64,000 nt of DNA, taken from Chryseobacterium piscicola. Lineage in GTDB: Bacteria; Bacteroidota; Bacteroidia; Flavobacteriales; Weeksellaceae. The position numbers were made by a program, and so were the translations under genes. A model generated the notes under the pieces. That model worked only from the letters and a program-made list of their open reading frames with translations, ran no database searches and had not been told where the DNA came from. The first letter of the stretch is position 1. Every line of letters begins with the position of its first letter. Where the stretch lies: assembly GCF_900156685.1 (NCBI RefSeq), contig NZ_FTOJ01000004.1, forward strand, positions 186,001 through 250,000, in the 5' to 3' direction. Of the stretch, positions 1 through 64,000 are shown piece after piece.

Positions 1-41
1 TCCATGTGACAGTAAAAAATCATTAAATTTCTGCACTCTGT

Positions 42-72
42 TTGTATAGCTTGTTTAGAATTGGTACTTTTA
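42..72 (+). promoter_or_regulatory. Promoter of the first operon
   Basis: TTG at 42-44, a 20-nt spacer, then TACTTTTA at 65-72, one base from the Bacteroidota -7 consensus TAnnTTTG. It lies about 26 nt before the start codon at 99. It probably drives the four closely spaced genes up to 2900. Confidence 0.6.
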
Positions 73-98
73 TACAAAACTAAACATAAACTATTGCA

Positions 99-842
99 AT
101 GGGTAAACTACAGCCTGAACAGTATAATGCTGCTGTTCAAAAATGGCGGATATGCCGTGAAAATCTTTTAGAAATTCAATCTCTTTTTAAAGAAAACTCA
201 GTTTTTGCCCTTTATCATTCACAAATTATTGAACTTCAAAATTACAATAGAAATAACGATTTTTGTGTAGAAATTGGAGTTTCAGAAAACAACGAATTGC
301 TTATGATTCCCGTGCCGTTAGACGAAAATGGTCATCCTATAACATTAGAGAGTTATGGGTTTTCGGTATATGCTTTATTGCAAGAAGATCTGAATCTTAA
401 TGAAAAACAGACTTATACAGTCGTTAAAAAATCAGTATTTTCTAAATCAATGCGAAAAATAGATCACGATGCAGATGTTTTTTTTCCAGTTGTAAATAAA
501 CCTGTGATGGAGCAGGATAAAGCAGTAGATTCTATAGAATCTTGGCAAAACAATGCTAAAGACTGGTTCTATGCAGAGCACAAACAGAGTAAAGGCAAAG
601 ATATTTTTACAAAATTCTATGTTCCTGCAGGCAAAATATTAATAGCAGAAAGCGGAATTATGTTTTTTTGCATATTCGGGTTAAAATACTCTGAAATTTA
701 TCAGAAACAACTTCCTGCGCTTATTTTTATTTCAGCTCCAGATCAATTAAGTAATCAAAGTATTGAAATAGAATCTAACACTTTCGACTACGCAAAACCT
801 TGTCCGCCGCTTTGTAGTGTTATGGATTTGGGAGTAAACTAA
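99..842 (+). CDS. Uncharacterised protein, first gene of a kinase/regulator operon
   Basis: A 247-residue protein that I do not recognise. It has no signal peptide or clear membrane segment, so it is probably cytoplasmic. Sequence is evenly mixed with hydrophobic beta-like stretches and a C-terminal CPPLC motif. The next gene begins 9 nt after its stop, and all four genes to 2900 run in the same direction with short or overlapping junctions. This suggests co-expression with the two-component pair downstream. A role in that signalling path is only inference from position. Confidence 0.7.
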   Translation: MGKLQPEQYNAAVQKWRICRENLLEIQSLFKENSVFALYHSQIIELQNYNRNNDFCVEIGVSENNELLMIPVPLDENGHPITLESYGFSVYALLQEDLNLNEKQTYTVVKKSVFSKSMRKIDHDADVFFPVVNKPVMEQDKAVDSIESWQNNAKDWFYAEHKQSKGKDIFTKFYVPAGKILIAESGIMFFCIFGLKYSEIYQKQLPALIFISAPDQLSNQSIEIESNTFDYAKPCPPLCSVMDLGVN

Positions 843-851
843 ATAAGTGTA

Positions 852-1475
852 ATGTCTACTTTTTATACTATTTTTTTAAATATCAATTACATTTTACTTT
901 TCATCAATTCTGTTTTGGGTTTTGGGAAGTTTGGTTATTTCGCAAAAAAAGAAAAAATGTATATTTTTTATATTTTTTTTCTTTTTTTAATTGAAATGAC
1001 TGTTTTTGTGCTAACTACAGGTTATGAATTTAAGGATCTCTCTTTCATGTATCCTATTTACATCGCAGGAGAATTTTTTCTTCTCACAAGCCTTTTTATA
1101 GGAAAACTAAATGTAAATAGACTTTTTATAGCTTTGCCTGCTTTATTGGCCACTGCTTTTTGGATTGTAGTGTTTGGGTTAAAAATAAAATTTAATCATG
1201 ATATAGCAAAAGTAATTTCAAATATCATCATCATTTGTTTGGCTGCAATATTTTTGATTATGCAGATCAAAAAAGTGAAAAAAGTAGAGAGGTTTGTTTT
1301 GGTAGATGCAGGGATATTTTTTTATTATTCTGTATCTATACTCATTTTTGTAATACAATCTCAGCTTAAAAACCTTTCATTGGAAAGCGTGTATTTAATT
1401 ACAGGTATCAATTGTTTTTTTGCTGCAGTGTTGTATAGTTTAATTACATATACTTTTGTAAAATTAAAGAAGTAA
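852..1475 (+). CDS. Polytopic membrane protein beside a histidine kinase
   Basis: A 207-residue, very hydrophobic protein with about six or seven predicted membrane helices and a Lys-rich C-terminal end. No family motif is visible to me. It sits between the first gene and the histidine kinase with gaps of 9 and about 14 nt. Small multi-helix proteins placed directly before a soluble-input histidine kinase can act as the membrane sensor, and that is a reasonable guess here, but the sequence does not prove it. Confidence 0.7.
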   Translation: MSTFYTIFLNINYILLFINSVLGFGKFGYFAKKEKMYIFYIFFLFLIEMTVFVLTTGYEFKDLSFMYPIYIAGEFFLLTSLFIGKLNVNRLFIALPALLATAFWIVVFGLKIKFNHDIAKVISNIIIICLAAIFLIMQIKKVKKVERFVLVDAGIFFYYSVSILIFVIQSQLKNLSLESVYLITGINCFFAAVLYSLITYTFVKLKK

Positions 1476-1489
1476 CCTTAAATATAAAA

Positions 1490-2227
1490 TTGCTTGGTTT
1501 AATAATTGTGATGCTCGCAATTATCGTTTTTTTTATTTTGCTTGCCTACAAAACTTTTGTAGACCGCATTATTAAAGAAAAAGATGACCAGAATTTAGCT
1601 AAAATTCAACATCAGAAAGATCTAGCTCTGGAAAACGTGAAAGCGCAGGAGGAGGAAAGGAAACGCATTGCAATTGCGGTACATGATGATTTAGGAAATC
1701 GCCTCAACATCTTGTCTTTATGGTTACAAAATATTGAAATTGAAGACGAAAATGCTTCAAATGTAATTTCGGGTCAAATTAAAGAATTGGTAGATTCTAC
1801 AAGGAAAATTTCGCATAGCCTTTACCCTGTCAATCTAGAGAAATTAGGATTTATATTGTATGTGGAAGAGTTAATAGCCAATCTTTCCAATAAAGTAGAT
1901 ATTACGCTCTTTCAAACAAAGCCTTATCATAAAAAAAACATTTTTGTGGAAGTGCAGATTTACCGAATTATTCAAGAGTTTACAACGAATGTAATAAAGC
2001 ATTCTGGTGCTTCTGAAGTTAAAATTATTGTGCGAAATTCTGAAAGAGGGCTTTTTGTTTGTATATCAGATAACGGAACCGGATTTGATTATGAACAAGT
2101 GAAAAAAGGAATGGGAATAAAAAATATAGAATCCAGACTTCAATCTATGGATGCTTTTTTTAAATGGAAAAGTGTTATAGGGAAAGGCAGTAGACTAATT
2201 ATTAAAATACCTCTCAACAATGAATGA
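1490..2227 (+). CDS. Sensor histidine kinase, HisKA_3 (NarX/DesK) type
   Basis: A 245-residue kinase with one N-terminal membrane helix (about residues 2-20), a short coiled linker, a HisKA_3 dimerisation domain with His65 in the motif AVHDDLGNRL, and a C-terminal HATPase domain with an N box near FTTNVIKH and a G1 box DNGTGFD. There is almost no extracytoplasmic sensor region, so input must come through the helix, the linker or a partner protein. The start used is TTG; an in-frame ATG at 1511 is possible but would shorten the membrane helix. The gene overlaps the response regulator by 8 nt, so they form a cognate pair. Confidence 0.9.
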   Translation: MLGLIIVMLAIIVFFILLAYKTFVDRIIKEKDDQNLAKIQHQKDLALENVKAQEEERKRIAIAVHDDLGNRLNILSLWLQNIEIEDENASNVISGQIKELVDSTRKISHSLYPVNLEKLGFILYVEELIANLSNKVDITLFQTKPYHKKNIFVEVQIYRIIQEFTTNVIKHSGASEVKIIVRNSERGLFVCISDNGTGFDYEQVKKGMGIKNIESRLQSMDAFFKWKSVIGKGSRLIIKIPLNNE

Positions 2228-2900
2228 AATTATAAAATTAGCTTTAGTAGACGACGAACAGCTGATTCTTGAAGGGGTAAAAATGCTCCTTTCAAGTGAT
2301 AAAGAAATCGAAGTAAATTTGATGGCAAATAATGGGGAAAGTTTTCTACAGGCTTTAAAGCAAATTCCTGCAAAAGATTTCCCAAACGTGGTTCTTAGTG
2401 ATATACAAATGCAGCCGATGGATGGTTTTCAGCTGGTAGATATTTTAAAATCCGAATACCCAGATTTGAAAATCATTATACTTTCTTCTCATTATAAAAC
2501 CTCGGTTTTTGGTCACATGATAAAGATGGGAGTTTCTGCTTTTTTACCTAAAAATTCAGATAGAAAAACATTCATTGACGCTGTAAAAACGGTTTATAAA
2601 AACGGTGTTTATTTCTCGGAAGAAGACCTTAAAATGCTCATTACCTACAAAGGAAATGCTTCTAAACAAAAAACACTTTTTGATTTGGAAGATGACCTTT
2701 CAGAAAGGGAAAAAGATGTTGTAAAGCTTATTTGTCAAGAATTTACCAATAAAGAGATTGCAGATAAATTATTCATTAGTCCCAGAACTGTGGAAAGCCA
2801 CCGGCAGAGAATTGTAGAAAAGCTGGGTGTGAAAAATTCAATAGGCATTGTGGTTTACGCTATTATTCATAATATTTTTGAGCTAGATAAAAAATACTGA
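2220..2900 (+). CDS. LuxR/NarL-type response regulator
   Basis: A 226-residue regulator. The receiver domain has the acidic pair Asp11-Asp12, the phospho-acceptor Asp61 in LSDIQMQP, and a conserved Lys in FLPKN. The C-terminal 65 residues form a LuxR-type helix-turn-helix (LSEREKDVVKLI, then NKEIADKLFISPRTVESHR). Its start lies inside the last codons of the kinase gene, which supports translational coupling and a cognate pair. DNA targets are unknown. Confidence 0.93.
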   Translation: MNEIIKLALVDDEQLILEGVKMLLSSDKEIEVNLMANNGESFLQALKQIPAKDFPNVVLSDIQMQPMDGFQLVDILKSEYPDLKIIILSSHYKTSVFGHMIKMGVSAFLPKNSDRKTFIDAVKTVYKNGVYFSEEDLKMLITYKGNASKQKTLFDLEDDLSEREKDVVKLICQEFTNKEIADKLFISPRTVESHRQRIVEKLGVKNSIGIVVYAIIHNIFELDKKY

Positions 2901-2924
2901 TTCCGTAGAAATGCGGAATTTTTT
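2900..2924 (+). terminator. Terminator of the first operon
   Basis: Hairpin ATTCCG / CGGAAT with an 8-nt loop, followed by six T. Its left arm overlaps the stop codon of the response regulator. Confidence 0.7.
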
Positions 2925-3073
2925 ATTTGGTAATTTATACGCTATGAAAAGTGTTTTTTGTGGCGTTACTTTGTCTTGTTCAAAAAAAATAGAAGCTTCA
3001 AAAAGAAATGAACAAGGTGAAATCTGAAAAACCTAAACAGAGTAGGAAACTAATAATCAAAAATCACAAAATC

Positions 3074-3421
3074 ATGTCTTATTCAGTTGTAACTATAGTC
3101 AATTCAACATCTTTTAATGCAAAAGGTCATGTGAATTATGTAAGCGTTTTCTGCTCAGATGACGATTATAGTGTAACTACAGGCGCTACATGGAGTGCTT
3201 CAAGCAGAGGAATTTGTCTCTTGAAAGATATATCTGCAGAAGTAACAACGCCGCAAGGAGTAATAAAAGCAAAATCTTTTCACGATTCTATCGGTACAAG
3301 TGACAGTAGATTTGCAATTATTCAAACCGGACCATTGGTATTTGAGGTTACAAAAATTGTAACTCTTGCAAAAAGTGAATTACCAGAAAATTATACAGAG
3401 CCAACTTTGCAACAAAATTAA
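3074..3421 (+). CDS. Small uncharacterised beta-rich protein
   Basis: A 115-residue protein beginning MSYSVVTIVNST. An upstream in-frame ATG at 3008 adds a Lys-rich stretch that looks like leader DNA, so I chose 3074. The protein is rich in Ser, Thr, Val and aromatic residues in an alternating pattern, with no signal peptide, which suggests a small beta-sandwich. It is monocistronic, followed by a strong terminator at 3446. I do not recognise the family. Confidence 0.6.
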   Translation: MSYSVVTIVNSTSFNAKGHVNYVSVFCSDDDYSVTTGATWSASSRGICLLKDISAEVTTPQGVIKAKSFHDSIGTSDSRFAIIQTGPLVFEVTKIVTLAKSELPENYTEPTLQQN

Positions 3422-3445
3422 TTGTTTTTATTAATAGCTGTTTTA

Positions 3446-3480
3446 GAGTCGTCTTTTTGGCGACTCATTTTTATTTTTAG
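3446..3480 (+). terminator. Terminator after the small beta-rich protein
   Basis: GAGTCG / CGACTC stem with a 9-nt loop, then an A-T5-A-T5 tract. Confidence 0.75.
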
Positions 3481-3499
3481 TAAAATCTTATTTTTTCCG

Positions 3500-3507
3500 T
3501 ACTTTTG
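3500..3507 (+). promoter_or_regulatory. -7 element of the ABC-F gene
   Basis: TACTTTTG is an exact TAnnTTTG match, 50 nt before the start codon at 3558 and just after the previous terminator. No clear TTG lies at the expected -33 position. Confidence 0.5.
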
Positions 3508-3557
3508 CACCCGAAAAAGATTCAGATTCATTATTCACTTTTTAATATTCATTTCAA

Positions 3558-5489
3558 ATGCTTTCGGTTCAAGGTTTAGGATTACATCATTCAGGAAATT
3601 ATTTATTTCAAAACGTCAATTTTACAATCAAAAAAGATGATAAAATAGGTTTGGTAGGTAAAAACGGAGCAGGGAAATCTACGCTTCTGAAAATGCTTTC
3701 CGGAGAAATTACTTTCTATGAAGGCAACGTGGTTCCCGAAGGAAGTATTACCATAGGATTTCTAAAACAAGATCTTGATTTTGTGAAAGGAAGAACCGTT
3801 TGGAACGAAACCATGCAAGCTTTTGAACAAATCAACGCCTGGAAAGATGAATTAGAAGAAATAAATCACCAGTTGACTGTAAGAACAGATTACGAAAGCG
3901 ACGCTTACACAGATTTAATCAATAGAATGACCGATCTTAACGACCTTTTGATGCACCACGATGCCTATAATTTGGAAGGAGATATAGAAAAAGTATTATT
4001 CGGGTTAGGTTTTAAAGCAGACGATTTTCAAAAAATCACCGATGAGTTTTCTGGAGGTTGGAGGATGAGAATAGAACTGGCTAAGCTACTTCTTCAGAAA
4101 AATGATTTAATGCTTCTGGATGAGCCTACCAACCACTTGGATATGGAATCTATCATCTGGCTAGAAAACTTTTTAAAAGATTACCCAGGGGGAATTCTTC
4201 TGGTAAGTCACGATAAACAGTTTATGACTGCCGTTTGCAATAGAACCTTTGATGTAAATAACAGAAAAGTAGATGATTATAAAGCCAATTATTCTAAATA
4301 TTTGGTAATGCGTGAAGACCGCCGTGAGAAATTGGTTCAGGCTAAGAAAAATCAAGATGCAGAGGTGAAGCAGATGGAAGATAATATCAATAAATTCCGT
4401 GCAAGTGCTACAAAAGCATCTTTTGCTCAATCTTTGATTAAAAAATTAGATAAAATAGAACGAATTGAAATTGATAACGAAGATGTTTCAAAATTCAATA
4501 TTCGTTTTGTACAGTCACAAGTTCCCGGTAAAGTTATCTTCGAAGCTGAAAATCTTGGGAAATCTTACGGGCAAAAACAAATCTTTGATGATGTAGATTT
4601 TATTGTACAGAGAGGTGACAGAATTGCACTTCTAGGGCAAAACGGACAAGGGAAAACTACTTTAGCTAAAATTCTTTCGGGAGACATAAAAGATTATTCA
4701 GGTAATTGGAACTTAGGTCACAACGTGAATATTGGTTACTTTGCACAGAATCAGGAAGAAGTGTTAACGCCTAATAAAACCGTTCAAGAAGAAGCAGAAG
4801 ATGCTGCAACCGAAGAAACAAGACCAAGAGTAAGAGATTTATTAGGGTCTTTCCTTTTTCAAGGAGAAGCAGTAAACAAAAAAACAAAAGTACTTTCCGG
4901 AGGAGAAAGAAACCGTTTAGCATTGTGTAAATTGCTTCTACGTCCGTTCAATACGTTGATTATGGATGAGCCAACCAATCACTTAGATATTCAGTCTAAG
5001 GAGATTATCAAACTGGCTTTACAGAAATTTGAAGGTACATTAATTGTAATTTCTCACGATAGAGAGTTTTTGCAAGGTCTTTGTGATAAAATCTATGAAT
5101 TCCGTGATGGTAAAATGAAAGAATTCTTAGGCGACATCAACGAATATCTTGTGTTCAGACAAAAAGAAAGCATCCGAGAAATTTCAGCAGAAAAAGCAAA
5201 ACTTCACAGTGATGAGCCCAATGTTGAGGTTAAGGTTAAGGTTAAATCTGAACCAAATATTGAACTTCAGCCTAATGCAATTGTTACTAAAGAGCAGAAA
5301 AGCATTCAGAATAAACTGAAGAAGGTTGAAGAAAAAATCTCAGACCTCGAACTAAAGATAGAAGAGTTTGAAGCCTCTTTTACAAAAGAAAATCCTTCTG
5401 AAGAAACTTTAGAAAACTATAATAAAACCAAAGAAGAACTTGATCTAGCTTTGCAGGAATGGGAACATCTAGCTACACAGTTGAATTAA
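3558..5489 (+). CDS. ABC-F family ATP-binding protein (Uup/EttA-like)
   Basis: A 643-residue protein with two ABC ATPase domains and no membrane segments. Domain 1 has Walker A GKNGAGKST, signature FSGGWRMR and Walker B LLDEPTNHLD. Domain 2 has GQNGQGKTT, LSGGERNR and MDEPTNHLD. A charged linker joins them, and the C-terminal 70 residues are a coiled coil (KKVEEKISDLELKIEE), as in Uup. ABC-F proteins act on ribosomes or, for Uup, on branched DNA and ribosome assembly; they are not transporters. The exact subgroup cannot be fixed by eye, and antibiotic target protection should not be assumed. Confidence 0.93.
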   Translation: MLSVQGLGLHHSGNYLFQNVNFTIKKDDKIGLVGKNGAGKSTLLKMLSGEITFYEGNVVPEGSITIGFLKQDLDFVKGRTVWNETMQAFEQINAWKDELEEINHQLTVRTDYESDAYTDLINRMTDLNDLLMHHDAYNLEGDIEKVLFGLGFKADDFQKITDEFSGGWRMRIELAKLLLQKNDLMLLDEPTNHLDMESIIWLENFLKDYPGGILLVSHDKQFMTAVCNRTFDVNNRKVDDYKANYSKYLVMREDRREKLVQAKKNQDAEVKQMEDNINKFRASATKASFAQSLIKKLDKIERIEIDNEDVSKFNIRFVQSQVPGKVIFEAENLGKSYGQKQIFDDVDFIVQRGDRIALLGQNGQGKTTLAKILSGDIKDYSGNWNLGHNVNIGYFAQNQEEVLTPNKTVQEEAEDAATEETRPRVRDLLGSFLFQGEAVNKKTKVLSGGERNRLALCKLLLRPFNTLIMDEPTNHLDIQSKEIIKLALQKFEGTLIVISHDREFLQGLCDKIYEFRDGKMKEFLGDINEYLVFRQKESIREISAEKAKLHSDEPNVEVKVKVKSEPNIELQPNAIVTKEQKSIQNKLKKVEEKISDLELKIEEFEASFTKENPSEETLENYNKTKEELDLALQEWEHLATQLN

Positions 5490-5654
5490 TTTCAAGAATA
5501 AATATTTAAAGATGCACTTAGGTTCATCTTTTTTTTTGTTTTTATCTAGAGTTTTTAATTCAAAATACACAGCTCTGTAGGTGCTTCCGGTTAATAACGA
5601 AAAAATCCAACCTCATTTAACATAATATTGCGATTTAATTCTAAAATATATTCT

Positions 5655-5662
5655 TATTTTTG
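5655..5662 (+). promoter_or_regulatory. -7 element directly before the CxxCH protein
   Basis: TATTTTTG, an exact TAnnTTTG match, ends 4 nt before the ATG at 5667. Transcription would begin at or very near the start codon, giving a leaderless or nearly leaderless mRNA. Confidence 0.5.
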
Positions 5663-5666
5663 TCCC

Positions 5667-6023
5667 ATGATTTTTAAGGAAAGCAGACAACTCAAGAGAT
5701 TGATCTCCAAACTGATGTTTGGGATCTATTTTTTTGCATTGTTTTCATCAAGCTTTCACAGTCATGATACTGCCGATGTTTTTGCGGGATTTAACTTGAA
5801 AAAATCAGAAAACTCCATTTCTAAAACAGACGACAAAGAAAAAGCCGGAGATTGTCTTGCTTGTCACTTTTTAGCCACTGCGAATACCATTTTACCAGAC
5901 GAATTTAGCTTCACTACAATCAAACATACACATGAAGTTGAGCAGATATTAACCCTACAAGAGCAAATCTGGTCACAAACTAAATTTACTTTTCAACTTC
6001 GGGGGCCTCCCGCAATTTCATAA
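5667..6023 (+). CDS. Small membrane-anchored protein with CxxCH motif (DUF2946-like)
   Basis: A 118-residue protein beginning MIFKESRQLKRL. A TTG start 39 nt upstream is possible, but a good promoter element lies between the two. It has one N-terminal hydrophobic segment, then HSHD, then DCLACHFLA (a CxxCH motif), further His residues in KHTHE, and a RGPPA ending. This layout resembles DUF2946-like proteins that accompany metal receptors in Gram-negative bacteria. The Cys/His content and the TonB receptor downstream suggest metal handling. A c-type haem site is possible from CxxCH alone but not likely given the size and context. Confidence 0.6.
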   Translation: MIFKESRQLKRLISKLMFGIYFFALFSSSFHSHDTADVFAGFNLKKSENSISKTDDKEKAGDCLACHFLATANTILPDEFSFTTIKHTHEVEQILTLQEQIWSQTKFTFQLRGPPAIS

Positions 6024-6453
6024 ATTCTATATTTCTCAAGCGTTAAACCAACTTTGAGAAATCTTTCTTGAATTAATTAAATCTATTTTTTTTCAACGCT
6101 TAAGTTTTCGGAATTGAACAACTGTACCCTCAAAATTACAGAACAAACTTCATAAACCCGAAATCTCAGCATGATAACACAGCAGTAGTAAGCAAAAGAC
6201 AAAACTCAGAAACGTCCATAGAATTTTCTCCTATTGATTATTTGGGCAGCTTTTCCGCCTTCCACTCCCGCTTTTTTGTCATTGCGAACACAGTGTAGTA
6301 ATCTATCAGACTATTATACAATCGCAATAACAAAAAGAGCTCCGTTCAAGTCGGGCTGCTGTAATTCGCTGTTATAAGAATACATTTTAATCTAATTCAA
6401 AAAACACATAAATACAACGTACTTTTTACATTATACATTTTATAAAAATCGTA
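6024..6453. other. Gene-free gap with a repeat element
   Basis: This gap between the CxxCH protein and the TonB receptor has no plausible gene. It holds the palindromic repeat at 6244-6360. I found no convincing terminator after 6023, so read-through into the receptor gene is possible. Confidence 0.6.
6244..6360. repeat. REP-like nested inverted repeat, copy 1
   Basis: The outer arms pair GCAGC with GCTGC and adjoining imperfect CG-rich sequence. The inner arms are TGTCATTGCGA (6277-6287) and TCGCAATAACA (6322-6332), which pair with one wobble. The inner arm is shared with a second element at 18221. Confidence 0.65.
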
Positions 6454-8835
6454 ATGAAATACATCATCAATCTATTGTTGGTCTTTTTCGGATTAGCATT
6501 GGTGTCTGCACAGAAATATAGCGTGCAGGGAACTGTTCAAGATTTTCACGATAAAACAATGCTCGAAAACGCTGAGGTAAAAATCGGAAATTTCATATCT
6601 AAAACCGACAAAAACGGACGGTTTTCATTCCCCAATCTTCCCGCTGGAAAATATCAACTTGTTGCCAAGCATCTACTCTGCAATGACTACACTGAAAATG
6701 TGGAAATAAACAGAGATCTGCATCTGGTAATTATTTTAGAACACCACGTAGGAGAAATTCAGACCGTTACCATTCACGGAAGACACAGAACAAAAGGTTC
6801 TGTAATAATAACAACTTTAGATAAATCTGAAATTGAAAGAAATTCTACCGAAAATCTAGGAAATCTTTTGTCAAAAATTTCCGGAGTTTCAACCTTGAAA
6901 ACCGGAAATAATATTACAAAACCAGTCATTCGAGGTCTCTACGGAAGCAGAATTTCTACACTCAACAACGGAGTGAAAATGGCAGAGCAAGAATGGGGAG
7001 TAGAGCACGCTCCCAATATAGATGTGAATGATTTTGAGCATATAGACGTCATTAAAGGTGCATCGGCATTGAAGTTTGGCAATGAGGGAGTTGGCGGAGT
7101 AGTGATTTTAGAACCTTCAATTTTGCCTAAAAAAGACACCATCTTGGGGAATATCAGATTGTCTGGGATTTCCAATGGTAGAGGTGCAGAAATAGGTGCC
7201 AGCGTAGCAAAAGCCTGGAAGAACCAATGGTTTGTAAAAACAGGTGGAACCTATAGAAAAACCGGAGACCAATATGTGCCTCACAACACATTGCAGAATA
7301 CCGGACAGGAATTTAGTTCCTTTAATTTTTCTTTCGGAAAGCAAAGCTTTATTCAAGGATTTGATGTGGCATACAGCGGAATCAATCAGGAATTTGGAAT
7401 CTACAGAGGAGCGCATTTGGCTAGTCCAGAAGATTTCTACAATGCCGTGAATTTCGGGCAGTCTTATTATCTAAATAATTTTACACATGATATAGACAAC
7501 CCAAAACAAGAAGTGATGCATCACATTGTTAAAATTTCTGCATACAGAAGATTTGCAGATTTTGGCAAACTTACATTCCAATACAGTTTTCAGCTCAACA
7601 GAAGAAAAGAATACGACATCAGAAGAGGAGAACTAAGTAATCTACCATCAATGGATTTAAGATTAATAACCCATTCTGCAAGTTTGGTTCATCTTCTCGA
7701 ACGTGCCAATTGGAGTTTGGAAAGCGGAATTTCAGGAGCGTTTCAAGATAATTTCCCCAATCCAGCCACTAAAGCAAGACGACTAATTCCGGATTATTAT
7801 CGTTATGATGCCGGTGCATTTTCCGTTTTTAAATACAGATTCAGTTCAAAACTCAATGCGGAAGCTGCTGTAAGATATGATTTTAGCAGATATGATGCCT
7901 ACAAATATTATGATTCAGACAAATGGAATGATAATTACTCAGAAATTTTCCCTGAGTTTTTCGTCAATGAATCGGGAAGCAGAACTTTAACAAGACCTAT
8001 CCTCGATTTTCATAATTTCTCGGTCAATCTTGGTTTAGATTACAAACCTTTTGAAAATTTAGAATTAAAACTGAATCTCTCAAGAGCAGAAAGAACCCCC
8101 AATCCGGCAGAGCTTTTCTCAGACGGATTGCATCATTCGGCGGCAATCATGGAAGAAGGAAATTTAAACATCAAAAAAGAAACAGTCTACAATGTCAATC
8201 TTTCATTAGATGCTCAGTTCAATGTTTTGAAAGGTCTTCATATTGAAGCCAATCCGTATTTGATGATATCTGATAATTTTGTTAATCAAATCCCTACAAG
8301 TGTTTTAAATACCAACCGCGGCGTTTTTCCTGTCTGGTCTTATCAGCAGATTAAAGCGAGGATTTTTGGAATAGATGCCGATGCAGAATTATCAATTTCA
8401 GATCATTTAAAATGGAAATCAGGATTCAGTATTCTGAAAGGTGATGATTTTTCAAATAACGAACCGTTGATTTTGATGATGCCTGCAAAACTGAGAAATT
8501 CTGTTCAGCTAAGTTTAAACAAACCTAAAAATTTCTACATCAATCTGGAAAACGAAAATACATTAAAACAAAATCGTTTCCCAATCAGAAATCTTCCGGT
8601 GACGTTTATAAAAGAGGGCGTAGAACGAAGTGAGACAGTAGATTTCAGTTCCACTCCTGCAGCGTTTTCTCTTTTCAATGTTTCTATGGGTGCAGACCTC
8701 GCTAAAAATCTGAATCTTAATCTCAAAATCAGCAACTTATTCAACACAGAATACCGCGAGTATCTCAACCGCCTCAGATATTATATGTATGAGCCAGGAA
8801 GAAATTTCGTGGTTACTGTAAAATACAATTTCTAA
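6454..8835 (+). CDS. TonB-dependent receptor, ZnuD-like (zinc or related metal)
   Basis: A 793-residue outer-membrane receptor. It has a signal peptide (residues 1-19, ending VSAQ), a carboxypeptidase-like regulatory domain (about 20-95), a TonB plug (about 105-220, with VIRGLYGSRIS and VIKGASALKFG) and a 22-strand-type barrel ending in aromatic KYNF. The segment RTPNPAELFSDGLHHSA followed by EEGN resembles the conserved region of ZnuD zinc receptors, and the plug and loops are His-rich. The CxxCH protein lies upstream and a His-rich surface lipoprotein 39 nt downstream. Zinc is the best guess for the substrate; copper is the main alternative. Confidence 0.85.
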   Translation: MKYIINLLLVFFGLALVSAQKYSVQGTVQDFHDKTMLENAEVKIGNFISKTDKNGRFSFPNLPAGKYQLVAKHLLCNDYTENVEINRDLHLVIILEHHVGEIQTVTIHGRHRTKGSVIITTLDKSEIERNSTENLGNLLSKISGVSTLKTGNNITKPVIRGLYGSRISTLNNGVKMAEQEWGVEHAPNIDVNDFEHIDVIKGASALKFGNEGVGGVVILEPSILPKKDTILGNIRLSGISNGRGAEIGASVAKAWKNQWFVKTGGTYRKTGDQYVPHNTLQNTGQEFSSFNFSFGKQSFIQGFDVAYSGINQEFGIYRGAHLASPEDFYNAVNFGQSYYLNNFTHDIDNPKQEVMHHIVKISAYRRFADFGKLTFQYSFQLNRRKEYDIRRGELSNLPSMDLRLITHSASLVHLLERANWSLESGISGAFQDNFPNPATKARRLIPDYYRYDAGAFSVFKYRFSSKLNAEAAVRYDFSRYDAYKYYDSDKWNDNYSEIFPEFFVNESGSRTLTRPILDFHNFSVNLGLDYKPFENLELKLNLSRAERTPNPAELFSDGLHHSAAIMEEGNLNIKKETVYNVNLSLDAQFNVLKGLHIEANPYLMISDNFVNQIPTSVLNTNRGVFPVWSYQQIKARIFGIDADAELSISDHLKWKSGFSILKGDDFSNNEPLILMMPAKLRNSVQLSLNKPKNFYINLENENTLKQNRFPIRNLPVTFIKEGVERSETVDFSSTPAAFSLFNVSMGADLAKNLNLNLKISNLFNTEYREYLNRLRYYMYEPGRNFVVTVKYNF

Positions 8836-8853
8836 TTATTATTATTATTATTA
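8836..8853 (+). repeat. ATT trinucleotide run
   Basis: Roughly six ATT units lie between the TonB receptor stop and the lipoprotein start. Length change here would alter spacing but not the reading of either gene. Confidence 0.6.
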
Positions 8854-8874
8854 AAACTTAAATTTAAATTTAAA

Positions 8875-9435
8875 ATGAAAAAAATATTCAACATTACATT
8901 AGTTTTATTCGCAGCACTATTCATCTTCTCTTGTAGAAATGACGACGACGCAGTTCCGGAAGATGTACACGAGCACGACGAGATAGGGAGAATAGTTTTG
9001 AAGCTTACCAATAAGACAGATGCTGCAGATGTACAGACAGTAAATGTAATTTCCGGAGTTGCAGACGCTCATTTGCATTTGCACGCAGGAGATACTTACT
9101 TTGCTGAACTGGATTTCCAGATCAAACATGATGATCATTACGATTCTACTGATGAAATTATGGAAGAAAAAGACCAGCACTTCATCACGTTCGCCCCGGC
9201 AAATGCTGATATCGTTGTTTTAAGAGCAGCAAACGATATCGTAAGAACAGACGGACAAAAATTAGGCTTGAAATCTGAATGGAAAATCAATTCTACACAG
9301 ACAACAGGGAAAATGAATGTCAAATTAATTCATACTCCTACTTCAGTTAATCAAAATTATCCTTCAGCTACCAACCAATTAGGGCAAACTCAAGGAGGAG
9401 AAACAGACGTAGATATTACAGTAGATGTACATTAA
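8875..9435 (+). CDS. His-rich lipoprotein partner of the metal receptor
   Basis: A 186-residue lipoprotein. The signal peptide ends in lipobox IFSC, and the mature protein begins CRNDDD, an acidic stretch like the lipoprotein export signal that sends Bacteroidota lipoproteins to the cell surface. It carries HEHDE, DAHLHLHAGD and KHDDHYD clusters and a GGETDVDITVDVH ending that I associate with a family found beside metal TonB receptors. It follows the receptor by 39 nt and is closed by a terminator, so the two are probably one transcript. The likely job is capturing metal at the surface for the receptor. Confidence 0.75.
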   Translation: MKKIFNITLVLFAALFIFSCRNDDDAVPEDVHEHDEIGRIVLKLTNKTDAADVQTVNVISGVADAHLHLHAGDTYFAELDFQIKHDDHYDSTDEIMEEKDQHFITFAPANADIVVLRAANDIVRTDGQKLGLKSEWKINSTQTTGKMNVKLIHTPTSVNQNYPSATNQLGQTQGGETDVDITVDVH

Positions 9436-9464
9436 AATCTTATTCAGATATAATTTAATATCAC

Positions 9465-9494
9465 AAAAAGACATTATTTCGGTAATGTCTTTTT
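9465..9494 (+). terminator. Terminator of the metal-uptake transcript
   Basis: Perfect 12-bp stem AAAAAGACATTA / TAATGTCTTTTT with a TTTCGG loop. Confidence 0.85.
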
Positions 9495-9524
9495 ATTTTA
9501 ACGTATTATAACAAATGGAATCGC

Positions 9525-9552
9525 TTGTTTTAATAAAAAATTCATATTTTTG
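9525..9552 (+). promoter_or_regulatory. Promoter of trigger factor
   Basis: TTG at 9525-9527, 17-nt spacer, then TATTTTTG at 9545-9552, an exact -7 match. The start codon follows 22 nt later. Confidence 0.65.
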
Positions 9553-9574
9553 CAACCTAAAATTTTAATCGATA

Positions 9575-10909
9575 ATGAACGTTACAGCTCAAAATCATGA
9601 TGATGTAAGTGCATTGCTTACTGTTACATTAGAAAAATCTGACTACAAAGATAAAGTAGAAAAGCAGTTGATGAACTATGCTAAGAACGCACAGGTTCCT
9701 GGTTTCAGAAAAGGAAAAGTGCCGTTGAGCATGGTTAAAAGACAATATGAAGCAGGTATTGCTTTCGAAGAAATCAACAAGCAGGTTTCTGATGCTCTTA
9801 ATAATTATGTAAACGACAACAAACTGAGATTGGTAGGTCAGCCTGTTCCTCAGCCGGTAAACGAATTCAACCACAATGCAGAGAAGATTGAAGTGGCTTT
9901 TGAAGTTGGTTTCGAACCAGAATTCTCTATAGATCTTGCTAAATATGAAGCACCTCACTACAAAGTAGAAGCTTCAGACAAAGAAATCAGCAAGAGCATT
10001 GAAAATATGCAGAAGCGTTTCGCAGAGCAAGAGCCTCAAGAGAAAATGGGTGATGATTCTTATGTAGCTTTAGAAATTACTCAGGTAATTGAAGAAGGTG
10101 CAGAAGGTGAGCACAACCACGCTCCGAAAAATGCGGTAATTAATGCTGAAAATAAGGCAGCTTTTGAATTGGTGAAGTCTTTGGATATGGACGGTTCTGT
10201 AAAAGTTTCTAAAGAAACCTTAGCAGAAAACGAAGATCTTGCAAAAGAATTAGGTTTCTCAAAAGAAGAAGCTGAGCATTTACACCACGCAGAAGTTGAA
10301 GTAAAAGTAAAAGATTTCTACAGCTTGAAATTAGCTGAGCTAAACCAAGACCTTTTTGATAAAGTGTACGGTGAAGGAAACATTACTACAGAAGAAGCGC
10401 TTAAAGAAAAAGTAAAAACTGAATTAGACGAATATTTCCAGCAAAATGCAGACGTACACTTCGTAAACAAAGTGTTGGAGCAGATTACTGAAAAAGAAGA
10501 AGTGAAACTTCCTGAAACTTTCCTTACGAAATGGTTGGTATTCTCTAATGAAAACATCCAGACTGAAGAGCAGGCAAAAGGAATTTTGGAAGCAGAAAAA
10601 AATCAATTGAAATACCAGATCATCGAAGGTAAACTGATGTCTGAAAATGATGTGAAAATTGATTATACAGATGTTCTTGGACAAGCTGAGCAGTTGGTAA
10701 GAAACCAGTTGGCAATCTACGGAATTCACCACTTAGGTGACGAAGAAATCCAGAAATATGCTGTTGAAATGCTGAAAGACCAAGAGCAGGTAAGACAATT
10801 GTCTTCTGAAGTGGCTATGGCTAAGTTGAAAGACGTGATCCTAGAAAAAGCGACTAAAAAAGAAACTGCCATCTCTCACGACGAGTTTTTGGAAGAATTG
10901 AAGAAATAA
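9575..10909 (+). CDS. tig: Trigger factor, ribosome-associated chaperone
   Basis: A 444-residue cytoplasmic chaperone and peptidyl-prolyl isomerase that binds nascent chains at the ribosome exit. The N-terminal ribosome-binding domain has the signature GFRKGKVP at residues 43-50. The middle region has a divergent, acidic and His-containing FKBP-like segment (about 150-245). The C-terminal part is helical, as in the chaperone arms. Length fits the family. It is monocistronic, with a promoter at 9525 and a terminator at 10931. Confidence 0.95.
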   Translation: MNVTAQNHDDVSALLTVTLEKSDYKDKVEKQLMNYAKNAQVPGFRKGKVPLSMVKRQYEAGIAFEEINKQVSDALNNYVNDNKLRLVGQPVPQPVNEFNHNAEKIEVAFEVGFEPEFSIDLAKYEAPHYKVEASDKEISKSIENMQKRFAEQEPQEKMGDDSYVALEITQVIEEGAEGEHNHAPKNAVINAENKAAFELVKSLDMDGSVKVSKETLAENEDLAKELGFSKEEAEHLHHAEVEVKVKDFYSLKLAELNQDLFDKVYGEGNITTEEALKEKVKTELDEYFQQNADVHFVNKVLEQITEKEEVKLPETFLTKWLVFSNENIQTEEQAKGILEAEKNQLKYQIIEGKLMSENDVKIDYTDVLGQAEQLVRNQLAIYGIHHLGDEEIQKYAVEMLKDQEQVRQLSSEVAMAKLKDVILEKATKKETAISHDEFLEELKK

Positions 10910-10930
10910 TTTTATCTTTTAAAATATTTC

Positions 10931-10955
10931 AAAACCCACCGCTTTGGTGGGTTTT
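10931..10955 (+). terminator. Terminator of tig
   Basis: 10-bp stem AAAACCCACC / GGTGGGTTTT with a GCTTT loop. Confidence 0.85.
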
Positions 10956-11204
10956 GTTGTTTGTACTAGATATTGCTGATTTCGCTGCTGCGAGCGTTCC
11001 GCTCATGCCGGCTTTTTAATTTCAGCAGGCCTCACAATTGTTTTTTTTGAAAGTTGTTGCTCCAAAGTCGAGAGAATCTTTGCGCAGCCAGTGGTTTTCT
11101 ACGAATCTCTATAGCCCCAAGTAAGACGAATTTTTGTGGTACAAAGCAACTCTTTCTCTGCAATTCAAATTTCATATCTTTACTTCACTAAAATTTAATT
11201 TAAA
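10956..11204. other. Gene-free GC-richer stretch, perhaps a decayed repeat
   Basis: The stretch holds short GC-rich palindromic pieces such as GAGCG ttc CGCTC near 11000 and no plausible gene. The composition resembles the other intergenic repeats here, but I could not align it well to them. Confidence 0.35.
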
Positions 11205-11894
11205 ATGAAAAAAATTATTCTTCCATTTATATTGGCTGTCACACTTTCGGCACCTTTAGCAGCGCAGAAAACTTCTGTAAAAGCGGAAACATCTTCAGCA
11301 AAATCTCAAATAAGTGCCCAAACAGTAATCGATAATTATAGGGCAGCTCTTGGTGGTAGAGAAAAGCTTGAAGCGGTGAAAACCGTAATCTTAGAAAACA
11401 CAATGACTGTACAATCTATGGAAATCAAAATGACGACCAAGAAGATGGGCAACAAATTCAAGTCTGTACAAAGCGTGATGGGGCAAGAAATGACACAGGT
11501 TTTTGATGGCGTAAAAGGTTATTTTGAGCAAATGGGAACTAAAATGGATATCCCGGCAGATAAAATAGAGGATCTAAAAAAATCTAAAGTCATAGATGCT
11601 CTAAGTTATGATGCTTCTACTTTTACAGCTGTTACATCAGAGCAAATAGATGGCAAAAAATACAATATTTTGAATTCTGAAAAAGGAAAATTTTTCTTTG
11701 ATGCCAATACTGGTCTTTTGTATAAATCTGAAACTAAAGAGGGAAATGCAATAATAAAAAATTATATAACCGTAGACGGAATAAAATTCGCTGAACAGAT
11801 TGATGCAGAAGGAAACGGGCAGCAAGTAAAGATCATCACTACAAAAGTTATGCTTAACTCTGGCGTGAGTGATGCAGATTTTAAAATCAACTAA
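11205..11894 (+). CDS. Secreted LolA-like protein
   Basis: A 229-residue protein with a signal peptide (MKKIILPFILAVTLSAPLAAQ). The motif IDNYRAALGGREKLEAVKTV begins a region typical of Bacteroidota outer-membrane-lipoprotein-sorting-like (LolA/LolB fold) proteins, followed by repeated beta strands. It is periplasmic or envelope-associated. It sits just upstream of a large M16 peptidase but has its own terminator. True lipoprotein transport is not shown. Confidence 0.7.
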   Translation: MKKIILPFILAVTLSAPLAAQKTSVKAETSSAKSQISAQTVIDNYRAALGGREKLEAVKTVILENTMTVQSMEIKMTTKKMGNKFKSVQSVMGQEMTQVFDGVKGYFEQMGTKMDIPADKIEDLKKSKVIDALSYDASTFTAVTSEQIDGKKYNILNSEKGKFFFDANTGLLYKSETKEGNAIIKNYITVDGIKFAEQIDAEGNGQQVKIITTKVMLNSGVSDADFKIN

Positions 11895-11948
11895 ACTTAT
11901 TTTGAAAAGCTAAAAACTTTATTTTAATGTTGTAAAGTGCTTATAATG

Positions 11949-11976
11949 AACCGGGATTTTATTCCGGTTTTTTTAT
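11949..11976 (+). terminator. Terminator of the LolA-like gene
   Basis: AACCGG / CCGGTT stem extended by AT pairs, followed by seven T. Confidence 0.8.
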
Positions 11977-12079
11977 TTAACTAAATTTTAACTCATGCTT
12001 GGGGTTGATTTTCTTTTACACGTGAATAATTTATTTAATTTTATCTCGTTAAAAAACAACAATTAAAAACAACAAAAGC

Positions 12080-14932
12080 ATGAGAAAAATTTTATTATCA
12101 GTTGCTGCAGTAGTTCTGATGTCTTCTATTTCATTCGCGCAGAATATCCCATTGGATCCTTCTGTAAAAACAGGTACTCTTCCAAACGGAATGAAGTACT
12201 ACATCAAAAAAAATAATTTACCGGAGAAAAAAGTAGACTTCAGATTGGCTATCAACGCCGGATCTATCTTAGAAGATGAAAACCAGAGAGGTCTTGCTCA
12301 CTTTATGGAGCATATGAACTTCAACGGAACCAAAAATTTCCCAGATAACAAATTAGTAGATTTTCTACAGTCTATCGGAGTGAAATTTGGTCAGCACCTT
12401 AATGCCTACACAAGCTTTGACGAAACAGTTTACATGCTTCCAGTACCTCTAGACAAGCCAGAAAATCTTGATTCGGGTCTTAAAGTAATGGAAGATTGGG
12501 CATTCAACGCAACGTTGACTGACGAGCAGATCAACAAAGAAAGAGGGGTTGTGTTGGAAGAGCTAAGATTAGGTTTGGGAGCAGATAAAAGAATGAGGGA
12601 TAAATATTTCCCAAAAATGCTTTACAAATCACATTATGCCGACAGATTGCCTATTGGTACAAAAGAAGTTCTTCAAAACTTTAAGCCGGATGTAATCAGA
12701 CAATTCCACAAAGACTGGTACAGACCAGATTTAATGGCATTGGTTGTGGTAGGAGACATCAATGTAGATGAGGTTGAAAAGAAAATTAAAGAAAATTTCA
12801 GCAAATATAAAAATCCTTCAAAACCAAGAGAAAGAAAGATTTATGATTTACCGAACCACCAAGAGACTTTAGTGGCAATAGAAACCGATCCTGACGCTAC
12901 CAACTCTATGGTACAGTTCATGATGAAAGATACGGAGTCTTACCAGCCGGATGTCACGGTACAGCAGTATAACCAAAGCATGGTAGAAAACGTTGCCACT
13001 ACAATGTTGAATAACCGTTTAAGGGAATTGATCAACTCTAATAATCCACCGTTTACTTTCGGATCTGTATATCATGGTGGTGTAGTGGGAAGAACCAAGG
13101 AAGCATTCCAGGGTTTTGCAATGGTAAAAGAAGGAAATCAAATCAACGCTTTGAAAGTGCTTTTAGAAGAAACCGAAAGAGCAAAAAGATTTGGCTTCAC
13201 ACAAAGTGAATTAGACAGAGCGAAGTCTCAGATTATGTCTAATATAGAAAGATCTTACAATAACCGCGACAAAACAGAAAGCGATATGTTGGTAGACGAG
13301 TACGTAAGAAACTTTCTGGAGAAAGAACCAATGCCGGGAATTGCCTGGGAATATGAAGATACCAAAACGTTTTTGCCAACAGTAACACTAGCTCAGACCA
13401 ATGACATCATCAAGAAGATGGTGAAAGAAGACAGCAGGGTAATCATCATTACTGGTCCAAAAAAAGACAATGTGACGATGCCTACGGAGGCTTTAGTCCT
13501 TAAAACTTTCGATGATGTAAAAGTAGCTGATCTTAAACCTTACGAAGAAAAAGCAACCATTAAGAATTTAGTAAAACCATTCAAATCTGAAGGTAAAATA
13601 GCTAAAACTGAAACCGATGCTCAATTGGGTACAACAACGTGGACGTTGAGCAACGGCGCAAAAGTAACTTTTAAAAAGACCGATTTTAAAGATGATGAAA
13701 TTGTGTTCTCTGCAAGAAGTTTAGGAGGAAATTCATTGTTAAATGATACAGATTATAACAATACTCAGTTTGCTTATCAGGCTTTAAGTGAAGCGGGTGT
13801 GGCAGGTGCTTCTAAAGCAGATCTTACAAATTATTTAGCAGGAAAACAAGTAAGTGTAAATCCTTACATCAGTGGAACTTTAGAAGGTGTTTTTGGGAGA
13901 TCTAGCCAAAAAGATTTAGGTACTGCAATGGAATTAATGTATGCTTATTTCACTAATCTAAATTACAATCCTGAAGCATTCAATGCTTATAAAATGAAGC
14001 AATCTGCGATGTTGGATAATCTTTTGTCTAATCCACAGACGTATTTTGCAAGTGAGCACGCTAAGTTTACGAATCAGAAAAACCCAAGATTTATAGGTCT
14101 TATTCCAATGGAGAAAGACTGGGCGGCAACGAACTATAAAAAAGCGTACGATGTTTACAAAGAGAAATTTGCCAATGCAGGAAACTTTCATTTCTATTTT
14201 GTAGGAAATATTGATGAAGCCAAATTTAAGAATGAAGTTGTACAATACATCGCAAGTCTTCCAACTACAGGAAAAACCACTACTTTCAAAGATACGGGGT
14301 ACAGAAGCATCACAGGAGATCATACCAAAGTCTACAAAAAAGGAAAAGATCCTAAGAGTATGGTGCAAATTGTTTATTCAGGAGAAACTCCTTACAACGA
14401 AAAAGAGGCTTTGGCACTTGCAGCTTTAGGTGAAGTGGCAACCATCAAAGTGATTGAGAAATTAAGAGAAGACGAAAGCGGAATCTATGGCGGTGGAGCC
14501 AGAGGCGGAATGTATAAAGTTCCTTTCGGAAATTATAACTTCAGTCTAAGTTTCCCTTGCGGACCGGAAAATGCAGATAAACTAACGAAAAGTGCTATCG
14601 CAGAACTTCAGAAACTGATAGACAAAGGTCCTGAGCAAAAAGATCTTGATAAGTACAAAGAAGGCGAAATGAATGATTATAAAACAGACATCAAAGATAA
14701 TAACTATTGGATGAATGCTTTATCTAAAAACCAATTGGACGGAAGCGATAAGTATGAAATCTTAAATTATCAGGAGAAAGTAAAAGCACTTACGGTAAAA
14801 GATCTACAGGATGTTGCTAAGAAATATCTGACTAAAAACAGAGTAGTTGCAACTTTAATGCCAGAAGATGGGTGGGAAAGTGCTCCTAAAAAAGAAGCTG
14901 CTGCAACAGTAAAAACTACCGCAGTAAAATAA
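12080..14932 (+). CDS. M16 family zinc peptidase, two-lobed (PqqL-like)
   Basis: A 950-residue secreted metallopeptidase with a signal peptide (residues 1-20, ending SFAQ). The inverted zinc motif HFMEH is at residues 74-78, with the third zinc ligand Glu about 75 residues later in VVLEELRLG. A second, catalytically inactive M16 repeat follows (from about residue 510). This full-length two-half arrangement matches periplasmic PqqL/pitrilysin-type enzymes that degrade peptides. A second M16 gene of 437 residues lies at 62579 and represents the single-half type. Confidence 0.93.
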   Translation: MRKILLSVAAVVLMSSISFAQNIPLDPSVKTGTLPNGMKYYIKKNNLPEKKVDFRLAINAGSILEDENQRGLAHFMEHMNFNGTKNFPDNKLVDFLQSIGVKFGQHLNAYTSFDETVYMLPVPLDKPENLDSGLKVMEDWAFNATLTDEQINKERGVVLEELRLGLGADKRMRDKYFPKMLYKSHYADRLPIGTKEVLQNFKPDVIRQFHKDWYRPDLMALVVVGDINVDEVEKKIKENFSKYKNPSKPRERKIYDLPNHQETLVAIETDPDATNSMVQFMMKDTESYQPDVTVQQYNQSMVENVATTMLNNRLRELINSNNPPFTFGSVYHGGVVGRTKEAFQGFAMVKEGNQINALKVLLEETERAKRFGFTQSELDRAKSQIMSNIERSYNNRDKTESDMLVDEYVRNFLEKEPMPGIAWEYEDTKTFLPTVTLAQTNDIIKKMVKEDSRVIIITGPKKDNVTMPTEALVLKTFDDVKVADLKPYEEKATIKNLVKPFKSEGKIAKTETDAQLGTTTWTLSNGAKVTFKKTDFKDDEIVFSARSLGGNSLLNDTDYNNTQFAYQALSEAGVAGASKADLTNYLAGKQVSVNPYISGTLEGVFGRSSQKDLGTAMELMYAYFTNLNYNPEAFNAYKMKQSAMLDNLLSNPQTYFASEHAKFTNQKNPRFIGLIPMEKDWAATNYKKAYDVYKEKFANAGNFHFYFVGNIDEAKFKNEVVQYIASLPTTGKTTTFKDTGYRSITGDHTKVYKKGKDPKSMVQIVYSGETPYNEKEALALAALGEVATIKVIEKLREDESGIYGGGARGGMYKVPFGNYNFSLSFPCGPENADKLTKSAIAELQKLIDKGPEQKDLDKYKEGEMNDYKTDIKDNNYWMNALSKNQLDGSDKYEILNYQEKVKALTVKDLQDVAKKYLTKNRVVATLMPEDGWESAPKKEAAATVKTTAVK

Positions 14933-14952
14933 TCTTAGTCGATTATAGATGA

Positions 14953-14990
14953 AAACAACCGCAGAAATTTTTCTGCGGTTGTTTGTTTAT
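14953..14990 (+). terminator. Terminator of the M16 peptidase gene
   Basis: Perfect 15-bp stem AAACAACCGCAGAAA / TTTCTGCGGTTGTTT with a minimal TT loop and T-rich tail. Confidence 0.85.
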
Positions 14991-15124
14991 TGTAATGTTT
15001 TGTTCCTAATTAAAACATTGTATGCAATCTTATTTTTATTAAATCGTGCCGTTAGAACATCAGGAAATTTTAAATTAAAAAGTAGAATTTATCTATTCGC
15101 TATCTATCAACCAAAAACCAACAA

Positions 15125-15709
15125 CTATTTCCCATACTCCTTCTTCCATTCCTCAGCAACTTCGCTCAGAGTAGTATAAAAATCTTCTCCGTATTTACGT
15201 GTTAGCGGTGTTTTTAGGAATTTATAAACGGGAACTTGAAGTTCTTTTCCTAAAGTACAGGCATCACTGCAGACGGTCCATTCATGATAATTTAAAGCAG
15301 AAAAAGTAGAATATTCTGTAATTCTGATAGGGTATAAATGGCAGGAAATTGGTTTTTGCCAATCAATAGCACCATCTTCGTAAGCTTTTTCTATTCCACA
15401 TTTCGTGATACCTCTTTCATCAAAAGTGACATAGGCGCATTCACGGTTTTCTACCATTGGGGTAACATACATTCCGTCCATTGGATCGGTAACCCAAGTA
15501 CCTTGTTCATCTAAAGCTTTTACACCTTCAGCGGTAAGATAAGGTTTCACTTTATCATAAATACGATCTAAAATCTCAAGTTCTTCTTTGTCTAAAGGAG
15601 CTCCTACATCACCTTCTACACAACATGCACCTTTGCATTTGCTAAGGTTACAAACAAATTCTTCAGAAAAAATATCTTCAGAAATTAATTTATCATCTAT
15701 TTGAATCAT
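15125..15709 (-). CDS. DUF3109 family cysteine-cluster protein
   Basis: A 194-residue cytoplasmic protein with the family pattern of Cys residues: C20, C25, C29 and C30 near the N terminus (SKCKGACC), and later single Cys residues in TKCGIEK, ISCHLYP and VCSDACT. This resembles the YkgJ-type zinc or iron-sulfur cluster families. The function is unknown. The leader carries a perfect palindrome just after the predicted transcription start. Confidence 0.85.
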   Translation of the reverse strand: MIQIDDKLISEDIFSEEFVCNLSKCKGACCVEGDVGAPLDKEELEILDRIYDKVKPYLTAEGVKALDEQGTWVTDPMDGMYVTPMVENRECAYVTFDERGITKCGIEKAYEDGAIDWQKPISCHLYPIRITEYSTFSALNYHEWTVCSDACTLGKELQVPVYKFLKTPLTRKYGEDFYTTLSEVAEEWKKEYGK

Positions 15710-15730
15710 AATCTTTTATTAAGTAAATCT

Positions 15731-15753
15731 GAAAATAGGCTTAGCCTATTTTC
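15731..15753 (-). promoter_or_regulatory. Perfect palindrome in the DUF3109 leader
   Basis: GAAAATAGGC / GCCTATTTTC with a 3-nt centre. On the minus strand it lies between the -7 element at 15759 and the start codon at 15709, at the expected 5' end of the mRNA. It could be an operator or a 5' stabilising hairpin. Confidence 0.45.
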
Positions 15754-15758
15754 TGTCG

Positions 15759-15766
15759 CAAAATTA
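15759..15766 (-). promoter_or_regulatory. -7 element of the DUF3109 gene
   Basis: TAATTTTG on the minus strand, an exact TAnnTTTG match about 50 nt before the start codon. Confidence 0.45.
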
Positions 15767-15853
15767 TCAAAAGTATTGCTTGAAAAAAAGAAGATACGCT
15801 AGTTTAGAACCAGTCTTTCTTATATTCTTAGATTGCTTTTTTGAATTTAGTTT

Positions 15854-16759
15854 TTAAATTAAATTGAGCTGCAGTAAGGCTCTGTAAGAAACTAAACTGG
15901 CAATAATAATCCACAAACTTGCTTCTTTCATCCAATATTTAGGCAAAAACCTCAGCATTCTGCTCAGAATAATCGTTACCGGAAAAGCAAGAAGCAGAAG
16001 ATATTCATAATTCTTGTTCATGTACAAAATTACTGTTAAGAGCTGCGCCAAAGAAAATACGAGCAAAAAGGTGTACTTATAACGGCTTATCGGGCTTTTC
16101 TGATTGTAATATTTGAAATGATCATACACAGCATACATCAGCATCAATGCAATAGGTATTAGCGGCATGAAAACGGAAAAGTCTTCTATAATCCACATAT
16201 TCCCAAATGGAAAATAAATGTCATTCCATTGTTTCAAATCTAAAAAATTGGCAACAGAAAAATAACTTAGAGAAATTAATAAAACTCCGAGTAAAAACCT
16301 GAATATATTGAGGCCGATACGCTCTGAAGTCGCAATGACATGGATAAGAACAAAAACAGCCATTGGCCAAGTAGTAGGAAGAAAAATAAAATTAAGTGAA
16401 ATAATGGCTCCTACCAAAACGTATGATTTTTTTCGAAGATCTTCATTGGTACTGGTAAGTAATAATAAAAGAAAAGAATTGGTAAGTAAAGCTATGGCTA
16501 CACCAAGATCAACATGACCGGGATAAAGACCGAAAATAAAAAATGTGTAGAGCAGAAGTGGTAAATGTGTGTGATAATTCAGTGCAATACTATTAAAACA
16601 GAAATAAGCTAGAGCAACACCAAAAAAAGTAATAGCAGTAGTAGTAGCGCCTAAAGTACTGAAATCAAGAATGTTAAATATGATTACAATTAAAAGAAGA
16701 AAACCAATGTAAACTGGTATTGAAAAAATATTGCTTTCTTTTGAAAGTAATCTAAACAT
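15854..16759 (-). CDS. DUF6427 family integral membrane protein
   Basis: A 301-residue protein made almost entirely of hydrophobic helices, about nine or ten. It begins MFRLLSKESNIFSIPVYIG, which matches my memory of the flavobacterial DUF6427 family. It is divergent from the DUF6341 gene with only 42 nt between the two starts, and the two are often neighbours in flavobacteria. The function is unknown. Confidence 0.75.
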   Translation of the reverse strand: MFRLLSKESNIFSIPVYIGFLLLIVIIFNILDFSTLGATTTAITFFGVALAYFCFNSIALNYHTHLPLLLYTFFIFGLYPGHVDLGVAIALLTNSFLLLLLTSTNEDLRKKSYVLVGAIISLNFIFLPTTWPMAVFVLIHVIATSERIGLNIFRFLLGVLLISLSYFSVANFLDLKQWNDIYFPFGNMWIIEDFSVFMPLIPIALMLMYAVYDHFKYYNQKSPISRYKYTFLLVFSLAQLLTVILYMNKNYEYLLLLAFPVTIILSRMLRFLPKYWMKEASLWIIIASLVSYRALLQLNLI

Positions 16760-16773
16760 TTTTTATAAATTTG
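16741..16773 (+). promoter_or_regulatory. Promoter of the DUF6341 gene
   Basis: TTG at 16741-16743, 22-nt spacer, TAAATTTG at 16766-16773. It overlaps the first codons of the divergent membrane protein gene. Confidence 0.5.
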
Positions 16774-16801
16774 TGCAAAGTTAATTTAAAAAAGGAAAAT
16801 A

Positions 16802-17035
16802 ATGACGTCTTTCTTTCTATTCTTAAGCAAAGTTTTCAAATGGTCTTTCGAGTTTTATAACACCTTCGGAAACGTATTAAACTGGGTTTTATTTATCATT
16901 TGCTGCGTGCTTTTTACGTACTGGTGTTACGTGTTGGTTGTTACTCTTGGAGGAGACAAAGACAAAGATTATTATTCTCCTACAGAAGGAAAACATCCTT
17001 ATTACGATCCTACGATCTACAAAAAAGAAGGTTAA
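16802..17035 (+). CDS. Small membrane protein, DUF6341 family
   Basis: A 77-residue protein with one or two membrane helices (about 10-48) and a soluble, Tyr/Pro/Lys-rich tail after GGDKDKDYYSP. It fits the flavobacterial DUF6341 family that I associate with DUF6427 neighbours. It is monocistronic and ends at a shared bidirectional terminator. The function is unknown. Confidence 0.75.
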   Translation: MTSFFLFLSKVFKWSFEFYNTFGNVLNWVLFIICCVLFTYWCYVLVVTLGGDKDKDYYSPTEGKHPYYDPTIYKKEG

Positions 17036-17051
17036 TTAATTGGTTATATAG

Positions 17052-17088
17052 AAAAAGACCGGTCAAATATTATTTGATCGGTCTTTTT
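17052..17088. terminator. Bidirectional terminator between convergent genes
   Basis: Eighteen-base arms AAAAAGACCGGTCAAATA / TATTTGATCGGTCTTTTT pair with one wobble. Both strands end in five T, so it can serve the DUF6341 gene (+) and the universal stress gene (-). Confidence 0.85.
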
Positions 17089-17100
17089 ACGTTTATACTT

Positions 17101-17538
17101 TTATTCATGTATCGGCAATACCAAAACAGGAATTTTAGAATCTTTGGTTATTCCTTTGGTTAAACTACCCACAAAAACATCATAAATTCCGCTTCTGCCA
17201 TGGGAACCCATTACAATGTAGTCGGCATTTTTAGTGTCGGCATATTCCAGAATAATGTCTTTTGCAATGCCTTGCTTCAGAAGATGCTCACATTCTACAC
17301 CTTGCGAAAGAATTCTCTGATTTATTTTGTTGAGAAGCACCAGCTCCTCTCTAATTTCATTTTCTTCAATCTCAGGAAAATATTGGTAGCCCATATCGCC
17401 GATTGCAAAACCAATTTCCATTGGGGCAACATGAATCAGATTGATTTTTGCTCCCAGCTCTTTTGCAAATTTTATTGCTCCTTCTACTAAGTGTTCTGTT
17501 TTATCTCCGAAATCTACCGGCAATACAATGTTGATCAT
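17101..17538 (-). CDS. Universal stress protein, UspA family
   Basis: A 145-residue single-domain Usp protein. It begins MINIVLPVDFGDKTEHL, has the nucleotide-binding motif GSHGRSG (about 116-122) and ends with IPVLVLP, all standard for ATP-binding Usp proteins. It is cytoplasmic and usually induced by stress or growth arrest. It is monocistronic. Confidence 0.92.
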   Translation of the reverse strand: MINIVLPVDFGDKTEHLVEGAIKFAKELGAKINLIHVAPMEIGFAIGDMGYQYFPEIEENEIREELVLLNKINQRILSQGVECEHLLKQGIAKDIILEYADTKNADYIVMGSHGRSGIYDVFVGSLTKGITKDSKIPVLVLPIHE

Positions 17539-17603
17539 AACTTTAAATTTTTGAGGTTCTTGGTTATTCTAAAGATACAAAAAATAATGCCGAAAACAGA
17601 ATT

Positions 17604-18209
17604 TTAAAAAATGCGGAGGTCAAAAACTTTTTTATCCTCAAGATAAGCTTCCAAAATATCATGCTCAGAAACTTTTCCAACCCCTTCAGGAGTTCCTGTA
17701 AAAATCAGGTCTCCAACTCTTAACGTGAAATATTGAGAAACAAACGCAATGATATCATCAATTGCAAAAATCATGTCTTTAGAATTCCCATTTTGCACTT
17801 TTTCTTTGTTTTTCATTAGTGAGAAATTGAGGGATTCGAGATTATAATTTTCTTTTCTGAAGAAGTTTCCAACCACCGCAGAGCCGTCAAAACCTTTCGC
17901 CAATTCCCAAGGAAGCCCTTTTGATTTTAAATCACTTTGTACATCTCTCGCCGTAAAATCAATTCCCAAACCTATTTCCTCATAATGCTTATTTGCAGAT
18001 TCTTTTTGGATATACTTTCCACCTTTTGAGATTTTCACAACAATTTCCAGCTCGTAATGCACATCATCCGAAAATTCAGGAATATAAAAATCATTACCTT
18101 TCAAAACCGCTGTATCGGGTTTCATGAAAATTACAGGTTTATCTGGGATTGCATTTCCCAATTCTTTGGCATGTTCGCTATAATTTCTACCTATGCAGAT
18201 TATTTTCAT
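17604..18209 (-). CDS. Fumarylacetoacetate hydrolase family protein
   Basis: A 201-residue enzyme of the FAH superfamily. It starts MKIICIGRNYSEHAKEL and has the metal-binding acidic pair in VHYELEIVV (Glu53, Glu55), then GIDFTARDVQ, and a FTGTPEGVG motif near the C terminus. Relatives act as oxaloacetate tautomerases or decarboxylases or acylpyruvate hydrolases. The substrate cannot be read from the sequence. Confidence 0.9.
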   Translation of the reverse strand: MKIICIGRNYSEHAKELGNAIPDKPVIFMKPDTAVLKGNDFYIPEFSDDVHYELEIVVKISKGGKYIQKESANKHYEEIGLGIDFTARDVQSDLKSKGLPWELAKGFDGSAVVGNFFRKENYNLESLNFSLMKNKEKVQNGNSKDMIFAIDDIIAFVSQYFTLRVGDLIFTGTPEGVGKVSEHDILEAYLEDKKVFDLRIF

Positions 18210-18220
18210 ATTATTTTATT

Positions 18221-18248
18221 TTGTCATTGCGAGGAACGAAGTAATCTC
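18221..18248 (+). repeat. REP-like arm, copy 2a
   Basis: This 28-nt piece carries the core TGTCATTGCGA (18222-18232), identical to the arm at 6277-6287, followed by GGAACGAAGTAATCTC. Confidence 0.7.
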
Positions 18249-18286
18249 ATTTTACCCTCAATTATTACTTATTACTCATTTTTAGG

Positions 18287-18391
18287 AGCTAATTCCCGCT
18301 TTCCGCTGTATCTTTTTTGCTTCAGAAAATTTATCAACAAAAGAAAATTTCATCAAAAGCAAAAAAGGATGCCGCTTCAATCGGGGCTAGG
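18287..18391. repeat. Large imperfect palindromic repeat, copy 2b
   Basis: The left arm begins AGCTAATTCCCGC (18287) and runs through TCTTTTTTGC. The right arm runs from GCAAAAAAGGATGCCGC to the CGGGGCT near 18388. The arms pair imperfectly over about 30 bases around an A-rich centre. Confidence 0.65.
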
Positions 18392-18554
18392 GATTAGATT
18401 GAGTATAGAACATTTCGTAAAAAAAACAAACATTCTCATCCATCTCTTCGTAGTAAAAGAATTCTCAGTATCATTCTAAAAAGAGGCATCACACCGTTTT
18501 TATGTAAACCCAGTCAGTTAAACAACAATTACCCTTTTCCTAGCTTACCTCTTT

Positions 18555-18953
18555 TCAATGCTTAAACTTATTCCCGCAGTAATAGCATACATAATTTTCG
18601 CTCGATAAAATGGAAATCCCAAAGAAACTCGTTGAGCTGTCGTCTTTGTACAAGTGATTGGAGCCGCATTCTGGGCAGACAAAATCGAAATCCGGATTTT
18701 CTATTGTGTGTTCTACTTCCAGAGCAAATTCATCATTTTCTTTATAGTCTTTTAGCACCTGTGCTGCTTTTTCCAGATCTTCCTCAAAAACCTGCAGCTG
18801 AATTCCACCTACAGCCTGAGAAAGCAACCAATCTGATTGAATCAGCTGTTCGTTGGCAATAAAACTGTTGATTCCGTTTTCAGAAAGAATTTGTTTATCA
18901 CGGTTAGCTTCTAAAGCAGTTTCGTAGAATTTGAATTTAACTAAATCGCTCAT
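18555..18953 (-). CDS. DUF2007 domain protein with zinc ribbon
   Basis: A 132-residue protein. The N-terminal 65 residues resemble the DUF2007 signal-transducing domain (KFYETALEANRDKQILSENGI). The C-terminal part has two CxxC pairs, CPECGSNH and CYYCGNKF, forming a zinc ribbon. It is probably cytoplasmic. The function is unknown. Confidence 0.85.
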   Translation of the reverse strand: MSDLVKFKFYETALEANRDKQILSENGINSFIANEQLIQSDWLLSQAVGGIQLQVFEEDLEKAAQVLKDYKENDEFALEVEHTIENPDFDFVCPECGSNHLYKDDSSTSFFGISILSSENYVCYYCGNKFKH

Positions 18954-19058
18954 TTTTTTTATTTAATCATTCCAAATTTCGTTCCTCAAAAAATAAAAGA
19001 ACAATTTCTATGTTTTTTCAAAATCCTATCAATCAAAATCCTAAAATATAATTCAGCT

Positions 19059-19823
19059 TTAAAACTTACTCGAAAGCTGAATTTTAGTAAAAACTTTCTT
19101 CGTATAGAGCGGGAAATCGGCGTTCTGAAGCCACCCGTAGTATCCGAGGTCTTTAATAAATACATCTTTCACAGTTTGGCCTTTGTATTTTCCAAAATTA
19201 AAAACAGCAATATTTTTATCATTAATTCCGATAAAACCTGCCAAATCAGCATTTTTATTATGAAAAGTAAACTCGCTCAAAGCGTTGATTTCATTAGGAA
19301 TATCTTCGTATTTACCCACTTGTGCATCCAAAACTTCAAAAGTCGCTAGAACATCGGCCTCGGCAGAGTGAGCGTTTTCTAAAGTTTTCCCACAGTAAAA
19401 CTGATAAGCAGCACCCAGATTTCGAGGTTCTTTTTTATGGAAAATCGTTTGCGCATCTACTAATTTGAATTTGCTTAAATCAAAATCAAATTCCGCACGA
19501 AGTAATTCTTCAGCCAACAAAGGCACATCAAAACGGTTAGAATTGAAACCTCCCAAGTCTGCGCCTGTAATCATTTCAACTACTTTTGGTGCAATTTCTT
19601 TAAAAGTAGGAGCGTCTTTGATGTCTTCATCATAGATGCCATGAATTTCGCTTGCTTCTCTCGGGATGGGCATTTCAGGATTTACTCTCCAGGTTTTGCT
19701 TTCTCTTGAAGAATCGGGGTTCACTTTTAAAATACAGATTTCAACGATACGGTCTTTGCCGACGTTGATCCCTGTAGTTTCTAAATCGAAAACACAAAGC
19801 GGTTTATGTAGTTTTAAGTTCAT
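19059..19823 (-). CDS. 3'-5' exonuclease, DnaQ/DEDD family
   Basis: A 254-residue protein with an N-terminal exonuclease domain: Exo I motif CVFDLETTGIN with the catalytic Asp-x-Glu, Exo II around LGGFNSNRFDVPLL, and Exo III HSAEADVLATFEVL. The C-terminal part ends with a domain like that found on epsilon-like proteins (FGKYKGQTVKDV). It is a proofreading-type nuclease outside the polymerase operon. It has a direct repeat just upstream of its start. Confidence 0.9.
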   Translation of the reverse strand: MNLKLHKPLCVFDLETTGINVGKDRIVEICILKVNPDSSRESKTWRVNPEMPIPREASEIHGIYDEDIKDAPTFKEIAPKVVEMITGADLGGFNSNRFDVPLLAEELLRAEFDFDLSKFKLVDAQTIFHKKEPRNLGAAYQFYCGKTLENAHSAEADVLATFEVLDAQVGKYEDIPNEINALSEFTFHNKNADLAGFIGINDKNIAVFNFGKYKGQTVKDVFIKDLGYYGWLQNADFPLYTKKVFTKIQLSSKF

Positions 19824-19825
19824 TA

Positions 19826-19864
19826 TGTTAATTTGAAAATTTTAGAATGTGTTAATTTGAAAAT
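19826..19864. repeat. 15-bp direct repeat upstream of the exonuclease gene
   Basis: TGTTAATTTGAAAAT occurs at 19826-19840 and again, identical, at 19850-19864, with a period of 24. Confidence 0.8.
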
Positions 19865-19881
19865 GGAAAACTTGCGGTTTT

Positions 19882-20619
19882 TTACTTTAATTGTTTCTGA
19901 AATATAATTGAAATTAAGATATAGTAGAGAATTACCAACGGAATTCCGACTGTTTTAAAGATGAGTAAAATAAGAATTGCACCAATTAATAAAGCTAATT
20001 TTGGATAATTATCCTGCAATTTCATCGATTTGAATTTCATTGCAATCATTTTGATCGGACTGATTAACAGCCATGAACTTAAGATGGTAATAAAAATTAA
20101 AATACCACCTTTTACATGCATATCTGCTAAAATGTAATTTAATTTGTTAAAATCTAAAGAAATAGTTTCAATAAAATAATAAATTCCAAAAATTAAAATA
20201 GTATTGCTCGGCGTATTTAAACCTTTAAAATAATATTTTTGGTCTTCATCCAGATTGAAAATGGCTAATCGCAAACAAGAAAAAAGCGTTATCAGAAATC
20301 CAAAATATTTAATGGCAAAAGGCAACTGCATTCCTAAAACTTCATTGCCGAAAGGCTCCAGCATTTTAAACATCGCCAAACCAGGAATCAACCCAAAGCT
20401 TACCATATCAGCCAAAGAATCAAGCTGAGTTCCCAAATTGGAATTGGCCTTTAGAGCTCTTGCTACAAAACCATCGAAAAAGTCTAAAACCAATGATAAA
20501 ATAATACAGATTGCCGTTGTTTGATAATCGCCCAATAGCAAATGCACTGCGCCAATACAGCCAGAAAAAAGGTTTCCCAGCGTGATGGCATTGGCAAGAT
20601 TGTTTTTAATGAAATTCAT
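19882..20619 (-). CDS. pssA: CDP-diacylglycerol-serine O-phosphatidyltransferase
   Basis: A 245-residue integral membrane enzyme that makes phosphatidylserine, the precursor of phosphatidylethanolamine. The CDP-alcohol phosphatidyltransferase motif is present (DFFDGFVARAL, then GTQLDSLADMVSFG), with its conserved Asp residues. About seven or eight membrane helices follow. It is divergent from the LtaS-like gene. Its -7 element lies only 5 nt from the start codon. Confidence 0.93.
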   Translation of the reverse strand: MNFIKNNLANAITLGNLFSGCIGAVHLLLGDYQTTAICIILSLVLDFFDGFVARALKANSNLGTQLDSLADMVSFGLIPGLAMFKMLEPFGNEVLGMQLPFAIKYFGFLITLFSCLRLAIFNLDEDQKYYFKGLNTPSNTILIFGIYYFIETISLDFNKLNYILADMHVKGGILIFITILSSWLLISPIKMIAMKFKSMKLQDNYPKLALLIGAILILLIFKTVGIPLVILYYILISIIFQKQLK

Positions 20620-20624
20620 AGTCG

Positions 20625-20632
20625 CAAAATTA
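20625..20632 (-). promoter_or_regulatory. -7 element directly before pssA
   Basis: TAATTTTG on the minus strand ends 5 nt before the pssA ATG at 20619, so the mRNA may have almost no leader. Confidence 0.45.
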
Positions 20633-20696
20633 CATTTTTTAACGATTTTAAACTTATTTTATGTGAACTAAAAATGACAAGGCTATGAATTTAACG

Positions 20697-20704
20697 TAAA
20701 TTTG
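20697..20704 (+). promoter_or_regulatory. -7 element of the LtaS-like gene
   Basis: TAAATTTG, an exact TAnnTTTG match 51 nt before the ATG at 20756. Confidence 0.45.
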
Positions 20705-20755
20705 CACCAGATAAAATATTTAAATTTTTTTTATAAAAAATAGTATTATTTAAAG

Positions 20756-22684
20756 ATGAAGTTTTTCAAAGAATTCAGAAAAAAAGAAATTCTGATTTTA
20801 GGTTATAGGATTTTTTTGGCTTTCGTTTTTTATCAGATCGCAAGGCTTCTGTTTTGGTTTTTTAATAAAAATCTAATAAAAGTAGACAGCGTTTCAGACT
20901 ACCTGAATTTGGCTTTTCACGGGATTGCGTTTGACCTCACAGCGATTTTGTATGTGAATATGCTTTATGTTTTTTTAAGCCTTATTCCAATTGTCATCAA
21001 TACAAAAAGTGGTTATCAGAAGTTTCTTTTCTGGCTTCATTTTATCACCAACGGCATTGCTTATATGATGAATTTCGGCGATTTTATTTATTACAAATTT
21101 TCGCAGACAAGGCTTACGGTTGCGGCTTTTCAGGTGGCTCAGCATGAAACCAATATTCTCAAAGTTTTCACAACTTCCAGTAAAGAACATCCTTTTGTGA
21201 TTATTTGGTTTGTGATTTTAATGATTCTGTGGGTTTTTCTTTACAAAAGATTTAAAGTTAATTACAGAAAACCTGTCAAACTCGTTCCTTATTTTTTGTG
21301 GTCAGTCCTGATTTTGTGTCTCTCTGCAGTCTTGATAGTTGGCGGAATCAGGGGAGATTTTAAACACAGTACACGCCCCATCAATCTTGTAGATGCCAAC
21401 AAATTTGTCAAAACTCCGATTCAGGGAAATCTGGTTTTGAATTCTACTTTTTCATTTTTCAGAACTTTGGGAAGCAATAATTTTAAGGAAGTTCATTTTG
21501 TAGATGAGAAATTTATTAACGAAAATGTTTTCCCATACAAAACCTATGAAAGACAGGTTCAGGATAAACCCAATATTGTTATTTTCATTGTAGAATCTTT
21601 TGGAAGGGAATATTCGGGAGCTTTTAATAAAGATAAAAATATTAAAGATTTTGTTTCGTACACGCCGTTTATCGACAGTCTGGCAAATGAAAGTCTGATT
21701 TTTCCGAATACTTTTGCCAACGGACGTCAGTCGATTCACGGAATGAGCAGTATTCTGGCGGGAATTCCAAGTCTGACGGATGCTTTTACGAGTTCGCCGT
21801 ATTCTAATCAAAAAATACAGTCGATTGTTTCTGTCTGTAATGATTTGGGTTACGAAACTTCTTTCTATCACGGGGCTCCGAATGGTTCTATGGGGTTTTT
21901 AGGTTTTGGAAATATTTTAGGATTTAAAAATTATTACGGACTGAATGAATACAATGGTCAGCAGGATTTCGATGGCATGTGGGCCATTTGGGACGAGCCT
22001 TTTTTGCAATATTTTGCTAAGAATGTTGGTAAAAAGAAACCTTTTATGTCGACCGTTTTTACGGCTTCGTCGCACCATCCTTTCAAAATTCCTGAGAAAT
22101 ACAACGGGAAATTTAAAAAAGGAAAAATTGAAATGCACGAGCCAATGCAGTACACCGATTATGCGATTAAAAAGTACTTTGAAACAGCTAAAAAACAACC
22201 GTGGTTCAATAATACCATCTTTGTGTTTACAGGAGATCATACCAACCAAGTTTATTATCCGGAATATGAAAAAGCGATGAACCGTTTTGCTGTTCCGCTG
22301 CTGTTTTATTCTCCAAATCCGGCGTATCAGCTGAAAGGTGTGAATAATGAATTGGCTCAACAGATTGATATTTATCCAAATTTAGCAGATTTGATTGGTT
22401 ATAATAAAAAAATCAGAAGCTGGGGGAGAAGTCTGTTGAGTGAGAAGCAATATCAGCCTTTGATTGTGAATTCAGACGGGAGCTCGGAGCAGTTTATTTA
22501 CGGAAACTTTATGTACAGATTTGATGGCAAAAATATTACAGGTGTTTATTTTAAAGATGATTTAGGTTTTGAAAACAACCAAATTGATCAACTGAAAACT
22601 CCCGAGGTTGAAAAAGGAAAACTTATCGCTAAAGCCTGGTATCAGGATTATATGGATAGGGTAATTCACCGTAAACTCAATTGA
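20756..22684 (+). CDS. LTA synthase family sulfatase
   Basis: A 642-residue membrane enzyme with about five N-terminal helices (to about residue 205) and a large periplasmic alkaline phosphatase/sulfatase domain. Visible active-site segments are IVESFGREY (metal Glu), ANGRQSIHGMSS (nucleophile Ser/Thr region), and FTGDHTNQ with HHPF (metal Asp and His). The fold transfers phosphoglycerol or phosphoethanolamine to envelope glycans or lipids in relatives. Gram-negative members are not true lipoteichoic acid synthases, so the acceptor is unknown. Confidence 0.9.
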   Translation: MKFFKEFRKKEILILGYRIFLAFVFYQIARLLFWFFNKNLIKVDSVSDYLNLAFHGIAFDLTAILYVNMLYVFLSLIPIVINTKSGYQKFLFWLHFITNGIAYMMNFGDFIYYKFSQTRLTVAAFQVAQHETNILKVFTTSSKEHPFVIIWFVILMILWVFLYKRFKVNYRKPVKLVPYFLWSVLILCLSAVLIVGGIRGDFKHSTRPINLVDANKFVKTPIQGNLVLNSTFSFFRTLGSNNFKEVHFVDEKFINENVFPYKTYERQVQDKPNIVIFIVESFGREYSGAFNKDKNIKDFVSYTPFIDSLANESLIFPNTFANGRQSIHGMSSILAGIPSLTDAFTSSPYSNQKIQSIVSVCNDLGYETSFYHGAPNGSMGFLGFGNILGFKNYYGLNEYNGQQDFDGMWAIWDEPFLQYFAKNVGKKKPFMSTVFTASSHHPFKIPEKYNGKFKKGKIEMHEPMQYTDYAIKKYFETAKKQPWFNNTIFVFTGDHTNQVYYPEYEKAMNRFAVPLLFYSPNPAYQLKGVNNELAQQIDIYPNLADLIGYNKKIRSWGRSLLSEKQYQPLIVNSDGSSEQFIYGNFMYRFDGKNITGVYFKDDLGFENNQIDQLKTPEVEKGKLIAKAWYQDYMDRVIHRKLN

Positions 22685-22753
22685 TTTCTGAATGGTGTTT
22701 AAAAATGAAAAGTCTGTAAAGTATTACTATTTATGCTTTGGATAGCAAAAAAG

Positions 22754-22784
22754 TTGGTGTGTTTAAAATTAATTTATACTTTTA
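22754..22784 (+). promoter_or_regulatory. Promoter of the DUF2147 gene
   Basis: TTG at 22754-22756, 20-nt spacer, TACTTTTA at 22777-22784, one base from the -7 consensus. Confidence 0.55.
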
Positions 22785-22833
22785 ACTAATTAACAATTTA
22801 GAAATCTTATCAATTAGAATTAAACTTTATAAT

Positions 22834-23250
22834 ATGAAAAAATTACTGTTAACGTTGGCATTTTCTCTTGTTGGGGTAATGTCGTTTGCACAAATTGAAG
22901 GCAAATGGAGAACCATTGATGATGAAACCGGAAAGCCAAAATCTGTAGTAGAAATTTTTAAGAAAAACGATGGTAAATACTACGGAAAAATCGTACAACT
23001 TCTTATAAAACCCGAAAACAACAATTGTGTAAAATGTAAAGACGACCGTAAAAATAAGCCATTAATGGGATTAGAAATTATTAGAGGTCTTTCTAGAGAC
23101 GGAGATGAATTTGGCGGCGGAACGATTACCAATCCTAAAGATGGTAAAAGCTACAAAACAGAAATAGAGAGAGATGGTAATACTTTGAAAGTGAAAGCTT
23201 TAATAATGGGGATTGCAGTGAAAACGCAAACTTGGCATAAAGTAAACTAA
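22834..23250 (+). CDS. Secreted DUF2147 family protein
   Basis: A 138-residue protein with a signal peptide (residues 1-19, ending MSFAQ) and a compact domain beginning GKWRTIDDETGKPKSVVEIF, the standard opening of DUF2147. A CVKC pair and the motif GGGTITNPKDGKSYK are also typical. It is periplasmic or secreted, probably lipocalin-like. The function is unknown. Confidence 0.88.
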   Translation: MKKLLLTLAFSLVGVMSFAQIEGKWRTIDDETGKPKSVVEIFKKNDGKYYGKIVQLLIKPENNNCVKCKDDRKNKPLMGLEIIRGLSRDGDEFGGGTITNPKDGKSYKTEIERDGNTLKVKALIMGIAVKTQTWHKVN

Positions 23251-23266
23251 GAAGTTTTAATAAAAT

Positions 23267-23298
23267 AAAAAGGAGGTCATTTTTTGACCTCCTTTTTT
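23267..23298. terminator. Terminator between convergent genes
   Basis: AAAAAGGAGGTCA / TGACCTCCTTTTT stem with T runs on both strands, between the DUF2147 gene (+) and the transketolase C subunit gene (-). Confidence 0.85.
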
Positions 23299-23315
23299 AT
23301 GCTAAAAACAATAGA

Positions 23316-24260
23316 TTAAGCTAAAATTCTCTTCACGGCTTCTTTTACCGCATCCGCATCAATTTTATATTTTTTCATCAATTCAGCTGGTGTAGCAGAT
23401 TCTCCGAAAGTGTCGTTTACGGCAACAAATTCTTGTCTTGTAGGTCTTTTTCTTGCCAACATTCCTGCAACTGATTCACCTAAACCACCTAGATAATTAT
23501 GTTCTTCGGCAGTTACAATTTTCCCTGTTTTTTCTACAGATTTCAAGATGATTTCCTCATCTAAAGGTTTAATTGTGTGGATGTTGATTACTTCGCAAGA
23601 AATACCTTCTTTTTCAAGTTCTTCAGCGGCAACTAAAGATTCCCAAACCAAGTGGCCTGTTGCTACGATTGTTACATCTGTTCCTTCTTGTAAAAGAATT
23701 CCTTTCCCAATTTCGAAAGGCATATCTTCTGGAATGAAAACAGGTACGGCTGGTCTTCCGAATCTTAAATAAACAGGACCGTGATGATCTGCAATCGCAA
23801 GAGTTGCAGCTTTTGTCTGGTTGTAATCACAAGGATTGATAACCGTCATTCCCGGAAGCATTTTCATCATACCGATGTCTTCCAAAACCTGGTGCGTTGC
23901 TCCGTCTTCCCCTAAAGTAAGACCTGCGTGAGAAGCACATATTTTTACATTTTTATCAGAATAGGCAATAGACTGACGAATCTGGTCATACACTCTTGAA
24001 GTAGAGAAGTTGGCAAAAGTTCCGGTAAAAGGAATTTTTCCTGTGATGCTTAAACCTGCAGCTAGGCCCATCATATTTGCTTCTGCAATACCTACTTGGT
24101 AAAATCTTTCAGGAGCTTTTTCGATGAATTTTTCCATTTTCAAAGAACCGATAAGGTCTGCACACAATGCAACTACATTTGGGTTTTTATCAGCCAATTC
24201 AGCTAAACCAGCCCCAAAACCTGAACGTGTATCTTTTTTTTCTGTATATGTATATTTCAT
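23316..24260 (-). CDS. Transketolase, C-terminal subunit
   Basis: A 314-residue protein covering the pyrimidine-binding and C-terminal domains of transketolase. It includes the region GIAEANMMGLAAGLS with the catalytic Glu that activates thiamine diphosphate, and EDGATHQVLEDIGMM. The other half is a separate gene 83 nt upstream. Together they form a split transketolase of the pentose phosphate pathway. The split form is known in archaea and several bacteria. Confidence 0.93.
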   Translation of the reverse strand: MKYTYTEKKDTRSGFGAGLAELADKNPNVVALCADLIGSLKMEKFIEKAPERFYQVGIAEANMMGLAAGLSITGKIPFTGTFANFSTSRVYDQIRQSIAYSDKNVKICASHAGLTLGEDGATHQVLEDIGMMKMLPGMTVINPCDYNQTKAATLAIADHHGPVYLRFGRPAVPVFIPEDMPFEIGKGILLQEGTDVTIVATGHLVWESLVAAEELEKEGISCEVINIHTIKPLDEEIILKSVEKTGKIVTAEEHNYLGGLGESVAGMLARKRPTRQEFVAVNDTFGESATPAELMKKYKIDADAVKEAVKRILA

Positions 24261-24343
24261 GAGAATTTAAATTTTGATAATTGATAAATGATGTAGGATC
24301 AATGATATCGTGTCATTTATCGATAATAATTTATCATTTATAA
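24261..24343. repeat. AT-rich inverted repeat between the transketolase halves
   Basis: The gap contains GATAAATGA and TCATTTATC arms and a further ATCATTTAT, which can fold into alternative hairpins. It has no T run, so it is not an obvious terminator and could tune expression of the two halves. Confidence 0.4.
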
Positions 24344-25195
24344 TTAATAATCAGCAGGAGCTTCTAGGTATAATTGTTTGAAAGCGGTATCCAATTGCTC
24401 GTCATTAGGAGCTTTACCATGCCAAGCATGAGTTCCCATCATGAAATCTACACCAGCTCCCATTTCTGTATGAAGGATGATTACTACTGGTTTTCCTTTT
24501 CCTGTTTCTGTTTTTGCTAATTCTAAAATTGCAATTACCGCTTCAAGGTCGTTACCGTTTTTCTCTTCTAAAACTGTCCACCCGAAAGATTCTAGTTTTG
24601 CATGAAGATTACCTAAAGAAAGAACATTTTCTGTGCTTCCATCAATTTGCTGTCCGTTGTAATCAATAGTAGAAATAATGTTGTCTACTTTGTTGGCAGC
24701 AGCATACATTAAAGCTTCCCATATTTGCCCTTCTTGTAATTCTCCGTCTCCGTGAAGAGAGTAAACTAAAGAGGTATCACCGTCTAATTTTTTCCCCTGT
24801 GCAACACCTAAAGCTACAGAAAGCCCTTGTCCTAGAGATCCAGAAGCAATTCTTACCCCTTCCAAACCTTCGTGAGTAGTTGGGTGACCTTGCAATCTTG
24901 AATCTAACTTTCTGAAAGTTTTCAGTTCGTCAACTGGGAAGAAGTCAAATCTAGCCAATGTAGAATAGAAAACTGGCGAAATATGTCCGTTTGAAAGATA
25001 GAAGTGATCTTCATTTTTACCTTCCATTGTGAAAGGAAGATTGTAGTTCATTACTTTACCATACAATGCTGTGAAGTACTCAGTACAGCCCAAACTTCCA
25101 CCTGGATGCCCTGAATTTACAGCATGAACCATTCTTAAAATGTCTCTTCTGATTTGTGTTGTAAGAGATTTCAGCTCTTCAATACTTTTACTCAT
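24344..25195 (-). CDS. Transketolase, N-terminal subunit
   Basis: A 283-residue protein holding the pyrophosphate-binding domain. It has HPGGSLGCTEYFTALYG near residue 30 and the thiamine diphosphate motif GDGELQEGQIWEALMYAA, followed by DYNGQQ. It pairs with the downstream C-terminal subunit gene, and the two are probably co-transcribed. A -7 element TAAATTTG on the minus strand lies at 25217-25224. Confidence 0.93.
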   Translation of the reverse strand: MSKSIEELKSLTTQIRRDILRMVHAVNSGHPGGSLGCTEYFTALYGKVMNYNLPFTMEGKNEDHFYLSNGHISPVFYSTLARFDFFPVDELKTFRKLDSRLQGHPTTHEGLEGVRIASGSLGQGLSVALGVAQGKKLDGDTSLVYSLHGDGELQEGQIWEALMYAAANKVDNIISTIDYNGQQIDGSTENVLSLGNLHAKLESFGWTVLEEKNGNDLEAVIAILELAKTETGKGKPVVIILHTEMGAGVDFMMGTHAWHGKAPNDEQLDTAFKQLYLEAPADY

Positions 25196-25251
25196 ATATT
25201 AGGATTTATTTGCATGCAAATTTACAATTTTTTGTCGGCTTATGGAAATGC

Positions 25252-25280
25252 AAAAATCCGAGTTTTAAACTCGGATTTTT
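25252..25280 (-). terminator. Terminator of the symporter gene
   Basis: AAAAATCCGAGT / ACTCGGATTTTT hairpin. It follows the symporter gene on the minus strand and precedes the transketolase promoter. Confidence 0.75.
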
Positions 25281-25409
25281 ATAAAGCGTAATATTATTTC
25301 TTATTAAATTTATTGAAATATATTTGTTTCTAAATTCTTTAAAACTCTACCGTCAGATGTTTTCCATTCTGTTAAACCATTAGTATAGCTAATATTTTTT
25401 CGAACAGTC

Positions 25410-25428
25410 TCAAGGTTTAAAACCTTGA
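25410..25428. repeat. Perfect 19-bp palindrome
   Basis: TCAAGGTTT and AAACCTTGA flank a single A. It lies 33 nt past the symporter stop, without a T run. Confidence 0.6.
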
Positions 25429-25461
25429 TAAGGTTGATGTAGTGAAAATTAGAGTTGAAAT

Positions 25462-27036
25462 TTAAACCAACCTCAAATAATTCTTATTCTTCACCAACCA
25501 CAAACCAACAAAAGTCAACAATCCATTCAGAATAATCAGTTCTACACCAATTCTGTAGTCAGTGTAAGTAGTTACCCCTAAATTTATTAAGTATGTAAGA
25601 ACAGGCGCTAAAATTGTCACTGCGAGAATAGAATATTTTCTTGAAATTTTAAATTTGGTAAAGATTCCGAAAGCAAAAAGTCCTAAAAGCGGTCCGTAAG
25701 TGTAACCTGCAACTTCCATGATGAGGTAAACAATAGATTTCTCGTTAATCGCTTTGAAAACCATAATTAAAATAAAGAAAACTACTGTAAACGTTAAGTG
25801 AATCTTCATACGAAGATGTTTCTTTTGTTTTTCTGTTCTTGTTTTGTCTTCATTTAAATTTAACAAATCAACACAATATGAACTTGTAACCGCCGTTAAT
25901 GCGCCATCCGCAGAAGGGAAAAGAGCCGAAATTAATCCTATAATAAAAATAACAGAAATCGTCATCGGGAAGTAACCATTAAGAGATAAAGCCGGAAATA
26001 AATCGTCGCCCATTACGTTTTTGATATTTCCTGCAGCATCTTTGAACCCGAAAATATTAGAAACAACTTCTTTACCTTCAACAAGAGTTGTGATTTGAGA
26101 ATAACCAGCACCATTTTGTAAAGCAAAAAGATAAAGCAAACCTCCTAAAAATAGAAATGCAAGATTTACAAAAAGCAGAGTTCCTGCAAAAGTCAGCATG
26201 TTTTTCTTTGAATTCTGAAGATTGTCAACCGAAATATTTTTCTGCATCATTTCCTGATCTAGTCCGGTCATTGCGATGGTAATAAAGATTCCGCCGAGAA
26301 TGGTTTTCAGGAAAAATGTCTTGGAATTAGGATCAAAATTGATGAAATGAGTATAATTTTTCTGTTCTAAAATCGTATAAGCTTCGCCAAAAGATAAATT
26401 TAAATTGGATAAAATGTAAACAATACATGCAATTAAACTGATGATCATAAACGAAGTCTGCAAAGTATCGGTAATGACGATCGTTTTTACACCCCCTTCA
26501 AAAGTATATAAAAGCACCATTAATAAAAGCACCAAAGCGGTTACCCAAAACGGAACTCCTAAACCTTCAAGCAAGAAAATCTGCAAAACATTCACTACCA
26601 AATATAACCTTGCAGTTGCACCAATCGCTCTGGAAATAATGAAAAACAGGGAACCAATTTTATGCGCTTCTACATTGAATCTTTTCCCTAAATAGGTGTA
26701 GATCGAGGTTAGATTCATCTTATAATAGAGTGGTAGTAATATCGCAGCCACAATAAAATATCCGATGAAAAACCCAATCACCATCATGTAATATTCGAAA
26801 CCACCAAAAATATATTCGCTTCCTGTCATTTTCCCGACAGTTCCTGGTACGGAAATAAAGGTTACTCCACTTAAGCTGGTTCCGATCATCCCGAAGGCGA
26901 CGAGCCACCACTTGCTTTTTTTGTTGCCGATGAAAAAAGACTGATTATCAGAATTTCGGCTTGTGAAATAAGAAATGACCAAAAGACCAACGAAATAAAC
27001 AAAAACAAATAGCAAAAGAGTGGTTCCGGGATTCAT
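25462..27036 (-). CDS. Sodium:solute symporter family transporter
   Basis: A 524-residue inner-membrane protein with about 13 helices of the SSS fold. It has the family region GTSLSGVTFISVPGTVG (about 51-70) and the sodium-site segment SALFPSADGALTAVTSSY. The substrate cannot be told from sequence; SSS members move sugars, amino acids, sialic acid or organic acids. It is monocistronic, with a -7 element TATATTTG on the minus strand at 27057-27064. Confidence 0.9.
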   Translation of the reverse strand: MNPGTTLLLFVFVYFVGLLVISYFTSRNSDNQSFFIGNKKSKWWLVAFGMIGTSLSGVTFISVPGTVGKMTGSEYIFGGFEYYMMVIGFFIGYFIVAAILLPLYYKMNLTSIYTYLGKRFNVEAHKIGSLFFIISRAIGATARLYLVVNVLQIFLLEGLGVPFWVTALVLLLMVLLYTFEGGVKTIVITDTLQTSFMIISLIACIVYILSNLNLSFGEAYTILEQKNYTHFINFDPNSKTFFLKTILGGIFITIAMTGLDQEMMQKNISVDNLQNSKKNMLTFAGTLLFVNLAFLFLGGLLYLFALQNGAGYSQITTLVEGKEVVSNIFGFKDAAGNIKNVMGDDLFPALSLNGYFPMTISVIFIIGLISALFPSADGALTAVTSSYCVDLLNLNEDKTRTEKQKKHLRMKIHLTFTVVFFILIMVFKAINEKSIVYLIMEVAGYTYGPLLGLFAFGIFTKFKISRKYSILAVTILAPVLTYLINLGVTTYTDYRIGVELIILNGLLTFVGLWLVKNKNYLRLV

Positions 27037-27089
27037 GCTTAGATTTTAAATTTTAGCAAATATAGTTTTTTTTGTTTCTGTTAAAAAAG

Positions 27090-27124
27090 AAAAACCTTTC
27101 AGCGAGATTTCGTGAAAGGTTTTT
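27090..27124 (-). terminator. Terminator of the detoxification operon
   Basis: AAAAACCTTTCA / TGAAAGGTTTTT stem with inner CGA / TCG pairing. The minus strand continues with T5-C-T6. Confidence 0.85.
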
Positions 27125-27148
27125 AAGATTTTAATTCTGATTGTAATA

Positions 27149-27829
27149 CTACAAAACGTCACGCAAATCTTCATTTTTCTGAAAAGTTGCCTTAGCAAAT
27201 GGGCAAAGAGGAATGATTTTTTTGCCGTTTTCTCTTGCAAATTCTACTGCTTTTATCAGCATTTCTTTTCCTACGCCTTTTCCGTTGTAAGCTTCTTCCA
27301 CTTCGGTGTGATCTATAATGAATCGGTCTTCACCTGCCCAAGTGTAGGTCATTAATCCTGCTTTTTGTCCGTCAATTGAGGCTTCAAAGCTTCCGTTTTT
27401 TTCGTTGTTGTTTTGTTTTACTAGTGTCATACTATGAAATTTGGTTTGAATTTCTATTTCGTTGGTCAATATTTTATGAATCGGACAAGCGTCTGCGATA
27501 GAATTAAGTTTTTTCAATTGTTCTTCGCTCAAAATGCTTCCTTCAAAACTAATATTTCTTTTAAAAACAGCCAATTTTGTCAAAGGAAGATTTTCCAATT
27601 CTACTTCAACGTTAATTTTCTCAACATCCCATTCTTTCCTGTCTATGTACATTCTCAGGGTTGCTGCAGTGCAACTTGCCAAAGAGGTTGCCAGAATTTC
27701 AAAAGGATTAAAGCCTTTGTTTTGTCCGCCCTTATCGATGGGTTCGTCTGTAATCAGGCTATTTTCGCCTGCCACAACTTCTGTATAATATTTTGTTTTA
27801 CCTAAACTTGCTTTTACAGTTATAGCCAT
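27149..27829 (-). CDS. OsmC-like peroxidase fused to a NatD1-type acetyltransferase domain
   Basis: A 226-residue fusion. Residues 1-132 are OsmC/Ohr-like, with both redox cysteines present: Cys53 in SLASCTAATLRM and Cys115 in DACPIHK. Residues 140-226 are a small GNAT domain with the acetyl-CoA loop GKGVGKEM and the ending PLCPFAKATFQ, as in YjdJ/NatD1 proteins. The first half would reduce organic hydroperoxides; the acetyl target of the second is unknown. It is the last gene of the operon that starts with a free-standing GNAT of the same type (30356). A heptanucleotide repeat lies 7 nt upstream of its start. Confidence 0.88.
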   Translation of the reverse strand: MAITVKASLGKTKYYTEVVAGENSLITDEPIDKGGQNKGFNPFEILATSLASCTAATLRMYIDRKEWDVEKINVEVELENLPLTKLAVFKRNISFEGSILSEEQLKKLNSIADACPIHKILTNEIEIQTKFHSMTLVKQNNNEKNGSFEASIDGQKAGLMTYTWAGEDRFIIDHTEVEEAYNGKGVGKEMLIKAVEFARENGKKIIPLCPFAKATFQKNEDLRDVL

Positions 27830-27835
27830 TTTTTT

Positions 27836-27868
27836 GTTAGATGTTAGATGTTAGATGTTAGATGTTAG
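27836..27868. repeat. Heptanucleotide tandem repeat upstream of the OsmC-GNAT gene
   Basis: GTTAG followed by four copies of ATGTTAG on the plus strand. It occupies the region just before the minus-strand start codon at 27829. Confidence 0.85.
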
Positions 27869-27911
27869 AAAATCTTTTGAGTTTAAAAAAAGTTCCATAA
27901 ATCTTATAGTT

Positions 27912-28458
27912 TCATTCAGATTTTAATGAAGCAATTTGAATTTTAAAACTTTCTATTTTATTATTTAAATCGTTTAGTATTTCAGGGTTGATAACACCAC
28001 TTTCCAAATCGAAATTTTCGTAAAATTTAGGTAATGAAAAAGTTTCTTTTACATCCGCTGCAAATTGTGGAAAAAAAGTTTTTGCTGTATTCATTACATT
28101 TCCACCACCGTAACCTCCCGGAGAAGTACTCATCAGCAGCATCGGTTTATTTTGGAAAACTTTTACATTGATTCTCGAAGCCCAGTCGAATATATTTTTA
28201 AAAGCTGCCGAATAAGTACGGTTGTGTTCTGCTAAAGAACAGATAATCACATCGCATTCTTCAATTTGCTTTAAAAAATCATGCGCTTCATCAGGAAAAC
28301 CTTTCTTTTCTAAATCTACAGAAAATACTGGCATTGTGAAATCATTAAGATCAATTAAGTTAATATCGTGTTCCTGAAAATTTTTCAGAACAAATTTTAC
28401 CAGCTCTCTATTGATAGATGTGGAAGAGGTTACTTCCTGCAAATGCTACTATTTTCAT
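27912..28458 (-). pseudogene. NADPH-dependent FMN reductase, frameshifted at the flavin loop
   Basis: The natural start is ATG at 28458, giving MKIVAFAGSN in the expected flavodoxin-fold opening. At 28428-28429 a second G (plus strand) shifts the frame, and that frame soon stops. The rest of the protein continues in the next frame as SSTSINREL and then a full 170-residue domain with SLAEHNRTYSAAFKNIFDW and STSPGGYGGGN, typical of FMN_red enzymes. Removing one base restores GSNSSTSINREL, the phosphate-binding loop of the family. It is either a recent inactivation, a programmed or phase-variable site, or an assembly error. Confidence 0.85.
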
Positions 28459-28502
28459 GTTTTTTTGTTTTTAAAATTTAAAAAAAGAAAATTCAGAATT
28501 AA

Positions 28503-29378
28503 TTATTTTTTCGCTGAATCTTCCTTTATTTTTTCGAAATAATCGTCTTCTAGATTTTTAAGCTTTTTAAAATAATTTTCTTTATCCATAAATAATTTTG
28601 GGTTGTAGGTATCTCCTTCTTTTCGCTTTTTGTGAAGATCAAATTGGCTTGCGTGCGAAGCTACCCATACATCAAAATTTATTTTTTTCATCGCTTCAAA
28701 AGTCTGTGCGTAATCTTTCTGAATAGTAGGGTACTTCTTCACATCAGAGAATTTATGATCAATAATAATTGAAGGTAAATTGGCAATCAAAACTTTATAA
28801 TTTTTGTTTCCTTCTTTAGTTTCAAATAAGAAACTGCATGATCCTTTTGTATGGCCGGGATGATGGAGGAGGGTTACTACTGTATTCCCCAATTTTATTT
28901 TATCATTTTTTTTCAAAAGAAAATCAGGTTGTACAGGCATGAAAGTAACACCGTATTTGCCTAATTCATAGTCAGATTCCCCACCACTTTTCAGCTCTTC
29001 TGCATCTTTAGCATCTACATAAAGTTTTGCACCAGTTTCTTTTTTTATTTGAGCCATTGCTCCCATGTGATCGTAATGAGCCTGCGTTAAGGTAAGGATT
29101 TTAATGTCTTTATACTTAAAACCCAACTTTTCAATATTTTTTTTAATAGTAGAGTAAGAATCTGCCAAACCTGTATTGATAAGGATGTTGCCATTATCGG
29201 TCACAATTAAATAAGATGCAAGATCGTAAGTGCCTACATAATACAGATTACCTACAATTTTAAAAGGTTCATATTCTTTGGACCATTCTGCGGGATTATT
29301 TTTAGGCTCAGTTACTGCTGTTTGTGCACCTCCTAAAAAAAATAGGCATAGTAAAGATAAAAGCATTAGTTTTTTCAT
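28503..29378 (-). CDS. Subclass B3 metallo-beta-lactamase, GOB family
   Basis: A 291-residue secreted enzyme with a signal peptide (residues 1-19). The zinc-binding motif reads TQAHYDH, with Gln99 where most B3 enzymes have His, then His101, Asp103 and His104. The other ligands are His176 in HHPGHTKGS and His242 in VASHASQFDLH. The Gln substitution is the hallmark of the GOB enzymes of Elizabethkingia, and much of the protein matches my memory of GOB (for example NLYYVGTYDLASYLIVT). GOB enzymes hydrolyse penicillins, cephalosporins and carbapenems. It is embedded in an operon with stress genes, which suggests an intrinsic chromosomal gene. Confidence 0.9.
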   Translation of the reverse strand: MKKLMLLSLLCLFFLGGAQTAVTEPKNNPAEWSKEYEPFKIVGNLYYVGTYDLASYLIVTDNGNILINTGLADSYSTIKKNIEKLGFKYKDIKILTLTQAHYDHMGAMAQIKKETGAKLYVDAKDAEELKSGGESDYELGKYGVTFMPVQPDFLLKKNDKIKLGNTVVTLLHHPGHTKGSCSFLFETKEGNKNYKVLIANLPSIIIDHKFSDVKKYPTIQKDYAQTFEAMKKINFDVWVASHASQFDLHKKRKEGDTYNPKLFMDKENYFKKLKNLEDDYFEKIKEDSAKK

Positions 29379-29412
29379 CTGTAAAATTTGTACTGTTAAT
29401 AAAAAAATGATG

Positions 29413-30315
29413 TTATTTTCTGTTTAGAATAGCTTTAGGCAATGGAACGTATTCTTTATCATCTTCCGGAATCAAAGGAAATGCTTCATAATTCTGGTCT
29501 TTCCAGTTTACTTTTGCTTGTTCTATTTTTTCTCTGTCTGAATTAACGAAATTCCAGAAAATGTGTCTTTCTTCTGGAAAAGGTTCTCCTCCGAAAAGAT
29601 AAATTGTAGTGTTTTCGTTGATTTCAAATTCGCAAAGTGATGCATTTTTTGCAATGAGAAGCTGTTTCGTACCATATTCTTTTGTTTCTATGTTTACAGA
29701 TCCTTTCAAAACATACATTCCGACTTCGCCAAAAAGATGATGCCCAATGTTGAGCTTTTGTTTTGTTTTACTTTTAATTTCAACAAAATATAGCGGACTA
29801 TGAACCGGAACAGCTGATTTTCTACCGAAGGCCTCGCCTGCAATGAGTTTGTATTCGGCATCATTTTCAGACCAAGATGGTATTTCATCTGCCTCAATAT
29901 GGAAAAATGATGGTTCACTTTGCTCCAATTCTTTTGGAAGTGCCACCCAAATTTGAAAACCGTGTAAAAACTGAGGAGAATTTCTAAGATATTCTGGTGT
30001 TCTTTCTGAGTGTACAACACCTTTTCCGGCGGTCATCCAGTTTACGGCACCTGGCTTTATTTCGGTTGCGGATCCTAGACTATCTCTATGAAAAATAGAA
30101 CCCTCAAATAGATAAGTGAGTGTAGAAAGCCCAATGTGAGGATGTGGGGGCACATCGAAATTTTGAAATTCTTTAAGGCAAGTTGGCCCCATGTGATCTA
30201 TGAAAATAAATGGCCCCACGGAACGTTTTTCACGAAAAGGTAAAAGTCTACCTACTAAAAAATTGCCTATATCTGCAGCTCTTTCGTCTACAATAAGGCC
30301 TATATTTGACATCAT
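29413..30315 (-). CDS. Pirin family protein
   Basis: A 300-residue bicupin. The metal ligands match pirin: His58 and His60 in PPHPHIGLST, His102 and Glu104 in VVHSERTPE. Bacterial pirins such as YhhW are quercetin dioxygenase-like or regulate metabolism. It begins 40 nt after the upstream GNAT gene and ends 34 nt before the beta-lactamase gene, so all are probably one transcript. Confidence 0.92.
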   Translation of the reverse strand: MMSNIGLIVDERAADIGNFLVGRLLPFREKRSVGPFIFIDHMGPTCLKEFQNFDVPPHPHIGLSTLTYLFEGSIFHRDSLGSATEIKPGAVNWMTAGKGVVHSERTPEYLRNSPQFLHGFQIWVALPKELEQSEPSFFHIEADEIPSWSENDAEYKLIAGEAFGRKSAVPVHSPLYFVEIKSKTKQKLNIGHHLFGEVGMYVLKGSVNIETKEYGTKQLLIAKNASLCEFEINENTTIYLFGGEPFPEERHIFWNFVNSDREKIEQAKVNWKDQNYEAFPLIPEDDKEYVPLPKAILNRK

Positions 30316-30355
30316 ATTTTCAGGTTTTAGTTTTTTTAAATTTAATTAAACTTTT

Positions 30356-30667
30356 CTAAAGACTGTGGAATTTTTCAAATTTTTGGTCAACAATTCTTTT
30401 CCATTCAGGATTTTTTTTGATGTAAGCAAAAACATAGGGGCAGTAAGGAAGAAGAGTTTTGTTGTGATCTTCAATATAATGTAATGTTTTTTCTACAACT
30501 GCCGCTGCGGCTCCTGTTCCGGCTAATTCAAGTTCTGCTTCTGTATGAATTAATGCAATTTTTTCTCCTACTTCACGATAATCTATAAACGCAAAATGTC
30601 CATTGATATTGATCTCGAATCTTGTTTCGGTTTTATGGAGTGCGATGTTTTCAAATTCTGCTTTCAT
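30356..30667 (-). CDS. NatD1/YjdJ-type GNAT acetyltransferase
   Basis: A 103-residue single-domain protein. It has the opening ININGHFAFIDYRE, the loop ELAGTGAAAAVVEKTL in place of the acetyl-CoA-binding motif, and the ending LPYCPYVFAYIKKNPEW, which is characteristic of the family. It is the first gene of the five-gene operon, directly behind a good promoter. A related domain is fused to OsmC in the last gene of the same operon. Confidence 0.88.
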   Translation of the reverse strand: MKAEFENIALHKTETRFEININGHFAFIDYREVGEKIALIHTEAELELAGTGAAAAVVEKTLHYIEDHNKTLLPYCPYVFAYIKKNPEWKRIVDQKFEKFHSL

Positions 30668-30692
30668 AATTGTCTGTCTTTTTATTTGAAAA

Positions 30693-30723
30693 CAAAATTA
30701 CGTTAGAATATAGGTTTTTTCAA
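30693..30723 (-). promoter_or_regulatory. Promoter of the detoxification operon
   Basis: On the minus strand TTG (30721-30723), 20-nt spacer, TAATTTTG (30693-30700), an exact -7 match. It lies 26 nt before the GNAT start codon. Confidence 0.7.
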
Positions 30724-30760
30724 TTGATATGTGATAAGTAATGATATTTAATTAAATTTA

Positions 30761-32161
30761 TTATTTCGAATTCATGTTATTCCCGTCTGATACATGAAGT
30801 CTTCTGAAAACTAATGATGATAGAACAGTTAAAATACCCACGGTGAGAAAAGTGTAGCGGAAAGCATTGTGAATTTCGTTAGCAATCAGCAGGGTATTGT
30901 TTTCATAAATTTTTAAAACGATCAATCCGAAAGCTACCCCGAATCCAATTGCGAGCTGTTGGTTTACTGATAATAAGGAGTTGCCGCTGCTGGTTTGGAA
31001 GTTTCTTAAATCAGCTATAGAAATGGTATTCATTGATGTGAATTGTATCGAATTAAAAAATCCTAAAATTGCGATTAATGGAATAAACCAATAAATGGAA
31101 GTGTGGATATTCGGAATTGCCAGACAGCAGATTAATGTTCCAATGATTATAGTGTTAACCATTAAAGTTTTTTTGTAGCCAAATTTATTTAAAATTTTGA
31201 TGACATAAGATTTGCCGAACATCGCTGTTAATGCCATTGGCGCAATAATCCACCCTGAAATCACTGCAGACTGCCCATACGCAATTTGAATCATCAAAGG
31301 AAGTAATAGTGGCACAGAACTGATTCCTAATCTTGTGGCAAGGTTTCCTACAATTCCTACCCGAAATGTGCGAACCTGAAATAAATTTAGAGGAAAAATA
31401 GGATTGTTGCCTCTTTTTGCATGTCGGTAATAATAGTACAGAAACAAAAATCCTAAGATGAAAACCAACAGAACTGGAGTTATATTCTGCATGTCTCCAA
31501 AAAGTTCGAGGGATATGGAAAGTAGTAGTGAAGCTGCAGAAAAAATTAAAAATCCTTTTAAATCAAAATCTGTATCTCTAGAACTGAAATTAGGCATAAA
31601 TTTTAAACCTAAAACGATTCCTAAAATGCCAATCGGAATATTAATAAGAAAAATCCAGTGCCAAGAAAGATAATCTACCATATAACCTCCAACCAACGGG
31701 CCTAAAACCGGACCAATAAGTGCGGGAACAATGGCAAAGTTCATGGCTTTGAGAAGTTCGTTTCGGTCGAAAGTTTTAATTAATGCTAATTTTCCCACAG
31801 GGGTCATCAAACTACCACCAACTCCTTGAATGACTCTTGAAATGACCAAATGAGTTAAATTCTGTGATATTGCGCAAAATAAAGAACCCAAACTGAATAA
31901 AACCAAAGAACAAACAAAAACTTTTCTTGTTCCGAAACGGTCTGCCAAAAATCCGCTTGCAGGCATAAATACAGCTAATGTTAAAACGTAACTGATGATG
32001 GCGTTCTGCATATTGAGCGGAGATTCATTCAAATCTCTTGCGATTGATGGAAGGGAAGTGTTTAGAATGGTAGAATCTAGCATCTGCATAAAGATGGCAG
32101 TTGCTAAGATGAGTGGCAGGATTTTTTTTACGGTTTGGCGGGGTGGTACAGTTGTGGGCAT
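30761..32161 (-). CDS. MFS multidrug exporter, DHA2 (EmrB/MdtD-like)
   Basis: A 466-residue inner-membrane drug:proton antiporter with about 13-14 helices. It begins KKILPLILATAIFMQMLDSTILNTSLPSIAR-type sequence, with motif D1 in LDSTILNTSLP, the motif A loop GFLADRFGTRKVF and the motif C segment PALIGPVLGPLVGG. It is upstream of the detoxification operon in the same direction, but that operon has its own promoter. No membrane-fusion partner lies nearby, so it may act alone as MdtD-type pumps do. Confidence 0.92.
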   Translation of the reverse strand: MPTTVPPRQTVKKILPLILATAIFMQMLDSTILNTSLPSIARDLNESPLNMQNAIISYVLTLAVFMPASGFLADRFGTRKVFVCSLVLFSLGSLFCAISQNLTHLVISRVIQGVGGSLMTPVGKLALIKTFDRNELLKAMNFAIVPALIGPVLGPLVGGYMVDYLSWHWIFLINIPIGILGIVLGLKFMPNFSSRDTDFDLKGFLIFSAASLLLSISLELFGDMQNITPVLLVFILGFLFLYYYYRHAKRGNNPIFPLNLFQVRTFRVGIVGNLATRLGISSVPLLLPLMIQIAYGQSAVISGWIIAPMALTAMFGKSYVIKILNKFGYKKTLMVNTIIIGTLICCLAIPNIHTSIYWFIPLIAILGFFNSIQFTSMNTISIADLRNFQTSSGNSLLSVNQQLAIGFGVAFGLIVLKIYENNTLLIANEIHNAFRYTFLTVGILTVLSSLVFRRLHVSDGNNMNSK

Positions 32162-32205
32162 AAATAATAAATGATTTTAAAAGCAATTTTAAAACCATTA
32201 TAAAA

Positions 32206-32240
32206 AAAGCAAAAAGTCTTGCGATTTCTCACAAGACTTT
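32206..32240 (-). terminator. Terminator of the secreted-protein gene at 32246
   Basis: On the minus strand AAAGTCTTG pairs with CAAGACTTT, followed by TTGC and a T7 run. Confidence 0.75.
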
Positions 32241-32245
32241 AAATA

Positions 32246-33061
32246 TTATTTTCTAGGTTTTTCAACCCCAATCCAAGCTTCTCCTTCTCTTTTCACTTGG
32301 CTAAGTGTATAGGTTTCGAAATCTTCTGTTTTGTATTCTATGTTATCTTTATTTTGCTCAAACGGCATGATGTAGAAGAAATCTTTATCTGTTTTATCAG
32401 CTTTAGTTCCTTTTTTCATTGTCGGCATATACTTCGTTTCAAATTTATATTTTGGAAGATATTGCTTTACCGAAGAGTAAAATCCTTTGTTGTCTTTTTC
32501 GTTCGGGATGATGTCTACAATCTTGAAATCGTCTTTTTTTCTGTCTATCCAAAGGTAGTAGTTCTTTTCTTCGCGAGTTTTTTTGTTTAAAGATGTAAAT
32601 CCAAAAAACTCTTTAGGAACTAATTCTTTTATTTTTTCAGGATCAACTTTAGTCCAGTATTCACCTTTCGAAGGGTCTACATACGTTTCTAAGTTGTAAA
32701 GTAACACTTCGTTGTTCTGAAAGTTTTTGTTTTTGAAATATTGATCCAAAGAAAGTTCTGCTTTATCTCTGATTTCTTTGCCTTGTCCTTCCAATTTTTT
32801 TGTAGGATTTTGAGGATTTATTTTTTTTACAAATTCGTACAAAACCACAGGTTTTACATCCTTAAGGTGAGGGTAAGTTTTAAGCTGTTCTGCTTTTACC
32901 AGCCAGTAATATTGCTGGTAGTAGTCTTCTTTTTCCTTTTCTTTTATGGTTTTATATTGGAGCGCGAGTTTCTTTGAGTTGAGAAATCTTCCGAATTTAC
33001 CTTGTCCGAAAGCCATACCCACGGCCAACAAAGCAAACAAAACACTTACTTTTCTTTTCAT
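32246..33061 (-). CDS. Secreted protein of unknown function
   Basis: A 271-residue protein starting at ATG 33061 (a GTG three codons earlier is less likely). It has a signal peptide, MKRKVSVLFALLAVGMAFGQ, and is then very rich in Lys, Tyr, Asp and Glu with no membrane helices or known motif. It is probably periplasmic or surface-exposed. It is monocistronic. Confidence 0.7.
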   Translation of the reverse strand: MKRKVSVLFALLAVGMAFGQGKFGRFLNSKKLALQYKTIKEKEKEDYYQQYYWLVKAEQLKTYPHLKDVKPVVLYEFVKKINPQNPTKKLEGQGKEIRDKAELSLDQYFKNKNFQNNEVLLYNLETYVDPSKGEYWTKVDPEKIKELVPKEFFGFTSLNKKTREEKNYYLWIDRKKDDFKIVDIIPNEKDNKGFYSSVKQYLPKYKFETKYMPTMKKGTKADKTDKDFFYIMPFEQNKDNIEYKTEDFETYTLSQVKREGEAWIGVEKPRK

Positions 33062-33226
33062 TACAAACACAGATTATAGATATAAATATTTTTTAACTTT
33101 TCAAATATAATTATTTATTATATAAAAAGTTTAATTATTAGTTAAATTATCAAAATATTCTTCATTTTATTCAAAAAATAGTTGCTAAAGAATGAAAACT
33201 GAAATATTTTAAGCAAAATTATGCTT

Positions 33227-34279
33227 TTATTGCACTGCAGGTTCTTGCTGGCTCAAACAATGGAAGCTTCCCAATCCCCAAATAATTGCAGTAGAATCTA
33301 TCCCCACTACTTTTCTCTCCGGAAAACATCTTTGAATGATTTCTAAAGCTATAGGATCTTTGTCGCAGCGATAGGTTGGAACAATCACATGATGATTTGA
33401 GATATAAAAATTGGCATACGAAGCCGGCAGTCTTTGTTCGTCCCAGATAACTGGGTCTGGCATTGGAAGCTCAATAATATTTAAAGGAGTTCCGTCCAAA
33501 AGTTTCATTTCTTTTAACTGTTGAAGATTGGTTTGAAGAATGCCGTAATTGTCATCGTCAGGATTATCTTCTACAACGGTAAGAACGGTATTTTCGTTCA
33601 CAAATCGTATGGTATCATCAATGTGCCCATCTGTATCGTCTCCTACAATGCCGTCTTCTACCCAGAGAACTTGTTCTTGTCCGTAGTAGCTTTTCAGGTA
33701 TTCTTCTATTTGTTCCTGAGAAAGATGAGGATTTCTATTTTTATTTAAAAGACAGGATTTCGATGTTAAGATGGTGCCTTTTCCATTAAATTCCACACTT
33801 CCGCCTTCCATAATAATTCCGGGATGAAAAACAGGAATTTGAAATTCTTCCCCGATTTTGGTAGGAACTACATCATCCAAATCAAACGGTGGGTATTTGT
33901 TTCCCCATGCATTGTAACCCCAATCAACAATCACTTTTTGTTCTTCAGCACTAGGATTCACCAAAAATGCAGGACCGTGATCTCTGCACCATGCATCGTT
34001 GGTTTCGTTTAGAAAAAATTCTATATTTTCGATGTTTGCTCCGGCCTGCATAATGCAATCCATCGCAAATTTTTGCATTTCATTATCTTTTACGTTGATT
34101 CTCACAAACTCATCCTGAGAAAGTATTTTTATAAATTCACAGTAAAAAGGATAAATCTCATTCAGTTTTTCTGGCCAAGATTCTTCCTTGTGAGGCCAGC
34201 TTAGCCAAGTAGCTTCGTGCGGTTCCCATTCTGCGGGAAATCTGTACCCTAAATTTTTTGGTGTATTTTGTAAATTCAT
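33227..34279 (-). CDS. aguA: Agmatine deiminase
   Basis: A 350-residue guanidino-group-modifying enzyme that turns agmatine into N-carbamoylputrescine and ammonia. Key segments are PAEWEPHEATWLSWPH near the N terminus, NDAWCRDHGPAFL, GDDTDGHIDDTIRF with the catalytic His, and Cys341 in LGSFHCLSQQEP. The N-carbamoylputrescine amidase gene lies 6 nt upstream, so the pair forms the two-step agmatine route to putrescine. No arginine decarboxylase is in the window. Confidence 0.94.
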   Translation of the reverse strand: MNLQNTPKNLGYRFPAEWEPHEATWLSWPHKEESWPEKLNEIYPFYCEFIKILSQDEFVRINVKDNEMQKFAMDCIMQAGANIENIEFFLNETNDAWCRDHGPAFLVNPSAEEQKVIVDWGYNAWGNKYPPFDLDDVVPTKIGEEFQIPVFHPGIIMEGGSVEFNGKGTILTSKSCLLNKNRNPHLSQEQIEEYLKSYYGQEQVLWVEDGIVGDDTDGHIDDTIRFVNENTVLTVVEDNPDDDNYGILQTNLQQLKEMKLLDGTPLNIIELPMPDPVIWDEQRLPASYANFYISNHHVIVPTYRCDKDPIALEIIQRCFPERKVVGIDSTAIIWGLGSFHCLSQQEPAVQ

Positions 34280-34285
34280 TCAATT

Positions 34286-35161
34286 TTAATCTTCGTCAAT
34301 AAATCTTTTAGTAATAGGCTGATAGCTGTCTATTCTTCTGTCTCTGAGGAAAGGCCAGTGTTTGCGAATGTAATCGGTCTGCGAAAGATCAAGCTCTGTA
34401 ACTTCTACTTCTTCCTTATCATGCGAACCTAAGTACAAGAGTTTTCCTTGTGCATTGGTTACAAAGCTTCCGCCCCAGAATTTCATTGCGCCATCTTGCT
34501 CAAAACCAACTCTGTTGACAGAAACTACAGGAACACCGTTGGCTACTGAATGCGAACGCTGAATCGTCTGCCAAGAATTGTACTGATCTGCATTGGTTTC
34601 TTCATCTTGGTCTGTTGCCCAACCAATTGCAGTAGGATAGAACATGATCTCAGCTCCCATCAAAGCAGTGATTCTTGAAGCTTCAGGATACCATTGATCC
34701 CAGCAAATCAAAACACCAATTTTAGCAAATTTTGTTTGAAAAACTTTGTATCCTAAATCTCCTGGAGTGAAGTAAAACTTTTCATAAAAAGCAGGGTCAT
34801 CCGGAATATGCATTTTGCGGTACTTACCAAGGTAAGTTCCATCTGCATCAATAATTGCAGTTGTATTGTGGTATAAACCGTGTGTTCTTTTTTCGAATAA
34901 CGATGCGATAATCACAACGCCTAATTCTTTAGCAATGGGCGAAAGAGCTTCTGTAGAAGGTCCAGGTATAGCTTCTGCAAGATTAAAATTATCATAATCT
35001 TCAACATCGCAGAAGTATAATGATGTGAATAATTCTTGAAGGCAAATAATTTGAGCACCTTTTGCTGCTGCTTCACGTACTTTTTCTATGGCTTTATTGA
35101 GGTTGGCCTGTTTGTCTGCAACGCACGACATTTGTACAGTTCCTACTTTTACTTTAGACAT
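34286..35161 (-). CDS. aguB: N-carbamoylputrescine amidase
   Basis: A 291-residue nitrilase-family hydrolase that converts N-carbamoylputrescine to putrescine. The catalytic triad is visible: Glu in CLQELFTSLYF, Lys in GKYRKMHIPDD and Cys in VLICWDQWYPEA. The length and the AguA partner make this assignment strong. A TAATTTTG -7 element on the minus strand lies at 35177-35184, about 15 nt from the start. Confidence 0.94.
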   Translation of the reverse strand: MSKVKVGTVQMSCVADKQANLNKAIEKVREAAAKGAQIICLQELFTSLYFCDVEDYDNFNLAEAIPGPSTEALSPIAKELGVVIIASLFEKRTHGLYHNTTAIIDADGTYLGKYRKMHIPDDPAFYEKFYFTPGDLGYKVFQTKFAKIGVLICWDQWYPEASRITALMGAEIMFYPTAIGWATDQDEETNADQYNSWQTIQRSHSVANGVPVVSVNRVGFEQDGAMKFWGGSFVTNAQGKLLYLGSHDKEEVEVTELDLSQTDYIRKHWPFLRDRRIDSYQPITKRFIDED

Positions 35162-35204
35162 TGGATTCTTTTTTTACAAAATTAAGATTTAAAATAGAGA
35201 ATAG

Positions 35205-35234
35205 AAAAATCCCGAGAATAAAAATTCGCGGGAT
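35205..35234 (-). terminator. Probable terminator of asnB
   Basis: ATCCCG / CGGGAT arms with extra AT pairs; the minus strand continues into TTTTTC. It lies about 240 nt past the asnB stop. Confidence 0.55.
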
Positions 35235-35382
35235 ATTAATTATTTAATTTTGTTAAAAGTTTTTGTGATTGTCCGTTATTAATGATGATGCCGATTTTTA
35301 ACGCAAAGATTTCAAAAAGTTTTTTTTAAAACTACCAACCGTCTTAAAGAATGCAAATTAAAATTCCCCGATTTCATAATAA

Positions 35383-35447
35383 TTTTAAAAAATTATCGGT
35401 AAAGGCGTAAACTTAGCTAATGAATACAAAGGGTTTTCAATTATGAC
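35383..35447 (+). repeat. Dispersed intergenic repeat, copy A
   Basis: It begins TTTTAAAAAATTATCGGT and ends TTTTCAATTATGACA. A near-identical copy lies at 42055-42118. Confidence 0.8.
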
Positions 35448-35473
35448 AGATTGCGCACCATTGTACAAGTTTT

Positions 35474-37144
35474 TTAATAAGAATCGTCATGTACGGAAAT
35501 GACTGCTCTTCCGCTAGGATCATTCATTTTTTTAAATGCTTCATCCCATTCTAAAGCGATAGGAGTAGAGCAGGCTACAGATGGCACAGAAGGTACAGTT
35601 GACGCTGCAGTCTCACTAGGGAAATGTTCTTCAAAAATTGTACGGTATCTGTATTCTTCTTTGTTCTGTGGGGTATTGATAGGAAATCTGAATTTGGCAT
35701 TCGTCATCATCTCATCAGTCACATATTTTTCGGCAACTTCTTTTAAGTTGTCAATCCAAGAATAGCCAACACCGTCTGAAAACTGTTCTTTTTGTCTCCA
35801 TGCAATAGATTCTGGTAAAAGATCTTCGAATGCTTTTCTAAGAACCCATTTTTCAATTTTCCCTTCAGATTTATTAATCATTTTATCTGCAGGATTCACG
35901 TTCATAGCTACATCCATAAATTCTTTATCTAAAAAAGGAACTCTTCCCTCAATTCCCCAACTCATTAAAGCTTTGTTAGCTCTCAAGCAATCATAGAGAT
36001 GAAGTTTGTTGAGTTTTCTTACTGTTTCATCATGGAATTCTTTTGCATTCGGAGCCTTATGAAAATATAAATATCCACCAAATAGCTCATCAGAACCTTC
36101 TCCGGAAAGCACCATTTTTATTCCCATCGATTTAATTACTCTAGCCAATAGATACATTGGGGTGGAAGCTCTGATTGTGGTTACATCATACGTTTCCAAA
36201 TGATAAATAACATCACGAATGGCATCCAAGCCTTCCTGAACGGTAAAATGTACTTCATGGTGTACACTGCCTATATGATCTGCTGCTTTTTTTGCCGCTT
36301 CAAGATCTGGTGAGCCAACCAGTCCTACAGCGAAGCTATGAAGTCTTGGATACCAGGCTTCTTGTGTGTCTCCGCTTTCAACTCTTTGTCTTGCGTATTT
36401 TGCAGTAACTGCGGAGATGATGGAAGAGTCTAAGCCGCCGGAAAGCAGAACTCCGTAAGGTACATCGCTCATCAATTGCCTGTGTACAGCTTCTTCAAGG
36501 CTTTTTCTGATGGCTGCAATGTCTGTAGTATTTTCTTTTACAGCATCAAAATCTTCCCATTCTCTTTTGTACCACAGCTGTAATTCTGATCCTTCAAGAC
36601 TATAAATGTAATGACCAGGCAAAAATGTTTCTATGGTTTTGCAAACGCCCTCCAAAGCTTTAAGTTCAGAGGCTACATAATAGTTTCCGTTTTTATCCCA
36701 ACCTTGATAGAGCGGGCAAATTCCCATGTGATCTCTTGCAATAAGGTAAACATCGTTTTTTATATCATATAATGAGAATGCGAAAATGCCGTTGATTTTC
36801 TCTAAAAAATCTTTGCCATGTCTTTCGTATAAAGCGATAATAACTTCACAATCTGATTCGGTTTGAAACTCGTAGTTGGGGAATTCTGTTTTTAGTTCTC
36901 TGTGATTATAGATTTCTCCGTTAACTGCTAAAACAATATTTCCGTCTTTAGAAAATAAAGGTTGTTTTCCTGAAGAAGGATCTACGATTGCCAATCTTTC
37001 GTGAGAGAAAACTACTTTTTCACTTTGAAAAACACCACTCCAATCTGGGCCGCGATGACGAATCTTTTTAGACATTTCCAAAACCTGAGGTCTTAGGATT
37101 TCTGTGTTTTGTTTAGCGTCAAACAAGCATACAATTCCGCACAT
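35474..37144 (-). CDS. asnB: Asparagine synthase B, glutamine-hydrolysing
   Basis: A 556-residue cytoplasmic enzyme making asparagine from aspartate, glutamine and ATP. It begins MCGIVCLFD, so Cys2 is the exposed glutaminase nucleophile after Met removal. The glutaminase domain has HRGPDWSG and VNGEIYNHRELK. The synthetase domain has the ATP-binding loop LLSGGLDSSIISA and SGEGSDELFGGY. The length matches E. coli AsnB. It has its own strong promoter. Confidence 0.96.
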   Translation of the reverse strand: MCGIVCLFDAKQNTEILRPQVLEMSKKIRHRGPDWSGVFQSEKVVFSHERLAIVDPSSGKQPLFSKDGNIVLAVNGEIYNHRELKTEFPNYEFQTESDCEVIIALYERHGKDFLEKINGIFAFSLYDIKNDVYLIARDHMGICPLYQGWDKNGNYYVASELKALEGVCKTIETFLPGHYIYSLEGSELQLWYKREWEDFDAVKENTTDIAAIRKSLEEAVHRQLMSDVPYGVLLSGGLDSSIISAVTAKYARQRVESGDTQEAWYPRLHSFAVGLVGSPDLEAAKKAADHIGSVHHEVHFTVQEGLDAIRDVIYHLETYDVTTIRASTPMYLLARVIKSMGIKMVLSGEGSDELFGGYLYFHKAPNAKEFHDETVRKLNKLHLYDCLRANKALMSWGIEGRVPFLDKEFMDVAMNVNPADKMINKSEGKIEKWVLRKAFEDLLPESIAWRQKEQFSDGVGYSWIDNLKEVAEKYVTDEMMTNAKFRFPINTPQNKEEYRYRTIFEEHFPSETAASTVPSVPSVACSTPIALEWDEAFKKMNDPSGRAVISVHDDSY

Positions 37145-37466
37145 ATTTCATTTATTTAAAACAAAAGTAGAATTATAATTAAAAAATATCAAGTAAAAAT
37201 ATGAATTGGTTTAAATTTTAAATTAAATAGTGGTAATTTGTTAATTAATTTATTTTTTTTAATTAATTTTAATGCATTTGGTTGAAATTTTTAATCAACT
37301 AATATTAAATGCTTAAAATTTATTGAAAAGTAAAGTTTTTTAAAAAATAATGGTAATTGGGTATATGGAATATCAAATATTTTCCCGTACTTTGGACCGA
37401 AATAATTTTTTTTCATCATTTGTGTTTTTACCTTCTTGCAAGCAATTGCAAGGAGGTTTTGTTTTT
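37145..37466. other. Very AT-rich gap with an orphan plus-strand terminator
   Basis: Apart from the asnB promoter and the hairpin at 37430, the stretch is nearly all A and T. I see no protein-coding gene. A short plus-strand transcript is possible because of the hairpin. Confidence 0.5.
37162..37192 (-). promoter_or_regulatory. Promoter of asnB
   Basis: On the minus strand TTG (37190-37192), 20-nt spacer, TACTTTTG (37162-37169), 18 nt from the start codon. It is one of the best promoter matches in the window. Confidence 0.7.
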
Positions 37467-37469
37467 TTA
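37430..37469 (+). terminator. Orphan plus-strand terminator with GNRA loop
   Basis: A 12-bp stem ACCTTCTTGCAA / TTGCAAGGAGGT with one wobble closes a GCAA tetraloop and is followed by TTTGTTTTTTT. There is no plus-strand gene upstream for more than 14 kb, and the minus strand lacks a T run after the stem. Confidence 0.7.
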
Positions 37470-39131
37470 GTCTTTACCCAAAAGAACAGCGGAGATATTC
37501 CATGAGCTAAAACTGTTTCCTTCGGAAGCACCTTGAGGTATTTTAACCTGAATGTGATGTTTTCCTGCTTTTAAATTTCCTATTTCTATAAACTGAGGAT
37601 TCGTTACGGTGCCGGGACACCAGTTTGATCTGCTGAGATCTGATGAAGAAAGACCGTCTGCAAAATTACCCGATGCAGGGTTGAACAGCCTGTAAGAACC
37701 GCATTCTGACTTCCACGGAATGAATGAAAATGCTTTTATTCCGTCCACAAAAATAGTATTTGTTTTAGGTAAAAATTCATCACCATTTTCCCATCCACCA
37801 TGTCCGGTTGTTATGTATCGCATGGTAACGTTTTTCATCTCTTTATCAAGTGTAAATTCCATCTCAAGGCCTTTTTCGCTACTAAACATGGTGGCATAAT
37901 CTTGACCAGCCATTTCCATGATATTGATGGTGCTGAAAACCGGAATCACGATATTGTTTTTGTGTATTTGCTGTGAACTTTTGTGAATGGTAATATCTAA
38001 ACTTACCTTGTGACCACCTTTATCATAATTCCCAATGAAAGTACCTATCCAGATTTCTTTTTCTGAAAGTGCTGGTTTCAACTCTGTAATATCCTGACGA
38101 AACGGGCTTGCCGTTTGCCATGTTTTGTCTTTTAACTGTATATGATTAAATTTATTGATACCGAAAGACGTGAAAAACCGCATCATTTCTACAGCTGGAA
38201 GATAATTTTCTGTTGCCGTAACGCCGTAATATTGTTTTCCGTTACCGTTTTCAAATAGTGGAAGTGTTTTTATACCATTTTGAAGTCCATCAAAGAAAGT
38301 TTGTTTTTTATCTTCGGGGATGTAAAATACCGTTCCTGTACGGTCGTAAGCGTCGCCGTTGGATTGCTGTTTCACTTCAACAAAGATATTTTCACCTTCA
38401 GTTATTTTTGGGAATTTTACTTTCTTTAAAATAACAGTGCCGTTGGCAAATCTTTTTATGCTGTCGTTTGATTTGGATTCTTCGGAGAAATTGATGGTTT
38501 CATTTTCAAAAACTTTTATTGTGGTAAATTTACTTCTCCAAAGCAAATCTCTGTAGCTTAAAAGATCTGATTTTGAAGGTTCTTTATTGATGATTTTCTC
38601 AATCCCCGTTTTCTTAATTTTTTTAACCGAAACTGCCGTTGTTGCAGAATTTCCGTTTCTCTCAATCTGGAGAACCAATCCTAGATTTTGTCCGAGACTT
38701 GATGGGCCGCCTTTCAATTTTAGATCATTGCTGTACCAAACTTCAATGGTGTTTGAGTTGATTTTGGTGACTGCTTTTTTACAGCTGTAGCCAAGAATTT
38801 TTTTGGTTTCTGAAGTTACTTCAAATTCTTGTTTCGCAATAGATTCTGCATCTGAAGTGGAAACAATTTTATTTTGATTTAAAAATCCGTAGGAAATAAT
38901 GGTGTTGCTGGGTTTTTCGATTTTACTGATTTCGAAAGGGAATTCTGTTTTCTGATTTTTAATATTCGTATTGAGAATGTAATTTTCGGTTTCGCTTACC
39001 CATGTTACCGTTTTGGGTTGATCGGCTTGTACTTTTCCGTTATAAGAGCTTTCGTACTCTATTTCATACGTTTGAGCGTGATTTAAAATGGATAAAAGTA
39101 TGAAGCAAACTAAGAAAATTGATTTTTGCAT
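37467..39131 (-). CDS. GLPGLI-like protein with PNGase F-like C-terminal region
   Basis: A 554-residue secreted protein with a signal peptide (residues 1-20). Residues 21-200 look like a GLPGLI-family domain (IEVWYSNDLKL, then GLVLQIERNG in place of GLPGLI). Residues 230-554 resemble the two jelly-roll domains of PNGase F: DAYDRTGTVFY with Asp263 at the position of catalytic Asp60, GDEFLPKTNTIFV with Glu452 near the position of Glu206, and SNWCPGTV with CysPro. The PNGase F Glu118 position appears to be Gly. PNGase F removes N-linked glycans from glycoproteins; activity here is uncertain. A TATCTTTG element on the minus strand lies at 39150-39157. Confidence 0.8.
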   Translation of the reverse strand: MQKSIFLVCFILLSILNHAQTYEIEYESSYNGKVQADQPKTVTWVSETENYILNTNIKNQKTEFPFEISKIEKPSNTIISYGFLNQNKIVSTSDAESIAKQEFEVTSETKKILGYSCKKAVTKINSNTIEVWYSNDLKLKGGPSSLGQNLGLVLQIERNGNSATTAVSVKKIKKTGIEKIINKEPSKSDLLSYRDLLWRSKFTTIKVFENETINFSEESKSNDSIKRFANGTVILKKVKFPKITEGENIFVEVKQQSNGDAYDRTGTVFYIPEDKKQTFFDGLQNGIKTLPLFENGNGKQYYGVTATENYLPAVEMMRFFTSFGINKFNHIQLKDKTWQTASPFRQDITELKPALSEKEIWIGTFIGNYDKGGHKVSLDITIHKSSQQIHKNNIVIPVFSTINIMEMAGQDYATMFSSEKGLEMEFTLDKEMKNVTMRYITTGHGGWENGDEFLPKTNTIFVDGIKAFSFIPWKSECGSYRLFNPASGNFADGLSSSDLSRSNWCPGTVTNPQFIEIGNLKAGKHHIQVKIPQGASEGNSFSSWNISAVLLGKD

Positions 39132-39254
39132 GATGTATTATGATTTTCACAAAGATAAATTTTAACGGTTAAATTTTCATTCACTTCATTATATTTAGTT
39201 TTTAAAGATAATGATCAAATAGTTTATTGGGTGAATAACGAATTTTGTTTTAAA

Positions 39255-39569
39255 ATGAACTTAGAGAGATTTAAATCTGATAATGTTTACAAGGATTTAT
39301 GGAAAGATGAATTAAAGGTGAGGGATTTTAAATATTACATTCAATCTGATTCTAATAATTTTTTCGTTGTCTTCACTAATGAAAAATTATTCAGCTTTTT
39401 TGATGGAAATGAAGATCATGAAGCGACTGATATTGAAGTTGATAGTACTAGGGATATGTACCCTTTTGGTATCTCACGCGAAAAGATAATGGGTAAGATT
39501 ATCATTTACAATCGGGATGATTTCTTTATATATGATATTCATAAAAAGAAATTGCAGAAAATAGAGTAA
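39255..39569 (+). CDS. Small uncharacterised protein
   Basis: A 104-residue acidic protein starting MNLERFKSDNVYKD. A GTG eight codons earlier is less likely. There is no signal peptide or membrane helix. It is rich in Asp, Phe and Lys, and ends IYDIHKKKLQKIE. I do not recognise it. It lies 64 nt before the receptor gene at 39634 on the same strand. Confidence 0.55.
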   Translation: MNLERFKSDNVYKDLWKDELKVRDFKYYIQSDSNNFFVVFTNEKLFSFFDGNEDHEATDIEVDSTRDMYPFGISREKIMGKIIIYNRDDFFIYDIHKKKLQKIE

Positions 39570-39633
39570 AAGAAATAAAGATACATGTAATAAAAGGTTG
39601 TATTGTGTTGTCTTATTATCAAACTCAAATTTA

Positions 39634-42006
39634 ATGTTTAGATTTTTTCTCCTGTTGATGCTGTTTTGGGCATCGTTTATTTTTTCACAAAATGTTGAAG
39701 GAAATGTTATTTTAAAAGACAAAAAGCCGGTTGCTTATGCTGAAATTATTCTTAAAAAGAACCAGTTAAAATTTTCGGCTATTTCAGATGAAAAAGGTCA
39801 TTTTAAAATTCAGCTCAAAGAGAAAGGAAATTATTCTTTAGAAGTTTTTAATGATGGCGAACTCATTCTTTCAGATGAAATAGACGTTGATGGCGATGTG
39901 AATAGAAATTTAGAAATACCCAATTCAGATTTACAAAAAGCTAAAATTTCTGAGCATAAAATAGAAGGGGTTTTGGTAATGGGTAAAAAGAAAATCATTG
40001 AGAGAAAAGTTGACCGGTTGATTTTCAATGTAGAAAATTCTGTGGCCTCGCAAGGTCTTGATGCTGTGGAGGCTTTGGCAAAAACCCCAATGCTAAGAAC
40101 TACAGATAAAAGCATAAGCATTGCAGGGAAAAGTGGAGTAGCTGTAATGGTGAATGACAGACTTTTGAATATTTCGGGTGATGAACTGATAAATTATCTT
40201 AAAAATCTGCGATCCGATGACATTCAGAAAATTGAAGTGATTACAACGCCACCTGCAAAATACGAAGCGCAGGGAAAAAGTGGTCTTATCAATATTGTTC
40301 TTAAGAAAAATACAAGTTTTGGGTGGAATGTTTCTCTGCAATCTAGTCTGAAAAATCTGTATTGGAATGTTCCGTCTGTCTCTACAAGATATGGAGCAAC
40401 GGTTAATTATCAGGGCAAAAAAATTTCAGCGTCTGCAAGTTACACAGACGGGAATTTCTATTGGCGTATGAAAGGGTACGAATACAGTTCTGGCAATAAC
40501 AGCTTTTGGAATACTGATAGCTATTTCTTCAATAATTTGCGAAATAAAAGTACAGATTGGAAGTTGGAATATAAACTTAGTGATAAAAGCACAATAGGAG
40601 GAAGCTACACCTATTTTTTTGCCAATCCGTTGGAAACGGTGAAAAATTCTTCTTCAATTAAAGACGAATCTGGTGAAAGGCGTTTTACATCAGATGCCGT
40701 GGCTCTTAATCACAGAAACAATCATTATGCAACGTTGTTTTATGACCTTAAAATAGATAGTTTGGGCAGTAAGCTTAGTATTTCCGGGAATTTAATTTCA
40801 AATAATGCCAATGCCGACGACTTCTACAATACACAAACTGATCAGTTGGTTTCTACTTATATTAATCCCATTAATCAGTATAGAATTTACTCTGGGCAGG
40901 TGGATTTGGAAAAGAATTTTAAAAAGTTTAAAACAGAATCTGGTTTGAAATTTACCAAAATAAAAAATGATTCTTATTTTAATTTTTATGATTTAAATGA
41001 TGGAATTCAAACGATGAATTCTACTCAAAGCAATAATTTTTTTTATGATGAAAATAATTATTCGGCCTACGTTTCTGGTAATTATGAATTGTCTGAAAAA
41101 TGGAGTGTCAAAGCTGGTTTGAGATATGAATTTACCGAGCTCACCGGAATTTCGCCCAATGAAAATCTAACCACAAAAAATCATTACGGAAAATTTTTCC
41201 CAACAGCTTACATTGGCTATAAGCCGAATGATAATAATGCGTTTTCTATAAACTATTCTAAGAGAATTAACAGACCTTCGTTCAGAGATCTCAATCCTTT
41301 CAAATACATAAGTTCGGCTTTCGAGTATTCTTCAGGAAACCCTTATTTGAGACCGTCTTTTACCGATAATGTAGAGTTTAGCTATGTTTTAAAAAATAAC
41401 TTTACAATTACCGCATTTCACAATTACAGTAAAAATGATTGGGACAGATTGCAGCGCATTGATAACGGAATGAAATATACCATCATCTTTAATTTTTATA
41501 ATCAAAACCAAACTGGTGTCAGCCTGAGTTATAATTACACAAAATTAAGCTGGCTGGAAGCTAATGTCTTTCTAAATGCTTATTATGTAACATCAAAAAC
41601 TTTTGTGGATGATGCCATTCAGATGCCTGGAAGTTACGGCTCAGATTTTAATGTGGACAATACTTTTTTTCTCAATAAATCGAAAACTATTTCGTTCATG
41701 CTGGGAGCTTGGGGCAATATTCCGTACAAAGAGGGGAATACTTCGTTTAAAGGTATTGCCTCAGTTTATTCAGGGTTAAAATTAAATTTAATGGATAAAA
41801 AACTAATGCTCAATTTTTTAATGAATGATGTTTTGAATACAGAAAGAGAAAAAGGTACAGAGTTTTATAAGGATTTCGGTACACAATATTATTTTAAAGG
41901 TATTAGCAGGAATTTGAGTTTATCACTCACCTATAAATTTGGAAATAACGATGTGAAGGGGGCTACAAAGCAATTGAAATTTGATGATCAGAATAGAGCT
42001 AGATAA
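39634..42006 (+). CDS. Outer-membrane receptor, OMP_b-brl_3 family
   Basis: A 790-residue TonB-receptor-like protein. I use ATG 39634, because the TTG twelve codons earlier lacks support and the signal peptide (MFRFFLLLMLFWASFIFSQ) begins here. A carboxypeptidase-like regulatory domain (about 20-100) precedes a plug with VDRLIFNVENSVASQG and MVNDRLLN, then a barrel with SYSKRINRPSFRDLNPF, the signature of PF14905. Members are often near regulators or peptidases; none is adjacent here. The substrate is unknown. Confidence 0.88.
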   Translation: MFRFFLLLMLFWASFIFSQNVEGNVILKDKKPVAYAEIILKKNQLKFSAISDEKGHFKIQLKEKGNYSLEVFNDGELILSDEIDVDGDVNRNLEIPNSDLQKAKISEHKIEGVLVMGKKKIIERKVDRLIFNVENSVASQGLDAVEALAKTPMLRTTDKSISIAGKSGVAVMVNDRLLNISGDELINYLKNLRSDDIQKIEVITTPPAKYEAQGKSGLINIVLKKNTSFGWNVSLQSSLKNLYWNVPSVSTRYGATVNYQGKKISASASYTDGNFYWRMKGYEYSSGNNSFWNTDSYFFNNLRNKSTDWKLEYKLSDKSTIGGSYTYFFANPLETVKNSSSIKDESGERRFTSDAVALNHRNNHYATLFYDLKIDSLGSKLSISGNLISNNANADDFYNTQTDQLVSTYINPINQYRIYSGQVDLEKNFKKFKTESGLKFTKIKNDSYFNFYDLNDGIQTMNSTQSNNFFYDENNYSAYVSGNYELSEKWSVKAGLRYEFTELTGISPNENLTTKNHYGKFFPTAYIGYKPNDNNAFSINYSKRINRPSFRDLNPFKYISSAFEYSSGNPYLRPSFTDNVEFSYVLKNNFTITAFHNYSKNDWDRLQRIDNGMKYTIIFNFYNQNQTGVSLSYNYTKLSWLEANVFLNAYYVTSKTFVDDAIQMPGSYGSDFNVDNTFFLNKSKTISFMLGAWGNIPYKEGNTSFKGIASVYSGLKLNLMDKKLMLNFLMNDVLNTEREKGTEFYKDFGTQYYFKGISRNLSLSLTYKFGNNDVKGATKQLKFDDQNRAR

Positions 42007-42054
42007 GGTGGAGATTTATATTTAAGATTTGAAAAGTCACTGATTTTATTATAT

Positions 42055-42118
42055 TTTTAAAAAATTATCGGTAAGGGCATAAACTTAGCAAAGAATACAA
42101 AGGCTTTTCAATTATGAC
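42055..42118 (+). repeat. Dispersed intergenic repeat, copy B
   Basis: The first 18 bases match 35383-35400 exactly, and the rest differs by about five substitutions and one indel over 64 bases. Confidence 0.8.
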
Positions 42119-42150
42119 GGTTTGAGGACAATCAGAATTTTTTTTTTTTA

Positions 42151-42185
42151 AAAAACTCAGGATGCTTTTCGTATCCTGAGTTTTT
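42151..42185. terminator. Bidirectional terminator
   Basis: AAAAACTCAGGAT / ATCCTGAGTTTTT stem with two extra inner pairs and a TTTTC loop. It lies between convergent genes and has T runs on both strands. Confidence 0.85.
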
Positions 42186-42198
42186 AATTTTTGAAAAC

Positions 42199-44106
42199 TT
42201 ATCTTTTAATCACTTTTGTAGTCTTAAACGTTCCGTTATCAAATTGGAATGATATTAAATAAATTCCTGCATTCAGATCTCTGAGGTCAAGCTCATTAGC
42301 CGGGGATAAAGTTTTTACAATTTTACCAGACAAGTCTGAAATATTAATGGTTTTCATATTTTTCACATCAGAAATTTTAATAAAATCAGCAAAAGGATTA
42401 GGGTATACAGAAATGGCATGTGCTTTTTTGCTTGTCTCGGCTACAGCAAGACTAAAAGCAAATTCATAAGCTCCCAAATCTGGTGCCGTTCCTCTCGGAG
42501 CTCCGGCGTAGTCTATCGTAACCTCAGCAAGTGGTGTTCCGCTATTGCTTAAACTGGCATTAGCAATATCTGTTGAATTCAAATTTAGATCTGTAGCACT
42601 TACAAAAGCTGGAGATATATTTACAGAATTTGCGTTACCACCAAACCCCGTCTGCACATCTGCTAAAGTTGCTCTTGCAGATCCAATAAAACCTAAAGCT
42701 GTACCTGTGGTGTAATAATCATTATAATTAATGTTTGAAAACGCGGTATTGGCAGCTGCAGAATAGATTGCATAACGTGTTCCTGCTGTTTTGTTGTTGA
42801 TGAAAAGATTATTTCGTACATCGAGTGATGTTGCTGTAGAAACTACATAGAGTCCCGTGCTTATTCCTGTTTCTGCATTTGAAGTATTAAGGTTTACGGT
42901 ATTGCTGTAAATGCGATACCCTCCACCAGAAAAAACATAAATTCCTGCTACTTGAGAAGCTGCTGTACCTTGGATGTCTGAAACTAAATTATTATAAGCA
43001 ACTACGTTAGCAGCAGTAGCGCTTGATCCTAATAAAATTCCCTGCATTGGGGTGCCTCCGGTGTTGTTGTTTTTTAATCCACTTATTTTATTGGCGTACA
43101 CTTTCACATTTGATGTGGCGCCTCCCACATATATACCATTACTGTTGATATAAGTGAGTATTCCGCTGATTTCGGTAATAGTGTTGTTGAATACATTGGT
43201 TAAAACATTTGTAGCTCCAGGTGTAACGTATATCCCTGAAGCATAGCTTATTCCTGTAGTTGAAGTTGCTGTGTTTTTCACACTTATTGTATTTCCTGAT
43301 ATGGATGCCGAATTGGTGCCTGCTCCAAGGTTAATGCCTACTGAGGCTGCTGGTGTAGTAGTTGTGCCGCTGCTTGGGCGTACAATCGCAATATTGTTGT
43401 TGGTTACCGTAGAAGAGCCTCCCACTCCAGCAATGTAGATTCCGTTTTGAACAAAATTGTTGGTGATTGTATTTCCTGTAATCAATAAATTATTTCCGTT
43501 AGTTGCGCTAGTTGTATCAGCTAAAACAAAAACGCCGTTATACCCAGAATTAAATGTGTTGTTCTGTACAGTGATATTATTAAAGAAACCGGCAGCAGTA
43601 GCACCATTGGCAATCACAAAATTAGTACTTGTGTTTCCTCCGCTGGTAAGAATTGAATTTTTTACAGTGACGTTTGTAAGGGGCGAGGTGCTTGTCGCAG
43701 ATCCCATATATACTACTGATGCTGCTGTAGTTGCAGTATTGCTGAAAGTAAGGTCTTTGGTTGTTCCACCCACAGTTGATGAGCCGTCAATAGTAACGTT
43801 TGATCCCAAAATAGTGATCAATGGTGCCGAAGCTACAGCTCCTGTAACTGTAACTGCAGCTGTAGGCTTAATGTTGATTGAAGTGTATGTGGTAGCTGCG
43901 TTCAAAACTGCTGATGCGGTTTCTGTAGTATTTGCAGTTATGCTGAGATTAATATTACCTTGATGTGTTCCGGAATTGATGGCATCAAAAGCACTCTTTA
44001 AAGTAGTATAGGTAGCGGTTGGTGTGCCTGCTGATGCAGAAACATTCACTTGTGCGCTGGCGTAAAGGCCGGATAAAAGCAAGCCAGAGAATAGAATTTT
44101 TTTCAT
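42199..44106 (-). CDS. Type IX secretion cargo with parallel beta-helix
   Basis: A 635-residue secreted protein with a signal peptide (residues 1-18, ending YASA). The body (about 35-540) is rich in Asn, Thr, Ser and Gly with repeating units such as VTNNNIAI, NNTITNNF and ISGNTISV, which fit right-handed parallel beta-helix repeats. The last 75 residues (VYPNPFADFIKISD through NAGIYLISFQF and TTKVIKR) are a type A T9SS C-terminal sorting domain. It is exported across the outer membrane by the type IX system. The ligand is unknown; beta-helix proteins often bind glycans or act as adhesins. Confidence 0.9.
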   Translation of the reverse strand: MKKILFSGLLLSGLYASAQVNVSASAGTPTATYTTLKSAFDAINSGTHQGNINLSITANTTETASAVLNAATTYTSINIKPTAAVTVTGAVASAPLITILGSNVTIDGSSTVGGTTKDLTFSNTATTAASVVYMGSATSTSPLTNVTVKNSILTSGGNTSTNFVIANGATAAGFFNNITVQNNTFNSGYNGVFVLADTTSATNGNNLLITGNTITNNFVQNGIYIAGVGGSSTVTNNNIAIVRPSSGTTTTPAASVGINLGAGTNSASISGNTISVKNTATSTTGISYASGIYVTPGATNVLTNVFNNTITEISGILTYINSNGIYVGGATSNVKVYANKISGLKNNNTGGTPMQGILLGSSATAANVVAYNNLVSDIQGTAASQVAGIYVFSGGGYRIYSNTVNLNTSNAETGISTGLYVVSTATSLDVRNNLFINNKTAGTRYAIYSAAANTAFSNINYNDYYTTGTALGFIGSARATLADVQTGFGGNANSVNISPAFVSATDLNLNSTDIANASLSNSGTPLAEVTIDYAGAPRGTAPDLGAYEFAFSLAVAETSKKAHAISVYPNPFADFIKISDVKNMKTINISDLSGKIVKTLSPANELDLRDLNAGIYLISFQFDNGTFKTTKVIKR

Positions 44107-44282
44107 ACTTTTTATATTAAAATTAAATTATGTTGTTAAAATGGTAATGATTGTTTAAAAATAATAAAAATTATTTAATAATATTCAAGTTTTAATGATT
44201 AGTAATGTTTTTTTTGATGGGCTTGATTTATTTTCATCGAGTAAACAACGGCGATTTATTGATAAAGTCGTGCTGAAGAATG

Positions 44283-44323
44283 AAAAAAAAAATCCGCTTC
44301 AACTATAATTTTGAAGCGGATTT
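44283..44323 (-). terminator. Terminator of the RsmB-like gene
   Basis: AAATCCGCTTCAA / TTGAAGCGGATTT stem; the minus strand continues into a T10 run. Confidence 0.85.
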
Positions 44324-44344
44324 ATATTTATTAAGCTCGATTAA

Positions 44345-45550
44345 TTAAGAAACTCTCTCAATAAGAGCCATGTAGAAACCGTCATAGCCTTCGCTAGGCA
44401 TCACTTTTTCGTCTTTTATCAATTTGAAATTCGGATTGTTTTTAATGAATTCATCTACCTGCTTATTGTTTTCGGACGGTAAAATAGAACAAGTAGCGTA
44501 AACCATTTTTCCACTAATCTTCAGCATTTTAGAATAGTCTTGAATGATCTGTTGCTGTTCTTTTTTGATTCTGTCGATAAAATCCTGATTTATTTTCCAT
44601 TTGCTGTCTGGGTTTCTTTTCAAAACACCCAAACCAGAACATGGCGCATCAATCAAAAGCCTGTCAACCTTATCATGAAGGCGTTTTATCACTTTTGTAT
44701 CTGTTATCACTCTGGTTTCTATGTTGTGAGCTCCGGCTCTTTTTGCACGACGTTTCAGTTCTGCCAATTTCCATTCGAAAATGTCAAGGGCAATTATTTG
44801 TCCTTTATTTCCCATTAAAGCCGCCAAATGTAGTGTTTTTCCACCTGCACCTGCACAGGCATCAACCACTCTCTGTCCTTCTTTTACATCAAGAAAATAT
44901 CCAATTTTTTGTGAAGAAGCATCTTGTACTTCAAATAAGCCTTCTTTGAATGCGGTTGTAAGAAAAACATTCTTTTTTTCTTCAAGCTGTACCGCATCAG
45001 GATAGTTTCTAATGGTAAAAGCGTTTACGTTTTCATCTGAAAGATCAGAAATAAGTTCTCTTGGTGTTGTTCTTAAAGAGTTTGCGCGCAAAACTGTAGG
45101 TGCTTTTTCATTTAAGGCAATCATTTCCTTTTCCCATTTTTCGCCCAACTCTTTTTCTAAAGTCTCTACAAGCCATTCTGGGATAGAATGCTCTATTGCT
45201 TTAGTAGGAACAGTTCCTTTTTTTAGTTTTGTAGTGATGTCGGCGATTTTGATGCCTTCAAATTCTTCAAATCTCTTGTAATTGGTTTTGCTCCAAAGAA
45301 GATAAGCAATGATTAATTTGTAGATATTAGTGGGTTTCACACCTTCTCCCATATAATATTCAAGGCGTTTTTTCCAGCGGATGATATTATAGAAAATCTC
45401 AGAAACAACTGCTCTGTCTTGGCTTCCCCATTGTCTGTGGGCTTTCAAAAGTCTTTCTATTACTTTATCTGCGTATTTGTTTTTTTCGAAAAAAGTTTCT
45501 TGTAAAGCATCGTGAATACCGATCGCCAGGTTTCTGTGAATTAATTCCAT
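44345..45550 (-). CDS. RsmB/NOP family rRNA cytosine methyltransferase
   Basis: A 401-residue SAM-dependent m5C RNA methyltransferase. The N-terminal 130 residues are an NusB-like helical region. The catalytic domain has the SAM-binding motif VVDACAGAGGKTLHLA, the motif IV IDAPCSGLGVLKRNPDSKW with Cys304, and motif VI YATCSILPSENN with the nucleophile Cys354. RsmB methylates 16S rRNA C967 in E. coli; the target here is not proven. Two -7 matches overlap at 45577-45592 on the minus strand. Confidence 0.92.
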   Translation of the reverse strand: MELIHRNLAIGIHDALQETFFEKNKYADKVIERLLKAHRQWGSQDRAVVSEIFYNIIRWKKRLEYYMGEGVKPTNIYKLIIAYLLWSKTNYKRFEEFEGIKIADITTKLKKGTVPTKAIEHSIPEWLVETLEKELGEKWEKEMIALNEKAPTVLRANSLRTTPRELISDLSDENVNAFTIRNYPDAVQLEEKKNVFLTTAFKEGLFEVQDASSQKIGYFLDVKEGQRVVDACAGAGGKTLHLAALMGNKGQIIALDIFEWKLAELKRRAKRAGAHNIETRVITDTKVIKRLHDKVDRLLIDAPCSGLGVLKRNPDSKWKINQDFIDRIKKEQQQIIQDYSKMLKISGKMVYATCSILPSENNKQVDEFIKNNPNFKLIKDEKVMPSEGYDGFYMALIERVS

Positions 45551-45925
45551 AAATTGCTGTAAGCTGTTTGAATATGCAAAAATACAAAATTAAGTTTAAG
45601 GTTCAGCGTTTAAAGTTTTGGTTGTGGAATTCAAAATTCAAGCTTTGGAGATGGTTCATCGTGATCAATATTGTAAACAAATTATAATTTCAATTTTAGT
45701 AAATGATTGCTTGTTACACGCAAAGCCTTTGTACCAAAGACAATAATGATAAACGATAGTTCTATAAGAGCGATACCTTTCTTAAGAATGAATTGCGTAG
45801 GGTCGGTTTATTTTGATTTTCTTTTTTTTTTTTTTGAATTTTAATATTGAAAGATTTGCAATGCAATAGTTAATAATATTATTTCATCCAACACAAAACC
45901 TTACCTTTGCAAAAAATTAAAAAAA
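45551..45925. other. Gene-free gap
   Basis: The gap holds the divergent promoters of the methyltransferase and yjdM genes, a short low-complexity reading frame near 45573 that I do not believe in, and a poly-T stretch near 45820. The sequence near 45716 with ACGCAAAG resembles the edge of the repeat region near 35300, but only weakly. Confidence 0.5.
45902..45909 (+). promoter_or_regulatory. -7 element of yjdM
   Basis: TACCTTTG, an exact match, 16 nt before the ATG at 45926. Confidence 0.55.
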
Positions 45926-46258
45926 ATGAGCGACGCGGTGATTTGCCCGAAATGTCAGTCTGAGTTTACTTATGAGCAAGATGATCTGATGGTTTGTTCG
46001 CAGTGTTTTCACGAGTGGAATCCTGCAGAAACAGATGATTCAGATAAAATTCTGGATGCCAACGGAAATGAATTGAAAGATGGCGATTCTGTAGTGGTTG
46101 TAAAAGATTTACCTGTGAAAGGAGCTCCGAAACCTGTAAAAGCAGGAACTAAAGTGAAAAACATCCGTTTAAGACCCAATAGCGACCATAATATTGATTG
46201 TAAAATTGATGGTTTTGGCTCAATGGCTTTAAAATCTGAGTTTGTAAAGAAGGCGTAA
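45926..46258 (+). CDS. yjdM: Zinc-ribbon protein YjdM (PhnA family)
   Basis: A 110-residue cytoplasmic protein. The N-terminal zinc ribbon has CPKCQSEF and CSQCFHEW, and the C-terminal domain has [14 protein letters not shown] and the ending [22 protein letters not shown], which matches the PhnA/YjdM family over its full length. Despite its early name it is not required for phosphonate use in E. coli. No phosphonate genes are nearby. Confidence 0.93.
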
Positions 46259-46300
46259 TCGCATTTTGGAAAATTCACTTTCAAAAATTAGTAAAAAAAT

Positions 46301-46714
46301 ATGCTTTCAAGTAGAATTTATTTTAATAATATTCTAAGGAATATGCTGGCTTCTGTAGCCGGATTTATATTTTGTTGGATGATATTCAGTGCTATTAATA
46401 CCAATACTAGCGAAGAAATAATATTGGCAGGTTTTGGGATATTGATGGTTTTTGCTGCTTTATTTTTTTACAGTGCTATTGTAGAAAATATACTTTTTTT
46501 TATCACGAAAAGAAGAGGGCTGTTTTCTATTTTACTCACACATTCTACAATGATTGCTATAATGTGCCTTACCTATTTTTATTTAGAAAGAGAATTTTCT
46601 TTGGAGATGTGTTGTTTTTTAATCGTTTTTATATCAGCTCAAATTATGGGTTTCAAGTATCAAAACAAAGTACATTTAAGAAAAATAAAAAAGGGAGAGA
46701 ATTGTACAGTGTAA
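46301..46714 (+). CDS. Small four-helix membrane protein
   Basis: A 137-residue protein with about four membrane helices and a short Lys-rich C-terminal tail. It follows yjdM by 42 nt on the same strand and may be co-transcribed. I do not recognise it. Confidence 0.65.
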   Translation: MLSSRIYFNNILRNMLASVAGFIFCWMIFSAINTNTSEEIILAGFGILMVFAALFFYSAIVENILFFITKRRGLFSILLTHSTMIAIMCLTYFYLEREFSLEMCCFLIVFISAQIMGFKYQNKVHLRKIKKGENCTV

Positions 46715-46763
46715 TCTTTCTGATATTTTATTTATCTATATTAAGCCGTTGTTTTTCTTGAGG

Positions 46764-47699
46764 TTAAATAAAGTTTAAGTTAACAAATCCTTCAGTTTTA
46801 TCCTCGGTATAAATAATGATTTCTTTGTTTTTTGCGGCCAATTTATTCCAATAAAAACTGCCTGCAAAACGGCTTTCAAGAACTTCTGCAGCAATCCCGT
46901 TTTCTGAAATTTTTATTTCTCTGGGATAATATGAAAACTTTGAAATATTAAATTCATTCTTTTCCTCTTCACTAAAAATATTGACTTCGCCGAAAAGTTG
47001 AGCAACATATTCGTTGTATGGATTTTTGTAAATTTCTTTAGGATGATCATTCTGAATCAACCTTCCTTGTTTCAAAATCACCATTTGATCTAGCCAAGGC
47101 AAAATATCCTGAATTTCGTGTGTAGAAATAATAAGAGAAATGTCATTTTGCTTTACATATCTGAAAAGCCTTTCTCTTAGCTCAATTTTTCTAGAAAAAT
47201 CAAGATTAGAAAACGGTTCGTCTAGTACCAAAAGTTTTGGTAACACGGAAAGAGCTCTTGCAATAGCAACCCTTTGTTGTTGTCCTCCACTCAAATATTT
47301 AGGTAAAATAGAGGCAAATTCTGTAAGCCCAACGACGTCCAAAAGTTCATTTATCGTCTCTTTTTTTTTAGTAAGATTACTATTAGATAAAAATTTACCC
47401 ACGTTTTCGGCAACGGTTGCATACGGCATCAGATCAAAATTTTGGGCTACATATTTCATTTCTGGTTCTCCTGGAACTAGGTTTGCTTTTGGGCCAAAAG
47501 TTTTTTTTCCTTCAAAAATAATTTCGCCGCTTTCCCAATTAAGAAGTCCATAAATAAGACTCAGAAGCGTAGATTTTCCGCAACCGCTTTCTCCGGCAAG
47601 TGCAATTATTTTACCAGAATCGAATTTTAGATTCATATTCTGAAAAAGCGGTTTCTCTTCAGAATAAGAAAAAAACAAGTTATTAATTTCTAAAAGCAT
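46764..47699 (-). CDS. ABC transporter ATP-binding protein, orphan
   Basis: A 311-residue importer-type ATPase. I use ATG 47699, because the upstream alternative at 47735 would cover the promoter. It has Walker A GESGCGKSTLL, signature LSGGQQQRVAIARAL, Walker B LLVLDEPFSNLD and an H-loop STHEIQD. The last 85 residues look like a TOBE-type regulatory extension, as in the CysA/FbpC/PotA group. No permease or binding protein lies nearby, so the substrate cannot be inferred. Confidence 0.88.
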   Translation of the reverse strand: MLLEINNLFFSYSEEKPLFQNMNLKFDSGKIIALAGESGCGKSTLLSLIYGLLNWESGEIIFEGKKTFGPKANLVPGEPEMKYVAQNFDLMPYATVAENVGKFLSNSNLTKKKETINELLDVVGLTEFASILPKYLSGGQQQRVAIARALSVLPKLLVLDEPFSNLDFSRKIELRERLFRYVKQNDISLIISTHEIQDILPWLDQMVILKQGRLIQNDHPKEIYKNPYNEYVAQLFGEVNIFSEEEKNEFNISKFSYYPREIKISENGIAAEVLESRFAGSFYWNKLAAKNKEIIIYTEDKTEGFVNLNFI

Positions 47700-47703
47700 T
47701 GTA

Positions 47704-47711
47704 CAAATGTA
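47704..47711 (-). promoter_or_regulatory. -7 element directly before the ABC ATPase gene
   Basis: TACATTTG on the minus strand ends 4 nt before the ATG at 47699, which would give a leaderless or nearly leaderless mRNA. Confidence 0.4.
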
Positions 47712-47772
47712 AGGTTTTTGCCAAAAAACTCTCATTTTTTAGTAAATTAGCCTTTTAAAAATTTAGAAAAAG

Positions 47773-48435
47773 ATGAAAAGATTACTATTTCCAATTGTGT
47801 TGTCTGTAATGATGGGTGGCTTGCTTATAGTCTCTTGCGGTAAAGAAAAGCCTGTGTATAGCGAAGCAAATGAAGTTGCCACTACAAAAGATGGAGCAAA
47901 ATATGTCTTGGATACTTTAAGCAGCAGAATAGAGTGGAAGGGGTACAAAGTATTTAAATCTGAAAACACCAGTCATTTTGGAAATATTAAATTTGAAAGT
48001 GGAGACGTTACCATAAAAGATGGAACTTTAGAAAGTGGTAAATTCGTAGCAGATATGACTTCTCTAAGTTCTGAAGACCTTAAAGATAAAGCTGATCAGC
48101 TAGAAAAATTGAACAGTCACCTAAAAAGTGCAGATTTTTTTGAGGTTGATAAATTTCCTACCGCATCTTATGAAATTACAAAAGTTTCACCCACCGCAGA
48201 TGGCGATTATAATACTGTTTTAGAGGGTAATCTTAGTATTAAAGGAATTTCAAAGCCGGTACAGTTTAAGGCAAATGTTTCTGTGAAGGGCAGTGAAGTG
48301 AGTATAGCGACAGAGCCAAAAGATATTATGCGTGAAGATTTTGAGGTAAAATTTCAATCTCCGACAGAAAACGGGGTGATTAAAAATGATGTTACTTTAC
48401 AAATAAAAGTGAAGGCATTAGAAAGAAAATTGTGA
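47773..48435 (+). CDS. YceI family lipoprotein
   Basis: A 220-residue lipoprotein with a lipobox IVSC and mature start CGKEK. The YceI lipocalin-like domain (about 40-218) has the pattern SRIEWKGYKVFKSENTSHFG, LNSHLKSADFFEVDKFPTASYEI and GNLSIKGISKPVQF. YceI proteins bind amphiphilic molecules such as isoprenoids. It is monocistronic. Confidence 0.93.
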   Translation: MKRLLFPIVLSVMMGGLLIVSCGKEKPVYSEANEVATTKDGAKYVLDTLSSRIEWKGYKVFKSENTSHFGNIKFESGDVTIKDGTLESGKFVADMTSLSSEDLKDKADQLEKLNSHLKSADFFEVDKFPTASYEITKVSPTADGDYNTVLEGNLSIKGISKPVQFKANVSVKGSEVSIATEPKDIMREDFEVKFQSPTENGVIKNDVTLQIKVKALERKL

Positions 48436-48472
48436 AAATAATCAAAACCTAAACAACGCTCTGGTAAAATTT

Positions 48473-48502
48473 AAAATCCGTTTCTAAAGAGACGGATTTT
48501 TT
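48473..48502 (+). terminator. Terminator of the YceI gene
   Basis: AAAATCCGTTTC / GAGACGGATTTT stem with a TAAA loop and T tail. Confidence 0.8.
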
Positions 48503-48537
48503 ATCTTAAATACAAAACATTTTTAAACTGAAAATCG

Positions 48538-48545
48538 TATTTTTG
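48538..48545 (+). promoter_or_regulatory. -7 element of pheS
   Basis: TATTTTTG, an exact match, 29 nt before the pheS ATG. Confidence 0.5.
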
Positions 48546-48574
48546 CACAAACATTTTTTGAAAGGGTAATAATA

Positions 48575-49585
48575 ATGATAGAAAAGATAGAAGAACTTTT
48601 GGTGGAAGTAAATAGTTTCAGTTCATCTTCAAAAGATGATATTGAGAACTTTCGTATAAAGTACAATGGCAAAAAAGGTGTCTTGAATGATTTCTATGAA
48701 ACATTGAAGGTAATTCCGAATGACCAAAAAAAGGAATTTGGACAAAAGATTAATACTCTTAAAAATGCAGTAAATGTAAAATTAGAAGACCTTAAGAACG
48801 CTTCTGCAACTACACTTATCCTTGAAAAAGATGACTTAACGAAACCTGCATTTCCTTTAGACTTAGGCTCAAGACATCCTATCAATTTGGTAAAACATAG
48901 AATTATTGAAATTTTTAAGTCTATCGGTTTCGCTGTAGCAGACGGCCCTGAAATTGAAGACGACTGGCATAATTTTAGCGCCCTTAATCTCCCAGAATAT
49001 CATCCGGCGAGAGATATGCAAGATACTTTCTTTATAGAACAAAATCCTGATCTTTTGTTGAGAACGCATACCTCATCTGTTCAAATACGATATATGGAAG
49101 AAAATCAGCCCCCAATCAGAATTCTTTCTCCGGGGAGGGTTTTCAGAAATGAAGCGGTTTCTTCACGTTCGCACTGTATTTTCCATCAGATTGAAGGTTT
49201 GTATATTGATGAAAATGTGAGTTTTGCAGATTTGAAACAAACCATTCAGTTTTTTACTACTGAGCTTTTTGGTAAATCTAAAATTAGATTAAGACCTTCT
49301 TACTTTCCTTTTACAGAGCCAAGCGCAGAGATTGATGTGTATTGGGGACTAAATTCTGAAACCGATTATAGAATTACAAAAGGAACGGGTTGGTTAGAAA
49401 TTATGGGTTGCGGAATGGTAGATCCTGCAGTTTTGAAAAATGTAAATATAGATTCTGAAAAATACTCTGGTTACGCTTTTGGTATGGGGATTGAGAGAAT
49501 TGTGATGCTTCTTTATCAAATGAGCGACATCAGAATGTTTTTTGAAAATGATATTAGAACTTTAGAACAATTTAAGACTTTGTAA
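48575..49585 (+). CDS. pheS: Phenylalanine-tRNA ligase alpha subunit
   Basis: A 336-residue class II synthetase subunit. The N-terminal coiled coil (1-90) binds tRNA. Motif 2 is visible as [21 protein letters not shown] and motif 3 as [24 protein letters not shown]. It forms the alpha2-beta2 enzyme with PheT. No pheT gene follows; the next gene is a kinase and a terminator separates them, so the subunit genes are unlinked, as is common in Bacteroidota. Confidence 0.96.
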
Positions 49586-49606
49586 TCCTAAATTTTATAA
49601 ATATTT

Positions 49607-49636
49607 ATCCTGTGATTTTTTTACGGGATTTTTTTT
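49607..49636 (+). terminator. Terminator of pheS
   Basis: ATCCTGT / ACGGGAT hairpin with a T-rich loop, followed by eight T. Confidence 0.75.
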
Positions 49637-49809
49637 GTACCTTAAAACTCAATAAAGTAGTAGTAATTTCGAAAAATATTTTTTAATCATAAAAGTTACT
49701 TCACTTTTTACATGAATTTTAAATTGTTTTTGTAAATAAGTGTAAATTTACTGTCTTTTATTTTGTTTTGAGAGGAGAAACATTAAAACTAAACATTACC
49801 TGATTGAGT

Positions 49810-51549
49810 ATGAAAAATGTTGCAGATATTTCAAAACCTTATGGTTTTCGTTACAGAAAGCTTGTACACTATTCTTTAATTCTATGCATCCTGTTTATTC
49901 AACTGATAATTGCTGCTTTTTTTTATAACGAATTTGTAAAGAGTAAAAAATTATCTTTCTTGCAAAAACAACTAGATGAGATTCATTCTTTAGAAAATCT
50001 AACTACAGAATCTAGGCGAGAACTTCTAGTTGCACAAGATTATCTTCATAAATTTATGACTTCAAAAGATGAAACTTTTCTAGAGTCTTACTTTGCATCT
50101 TTGAAAGCTCTTGATGCTCATTTGAATAATATTAATAAATACGAAGACAGGTTTCCAAAAATTAAAAATCTTCTAGCATCTAGAAAAGAGAATTTTGCTA
50201 ACGAGAAAGATTTAAAAAAACTAATAGATTCTACTCACCAGTATACAAGTGATATTAATTTAAACAATCAAAGTGAGCTTCCAGATTTCGAGAAATTCAA
50301 TTTAGATTATGATTTTGATAAGTTTAATGTAGTTTTAGATACCAAAATCTATAGCGATACCGTAGTAAAGAAAGGTCTTTTCGGGAGATTGGGTGAGGCC
50401 ATTTCTGGGAAAGGGAAAAGAGAAAAAGACAGCGTCGTAATCACGGTGAAAGAGGGTGTGATGCCTACCTCAAAATCCATAAAAAAAGATTTTGACCGTA
50501 TTATAAAGCAGGTTAACAATCATTATACAGTTCAAAATAATAAGATTAAGGTAAAAGTAAAAGACAATCAAATTGATAATGATAATTTTTATAAAATTTT
50601 TAATGATCTTTTTATCTATAGCAACAGTTTGATGAATGTATATGAAACTGCAATAAAAGCCTCCAAAACTGATCTTGAGAAAGAATATGAAAAGCAAAGC
50701 GACAAGAATAACGAGATAAGAACATATCTTGTTTTCGGATCGATGATTTTGATGTTTGTGGTTTCTATTTTAATCATGTTGCTTACGAGAATTGCTTTTG
50801 TGTATGAAAGAAAGCTCAATGAAGCCAATCTTAAAATAAAAGAAAATCTTAATTTCAAAAATAGAATCTTGGGAATGTTGAGCCATGAGCTGAGATCTCC
50901 TTTGAAGATTATGGATATTTTTATCAGAAGAATAAAAAAGAAAACCAATGACGAAAGTATCCAAGAATATTTAAAATCTATAAGTTTTACCAATAATACT
51001 TTGTTAATACAAGCCAATCAGATTTTAGATTACACAAAAAACCAACAGATAAATAATAAATTGAATCTTGTTGAGTTTAATTTAAACGAAGAAATAGATG
51101 CGATCTTAAATTCTATACAACCTTACATTGAAACCCGAAACAATAATTTTGTTGTAGAACAAAATATAAATCCTGGATTAATGGTTTATTCTGATAATAA
51201 TAAAATAAATCAAATCTTTATGAATATCTTGGGGAATGCAAATAAATTTACAGAAAACGGAGAAATAAAAGTAGTAACCACAGCCGAGAAGATATCTGCC
51301 GATACTGCAGTTTTAAAAACCACAATTACGGATACTGGCGTTGGAATTTCGAAGTCTGATTTAGAAAAAATATTTGAACCCTATTATCAAGGTGTGATTT
51401 CTGACAAGGTGGAAAATCTTGGTGCTGGTTTGGGTCTAAGTCTTTGCAAAGAATTGGCAGAATTGTATTCTGGCTTTTTAAAAGTGGATAGTGAAAAAAA
51501 TGTCGGTACTAAAGTAGAATTTTTATTGAACTTACAAATAAAAAAATGA
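49810..51549 (+). CDS. Membrane sensor histidine kinase, HisKA type
   Basis: A 579-residue kinase. Helix 1 is at about residues 20-42 and helix 2 at about 302-327, so about 260 residues face the periplasm; this region is helical and charged. The cytoplasmic part has HisKA with His359 in MLSHELRSPLKIMD, an N box MNILGNANKFTENG, and G boxes DTGVGIS and NLGAGLGLSLCK. The start is ATG 49810, two codons after a TTG alternative. It overlaps the regulator gene by 4 nt. A HisKA kinase paired with a LuxR-type regulator is less usual than HisKA_3. Confidence 0.93.
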   Translation: MKNVADISKPYGFRYRKLVHYSLILCILFIQLIIAAFFYNEFVKSKKLSFLQKQLDEIHSLENLTTESRRELLVAQDYLHKFMTSKDETFLESYFASLKALDAHLNNINKYEDRFPKIKNLLASRKENFANEKDLKKLIDSTHQYTSDINLNNQSELPDFEKFNLDYDFDKFNVVLDTKIYSDTVVKKGLFGRLGEAISGKGKREKDSVVITVKEGVMPTSKSIKKDFDRIIKQVNNHYTVQNNKIKVKVKDNQIDNDNFYKIFNDLFIYSNSLMNVYETAIKASKTDLEKEYEKQSDKNNEIRTYLVFGSMILMFVVSILIMLLTRIAFVYERKLNEANLKIKENLNFKNRILGMLSHELRSPLKIMDIFIRRIKKKTNDESIQEYLKSISFTNNTLLIQANQILDYTKNQQINNKLNLVEFNLNEEIDAILNSIQPYIETRNNNFVVEQNINPGLMVYSDNNKINQIFMNILGNANKFTENGEIKVVTTAEKISADTAVLKTTITDTGVGISKSDLEKIFEPYYQGVISDKVENLGAGLGLSLCKELAELYSGFLKVDSEKNVGTKVEFLLNLQIKK

Positions 51550-52187
51550 CAAATCAAAATTTGAAAAACGTAACGTTTGTACTTGCAGATGACCATAGTT
51601 TAATAAGACAAGGAATGGAGATTGTCATTGAAGAAGCAGGTTTTGAGGGCAATATTTACCATGCATCAACTTTACAGAAGCTATTGAAGTGCGTTTCTGA
51701 AAATGAAATCGAAATTGCGGTTATAGACGCTGTTTTCCCCGACGGAAATAGTGTAACCATTATTCCTGAACTAAAAAAAATAAAGCCTGAGCTCAAGGTT
51801 CTTGTGTTTTCTGGTTTGGAAGAAGAAGATTATGCCCTGAAATTTTTCAACGCAGGAGCTAATGGTTTCCTGACGAAAGTGAGCGAGGAAGAAGAGATAA
51901 AAAATGCGCTGTTGAAAATTTATCATGAAGGAAGATATATTTCTACTGTTTCTCAAGGTTTAATGATGGCCTCATTACAAGTGTCGCCAAAACAAAATCT
52001 TCTTTCAAAACTTACAGAAAGGGAAATTCAGATTGTAAAAATGTATGTACAAGGCTATGGTAATTTAGAAATTGCCAACCAGCTAGACATTAAACAAAAT
52101 ACAGTAAGCACAATAAAAAAACGTGTTTTCGAAAAACTTGATATTGATAATCTCGTAGATCTTGCTGACCTGCTAAAAAGCCTTTAA
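51546..52187 (+). CDS. LuxR/NarL-type response regulator
   Basis: A 213-residue regulator with receiver residues Asp15-Asp16 and phospho-acceptor Asp61 in AVIDAVFPDG, and a C-terminal LuxR helix-turn-helix (LTEREIQIVKMYVQGYGNLEIANQLDIKQNTVSTIKKR in outline). The ATGA overlap with the kinase gene marks them as a pair. The 755-nt gap downstream has a candidate small RNA that it might control. Confidence 0.93.
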   Translation: MTNQNLKNVTFVLADDHSLIRQGMEIVIEEAGFEGNIYHASTLQKLLKCVSENEIEIAVIDAVFPDGNSVTIIPELKKIKPELKVLVFSGLEEEDYALKFFNAGANGFLTKVSEEEEIKNALLKIYHEGRYISTVSQGLMMASLQVSPKQNLLSKLTEREIQIVKMYVQGYGNLEIANQLDIKQNTVSTIKKRVFEKLDIDNLVDLADLLKSL

Positions 52188-52306
52188 TATTATTCACTTT
52201 TATTTGATTCTATAACGTTTTTGTGAAGCTCAATATTTTTGCTTATCATAAATATTGATTTTAATATTCAAGACTAATTTTATTTTTATAAAAAAAATAT
52301 CGTTTT

Positions 52307-52342
52307 TAAAACGCTAACTCATTCATTGTTAGTGTTTTTTTT
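52307..52342 (+). terminator. Terminator of the second two-component operon
   Basis: ACGCTAAC / GTTAGTGT stem with one wobble, flanked by AAAA / TTTT and a T8 run. It lies about 120 nt after the regulator stop. Confidence 0.7.
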
Positions 52343-52413
52343 GTTTAGTAGAATTTGTTTTTTCTACTTTAATATATTCTTATCATTTATTTATCGTAAA
52401 AATACGGAGCGTT

Positions 52414-52456
52414 TTGTAGAAAAATATCTACAAGCTGAGTGATAAATATCTACAAG
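52414..52456. promoter_or_regulatory. Inverted and direct repeat upstream of a promoter
   Basis: TTGTAGA (52414-52420) and TCTACAA (52427-52433) form an inverted repeat. AAATATCTACAAG is repeated exactly at 52422-52434 and 52444-52456, period 22. The site ends 30 nt before the -7 element at 52487, a usual place for an activator site. Confidence 0.5.
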
Positions 52457-52486
52457 ATTTATTCGTTTTCTACTTTCATATCACTC

Positions 52487-52494
52487 TATATTTG
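52487..52494 (+). promoter_or_regulatory. -7 element of the candidate small RNA
   Basis: TATATTTG, an exact TAnnTTTG match, with no protein gene in the following 200 nt. No clear TTG at -33, which would fit an activator-dependent promoter. Confidence 0.5.
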
Positions 52495-52498
52495 TATC

Positions 52499-52705
52499 AA
52501 GAAAAATGCTCATTGTAACACAGGTTAAACATATGTTTTCTGAAAAGGATTAAGTGATTTCCATGCAATAAATAAAACACATCCTATCAGTGAGCAAAGG
52601 TATTAGGAAAATTATTTCAATATATTAATTTTTGATTTGGTGTGAATGAACACAAATGATGAACACCTAGTATCATATTGACAGAGCCGAAAGGCTCTGT
52701 TTTTT
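52499..52705 (+). ncRNA. Candidate small RNA of about 205 nt
   Basis: The predicted transcript begins just after TATATTTG (52487) and ends at a strong terminator (52681). Only tiny reading frames of 11-15 codons lie inside. A GGTGT / ACACC pairing near 52638-52666 suggests structure ahead of the terminator. The size would fit 6S RNA or a regulatory RNA, but I cannot assign a family. Confidence 0.5.
52681..52705 (+). terminator. Terminator of the candidate small RNA
   Basis: Perfect 8-bp stem ACAGAGCC / GGCTCTGT with a GAAA tetraloop and a T5 tail. Confidence 0.85.
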
Positions 52706-52776
52706 GAAACTGAAAAATTATTAATAAAAACACATTTATATATATTCTAAAAACACAATTGATTAACCAAAAGTAT

Positions 52777-52819
52777 CCTATTTATTACGCCTAACGGCTT
52801 TTAAATAGGTGCTTTTTTT
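52777..52819 (+). terminator. Second terminator-like hairpin in the gap
   Basis: CCTATTTA / TAAATAGG outer stem with inner GCC / GGC pairing, followed by TGC and seven T. Confidence 0.6.
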
Positions 52820-52894
52820 CTTGCTAAAATGCCAATATGGCTTTAATGATAATGTATTTTCAACCAATACAGTTTAGTTTAGTTTTTATAAATC

Positions 52895-52923
52895 AAAAGC
52901 CCTCAGAATTTCTGAAGGCTTTT
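52895..52923 (-). terminator. Terminator of the DUF3108 gene
   Basis: AAAAGCC-TCAGA / TCTGA-GGCTTTT stem with one internal mismatch, just past the minus-strand stop. Confidence 0.65.
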
Positions 52924-52942
52924 GTATTTTCTATAAATAATA

Positions 52943-53713
52943 TCATTTAATAAATTTTATTGGATATTTCACGTTTTTATAACTATCCAAACTTGCTTTC
53001 AGAGATCCCACCGCAAGCTCTGCTTTCAGAAGCACTGGGATGTGATTGGCATCATTAGTTACCCACATTGTAACGCCTTCCTTTTCCTTAAAAACTCTTC
53101 CGCTTTTTACAGACGGTATAATTTTCAAACAATTTACTTTTCCGAATTTTGTGTTTAAATTTTCTGTTCCCATCACTTTTAGCTGAAAAGCAAACATTTC
53201 ATCATCAATCCAAACATTCATGTTAATCACCCTTCCAGTACGCAGTTCATTGGGGGTTCTGCTTCTGAGATAATAAAAGCAAGAAAGCATATCTTGAACA
53301 CCTTTTACAGATTTTATTGTTTTGGTTCCGTTTGAGGGCGTTTTTTTATCAGTTAGCAGCAACGTGTTGTTGTTATGATTAAAATTGGTTTCGAAATGCT
53401 GTCTGTAGCTACCTTCTTTTACGTTTCTTACATAGAATGTTGGCAATTCTGTTTCAGTATTAATATAACTTTCGTAGAGATCTTCAACTTTAAAAAAAGC
53501 TTTTACGGCACCAGTCGTGGAGCCTGTCCCTTTTACATATAAATGAGGTACACCTCGGAAATTTCCTCTTTTAGTAGTAAGGTTAGCATTTCCGGCAGTT
53601 AAAAACCCATAGTGAATCCTAAGATTAATAGATTCCCCATCTGCAATATTACTAAGCTGAGCTTGCGAAAAACTCACAAAAAAAATCGTAAGAATACTGA
53701 ATAACTTTTTCAT
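52943..53713 (-). CDS. Secreted DUF3108 family protein
   Basis: A 256-residue protein with a signal peptide (residues 1-18, ending SQAQ). It contains GESINLRIHYGFLTAGNANL, the opening of the DUF3108 domain, and the later motif GRVFKEKEGVTMWVTNDANHIPVLLKAEL, which is the family's best-conserved end. It is periplasmic or outer-membrane-associated, with unknown function. A TATATTTG element on the minus strand lies at 53740-53747. Confidence 0.88.
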   Translation of the reverse strand: MKKLFSILTIFFVSFSQAQLSNIADGESINLRIHYGFLTAGNANLTTKRGNFRGVPHLYVKGTGSTTGAVKAFFKVEDLYESYINTETELPTFYVRNVKEGSYRQHFETNFNHNNNTLLLTDKKTPSNGTKTIKSVKGVQDMLSCFYYLRSRTPNELRTGRVINMNVWIDDEMFAFQLKVMGTENLNTKFGKVNCLKIIPSVKSGRVFKEKEGVTMWVTNDANHIPVLLKAELAVGSLKASLDSYKNVKYPIKFIK

Positions 53714-53761
53714 AAACTTTTGTGTTTCAAAAATATTGCCAAATATAATACCTTTATCGTT

Positions 53762-53789
53762 TGAGATTTGATAAATCTCAGTTTTTTAT
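53762..53789 (+). terminator. Terminator-like hairpin between divergent genes
   Basis: TGAGATTT / AAATCTCA stem with a 3-nt loop, then T6 on the plus strand. No plus-strand gene ends here. Confidence 0.5.
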
Positions 53790-53825
53790 TTAGACTTAAT
53801 TAAATATGCGTTGCATTAAAATTTG

Positions 53826-53833
53826 TATTTTTG
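53826..53833 (+). promoter_or_regulatory. -7 element of the ferredoxin reductase gene
   Basis: TATTTTTG, an exact match, 31 nt before the ATG at 53865. Confidence 0.5.
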
Positions 53834-53864
53834 CATTTAATTATTTTCTATAAAATTATTACGT

Positions 53865-54920
53865 ATGATAACTACAGATATATTGATAATAGGAGCGGGT
53901 CCAACGGGGCTTTTTGCCGTTTTTGAAGCTGGTTTGCTAAAAATGAAATGCCACATCATTGATGCCCTTCCTCAGCCGGGTGGTCAGTTGGCAGAGCTTT
54001 ATCCTAAAAAACCTATTTTCGATATCCCTGGTTATCCTTCAGTGAATGCCGGTGAATTGGTAGATAATTTAATGGAACAAATAAAACAGTTTCAGCCTGG
54101 GTTTACCTTAGGTGAAACCGCAATTTCATATACAAAAGTTGATGACGAATGGTTTGAAGTGGTGACCAACAAAGGAACTGTTCATAGATGTAAAGCCATA
54201 GCGATTGCAGGAGGACTAGGGACATTTGAGCCAAGGAAGCCTACCATGGAGAATATTGCCGACTATGAAGAAAAAGGTCTTGAATATTTTGTAAAAGAAC
54301 CTGAACACTTCAGAAATAAAAAAGTGGTAATAGCAGGAGGTGGAGATTCTGCCCTAGATTGGAGCGTTTTCTTATCAAATGTTGCTAGCGAAGTAACTTT
54401 GATCCACAGAAGAAATGAATTCCGTGGAGCTTTGGATTCTGTAGAAAAAGTTCAGGATTTGAAGAATCAAGGTAAAATTAAATTAATCACCCCGGCAGAA
54501 GTTACAGCAATAAAAGGCGAAGGGAAAGTTGAAGCTATTACAGTAGCAGTTGACGGACAAGAACCTTTCGATATTGAAACAGATTATTTTATTCCTCTAT
54601 TCGGTTTAACCCCGAAATTGGGCGAAATTGCTCAGTGGGGTCTTAATATTGAGAAAAATGCGATTGTGGTAAACAATGCTTTAGATTATCAAACTAACAT
54701 TGAAGGTATCTATGCAATTGGAGATATCAATACTTATCCTGGAAAACTTAAATTAATTCTTTGTGGTTTCCACGAGGCTACTTTGATGTGTCAAAGCGTT
54801 TATAATAGGCTTAATCCGGGAAAAAAATTCGTTTTAAAGTACACAACAGTGAGTGGAGTAGACGGTTTTGATGGTTCGAGAAAAGAAGCGGAAAAAGCAG
54901 TTGTGAAAAAAATTGACTAA
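53865..54920 (+). CDS. Ferredoxin-NADP reductase, thioredoxin-reductase-like
   Basis: A 351-residue FAD enzyme. It has the FAD-binding motif IIGAGPTGLFAVFEAG, the NADPH-binding IAGGGDSALDW and the C-terminal IYAIGDINTYPGKLKLILCGFHEATLM. It lacks the CxxC redox pair of thioredoxin reductase, which fits the YumC type of ferredoxin/flavodoxin reductase. The ferredoxin gene lies 12 nt downstream, so the pair is likely its physiological redox couple. Confidence 0.93.
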   Translation: MITTDILIIGAGPTGLFAVFEAGLLKMKCHIIDALPQPGGQLAELYPKKPIFDIPGYPSVNAGELVDNLMEQIKQFQPGFTLGETAISYTKVDDEWFEVVTNKGTVHRCKAIAIAGGLGTFEPRKPTMENIADYEEKGLEYFVKEPEHFRNKKVVIAGGGDSALDWSVFLSNVASEVTLIHRRNEFRGALDSVEKVQDLKNQGKIKLITPAEVTAIKGEGKVEAITVAVDGQEPFDIETDYFIPLFGLTPKLGEIAQWGLNIEKNAIVVNNALDYQTNIEGIYAIGDINTYPGKLKLILCGFHEATLMCQSVYNRLNPGKKFVLKYTTVSGVDGFDGSRKEAEKAVVKKID

Positions 54921-54932
54921 TTTTGAGAAATT

Positions 54933-55262
54933 ATGTCAGATATTAATATTAAAATTACCGACAGAGAAGGTGTAACTCACGCTATTGTAGCACCTACAGA
55001 TATGTCTATGAACCTAATGGAAGTCGTTCGAGCTTATGAATTGGCAGAAGAAGGAACCATAGGAGTTTGTGGGGGCATGGCAATGTGTGCTTCTTGTCAG
55101 GTTTATGTAGAAGAAGATCCAGGTTTGGAGGAGATGGGCGCTGAAGAAGATGCAATGCTTGCAGAAGCTTATCATGTGAAAGAAAACAGCAGACTCGGTT
55201 GTCAGTTGCATATCGTTCCGCAGATGGAAGGTCTTGAAGTAACTATTGCTCCATATCCTTAG
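54933..55262 (+). CDS. [2Fe-2S] ferredoxin, adrenodoxin-like
   Basis: A 109-residue electron carrier. The cluster ligands are Cys46, Cys52 and Cys55 in GVCGGMAMCASCQVYV and Cys90 in SRLGCQLHI, the C-x5-C-x2-C-x(n)-C pattern of the adrenodoxin group. It is co-transcribed with the reductase and followed by a strong terminator. Confidence 0.95.
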   Translation: MSDINIKITDREGVTHAIVAPTDMSMNLMEVVRAYELAEEGTIGVCGGMAMCASCQVYVEEDPGLEEMGAEEDAMLAEAYHVKENSRLGCQLHIVPQMEGLEVTIAPYP

Positions 55263-55283
55263 AATTTTACTTAAATCATATAG

Positions 55284-55317
55284 AAACTCCCGAAGATTTT
55301 TCGGGAGTTTTATTTTT
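55284..55317 (+). terminator. Terminator of the reductase-ferredoxin operon
   Basis: AAACTCCCGAA / TTCGGGAGTTT stem with a short loop and T tail. Confidence 0.85.
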
Positions 55318-55414
55318 ATTTCAAAAATTATAAATTTTGCCTTAATAGCAATGTAATCTTTCCTCATTTATTGTTTTGAAATAAGTATTTCCAACTACTT
55401 TACAATATCTTCAT

Positions 55415-56254
55415 TCACAATTTTTTATTTATAAAATCGATGCATTTCTCCGTTACCAATGCAAGGTCATAAGGCATGGAGGTTTCTTCCCAAGGTTCTT
55501 TTGCACCAAAAGTATGATTGGCATTTTCTACTAAAAAAAGTTCCGAATTGGGATTTAATAGATGAAGATGATCAGCATTTTTTGGCAATACAGATTCATC
55601 AGAACTACCGTGCACTACCAAAACATGAGCTTTTGCCATTTCCATTGATCTCTCAACATCCAAACGGTGTAAATTATTTTCATAATCCTCGAAAAACTGA
55701 TAGTAATGAGGCATCTGTTGTCTTGTTCTGCCGTTTTCTACAAAATAAACACCTTCTTTTTTCCAGTTTTCCAGCACTTCATTTTTTGGGAATCTTTCCA
55801 AAGAATCTACACTAGCCAATGTAATCAAACCGTGAATTCTACTATCTTCTGCGGTTTTAACAATAGAAATACCGCCACCTCTACTGTGACCGATAAGAAC
55901 TATCTTATTTTTATCTACCTTACTTTCGTTTGAAAAATAATCAATAACAAAGCTCAAATCGGAAAGCTCTTTAGAATAATTATTATTTCCGAAAGCTTCA
56001 AGATCTGCAAACTCATCAGGGTTCTCAACAGTTGTACCGTTGTGTGAAAAATTAAATTTAACAAAATAAAATCCGGCTTCTGCAAATCTTTCGGCCATCA
56101 AATTCCAACAACCCCAATCTTTGTAGCCTTTGTACCCATGTACTAAAATCACCAATGGAATTTTGTTTTCTGTTTCGGGATAATAGGCATCTGCCAAGAA
56201 ATTTTTGGTTTCAGGATTGTAGAGTTTAATGTTTTGATTATTAATGATTTTCAT
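55415..56254 (-). CDS. Alpha/beta hydrolase
   Basis: A 279-residue cytoplasmic hydrolase without signal peptide. The oxyanion region LVHGYKGYKDWGCW and the nucleophile elbow GHSRGG with its Ser fit the dienelactone hydrolase / BAAT-like group. The catalytic Asp is near HGSSDESVLPKNAD and the His in ENANHTFGAKEPWE. The substrate is unknown. Confidence 0.9.
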   Translation of the reverse strand: MKIINNQNIKLYNPETKNFLADAYYPETENKIPLVILVHGYKGYKDWGCWNLMAERFAEAGFYFVKFNFSHNGTTVENPDEFADLEAFGNNNYSKELSDLSFVIDYFSNESKVDKNKIVLIGHSRGGGISIVKTAEDSRIHGLITLASVDSLERFPKNEVLENWKKEGVYFVENGRTRQQMPHYYQFFEDYENNLHRLDVERSMEMAKAHVLVVHGSSDESVLPKNADHLHLLNPNSELFLVENANHTFGAKEPWEETSMPYDLALVTEKCIDFINKKL

Positions 56255-56431
56255 AATTTTTATCTTTGTTAGTTGTCTTTGCTATTTCTTGTAAGTTTAC
56301 AGATTTTGCTTATCATTGTTTAATTCAAGAGAATAAGCCAAATCAATGCAATTTGCGAGAGAAATATTGTAGGATGAAACAAATTTTAAACCTAAAATAG
56401 CATAAATAGAATTAAACACAAAGTAAAACCT

Positions 56432-56439
56432 TATTTTTG
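56432..56439 (+). promoter_or_regulatory. -7 element directly before the HipA-like gene
   Basis: TATTTTTG, an exact match, ends 3 nt before the ATG at 56443. The mRNA is probably leaderless. Confidence 0.5.
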
Positions 56440-56442
56440 CGT

Positions 56443-57216
56443 ATGTTGAATTTAAGAACTGTAACGGTGATGCGATATATTCTTCCACTTCGGGAAGGGG
56501 GTTCATTACCGGCATTAGCAGAAGCTGATGATGATTTTAAATATGTTTTAAAATTTAGAGGAGCGGGCCATGGTGTGAAGATGCTGATTTCAGAACTTCT
56601 AGGCGGAAAAATCACGCAAGCTTTAGGATTGCCAATACCCGAGCTGGTTTTTGCTATTCTCGATGTAGATTTTGGCAGAACAGAAGCTGATGAAGAGATT
56701 CAAGATTTGCTTAAGTTTTCTGAAGGTCTAAATTTGGGACTTCATTATCTTTCAGAATCCATTGCTTTCGACTCTAGTATCAAGGTAGATTCACTTTTGG
56801 CTTCTAAAATTGTATGGTTGGATGCATTTATTACCAATATAGACCGTACATTTAAGAATACCAATCTTTTGATGTGGCATAAAGAATTATGGATAATAGA
56901 TAATGGCGCTTCATTTTACTTTCATCATTCTTGGCAAAATTTTGATACTGCAGCTAAGACTCCTTTCAAATATGTGAAAGACCATGTCTTGCTTCCCCAA
57001 GCAACGAAATTGGATGAGGCAGACCAATGGGCACACGAAGTTTTGAATGAAAATGTTTTCAGAGAAATAGTTAATTTAATCCCGCAAGATTGGTTGCATT
57101 GGAACGATGCTGATGAAACTCCTGATGAAATAAGAGAAGTGTATTTTAATTTCTTGAAAACCCGATTAGAACATTCCCAAATTTTTGTAAATGAAGCCAA
57201 AAATGCAAGAAGATAA
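56443..57216 (+). CDS. HipA-like kinase (HipA_2 family)
   Basis: A 257-residue protein starting MLNLRTVTVMRYILPLREGGSLPAL, the usual opening of this family. It contains KYVLKFRGAGHG, a kinase-like ATP-binding segment, ITNIDRTFKNTNLL with the putative catalytic Asp and Asn, and WIIDNGASFYFHH for the metal-binding Asp. It lacks the HipA N-terminal subdomain, and no HipB antitoxin is adjacent. It overlaps the DUF3037 gene by 14 nt. The two families are regular neighbours; a toxin role is not shown. Confidence 0.85.
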   Translation: MLNLRTVTVMRYILPLREGGSLPALAEADDDFKYVLKFRGAGHGVKMLISELLGGKITQALGLPIPELVFAILDVDFGRTEADEEIQDLLKFSEGLNLGLHYLSESIAFDSSIKVDSLLASKIVWLDAFITNIDRTFKNTNLLMWHKELWIIDNGASFYFHHSWQNFDTAAKTPFKYVKDHVLLPQATKLDEADQWAHEVLNENVFREIVNLIPQDWLHWNDADETPDEIREVYFNFLKTRLEHSQIFVNEAKNARR

Positions 57217-57586
57217 AATATACGAATACGCTGTTATACGTTTGGTACCAAAGGTGGAGAGGGAAGAATTTTTCAATATAGGACTCATCATGTTTTCCAA
57301 AAGAGAAAAATTTATCCAAGTGGAATTTTATTTATGCCCAGATAAATTTAAACTCATAAAAAGTAAATTGGATTATGATGACGTTATTAAAAATTTAGAA
57401 AGTTTTAAAAAAATTGCAGAAGGAAAACAAGAAGGTGGCCCTATTGCGATACTGGATATACCAGACAGATTTCGTTGGCTTACCGCAGTGAGAAGCGCAG
57501 TGGTGCAAACTTCAAGACCTCATCCTGGAAAGTCTAAAGATTTACAGAAAACTTTTGGTAAACTTTTTGTTGAGTTGGTGAAATAA
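57203..57586 (+). CDS. DUF3037 family protein, partner of the HipA-like kinase
   Basis: A 127-residue protein starting MQEDKIYEYAVIRLVPKVEREEFFNIG, the DUF3037 opening. An ATG four codons earlier is also possible. It overlaps the kinase gene, so the two are translated together. It is cytoplasmic. The function is unknown; being a substrate or inhibitor of the kinase is a plausible guess. Confidence 0.88.
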   Translation: MQEDKIYEYAVIRLVPKVEREEFFNIGLIMFSKREKFIQVEFYLCPDKFKLIKSKLDYDDVIKNLESFKKIAEGKQEGGPIAILDIPDRFRWLTAVRSAVVQTSRPHPGKSKDLQKTFGKLFVELVK

Positions 57587-57600
57587 CTCAAAATTACCTT

Positions 57601-58602
57601 ATGATATTTTTTGAAAACTTGAATTATAAGATAAGAAATCTACTTTCTTTTGTTTTAATATTTGCATGTACAGCGCTACTTTGGTCTCAGAAAATAGATA
57701 AAAGTATATTATTAACTGAAAATTCAAACTTTACAGAAAACATCGCCTATAAAAATGATGAAAGCGGAAAAGAAATTTATTTGGATATGTATCTGCCCAA
57801 AAATAGCAGTTCCGAAAAAATTCCTGTTGTAGTTTTTGTTCACGGTGGAGCTTGGGTTGAGGGTGATAAAATAATTACAGCAGATAATTATGTGGAGCAT
57901 ACGATGCTGATGCTTTTAGAAAGAAAATACGCAATTTTAAGCATCAATTACAGACTTTTGAATGAAAGTACCCATTTTCCTGCACCTATTCAAGATACAA
58001 AAGATGCAATACGCTGGGTTAGAAAAAATGCAAATCAATATAATTTTGATGTGAATAATATTGGGATGTGGGGTGTTTCTGCTGGTGCACACTTGTCTTT
58101 GCTTAATGCCTATACGCAAGATGATGATTTTATAGGCTCTCCGGAATTGAAGCCTTTTTCATCAAAAGTAAATTATGTGGTTGATAATTTCGGACCGGTA
58201 GATATGAATCGTCTTTTGCATACTAAAGCTCCGAAACCGCTACTCGCAACTGTAGGTTTAATTTCGAAAAAAATTATTGATATCCGTGGAAAACTTATTA
58301 CAGGAATTACGGGTCTTGATGCCCAAAAAGATAAAAAACTTGTCGTGGAGTATTGTGAAACAATCTCTCCCATCAATTACTCTAAAAATGCAGTTCCCAC
58401 TTTAATTTTACACGGAAATAAAGATAAAATAGCTCCCATAAGACATTCGATAAGACTGAAAAAAAGCTTGCAAGAAAATGGAATTGAGCATCAATTTGTG
58501 ACCGTTAAAAAAGGAATTCATGGCTTCTATAATACAGAGCCCGCTTATCAATCTCAACTCAATAAAATAATGGTAGATTTCATCGTTTTGCACACAAAAT
58601 AG
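57601..58602 (+). CDS. Alpha/beta hydrolase fold esterase, BD-FAE/HSL-like
   Basis: A 333-residue secreted or membrane-anchored esterase with an N-terminal signal segment (about 10-30). The oxyanion motif is HGGAWVEGDK, the nucleophile elbow GVSAGAH, the catalytic Asp in HGNKDKIAPI and the His in KKGIHGFYN. The BD-FAE group hydrolyses feruloyl or acetyl esters on plant polysaccharides, but this is not proof of substrate. It begins 14 nt after the DUF3037 stop and may be co-transcribed. Confidence 0.88.
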   Translation: MIFFENLNYKIRNLLSFVLIFACTALLWSQKIDKSILLTENSNFTENIAYKNDESGKEIYLDMYLPKNSSSEKIPVVVFVHGGAWVEGDKIITADNYVEHTMLMLLERKYAILSINYRLLNESTHFPAPIQDTKDAIRWVRKNANQYNFDVNNIGMWGVSAGAHLSLLNAYTQDDDFIGSPELKPFSSKVNYVVDNFGPVDMNRLLHTKAPKPLLATVGLISKKIIDIRGKLITGITGLDAQKDKKLVVEYCETISPINYSKNAVPTLILHGNKDKIAPIRHSIRLKKSLQENGIEHQFVTVKKGIHGFYNTEPAYQSQLNKIMVDFIVLHTK

Positions 58603-58719
58603 CGCTCTTTGCTCATTTTCGCAATTTGCTTTCCGTTTTTAAAGAATTTTTTTAGAAAATTTAGAGATTTTTTGCGTTGGTTTTAAGGCTTTCTTATTGG
58701 TAGGTTAAGAAAACAGTAA

Positions 58720-58818
58720 GTGGTTGCTGATGCTGAAAACTTTAAATATGGCTTTACACGTAGAGAATATGAAAAATTGGTGGCTAAGAGAGTTTGTAAT
58801 TATATTATAATAAAATGA
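58720..58818 (+). other. Possible gene remnant
   Basis: A 32-codon open frame (ADAENFKYGFTRREYEKLVAK region) has protein-like composition but no usual start and a stop codon directly upstream. It may be the tail of a lost gene, or chance. The rest of the 58603-58837 gap shows nothing. Confidence 0.25.
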
Positions 58819-58837
58819 GGCAATTGGTTTTGCTTCT

Positions 58838-59227
58838 CTATTCTTTTTTCAATCTTCTTACTATTTTTGAACAACTTTCAGCACCAATAAATCTTCCATT
58901 TTTATCAACCTCTTCCAAAATTAATTTATGGTCATCGAGTTTGTATTTATAAAAAACACTGTCTGATGTTTTGGAATTAATTAATAAAATTAAATTATTT
59001 CTGGTGATAATATATTGATCTTTGCTCTGTTTTCCATTAATTGATTCCCGATATTCTCCATTGCTGTAAAAACTTAAAATGTATTCAAAATCAGTTTTTT
59101 CATTAATATTCTCCTTATAAGTTTCGCATTTTGAATCTATTAATTCCCAAGAACCAATAATGGTTTTATCCTCCGGATTGTCGCAAGAAAATAGTAAAAA
59201 AAGCAGACAAAAAACTAAAATTCTCAT
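58838..59227 (-). CDS. Small lipoprotein, lipocalin-like
   Basis: A 129-residue lipoprotein with lipobox LFSC and mature start CDNPED, an acidic signal. The sequence IIGSWELIDSKCE, then SFYSNGEYRES and LILLINSKTSD, has the beta-barrel rhythm of lipocalin-like (DUF4923/DUF5004-type) Bacteroidota lipoproteins. The function is unknown. Confidence 0.75.
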   Translation of the reverse strand: MRILVFCLLFLLFSCDNPEDKTIIGSWELIDSKCETYKENINEKTDFEYILSFYSNGEYRESINGKQSKDQYIITRNNLILLINSKTSDSVFYKYKLDDHKLILEEVDKNGRFIGAESCSKIVRRLKKE

Positions 59228-59308
59228 TGGTTTTTTTGAAAATCGCCCACTTTAATTTACATTTTACAATTGTGAAATGTTTTAAATAAAGTGATGTTTT
59301 TTTTAGGG

Positions 59309-61645
59309 CTATATCTTCGTCAGCTTAGCATATTTTAAAATCAAATTCTTCTCACCTTCATGCAAGAAAATCACTTTAGCTTTGATGTTTTGCGGATCAG
59401 TTCCGTCTAAAAATGCAACTTCGCCAATTCCGAAACGGTCGTGTCTTACTTTGTCGCCCACCTCAATATCCTGAGAAGAGGCTCCGCTTGGATTAATGAT
59501 TTTTGCGGTGGCTACGGGTTTCAATTTTCTTGGTTCTGCAATCGGTTTGTTGTTTTCACTTTTAGAAATCGTTTTCTTTTCTACTTTTTTAAAGCTTCTT
59601 ATTTCCGAAGGATGCTCATCAAAAATATTAGAAGTTACTCCAGAATTATTGATAAATCTCTTTTCCAATGCTGGGTTAAGGAATTCTAAAAAGTGCCCAT
59701 CAATTTCGCTTAAAAACCTTGAAGGCTCGGCGTCGGTAATTTTTCCCCATTGAAATCTTGAGATGGCGTACGAGAAAAACACTTGTTTTTCAGCTCTTGT
59801 TAAGGCAACGTAGAATAGGCGTCTTTCTTCTTCCAGATCTTCTCGGGTTGCCGAACTCATAAAGCTTGGGAATAGATTTTCTTCTAATCCAACCAAATGT
59901 ACCACCGGAAATTCTAGACCTTTTGACAAGTGAATGGTCATCAAAGAAACCATATCATCTTCATCATTGTCTTTTTTCTGTGTATCTGCGGAAAGTGCTA
60001 TGTTTTCTAGAAAGTTGGGCAAACTTGGGTCTCCATCTTCAATCTGTTGTTGTTCTTCTATGAATCCCTGCATAGAGTTCATTAATTCCTGTACATTTTC
60101 TACACGTGAAATTCCTTCAGGAGTTTGATCGTCTTTTAAAAATTTTATCAAACCACTTCGCTTTGCCACTTCCATTGCGACATTGTATGCTGTTTCTGTT
60201 TTAAGTAAAACTTGAAACGCTTTAATCATCGACCAAAAATCACTCAGTTTCGTTAAAACTCCGTTATTGAATTTCAATTGTGGCGAATACATTCCTAGAT
60301 TGTCTAAAACTGCTGATACTGGAAGGTTTTGAGCATCTGCAAAAACAATCAGTTTATTTTGAGTAGTTTCGCCAATACCTCTTGCAGGATAATTAATGAT
60401 TCTCATCAAGGCTTCAGAATCGTTTTCGTTAACCAAAAGACGTAAGTATCCAATTAAATCTTTTACCTCTTTTCTTTGGTAAAATGACAGTCCGCCATAC
60501 ACTTTATACGGAATATTTTTTCGTCTTAAAGCATCCTCAAAAGCTCTTGTTTGTGAATTGGTTCTGTACAGAATAGCAAAATCGCGGAACATTTTCTGCT
60601 CAGTATTTCGAAGTTCCCAGATGTTTCCGGCTACAAAATTGGCTTCATCGGCATCAGAAAGTGAACGGTAAATTTTTATTTTTTCGCCTTCTTCATTTTC
60701 ACTGAAAACATTTTTTTTAAACTGCTGTAGGTTTTTAGAAATCACCACATTTGCTGCGTTTACAATGTTTTGTGTAGAGCGGTAGTTTTGCTCCAGAGAA
60801 ACAGTAACAGCTTCGGTATAATCTTTTTTAAAATTTAGAATATTGTAAATATTGGCACCACGGAAAGAGTAAATCGACTGTGCATCGTCTCCCACCACGC
60901 AGATGTTTTCAAATTTTGAAGCCAGAGCTTTTACAATTAAATACTGAGAGTGATTCGTATCCTGGTACTCATCCACCAAAATATACCTGAATCTGTCTTG
61001 GTATTTGGCCAAAACTTCTGGAAATCTTGTTAAAAGTTCATTGGTTTTCAACAACAAATCATCAAAATCCATCGAGCCGTTTTTGTAACATTGTTCCACG
61101 TATCGCTGATAAATCTGTCCGATATGTTTCATATTGGCCTTTTCGTCAGCTTCCATCAATTCAGGATTGTTGAAGTAGGCTTTTACGGTGATGAGGTTGT
61201 TTTTATAATTGGATATTCTAGCCTGAACTTTCTTTGGTTTGTACAAGTCCGCATCGATATTCATGTCTTTCAATACTTTTCTGATGACATTCAAAGCGTC
61301 TTGCTGATCATAAATTGTAAAGTTGGATGGATAGCCAAGATAATGCGCTTCACTTCTTAAAATTCTTGCGAAAACAGAGTGGAAAGTTCCCATCCAGAGG
61401 CTTCTCGCATTGCTTTGTCCCACTACTTTTGCAATACGTTCTTTCATTTCTTTTGCAGCCTTATTGGTAAAGGTCAACGCCAGAATGTTGAAAGGATCGA
61501 TGCCATTCGTAATTAAATGGGCGATACGCATTGTGAGAACACGCGTTTTCCCGGAACCGGCACCAGCAAGTACCATCAGCGGGCCTTGGAGCGTGGTAAC
61601 AGCTTCAAATTGTGATTCATTCAGTCCTTTCAAATAATCCTCCAT
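59309..61645 (-). CDS. UvrD/PcrA-type superfamily 1 DNA helicase
   Basis: A 778-residue ATP-dependent 3'-5' helicase used in repair and replication-transcription conflict. Motifs: Q motif LNESQFEAV, Walker A AGAGSGKTR (residues 28-35), Walker B VDEYQDTNHSQY, motif III GDDAQSIYSFRGA, motif IV LEQNYRS, motif V TIHLSKGLEFPVV and motif VI VALTRAEK. The C terminus has a Tudor-like domain (GDKVRHDRFGIGEVAF) as in PcrA, which binds RNA polymerase. The length is close to PcrA/UvrD. Confidence 0.95.
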   Translation of the reverse strand: MEDYLKGLNESQFEAVTTLQGPLMVLAGAGSGKTRVLTMRIAHLITNGIDPFNILALTFTNKAAKEMKERIAKVVGQSNARSLWMGTFHSVFARILRSEAHYLGYPSNFTIYDQQDALNVIRKVLKDMNIDADLYKPKKVQARISNYKNNLITVKAYFNNPELMEADEKANMKHIGQIYQRYVEQCYKNGSMDFDDLLLKTNELLTRFPEVLAKYQDRFRYILVDEYQDTNHSQYLIVKALASKFENICVVGDDAQSIYSFRGANIYNILNFKKDYTEAVTVSLEQNYRSTQNIVNAANVVISKNLQQFKKNVFSENEEGEKIKIYRSLSDADEANFVAGNIWELRNTEQKMFRDFAILYRTNSQTRAFEDALRRKNIPYKVYGGLSFYQRKEVKDLIGYLRLLVNENDSEALMRIINYPARGIGETTQNKLIVFADAQNLPVSAVLDNLGMYSPQLKFNNGVLTKLSDFWSMIKAFQVLLKTETAYNVAMEVAKRSGLIKFLKDDQTPEGISRVENVQELMNSMQGFIEEQQQIEDGDPSLPNFLENIALSADTQKKDNDEDDMVSLMTIHLSKGLEFPVVHLVGLEENLFPSFMSSATREDLEEERRLFYVALTRAEKQVFFSYAISRFQWGKITDAEPSRFLSEIDGHFLEFLNPALEKRFINNSGVTSNIFDEHPSEIRSFKKVEKKTISKSENNKPIAEPRKLKPVATAKIINPSGASSQDIEVGDKVRHDRFGIGEVAFLDGTDPQNIKAKVIFLHEGEKNLILKYAKLTKI

Positions 61646-61666
61646 AATGCAAAAAAAATAGGATTA

Positions 61667-61696
61667 CAAAGGTAGGATTTTGGGTTGGGAATGCAA
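61667..61696 (-). promoter_or_regulatory. Promoter of the helicase gene
   Basis: On the minus strand TTG (61694-61696), 19-nt spacer, TACCTTTG (61667-61674), 21 nt before the ATG at 61645. Confidence 0.65.
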
Positions 61697-61723
61697 AAGG
61701 CTTGAAACAATTTAATTATGGCC

Positions 61724-62464
61724 CTATTCCTGTAAAGTGATATCATTCCATTTACCATCTTTGTACTGATAAAGTTTGCTTACAGATTTCTTGTATATGT
61801 TGTCTACATCATAACGATAATTCAGAGAAACTTTATTGCCCAGTTCGTTTCTGAAGTACAGTTGTAGGGTATTAAAGTTTAGTTCAGGATATTGATCGAC
61901 GAGAATGAGATTTTCTTTATCATTAAAAGGGAAGTAGTAAAAGTGATGATTATTTGGGGAACTATCTTTGTACAATCCAGATTTTTGCTTTTTTGTCTTC
62001 TTGTAAATTTTCCTTAGTTTTGAATTTTCAGCTTCTGAAGCTTTTTGGTAAAAAAAATATCCGAAAGTGGCATTTCTGGGAATTACATTTACTCTAAATT
62101 TTTCAACGATTTTTTTAATGTTTTTCTGAGTCCAGAACAGATGATCATTATAAACAGGATTTTCTGCAAGTCGCTTGAAACAGCAATCACAGGGTTCCAT
62201 ATAAAATATAGGTTTTTTCGCCTCATAATAATCTTCTATGTAAACCACCAGATTGGGTTGTGAAAATTCATTTTTATCGAGGTCGGCAATGATTTTTTCT
62301 GCAAGCTTATCATAGTTCACTCTTTTTGATTCTTTTAATAGTTGAGAGTAGAGTAAACTGTCTTTTTTTTCAAGCTTCTCACATTCGTAGGGATCTTTCA
62401 ATTTTTGTGAAAGCGCCTTGGATGAGCAAAAAATTAAGAAAACTGAAATGAATATGAGTTTCAT
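61724..62464 (-). CDS. Secreted protein of unknown function
   Basis: A 246-residue protein with a signal peptide (residues 1-19, ending ALSQ). It is rich in Lys, Tyr, Asn and Glu, has a CDCC motif (MEPCDCCFKRLAENP, near residue 97) and many aromatics, without membrane helices. The promoter and partner are unclear. I do not recognise the family. Confidence 0.65.
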   Translation of the reverse strand: MKLIFISVFLIFCSSKALSQKLKDPYECEKLEKKDSLLYSQLLKESKRVNYDKLAEKIIADLDKNEFSQPNLVVYIEDYYEAKKPIFYMEPCDCCFKRLAENPVYNDHLFWTQKNIKKIVEKFRVNVIPRNATFGYFFYQKASEAENSKLRKIYKKTKKQKSGLYKDSSPNNHHFYYFPFNDKENLILVDQYPELNFNTLQLYFRNELGNKVSLNYRYDVDNIYKKSVSKLYQYKDGKWNDITLQE

Positions 62465-62578
62465 GTTTTAATTTGAATAAAAGTAATAAACATAAATATA
62501 CTTTTTAATTATTAAAAAAATTCTTCTTTTGTAACATTTAAAGTAAATTTACCACCAATTGACAAACAATTTCTATTT

Positions 62579-63892
62579 ATGAAAAAACGACTTCTTACTG
62601 TTGCAGCGGCTGCTTTTTTTGGAGTAATGCTGAATGCACAACAAATCAAATTCGAAGAGTATGATTTACCAAACGGTATGCACGTAATCCTTCATCAGGA
62701 TAATACTGCGCCTGTAGTTACCACAGCTGTAATGTACCATGTAGGTGCAAAAGATGAGGTGAAAGGAAGAACTGGTTTTGCACACTTTTTTGAGCACCTT
62801 TTGTTTGAAGGAACTCCCAATATTAAAAGAGGAGAATGGTTTAAACTTGTATCTTCAAACGGAGGTCAAAACAATGCCAATACTACGATGGACAGAACGT
62901 ATTATTACGAAACTTTCCCGTCAAATAATGAGCAGTTGGGTCTTTGGATGGAAGCAGAAAGACTTCGTCACGCTGAGATCAACCAGATTGGTGTAGATAC
63001 TCAGAGAGAGGTAGTAAAAGAAGAAAAAAGATTGAGAATGGATAATCAGCCTTATGGGAATTTGATGAATGCCATTCAACAAAATCTATTTACCAATCAT
63101 CCGTACAGTGGTTCTGTAATTGGGTCTATTGAAGATTTGAACTCTGCTAAATTGCAGGAATTCAGAGATTTCTATAAAAAATTCTACGTTCCAAACAACG
63201 CTACTTTGGTAGTTGCCGGAGACATAAAGCCTGAGCAGACTAAAAAGTGGATTGCGGAATACTACGGAAGCATACCTAAAGGAACTGTAACTCCTAAAAA
63301 CTTCCCTAAAGAATCTCCTATCACTCAGGAGACAGAAAAAACTGTTACTGACCCGAATATTCAGCTTCCAGCTTATATTTTTGCGTACAGAAGCCCTTCA
63401 AATAAAGAAAAAGATTCTTATATCTTAAATATGCTTTCATCTTATTTAAGCAGCGGAAAATCTTCTATATTATACAAAAAGCTGGTAGATCAGGAGAAAA
63501 AAGCATTAGAAGTACAGGCTTTCAACCTTGGAATGGAGGATTATGGTGTGTTTGGTTTCTTTGCCATCCCAATGGGAGCTACAGAAAGAAAAACTCTACA
63601 AACAGACATTGATGCAGAAATCAAAAAGCTTCAGACTACATTAATCTCTCAGGAAGATTATCAAAAACTACAGAATAAGTTCGAAAATCAGTTTGTAAAC
63701 TCAAACTCGAGCATACAAGGAATTGCGGCTTCATTAGCTACAAACCACGTCTTAATGGGAGATACCAATTTGATTAATAAAGAAATCGACATTTACAGAT
63801 CTATCACAAAACAAGATTTGCAAAATGCTGCCAAGAAGTATCTTAATTCTAACCAAAGAGTAATCATTAATTACGTACCTGAAAAAAAGTAA
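62579..63892 (+). CDS. M16 family zinc peptidase, single-half type
   Basis: A 437-residue secreted peptidase with a signal peptide (residues 1-20, ending MLNAQ). The inverted zinc motif HFFEH is at residues 69-73 in GFAHFFEHLLFEGT, with the third ligand Glu in EVVKEEKRLRMDN. In related operons a second, inactive M16 half follows as a separate gene, and a gene just past this window's end could be that partner. Confidence 0.93.
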   Translation: MKKRLLTVAAAAFFGVMLNAQQIKFEEYDLPNGMHVILHQDNTAPVVTTAVMYHVGAKDEVKGRTGFAHFFEHLLFEGTPNIKRGEWFKLVSSNGGQNNANTTMDRTYYYETFPSNNEQLGLWMEAERLRHAEINQIGVDTQREVVKEEKRLRMDNQPYGNLMNAIQQNLFTNHPYSGSVIGSIEDLNSAKLQEFRDFYKKFYVPNNATLVVAGDIKPEQTKKWIAEYYGSIPKGTVTPKNFPKESPITQETEKTVTDPNIQLPAYIFAYRSPSNKEKDSYILNMLSSYLSSGKSSILYKKLVDQEKKALEVQAFNLGMEDYGVFGFFAIPMGATERKTLQTDIDAEIKKLQTTLISQEDYQKLQNKFENQFVNSNSSIQGIAASLATNHVLMGDTNLINKEIDIYRSITKQDLQNAAKKYLNSNQRVIINYVPEKK

Positions 63893-64000
63893 TCATTAAA
63901 TAGATTATAAGATATTAGATTTCAGATAAAAGACTTATTATTCGTCTTCATAAATCTTAATACAATGATCAGTTTAAATAAAGGATTATTAAAATTAAAT

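Follow-up and report, generated by a model that had tools for sequence, protein, structure and literature searches.

A two-component system is followed by a noncoding interval

The stretch of DNA analyzed here (64,000 nucleotides of Chryseobacterium piscicola, hereafter the window) encodes on its plus strand a sensor histidine kinase (49804–51549; HisKA and HATPase_c domains) and a NarL/LuxR-type response regulator (51546–52187; Response_reg and GerE domains), both identified from their reading frames and Pfam matches. This pair and an opposite-strand DUF3108 gene bound a gap at 52188–52942. Regulator orthologs were found in 205 of 320 Weeksellaceae genomes, across 13 genera. Neither protein reached the NCBIfam equivalog cut-off for the BarA/UvrY (GacS/GacA) system, the regulator scoring 98.6 bits against 280 and the kinase 121 bits against 890 for the BarA family. 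Synteny through the downstream DUF3108 gene was uninformative, as other genes occupy that place in many genomes. Towards that side of the gap, ACAGTTTAGTTTAGTTTTTATAAATCAAAAGCC (window positions 52869–52905) is near-invariant in four relatives and lies directly before a bidirectional terminator.

An initial annotation had placed a free-standing RNA gene of 205 nt in this gap, at 52487–52705, without proposing a function; the interval leaves out the upstream regulator box and all features that hint at function. Conservation, synteny and promoter architecture strongly support a free-standing RNA gene after the two-component system, whereas the 3′ end that gave the length of 205 nt is doubtful. 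The same annotation rightly gave the regulator gene its own intrinsic terminator (52308–52345, plus strand; a hairpin of −11.0 kcal/mol, then T8) and saw no real reading frame, there being no ORF of at least 40 amino acids within 52487–52705.

A promoter element lies at a fixed distance from a putative regulator box

The −7 promoter element TATATTTG is present at 52487–52494 (plus strand), as had been annotated; it is conserved in 4/4 close relatives and stands at a constant distance from an upstream box across the family. The consensus TAnnTTTG by itself is weak evidence, because the window has 124 occurrences where chance would give 98. For comparison of its surroundings, the DNA downstream of the regulator gene was taken from 70 loci in seven genera (900 nt each). 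The box, a palindrome (GTAGATAAATATCTAC) and then a half-site (CGAnATATATCTA) upstream of the promoter, was found at 58 of these 70 loci; in the window it occupies 52416–52453 (plus strand), with the palindrome GTAGAAAAATATCTAC and the half-site GATAAATATCTAC. In all 51 of the 51 Weeksellaceae promoters that have both elements, 70 or 71 nt separate the palindrome from TAnnTTTG (71 nt here). From this fixed spacing and the linkage of box and regulator gene, the adjacent regulator would be the protein that binds the box, and presumably the activator of the RNA encoded in the gap.

Exactly two perfect boxes occur in this genome, one of them at the gap locus. The second, which is on a different contig (L002 1436–1550; G000 contig C11, 422293–422330, minus strand), precedes an uncharacterized ORF of 228 amino acids, a likely second target of the regulator, whose product had no Pfam or NCBIfam match. 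At the corresponding locus of a more distant relative (L345), the regulator box precedes a glycosyltransferase-like ORF and not the RNA.

The predicted RNA probably extends to a second terminator

With a transcription start inferred from the −7 element, the predicted noncoding RNA runs from 52501 to 52818 (plus strand; about 318 nt); a shorter form that stops near 52706 is possible. It is conserved throughout its length in four relatives and folds better than shuffled sequence (z = −4.4). The GAAA-capped terminator that had been taken for its 3′ end is real as a structure: the hairpin GACAGAGCC-GAAA-GGCTCTGTT with its T run lies at 52680–52705 (plus strand; stem 52680–52701, 9 bp, −15.2 kcal/mol, z = −4.6). 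As the end of the RNA it fared less well. Its counterpart in the four close relatives lacks a T run and has flanks that pair (AGTATC...GATACT), and conservation continues beyond it; the hairpin is internal in the relatives and a possible early terminator in this species.

A second hairpin followed by T7 at 52769–52816 (plus strand; −17.7 kcal/mol) lies beyond, making the 205-nt length one of two possible 3′ ends. Its stem is kept through paired changes in the relatives, as judged by eye, unscored, in a five-sequence alignment, and it is probably the true 3′ terminator. The RNA is thus probably about 318 nt long, because the relatives' first hairpin is without a T run and conservation reaches the second terminator; a 206-nt form is possible. 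The four close relatives, apparently including Chryseobacterium sp. Leaf394, C. caseinilyticum and Chryseobacterium sp. Leaf404, align across the whole gap, and the conserved block begins at about 52400 and passes through promoter and first hairpin to the second hairpin.

A search of Rfam, which the initial annotation had advised with 6S and other families in mind, gave no assignment. In 52200–53000 neither 6S RNA nor any other Rfam 15 family reached its gathering threshold, a loose search (E up to 5) brought nothing near a gathering score, and the sponge and sRNA sequences of relatives (see below) likewise matched no family.

The predicted RNA carries a motif that is arrayed in related species

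The hallmark of the RNA is the motif AAACACAAATGATGAAA, of which there is one perfect copy here and up to ten near-exact copies in relatives, set amid covarying hairpins. In a similarity comparison with other Chryseobacterium species, matches were confined to the final stretch of the candidate, because in those species AAACACAAATGATGAAA and a hairpin form a unit that is tandemly repeated at the same place. The unit hairpin covaries: 6 pairs are altered on both sides, which 0 of 500 shuffles reached (kinship uncorrected), and structures slid out of register scored far below the real hairpin.

Across the 70 loci, allowing at most one mismatch, the motif occurred 101 times in sense orientation and not once in antisense or as a reversed control; 50 of the loci had at least one such site. 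With wobble pairs and two mismatches, 233 sites were counted against 43 expected in shuffles. The number of sites per RNA ranges from one to about ten across species, and the sites (AAACACAAAUGAUGAAA) are placed mostly in linkers between stable hairpins. Chryseobacterium sp. JUb7 repeats its promoter-plus-sponge genes about 370 nt apart, and other genomes have two. Regulator relatives further out (Flavobacterium and others) had no array. Elsewhere, the loci L253, L268 and L285 have between two and five copies of the motif in sense orientation, some of them (at L253) directly before a terminator; these are possible further sponges or 3′UTR sites.

The reverse complement of the motif is the seed of a putative multicopy small RNA family

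When loci with the motif were read on the opposite strand, 30/39 consisted of TTTTTTCATCATTTGTGTTTTT, then a GC hairpin, then a T run. The reverse complement of the motif is thus the invariant seed (UUUCAUCAUUUGUGUUUUU, perfectly complementary to the AAACACAAAUGAUGAAA sites) of what look like the genes of a multicopy sRNA family, each a seed with an intrinsic terminator and a predicted length of about 70–90 nt. Whilst the seed is invariant, the hairpins vary widely in sequence, and the family was traced by pattern searches since MAFFT misaligned the variable hairpins. TAnnTTTG occurs 28–43 nt upstream of the seed in several of the genes; promoter-like element, seed and terminator, the anatomy of an sRNA gene, were found together with multicopy conservation.

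Each genome examined had 3–10 candidate sRNA genes, with three clear ones in this species and nine or ten in two other genomes. One member lies in the window itself (37388–37468, plus strand), with the promoter-like element TACTTTGG, the seed at 37413–37426 and the terminator hairpin at 37430–37457; it adjoins an asparagine-synthase-like gene, and its orthologs in relatives stand beside the same gene. In another genome, six seed-sRNA genes are clustered in tandem (L277 3500–4600; G153 contig C7).

Exact copies of the 14-mer AACACAAATGATGA number 2–19 per Chryseobacterium genome and are frequent in sister genera, with a reversed control that is almost always 0; in families of the order other than Weeksellaceae the 14-mer is at background. 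Many of the remaining motif copies outside arrays, in further genomes, also show seed, hairpin and T run; some are neither sRNA genes nor in an array and are only partly explained. The sRNAs seem to be independent of the sponge, judging from their distribution, because motif copies are kept in genomes without a strict regulator ortholog.

Two sites in the predicted RNA are predicted to pair with the seed

Site 1 of the RNA (AACACAAATGATGA, 52649–52662, plus strand) is a perfect complement of the sRNA seed (−20.8 kcal/mol); its duplex is second in the window only to that of the sRNA's own antisense. Site 2 (ATTCTAAAAACACAATTGATTAACC, 52744–52768, plus strand), which is conserved in relatives and sits past the GAAA terminator first taken for the end of the RNA, uses an extension that matches AGAATC and pairs with the sRNA type of that name (−22.0 kcal/mol, rank 3 of 4264 tiles). 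When all 4264 window tiles were ranked by duplex energy with the sRNA seed, the two sites came third and sixth, the sRNA's own antisense being first. The extended seed complementarity of sponges of the QrrX/CrfA kind is therefore present here, with a perfect 14-nt core and energies of −20.8 to −22.0 kcal/mol.

The extension recurs in the family. [AG]ATTCT precedes 12/72 exact-core sponge sites, against a background of 1%. In one conserved subtype of the sRNAs, the complementary AGAATC comes after the seed. The seed variant complementary to site 2 (TTAATCAATTGTGTTT) had no exact copy elsewhere in the genome. Substitutions in sponge sites showed no clear preference for changes that preserve wobble pairing, and a joint change of seed and site was seen in no genus. 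The capacity of the sponge in this species may be modest, because it has one perfect and one partial site, and the motif-bearing stretch of the RNA may pair internally.

A regulator-controlled sponge is the preferred reading

Linkage, promoter architecture and complementarity together suggest that the gap probably encodes a sponge RNA, controlled by the neighboring regulator, that sequesters sibling sRNAs. On this model, a signal perceived by the kinase would lead the regulator to act on GTAGATAAATATCTAC boxes and the sponge RNA to be transcribed; its AAACACAAAUGAUGAAA sites would then pair with the UUUCAUCAUUUGUGUUUUU seeds, and sRNA activity would be lost, whether by titration or by triggered decay.

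Complementarity of the seed extends to A-rich start-codon regions (AAACACAA-AUG-AUG-A), and for this reason the sRNAs would most likely block translation of mRNAs that start in this way, making mRNAs with AAACACAAAUGAUGA-like starts their candidate targets, and an active sensor would relieve the block through the sponge. A few genes have precisely this sequence at the start, namely L026 and L030 in this genome and L246 and L263 in others.

The fullest form of the model is one that we favor by a narrow measure. In it, a NarL-type two-component system would drive an expandable array of start-codon mimics that titrates identical-seed sRNAs, these being general repressors of translation initiation at A-rich Bacteroidota starts; the whole would be an RNA-for-RNA equivalent of Gac/Rsm, evolutionarily tuned through the numbers of sites and genes.

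We had first supposed a decoy of the CsrB or RsmZ kind, in which an RNA-binding protein would be captured at AAACACAAAUGAUGAAA, and this hypothesis was demoted once the complementary sRNAs surfaced. A multi-site array with hairpin spacers beside a NarL-type two-component system fits such a decoy, as does the encoding of one RRM protein in the genome, given the binding of sRNA seeds by RbpB, an RRM protein of Bacteroides (PMC11697453). However, 14–17 near-invariant nucleotides make a long site for one small RNA-binding protein, and an exactly complementary RNA partner is present several times per genome, leaving a protein decoy improbable. The sole RRM_1 match in the genome (L292; G000 contig C6, 350563–350769, plus strand) lies in a 134-aa frame, and its product is, by the RbpB parallel, a candidate partner of these RNAs.

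Another reading, which is quite improbable, makes the RNA a conventional trans-acting sRNA: it would itself pair with mRNAs, and the seed RNAs would regulate it or be its antisense partners. The RNA is indeed noncoding and conserved and has a promoter to itself, and the CrfA sponge of Caulobacter was initially taken for an mRNA-pairing sRNA (PMC12559287); yet the repeated element here resembles a start-codon region rather than its complement, the sRNA seed is the only recurrent complement found in these genomes, and expansion of site copy number is what would be expected of a sponge. A DNA repeat of the REP or MITE kind, with no RNA function and with gap and terminators incidental, would account for the species-variable copy number and the tandem copies at some loci, but is highly improbable in view of the strict strand asymmetry, the fixed spacing of box and promoter, the linkage to one regulator in several genera, the covarying stems and the invariant seeds that stand alongside unrelated hairpins in the small RNAs.

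Relation of the predicted sponge to known systems

BarA-UvrY and GacS-GacA, two-component systems of the NarL type, activate CsrB/CsrC and RsmX/Y/Z through upstream boxes, and these RNAs carry many copies of a short motif amid hairpins. They titrate the protein CsrA/RsmA at GGA motifs, and their gene copies multiply. The gap system shares this circuit logic and array architecture and differs in its ligand, which would be an sRNA family here and is a protein there. In place of the GGA motifs in hairpin loops that mark CsrB and RsmZ, the repeat here is AACACAAATGATGA and lies mostly in linkers, and there was no Rfam match to the CsrB/RsmZ families.

In its chemistry the predicted RNA would resemble two described sponges. 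CrfA of Caulobacter crescentus acts against the sibling sRNAs SisA–D and is, similarly, a dedicated noncoding RNA that pairs with a seed common to several siblings (PMC12559287). As described there, CrfA has one pairing region, is Hfq-dependent and has a transcriptional regulator that was not determined; the gap RNA, by contrast, belongs to a family with arrays of up to ten sites, lies beside its likely regulator, comes from another phylum and has no sequence relation to CrfA. QrrX of Vibrio cholerae, a sponge of the Qrr sRNAs (described in PMC12559287), likewise antagonizes a multicopy sRNA family; phylum and sequence again differ, and the present case has tandem-site arrays and linkage to a regulator. 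The gap RNA would be best explained, in our analysis, as a sponge in which chemistry like that of CrfA and QrrX is joined with the circuit logic of Gac-RsmZ.

No earlier description of the gap RNA, and none of any sponge RNA in Bacteroidota, was found in the openly licensed literature searched, which for the gap RNA is hence not proof of novelty. Post-transcriptional regulation in Bacteroidota is little understood, and the proposed model would link sensor, DNA boxes, multi-site sponge, invariant-seed sRNA family and candidate start-codon targets in one testable circuit, with a range that takes in many species of Chryseobacterium, Epilithonimonas, Kaistella and their relatives. With as many as ten pairing sites and a copy number that varies between species, the tandem arrays look unusual for bacterial sponges, and this variable size would make the strength of titration directly measurable.

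For the seed sRNAs, the nearest described counterparts are the FopS and GibS sRNAs of Bacteroides thetaiotaomicron, which were reported with RbpB and of which the FopS sRNAs act at start codons (PMC11697453, where no sponge is mentioned). The likeness lies in multiple copies, a 5′ single-stranded seed, an intrinsic terminator, action (predicted here) at start-codon regions and the phylum; the comparison with FopS is one of description, and there was no Rfam 15 match at the seed-sRNA loci L165, L160 and L032. At L160, in another genome, about 100 nt separate the seed sRNA from a Flavo-1 RNA. The window has a Flavo-1 RNA of its own at 18288–18392 on the minus strand (RF01705, 74 bits), as well as a DUF805b RNA motif (RF02914) at 3014–3048 on the plus strand.
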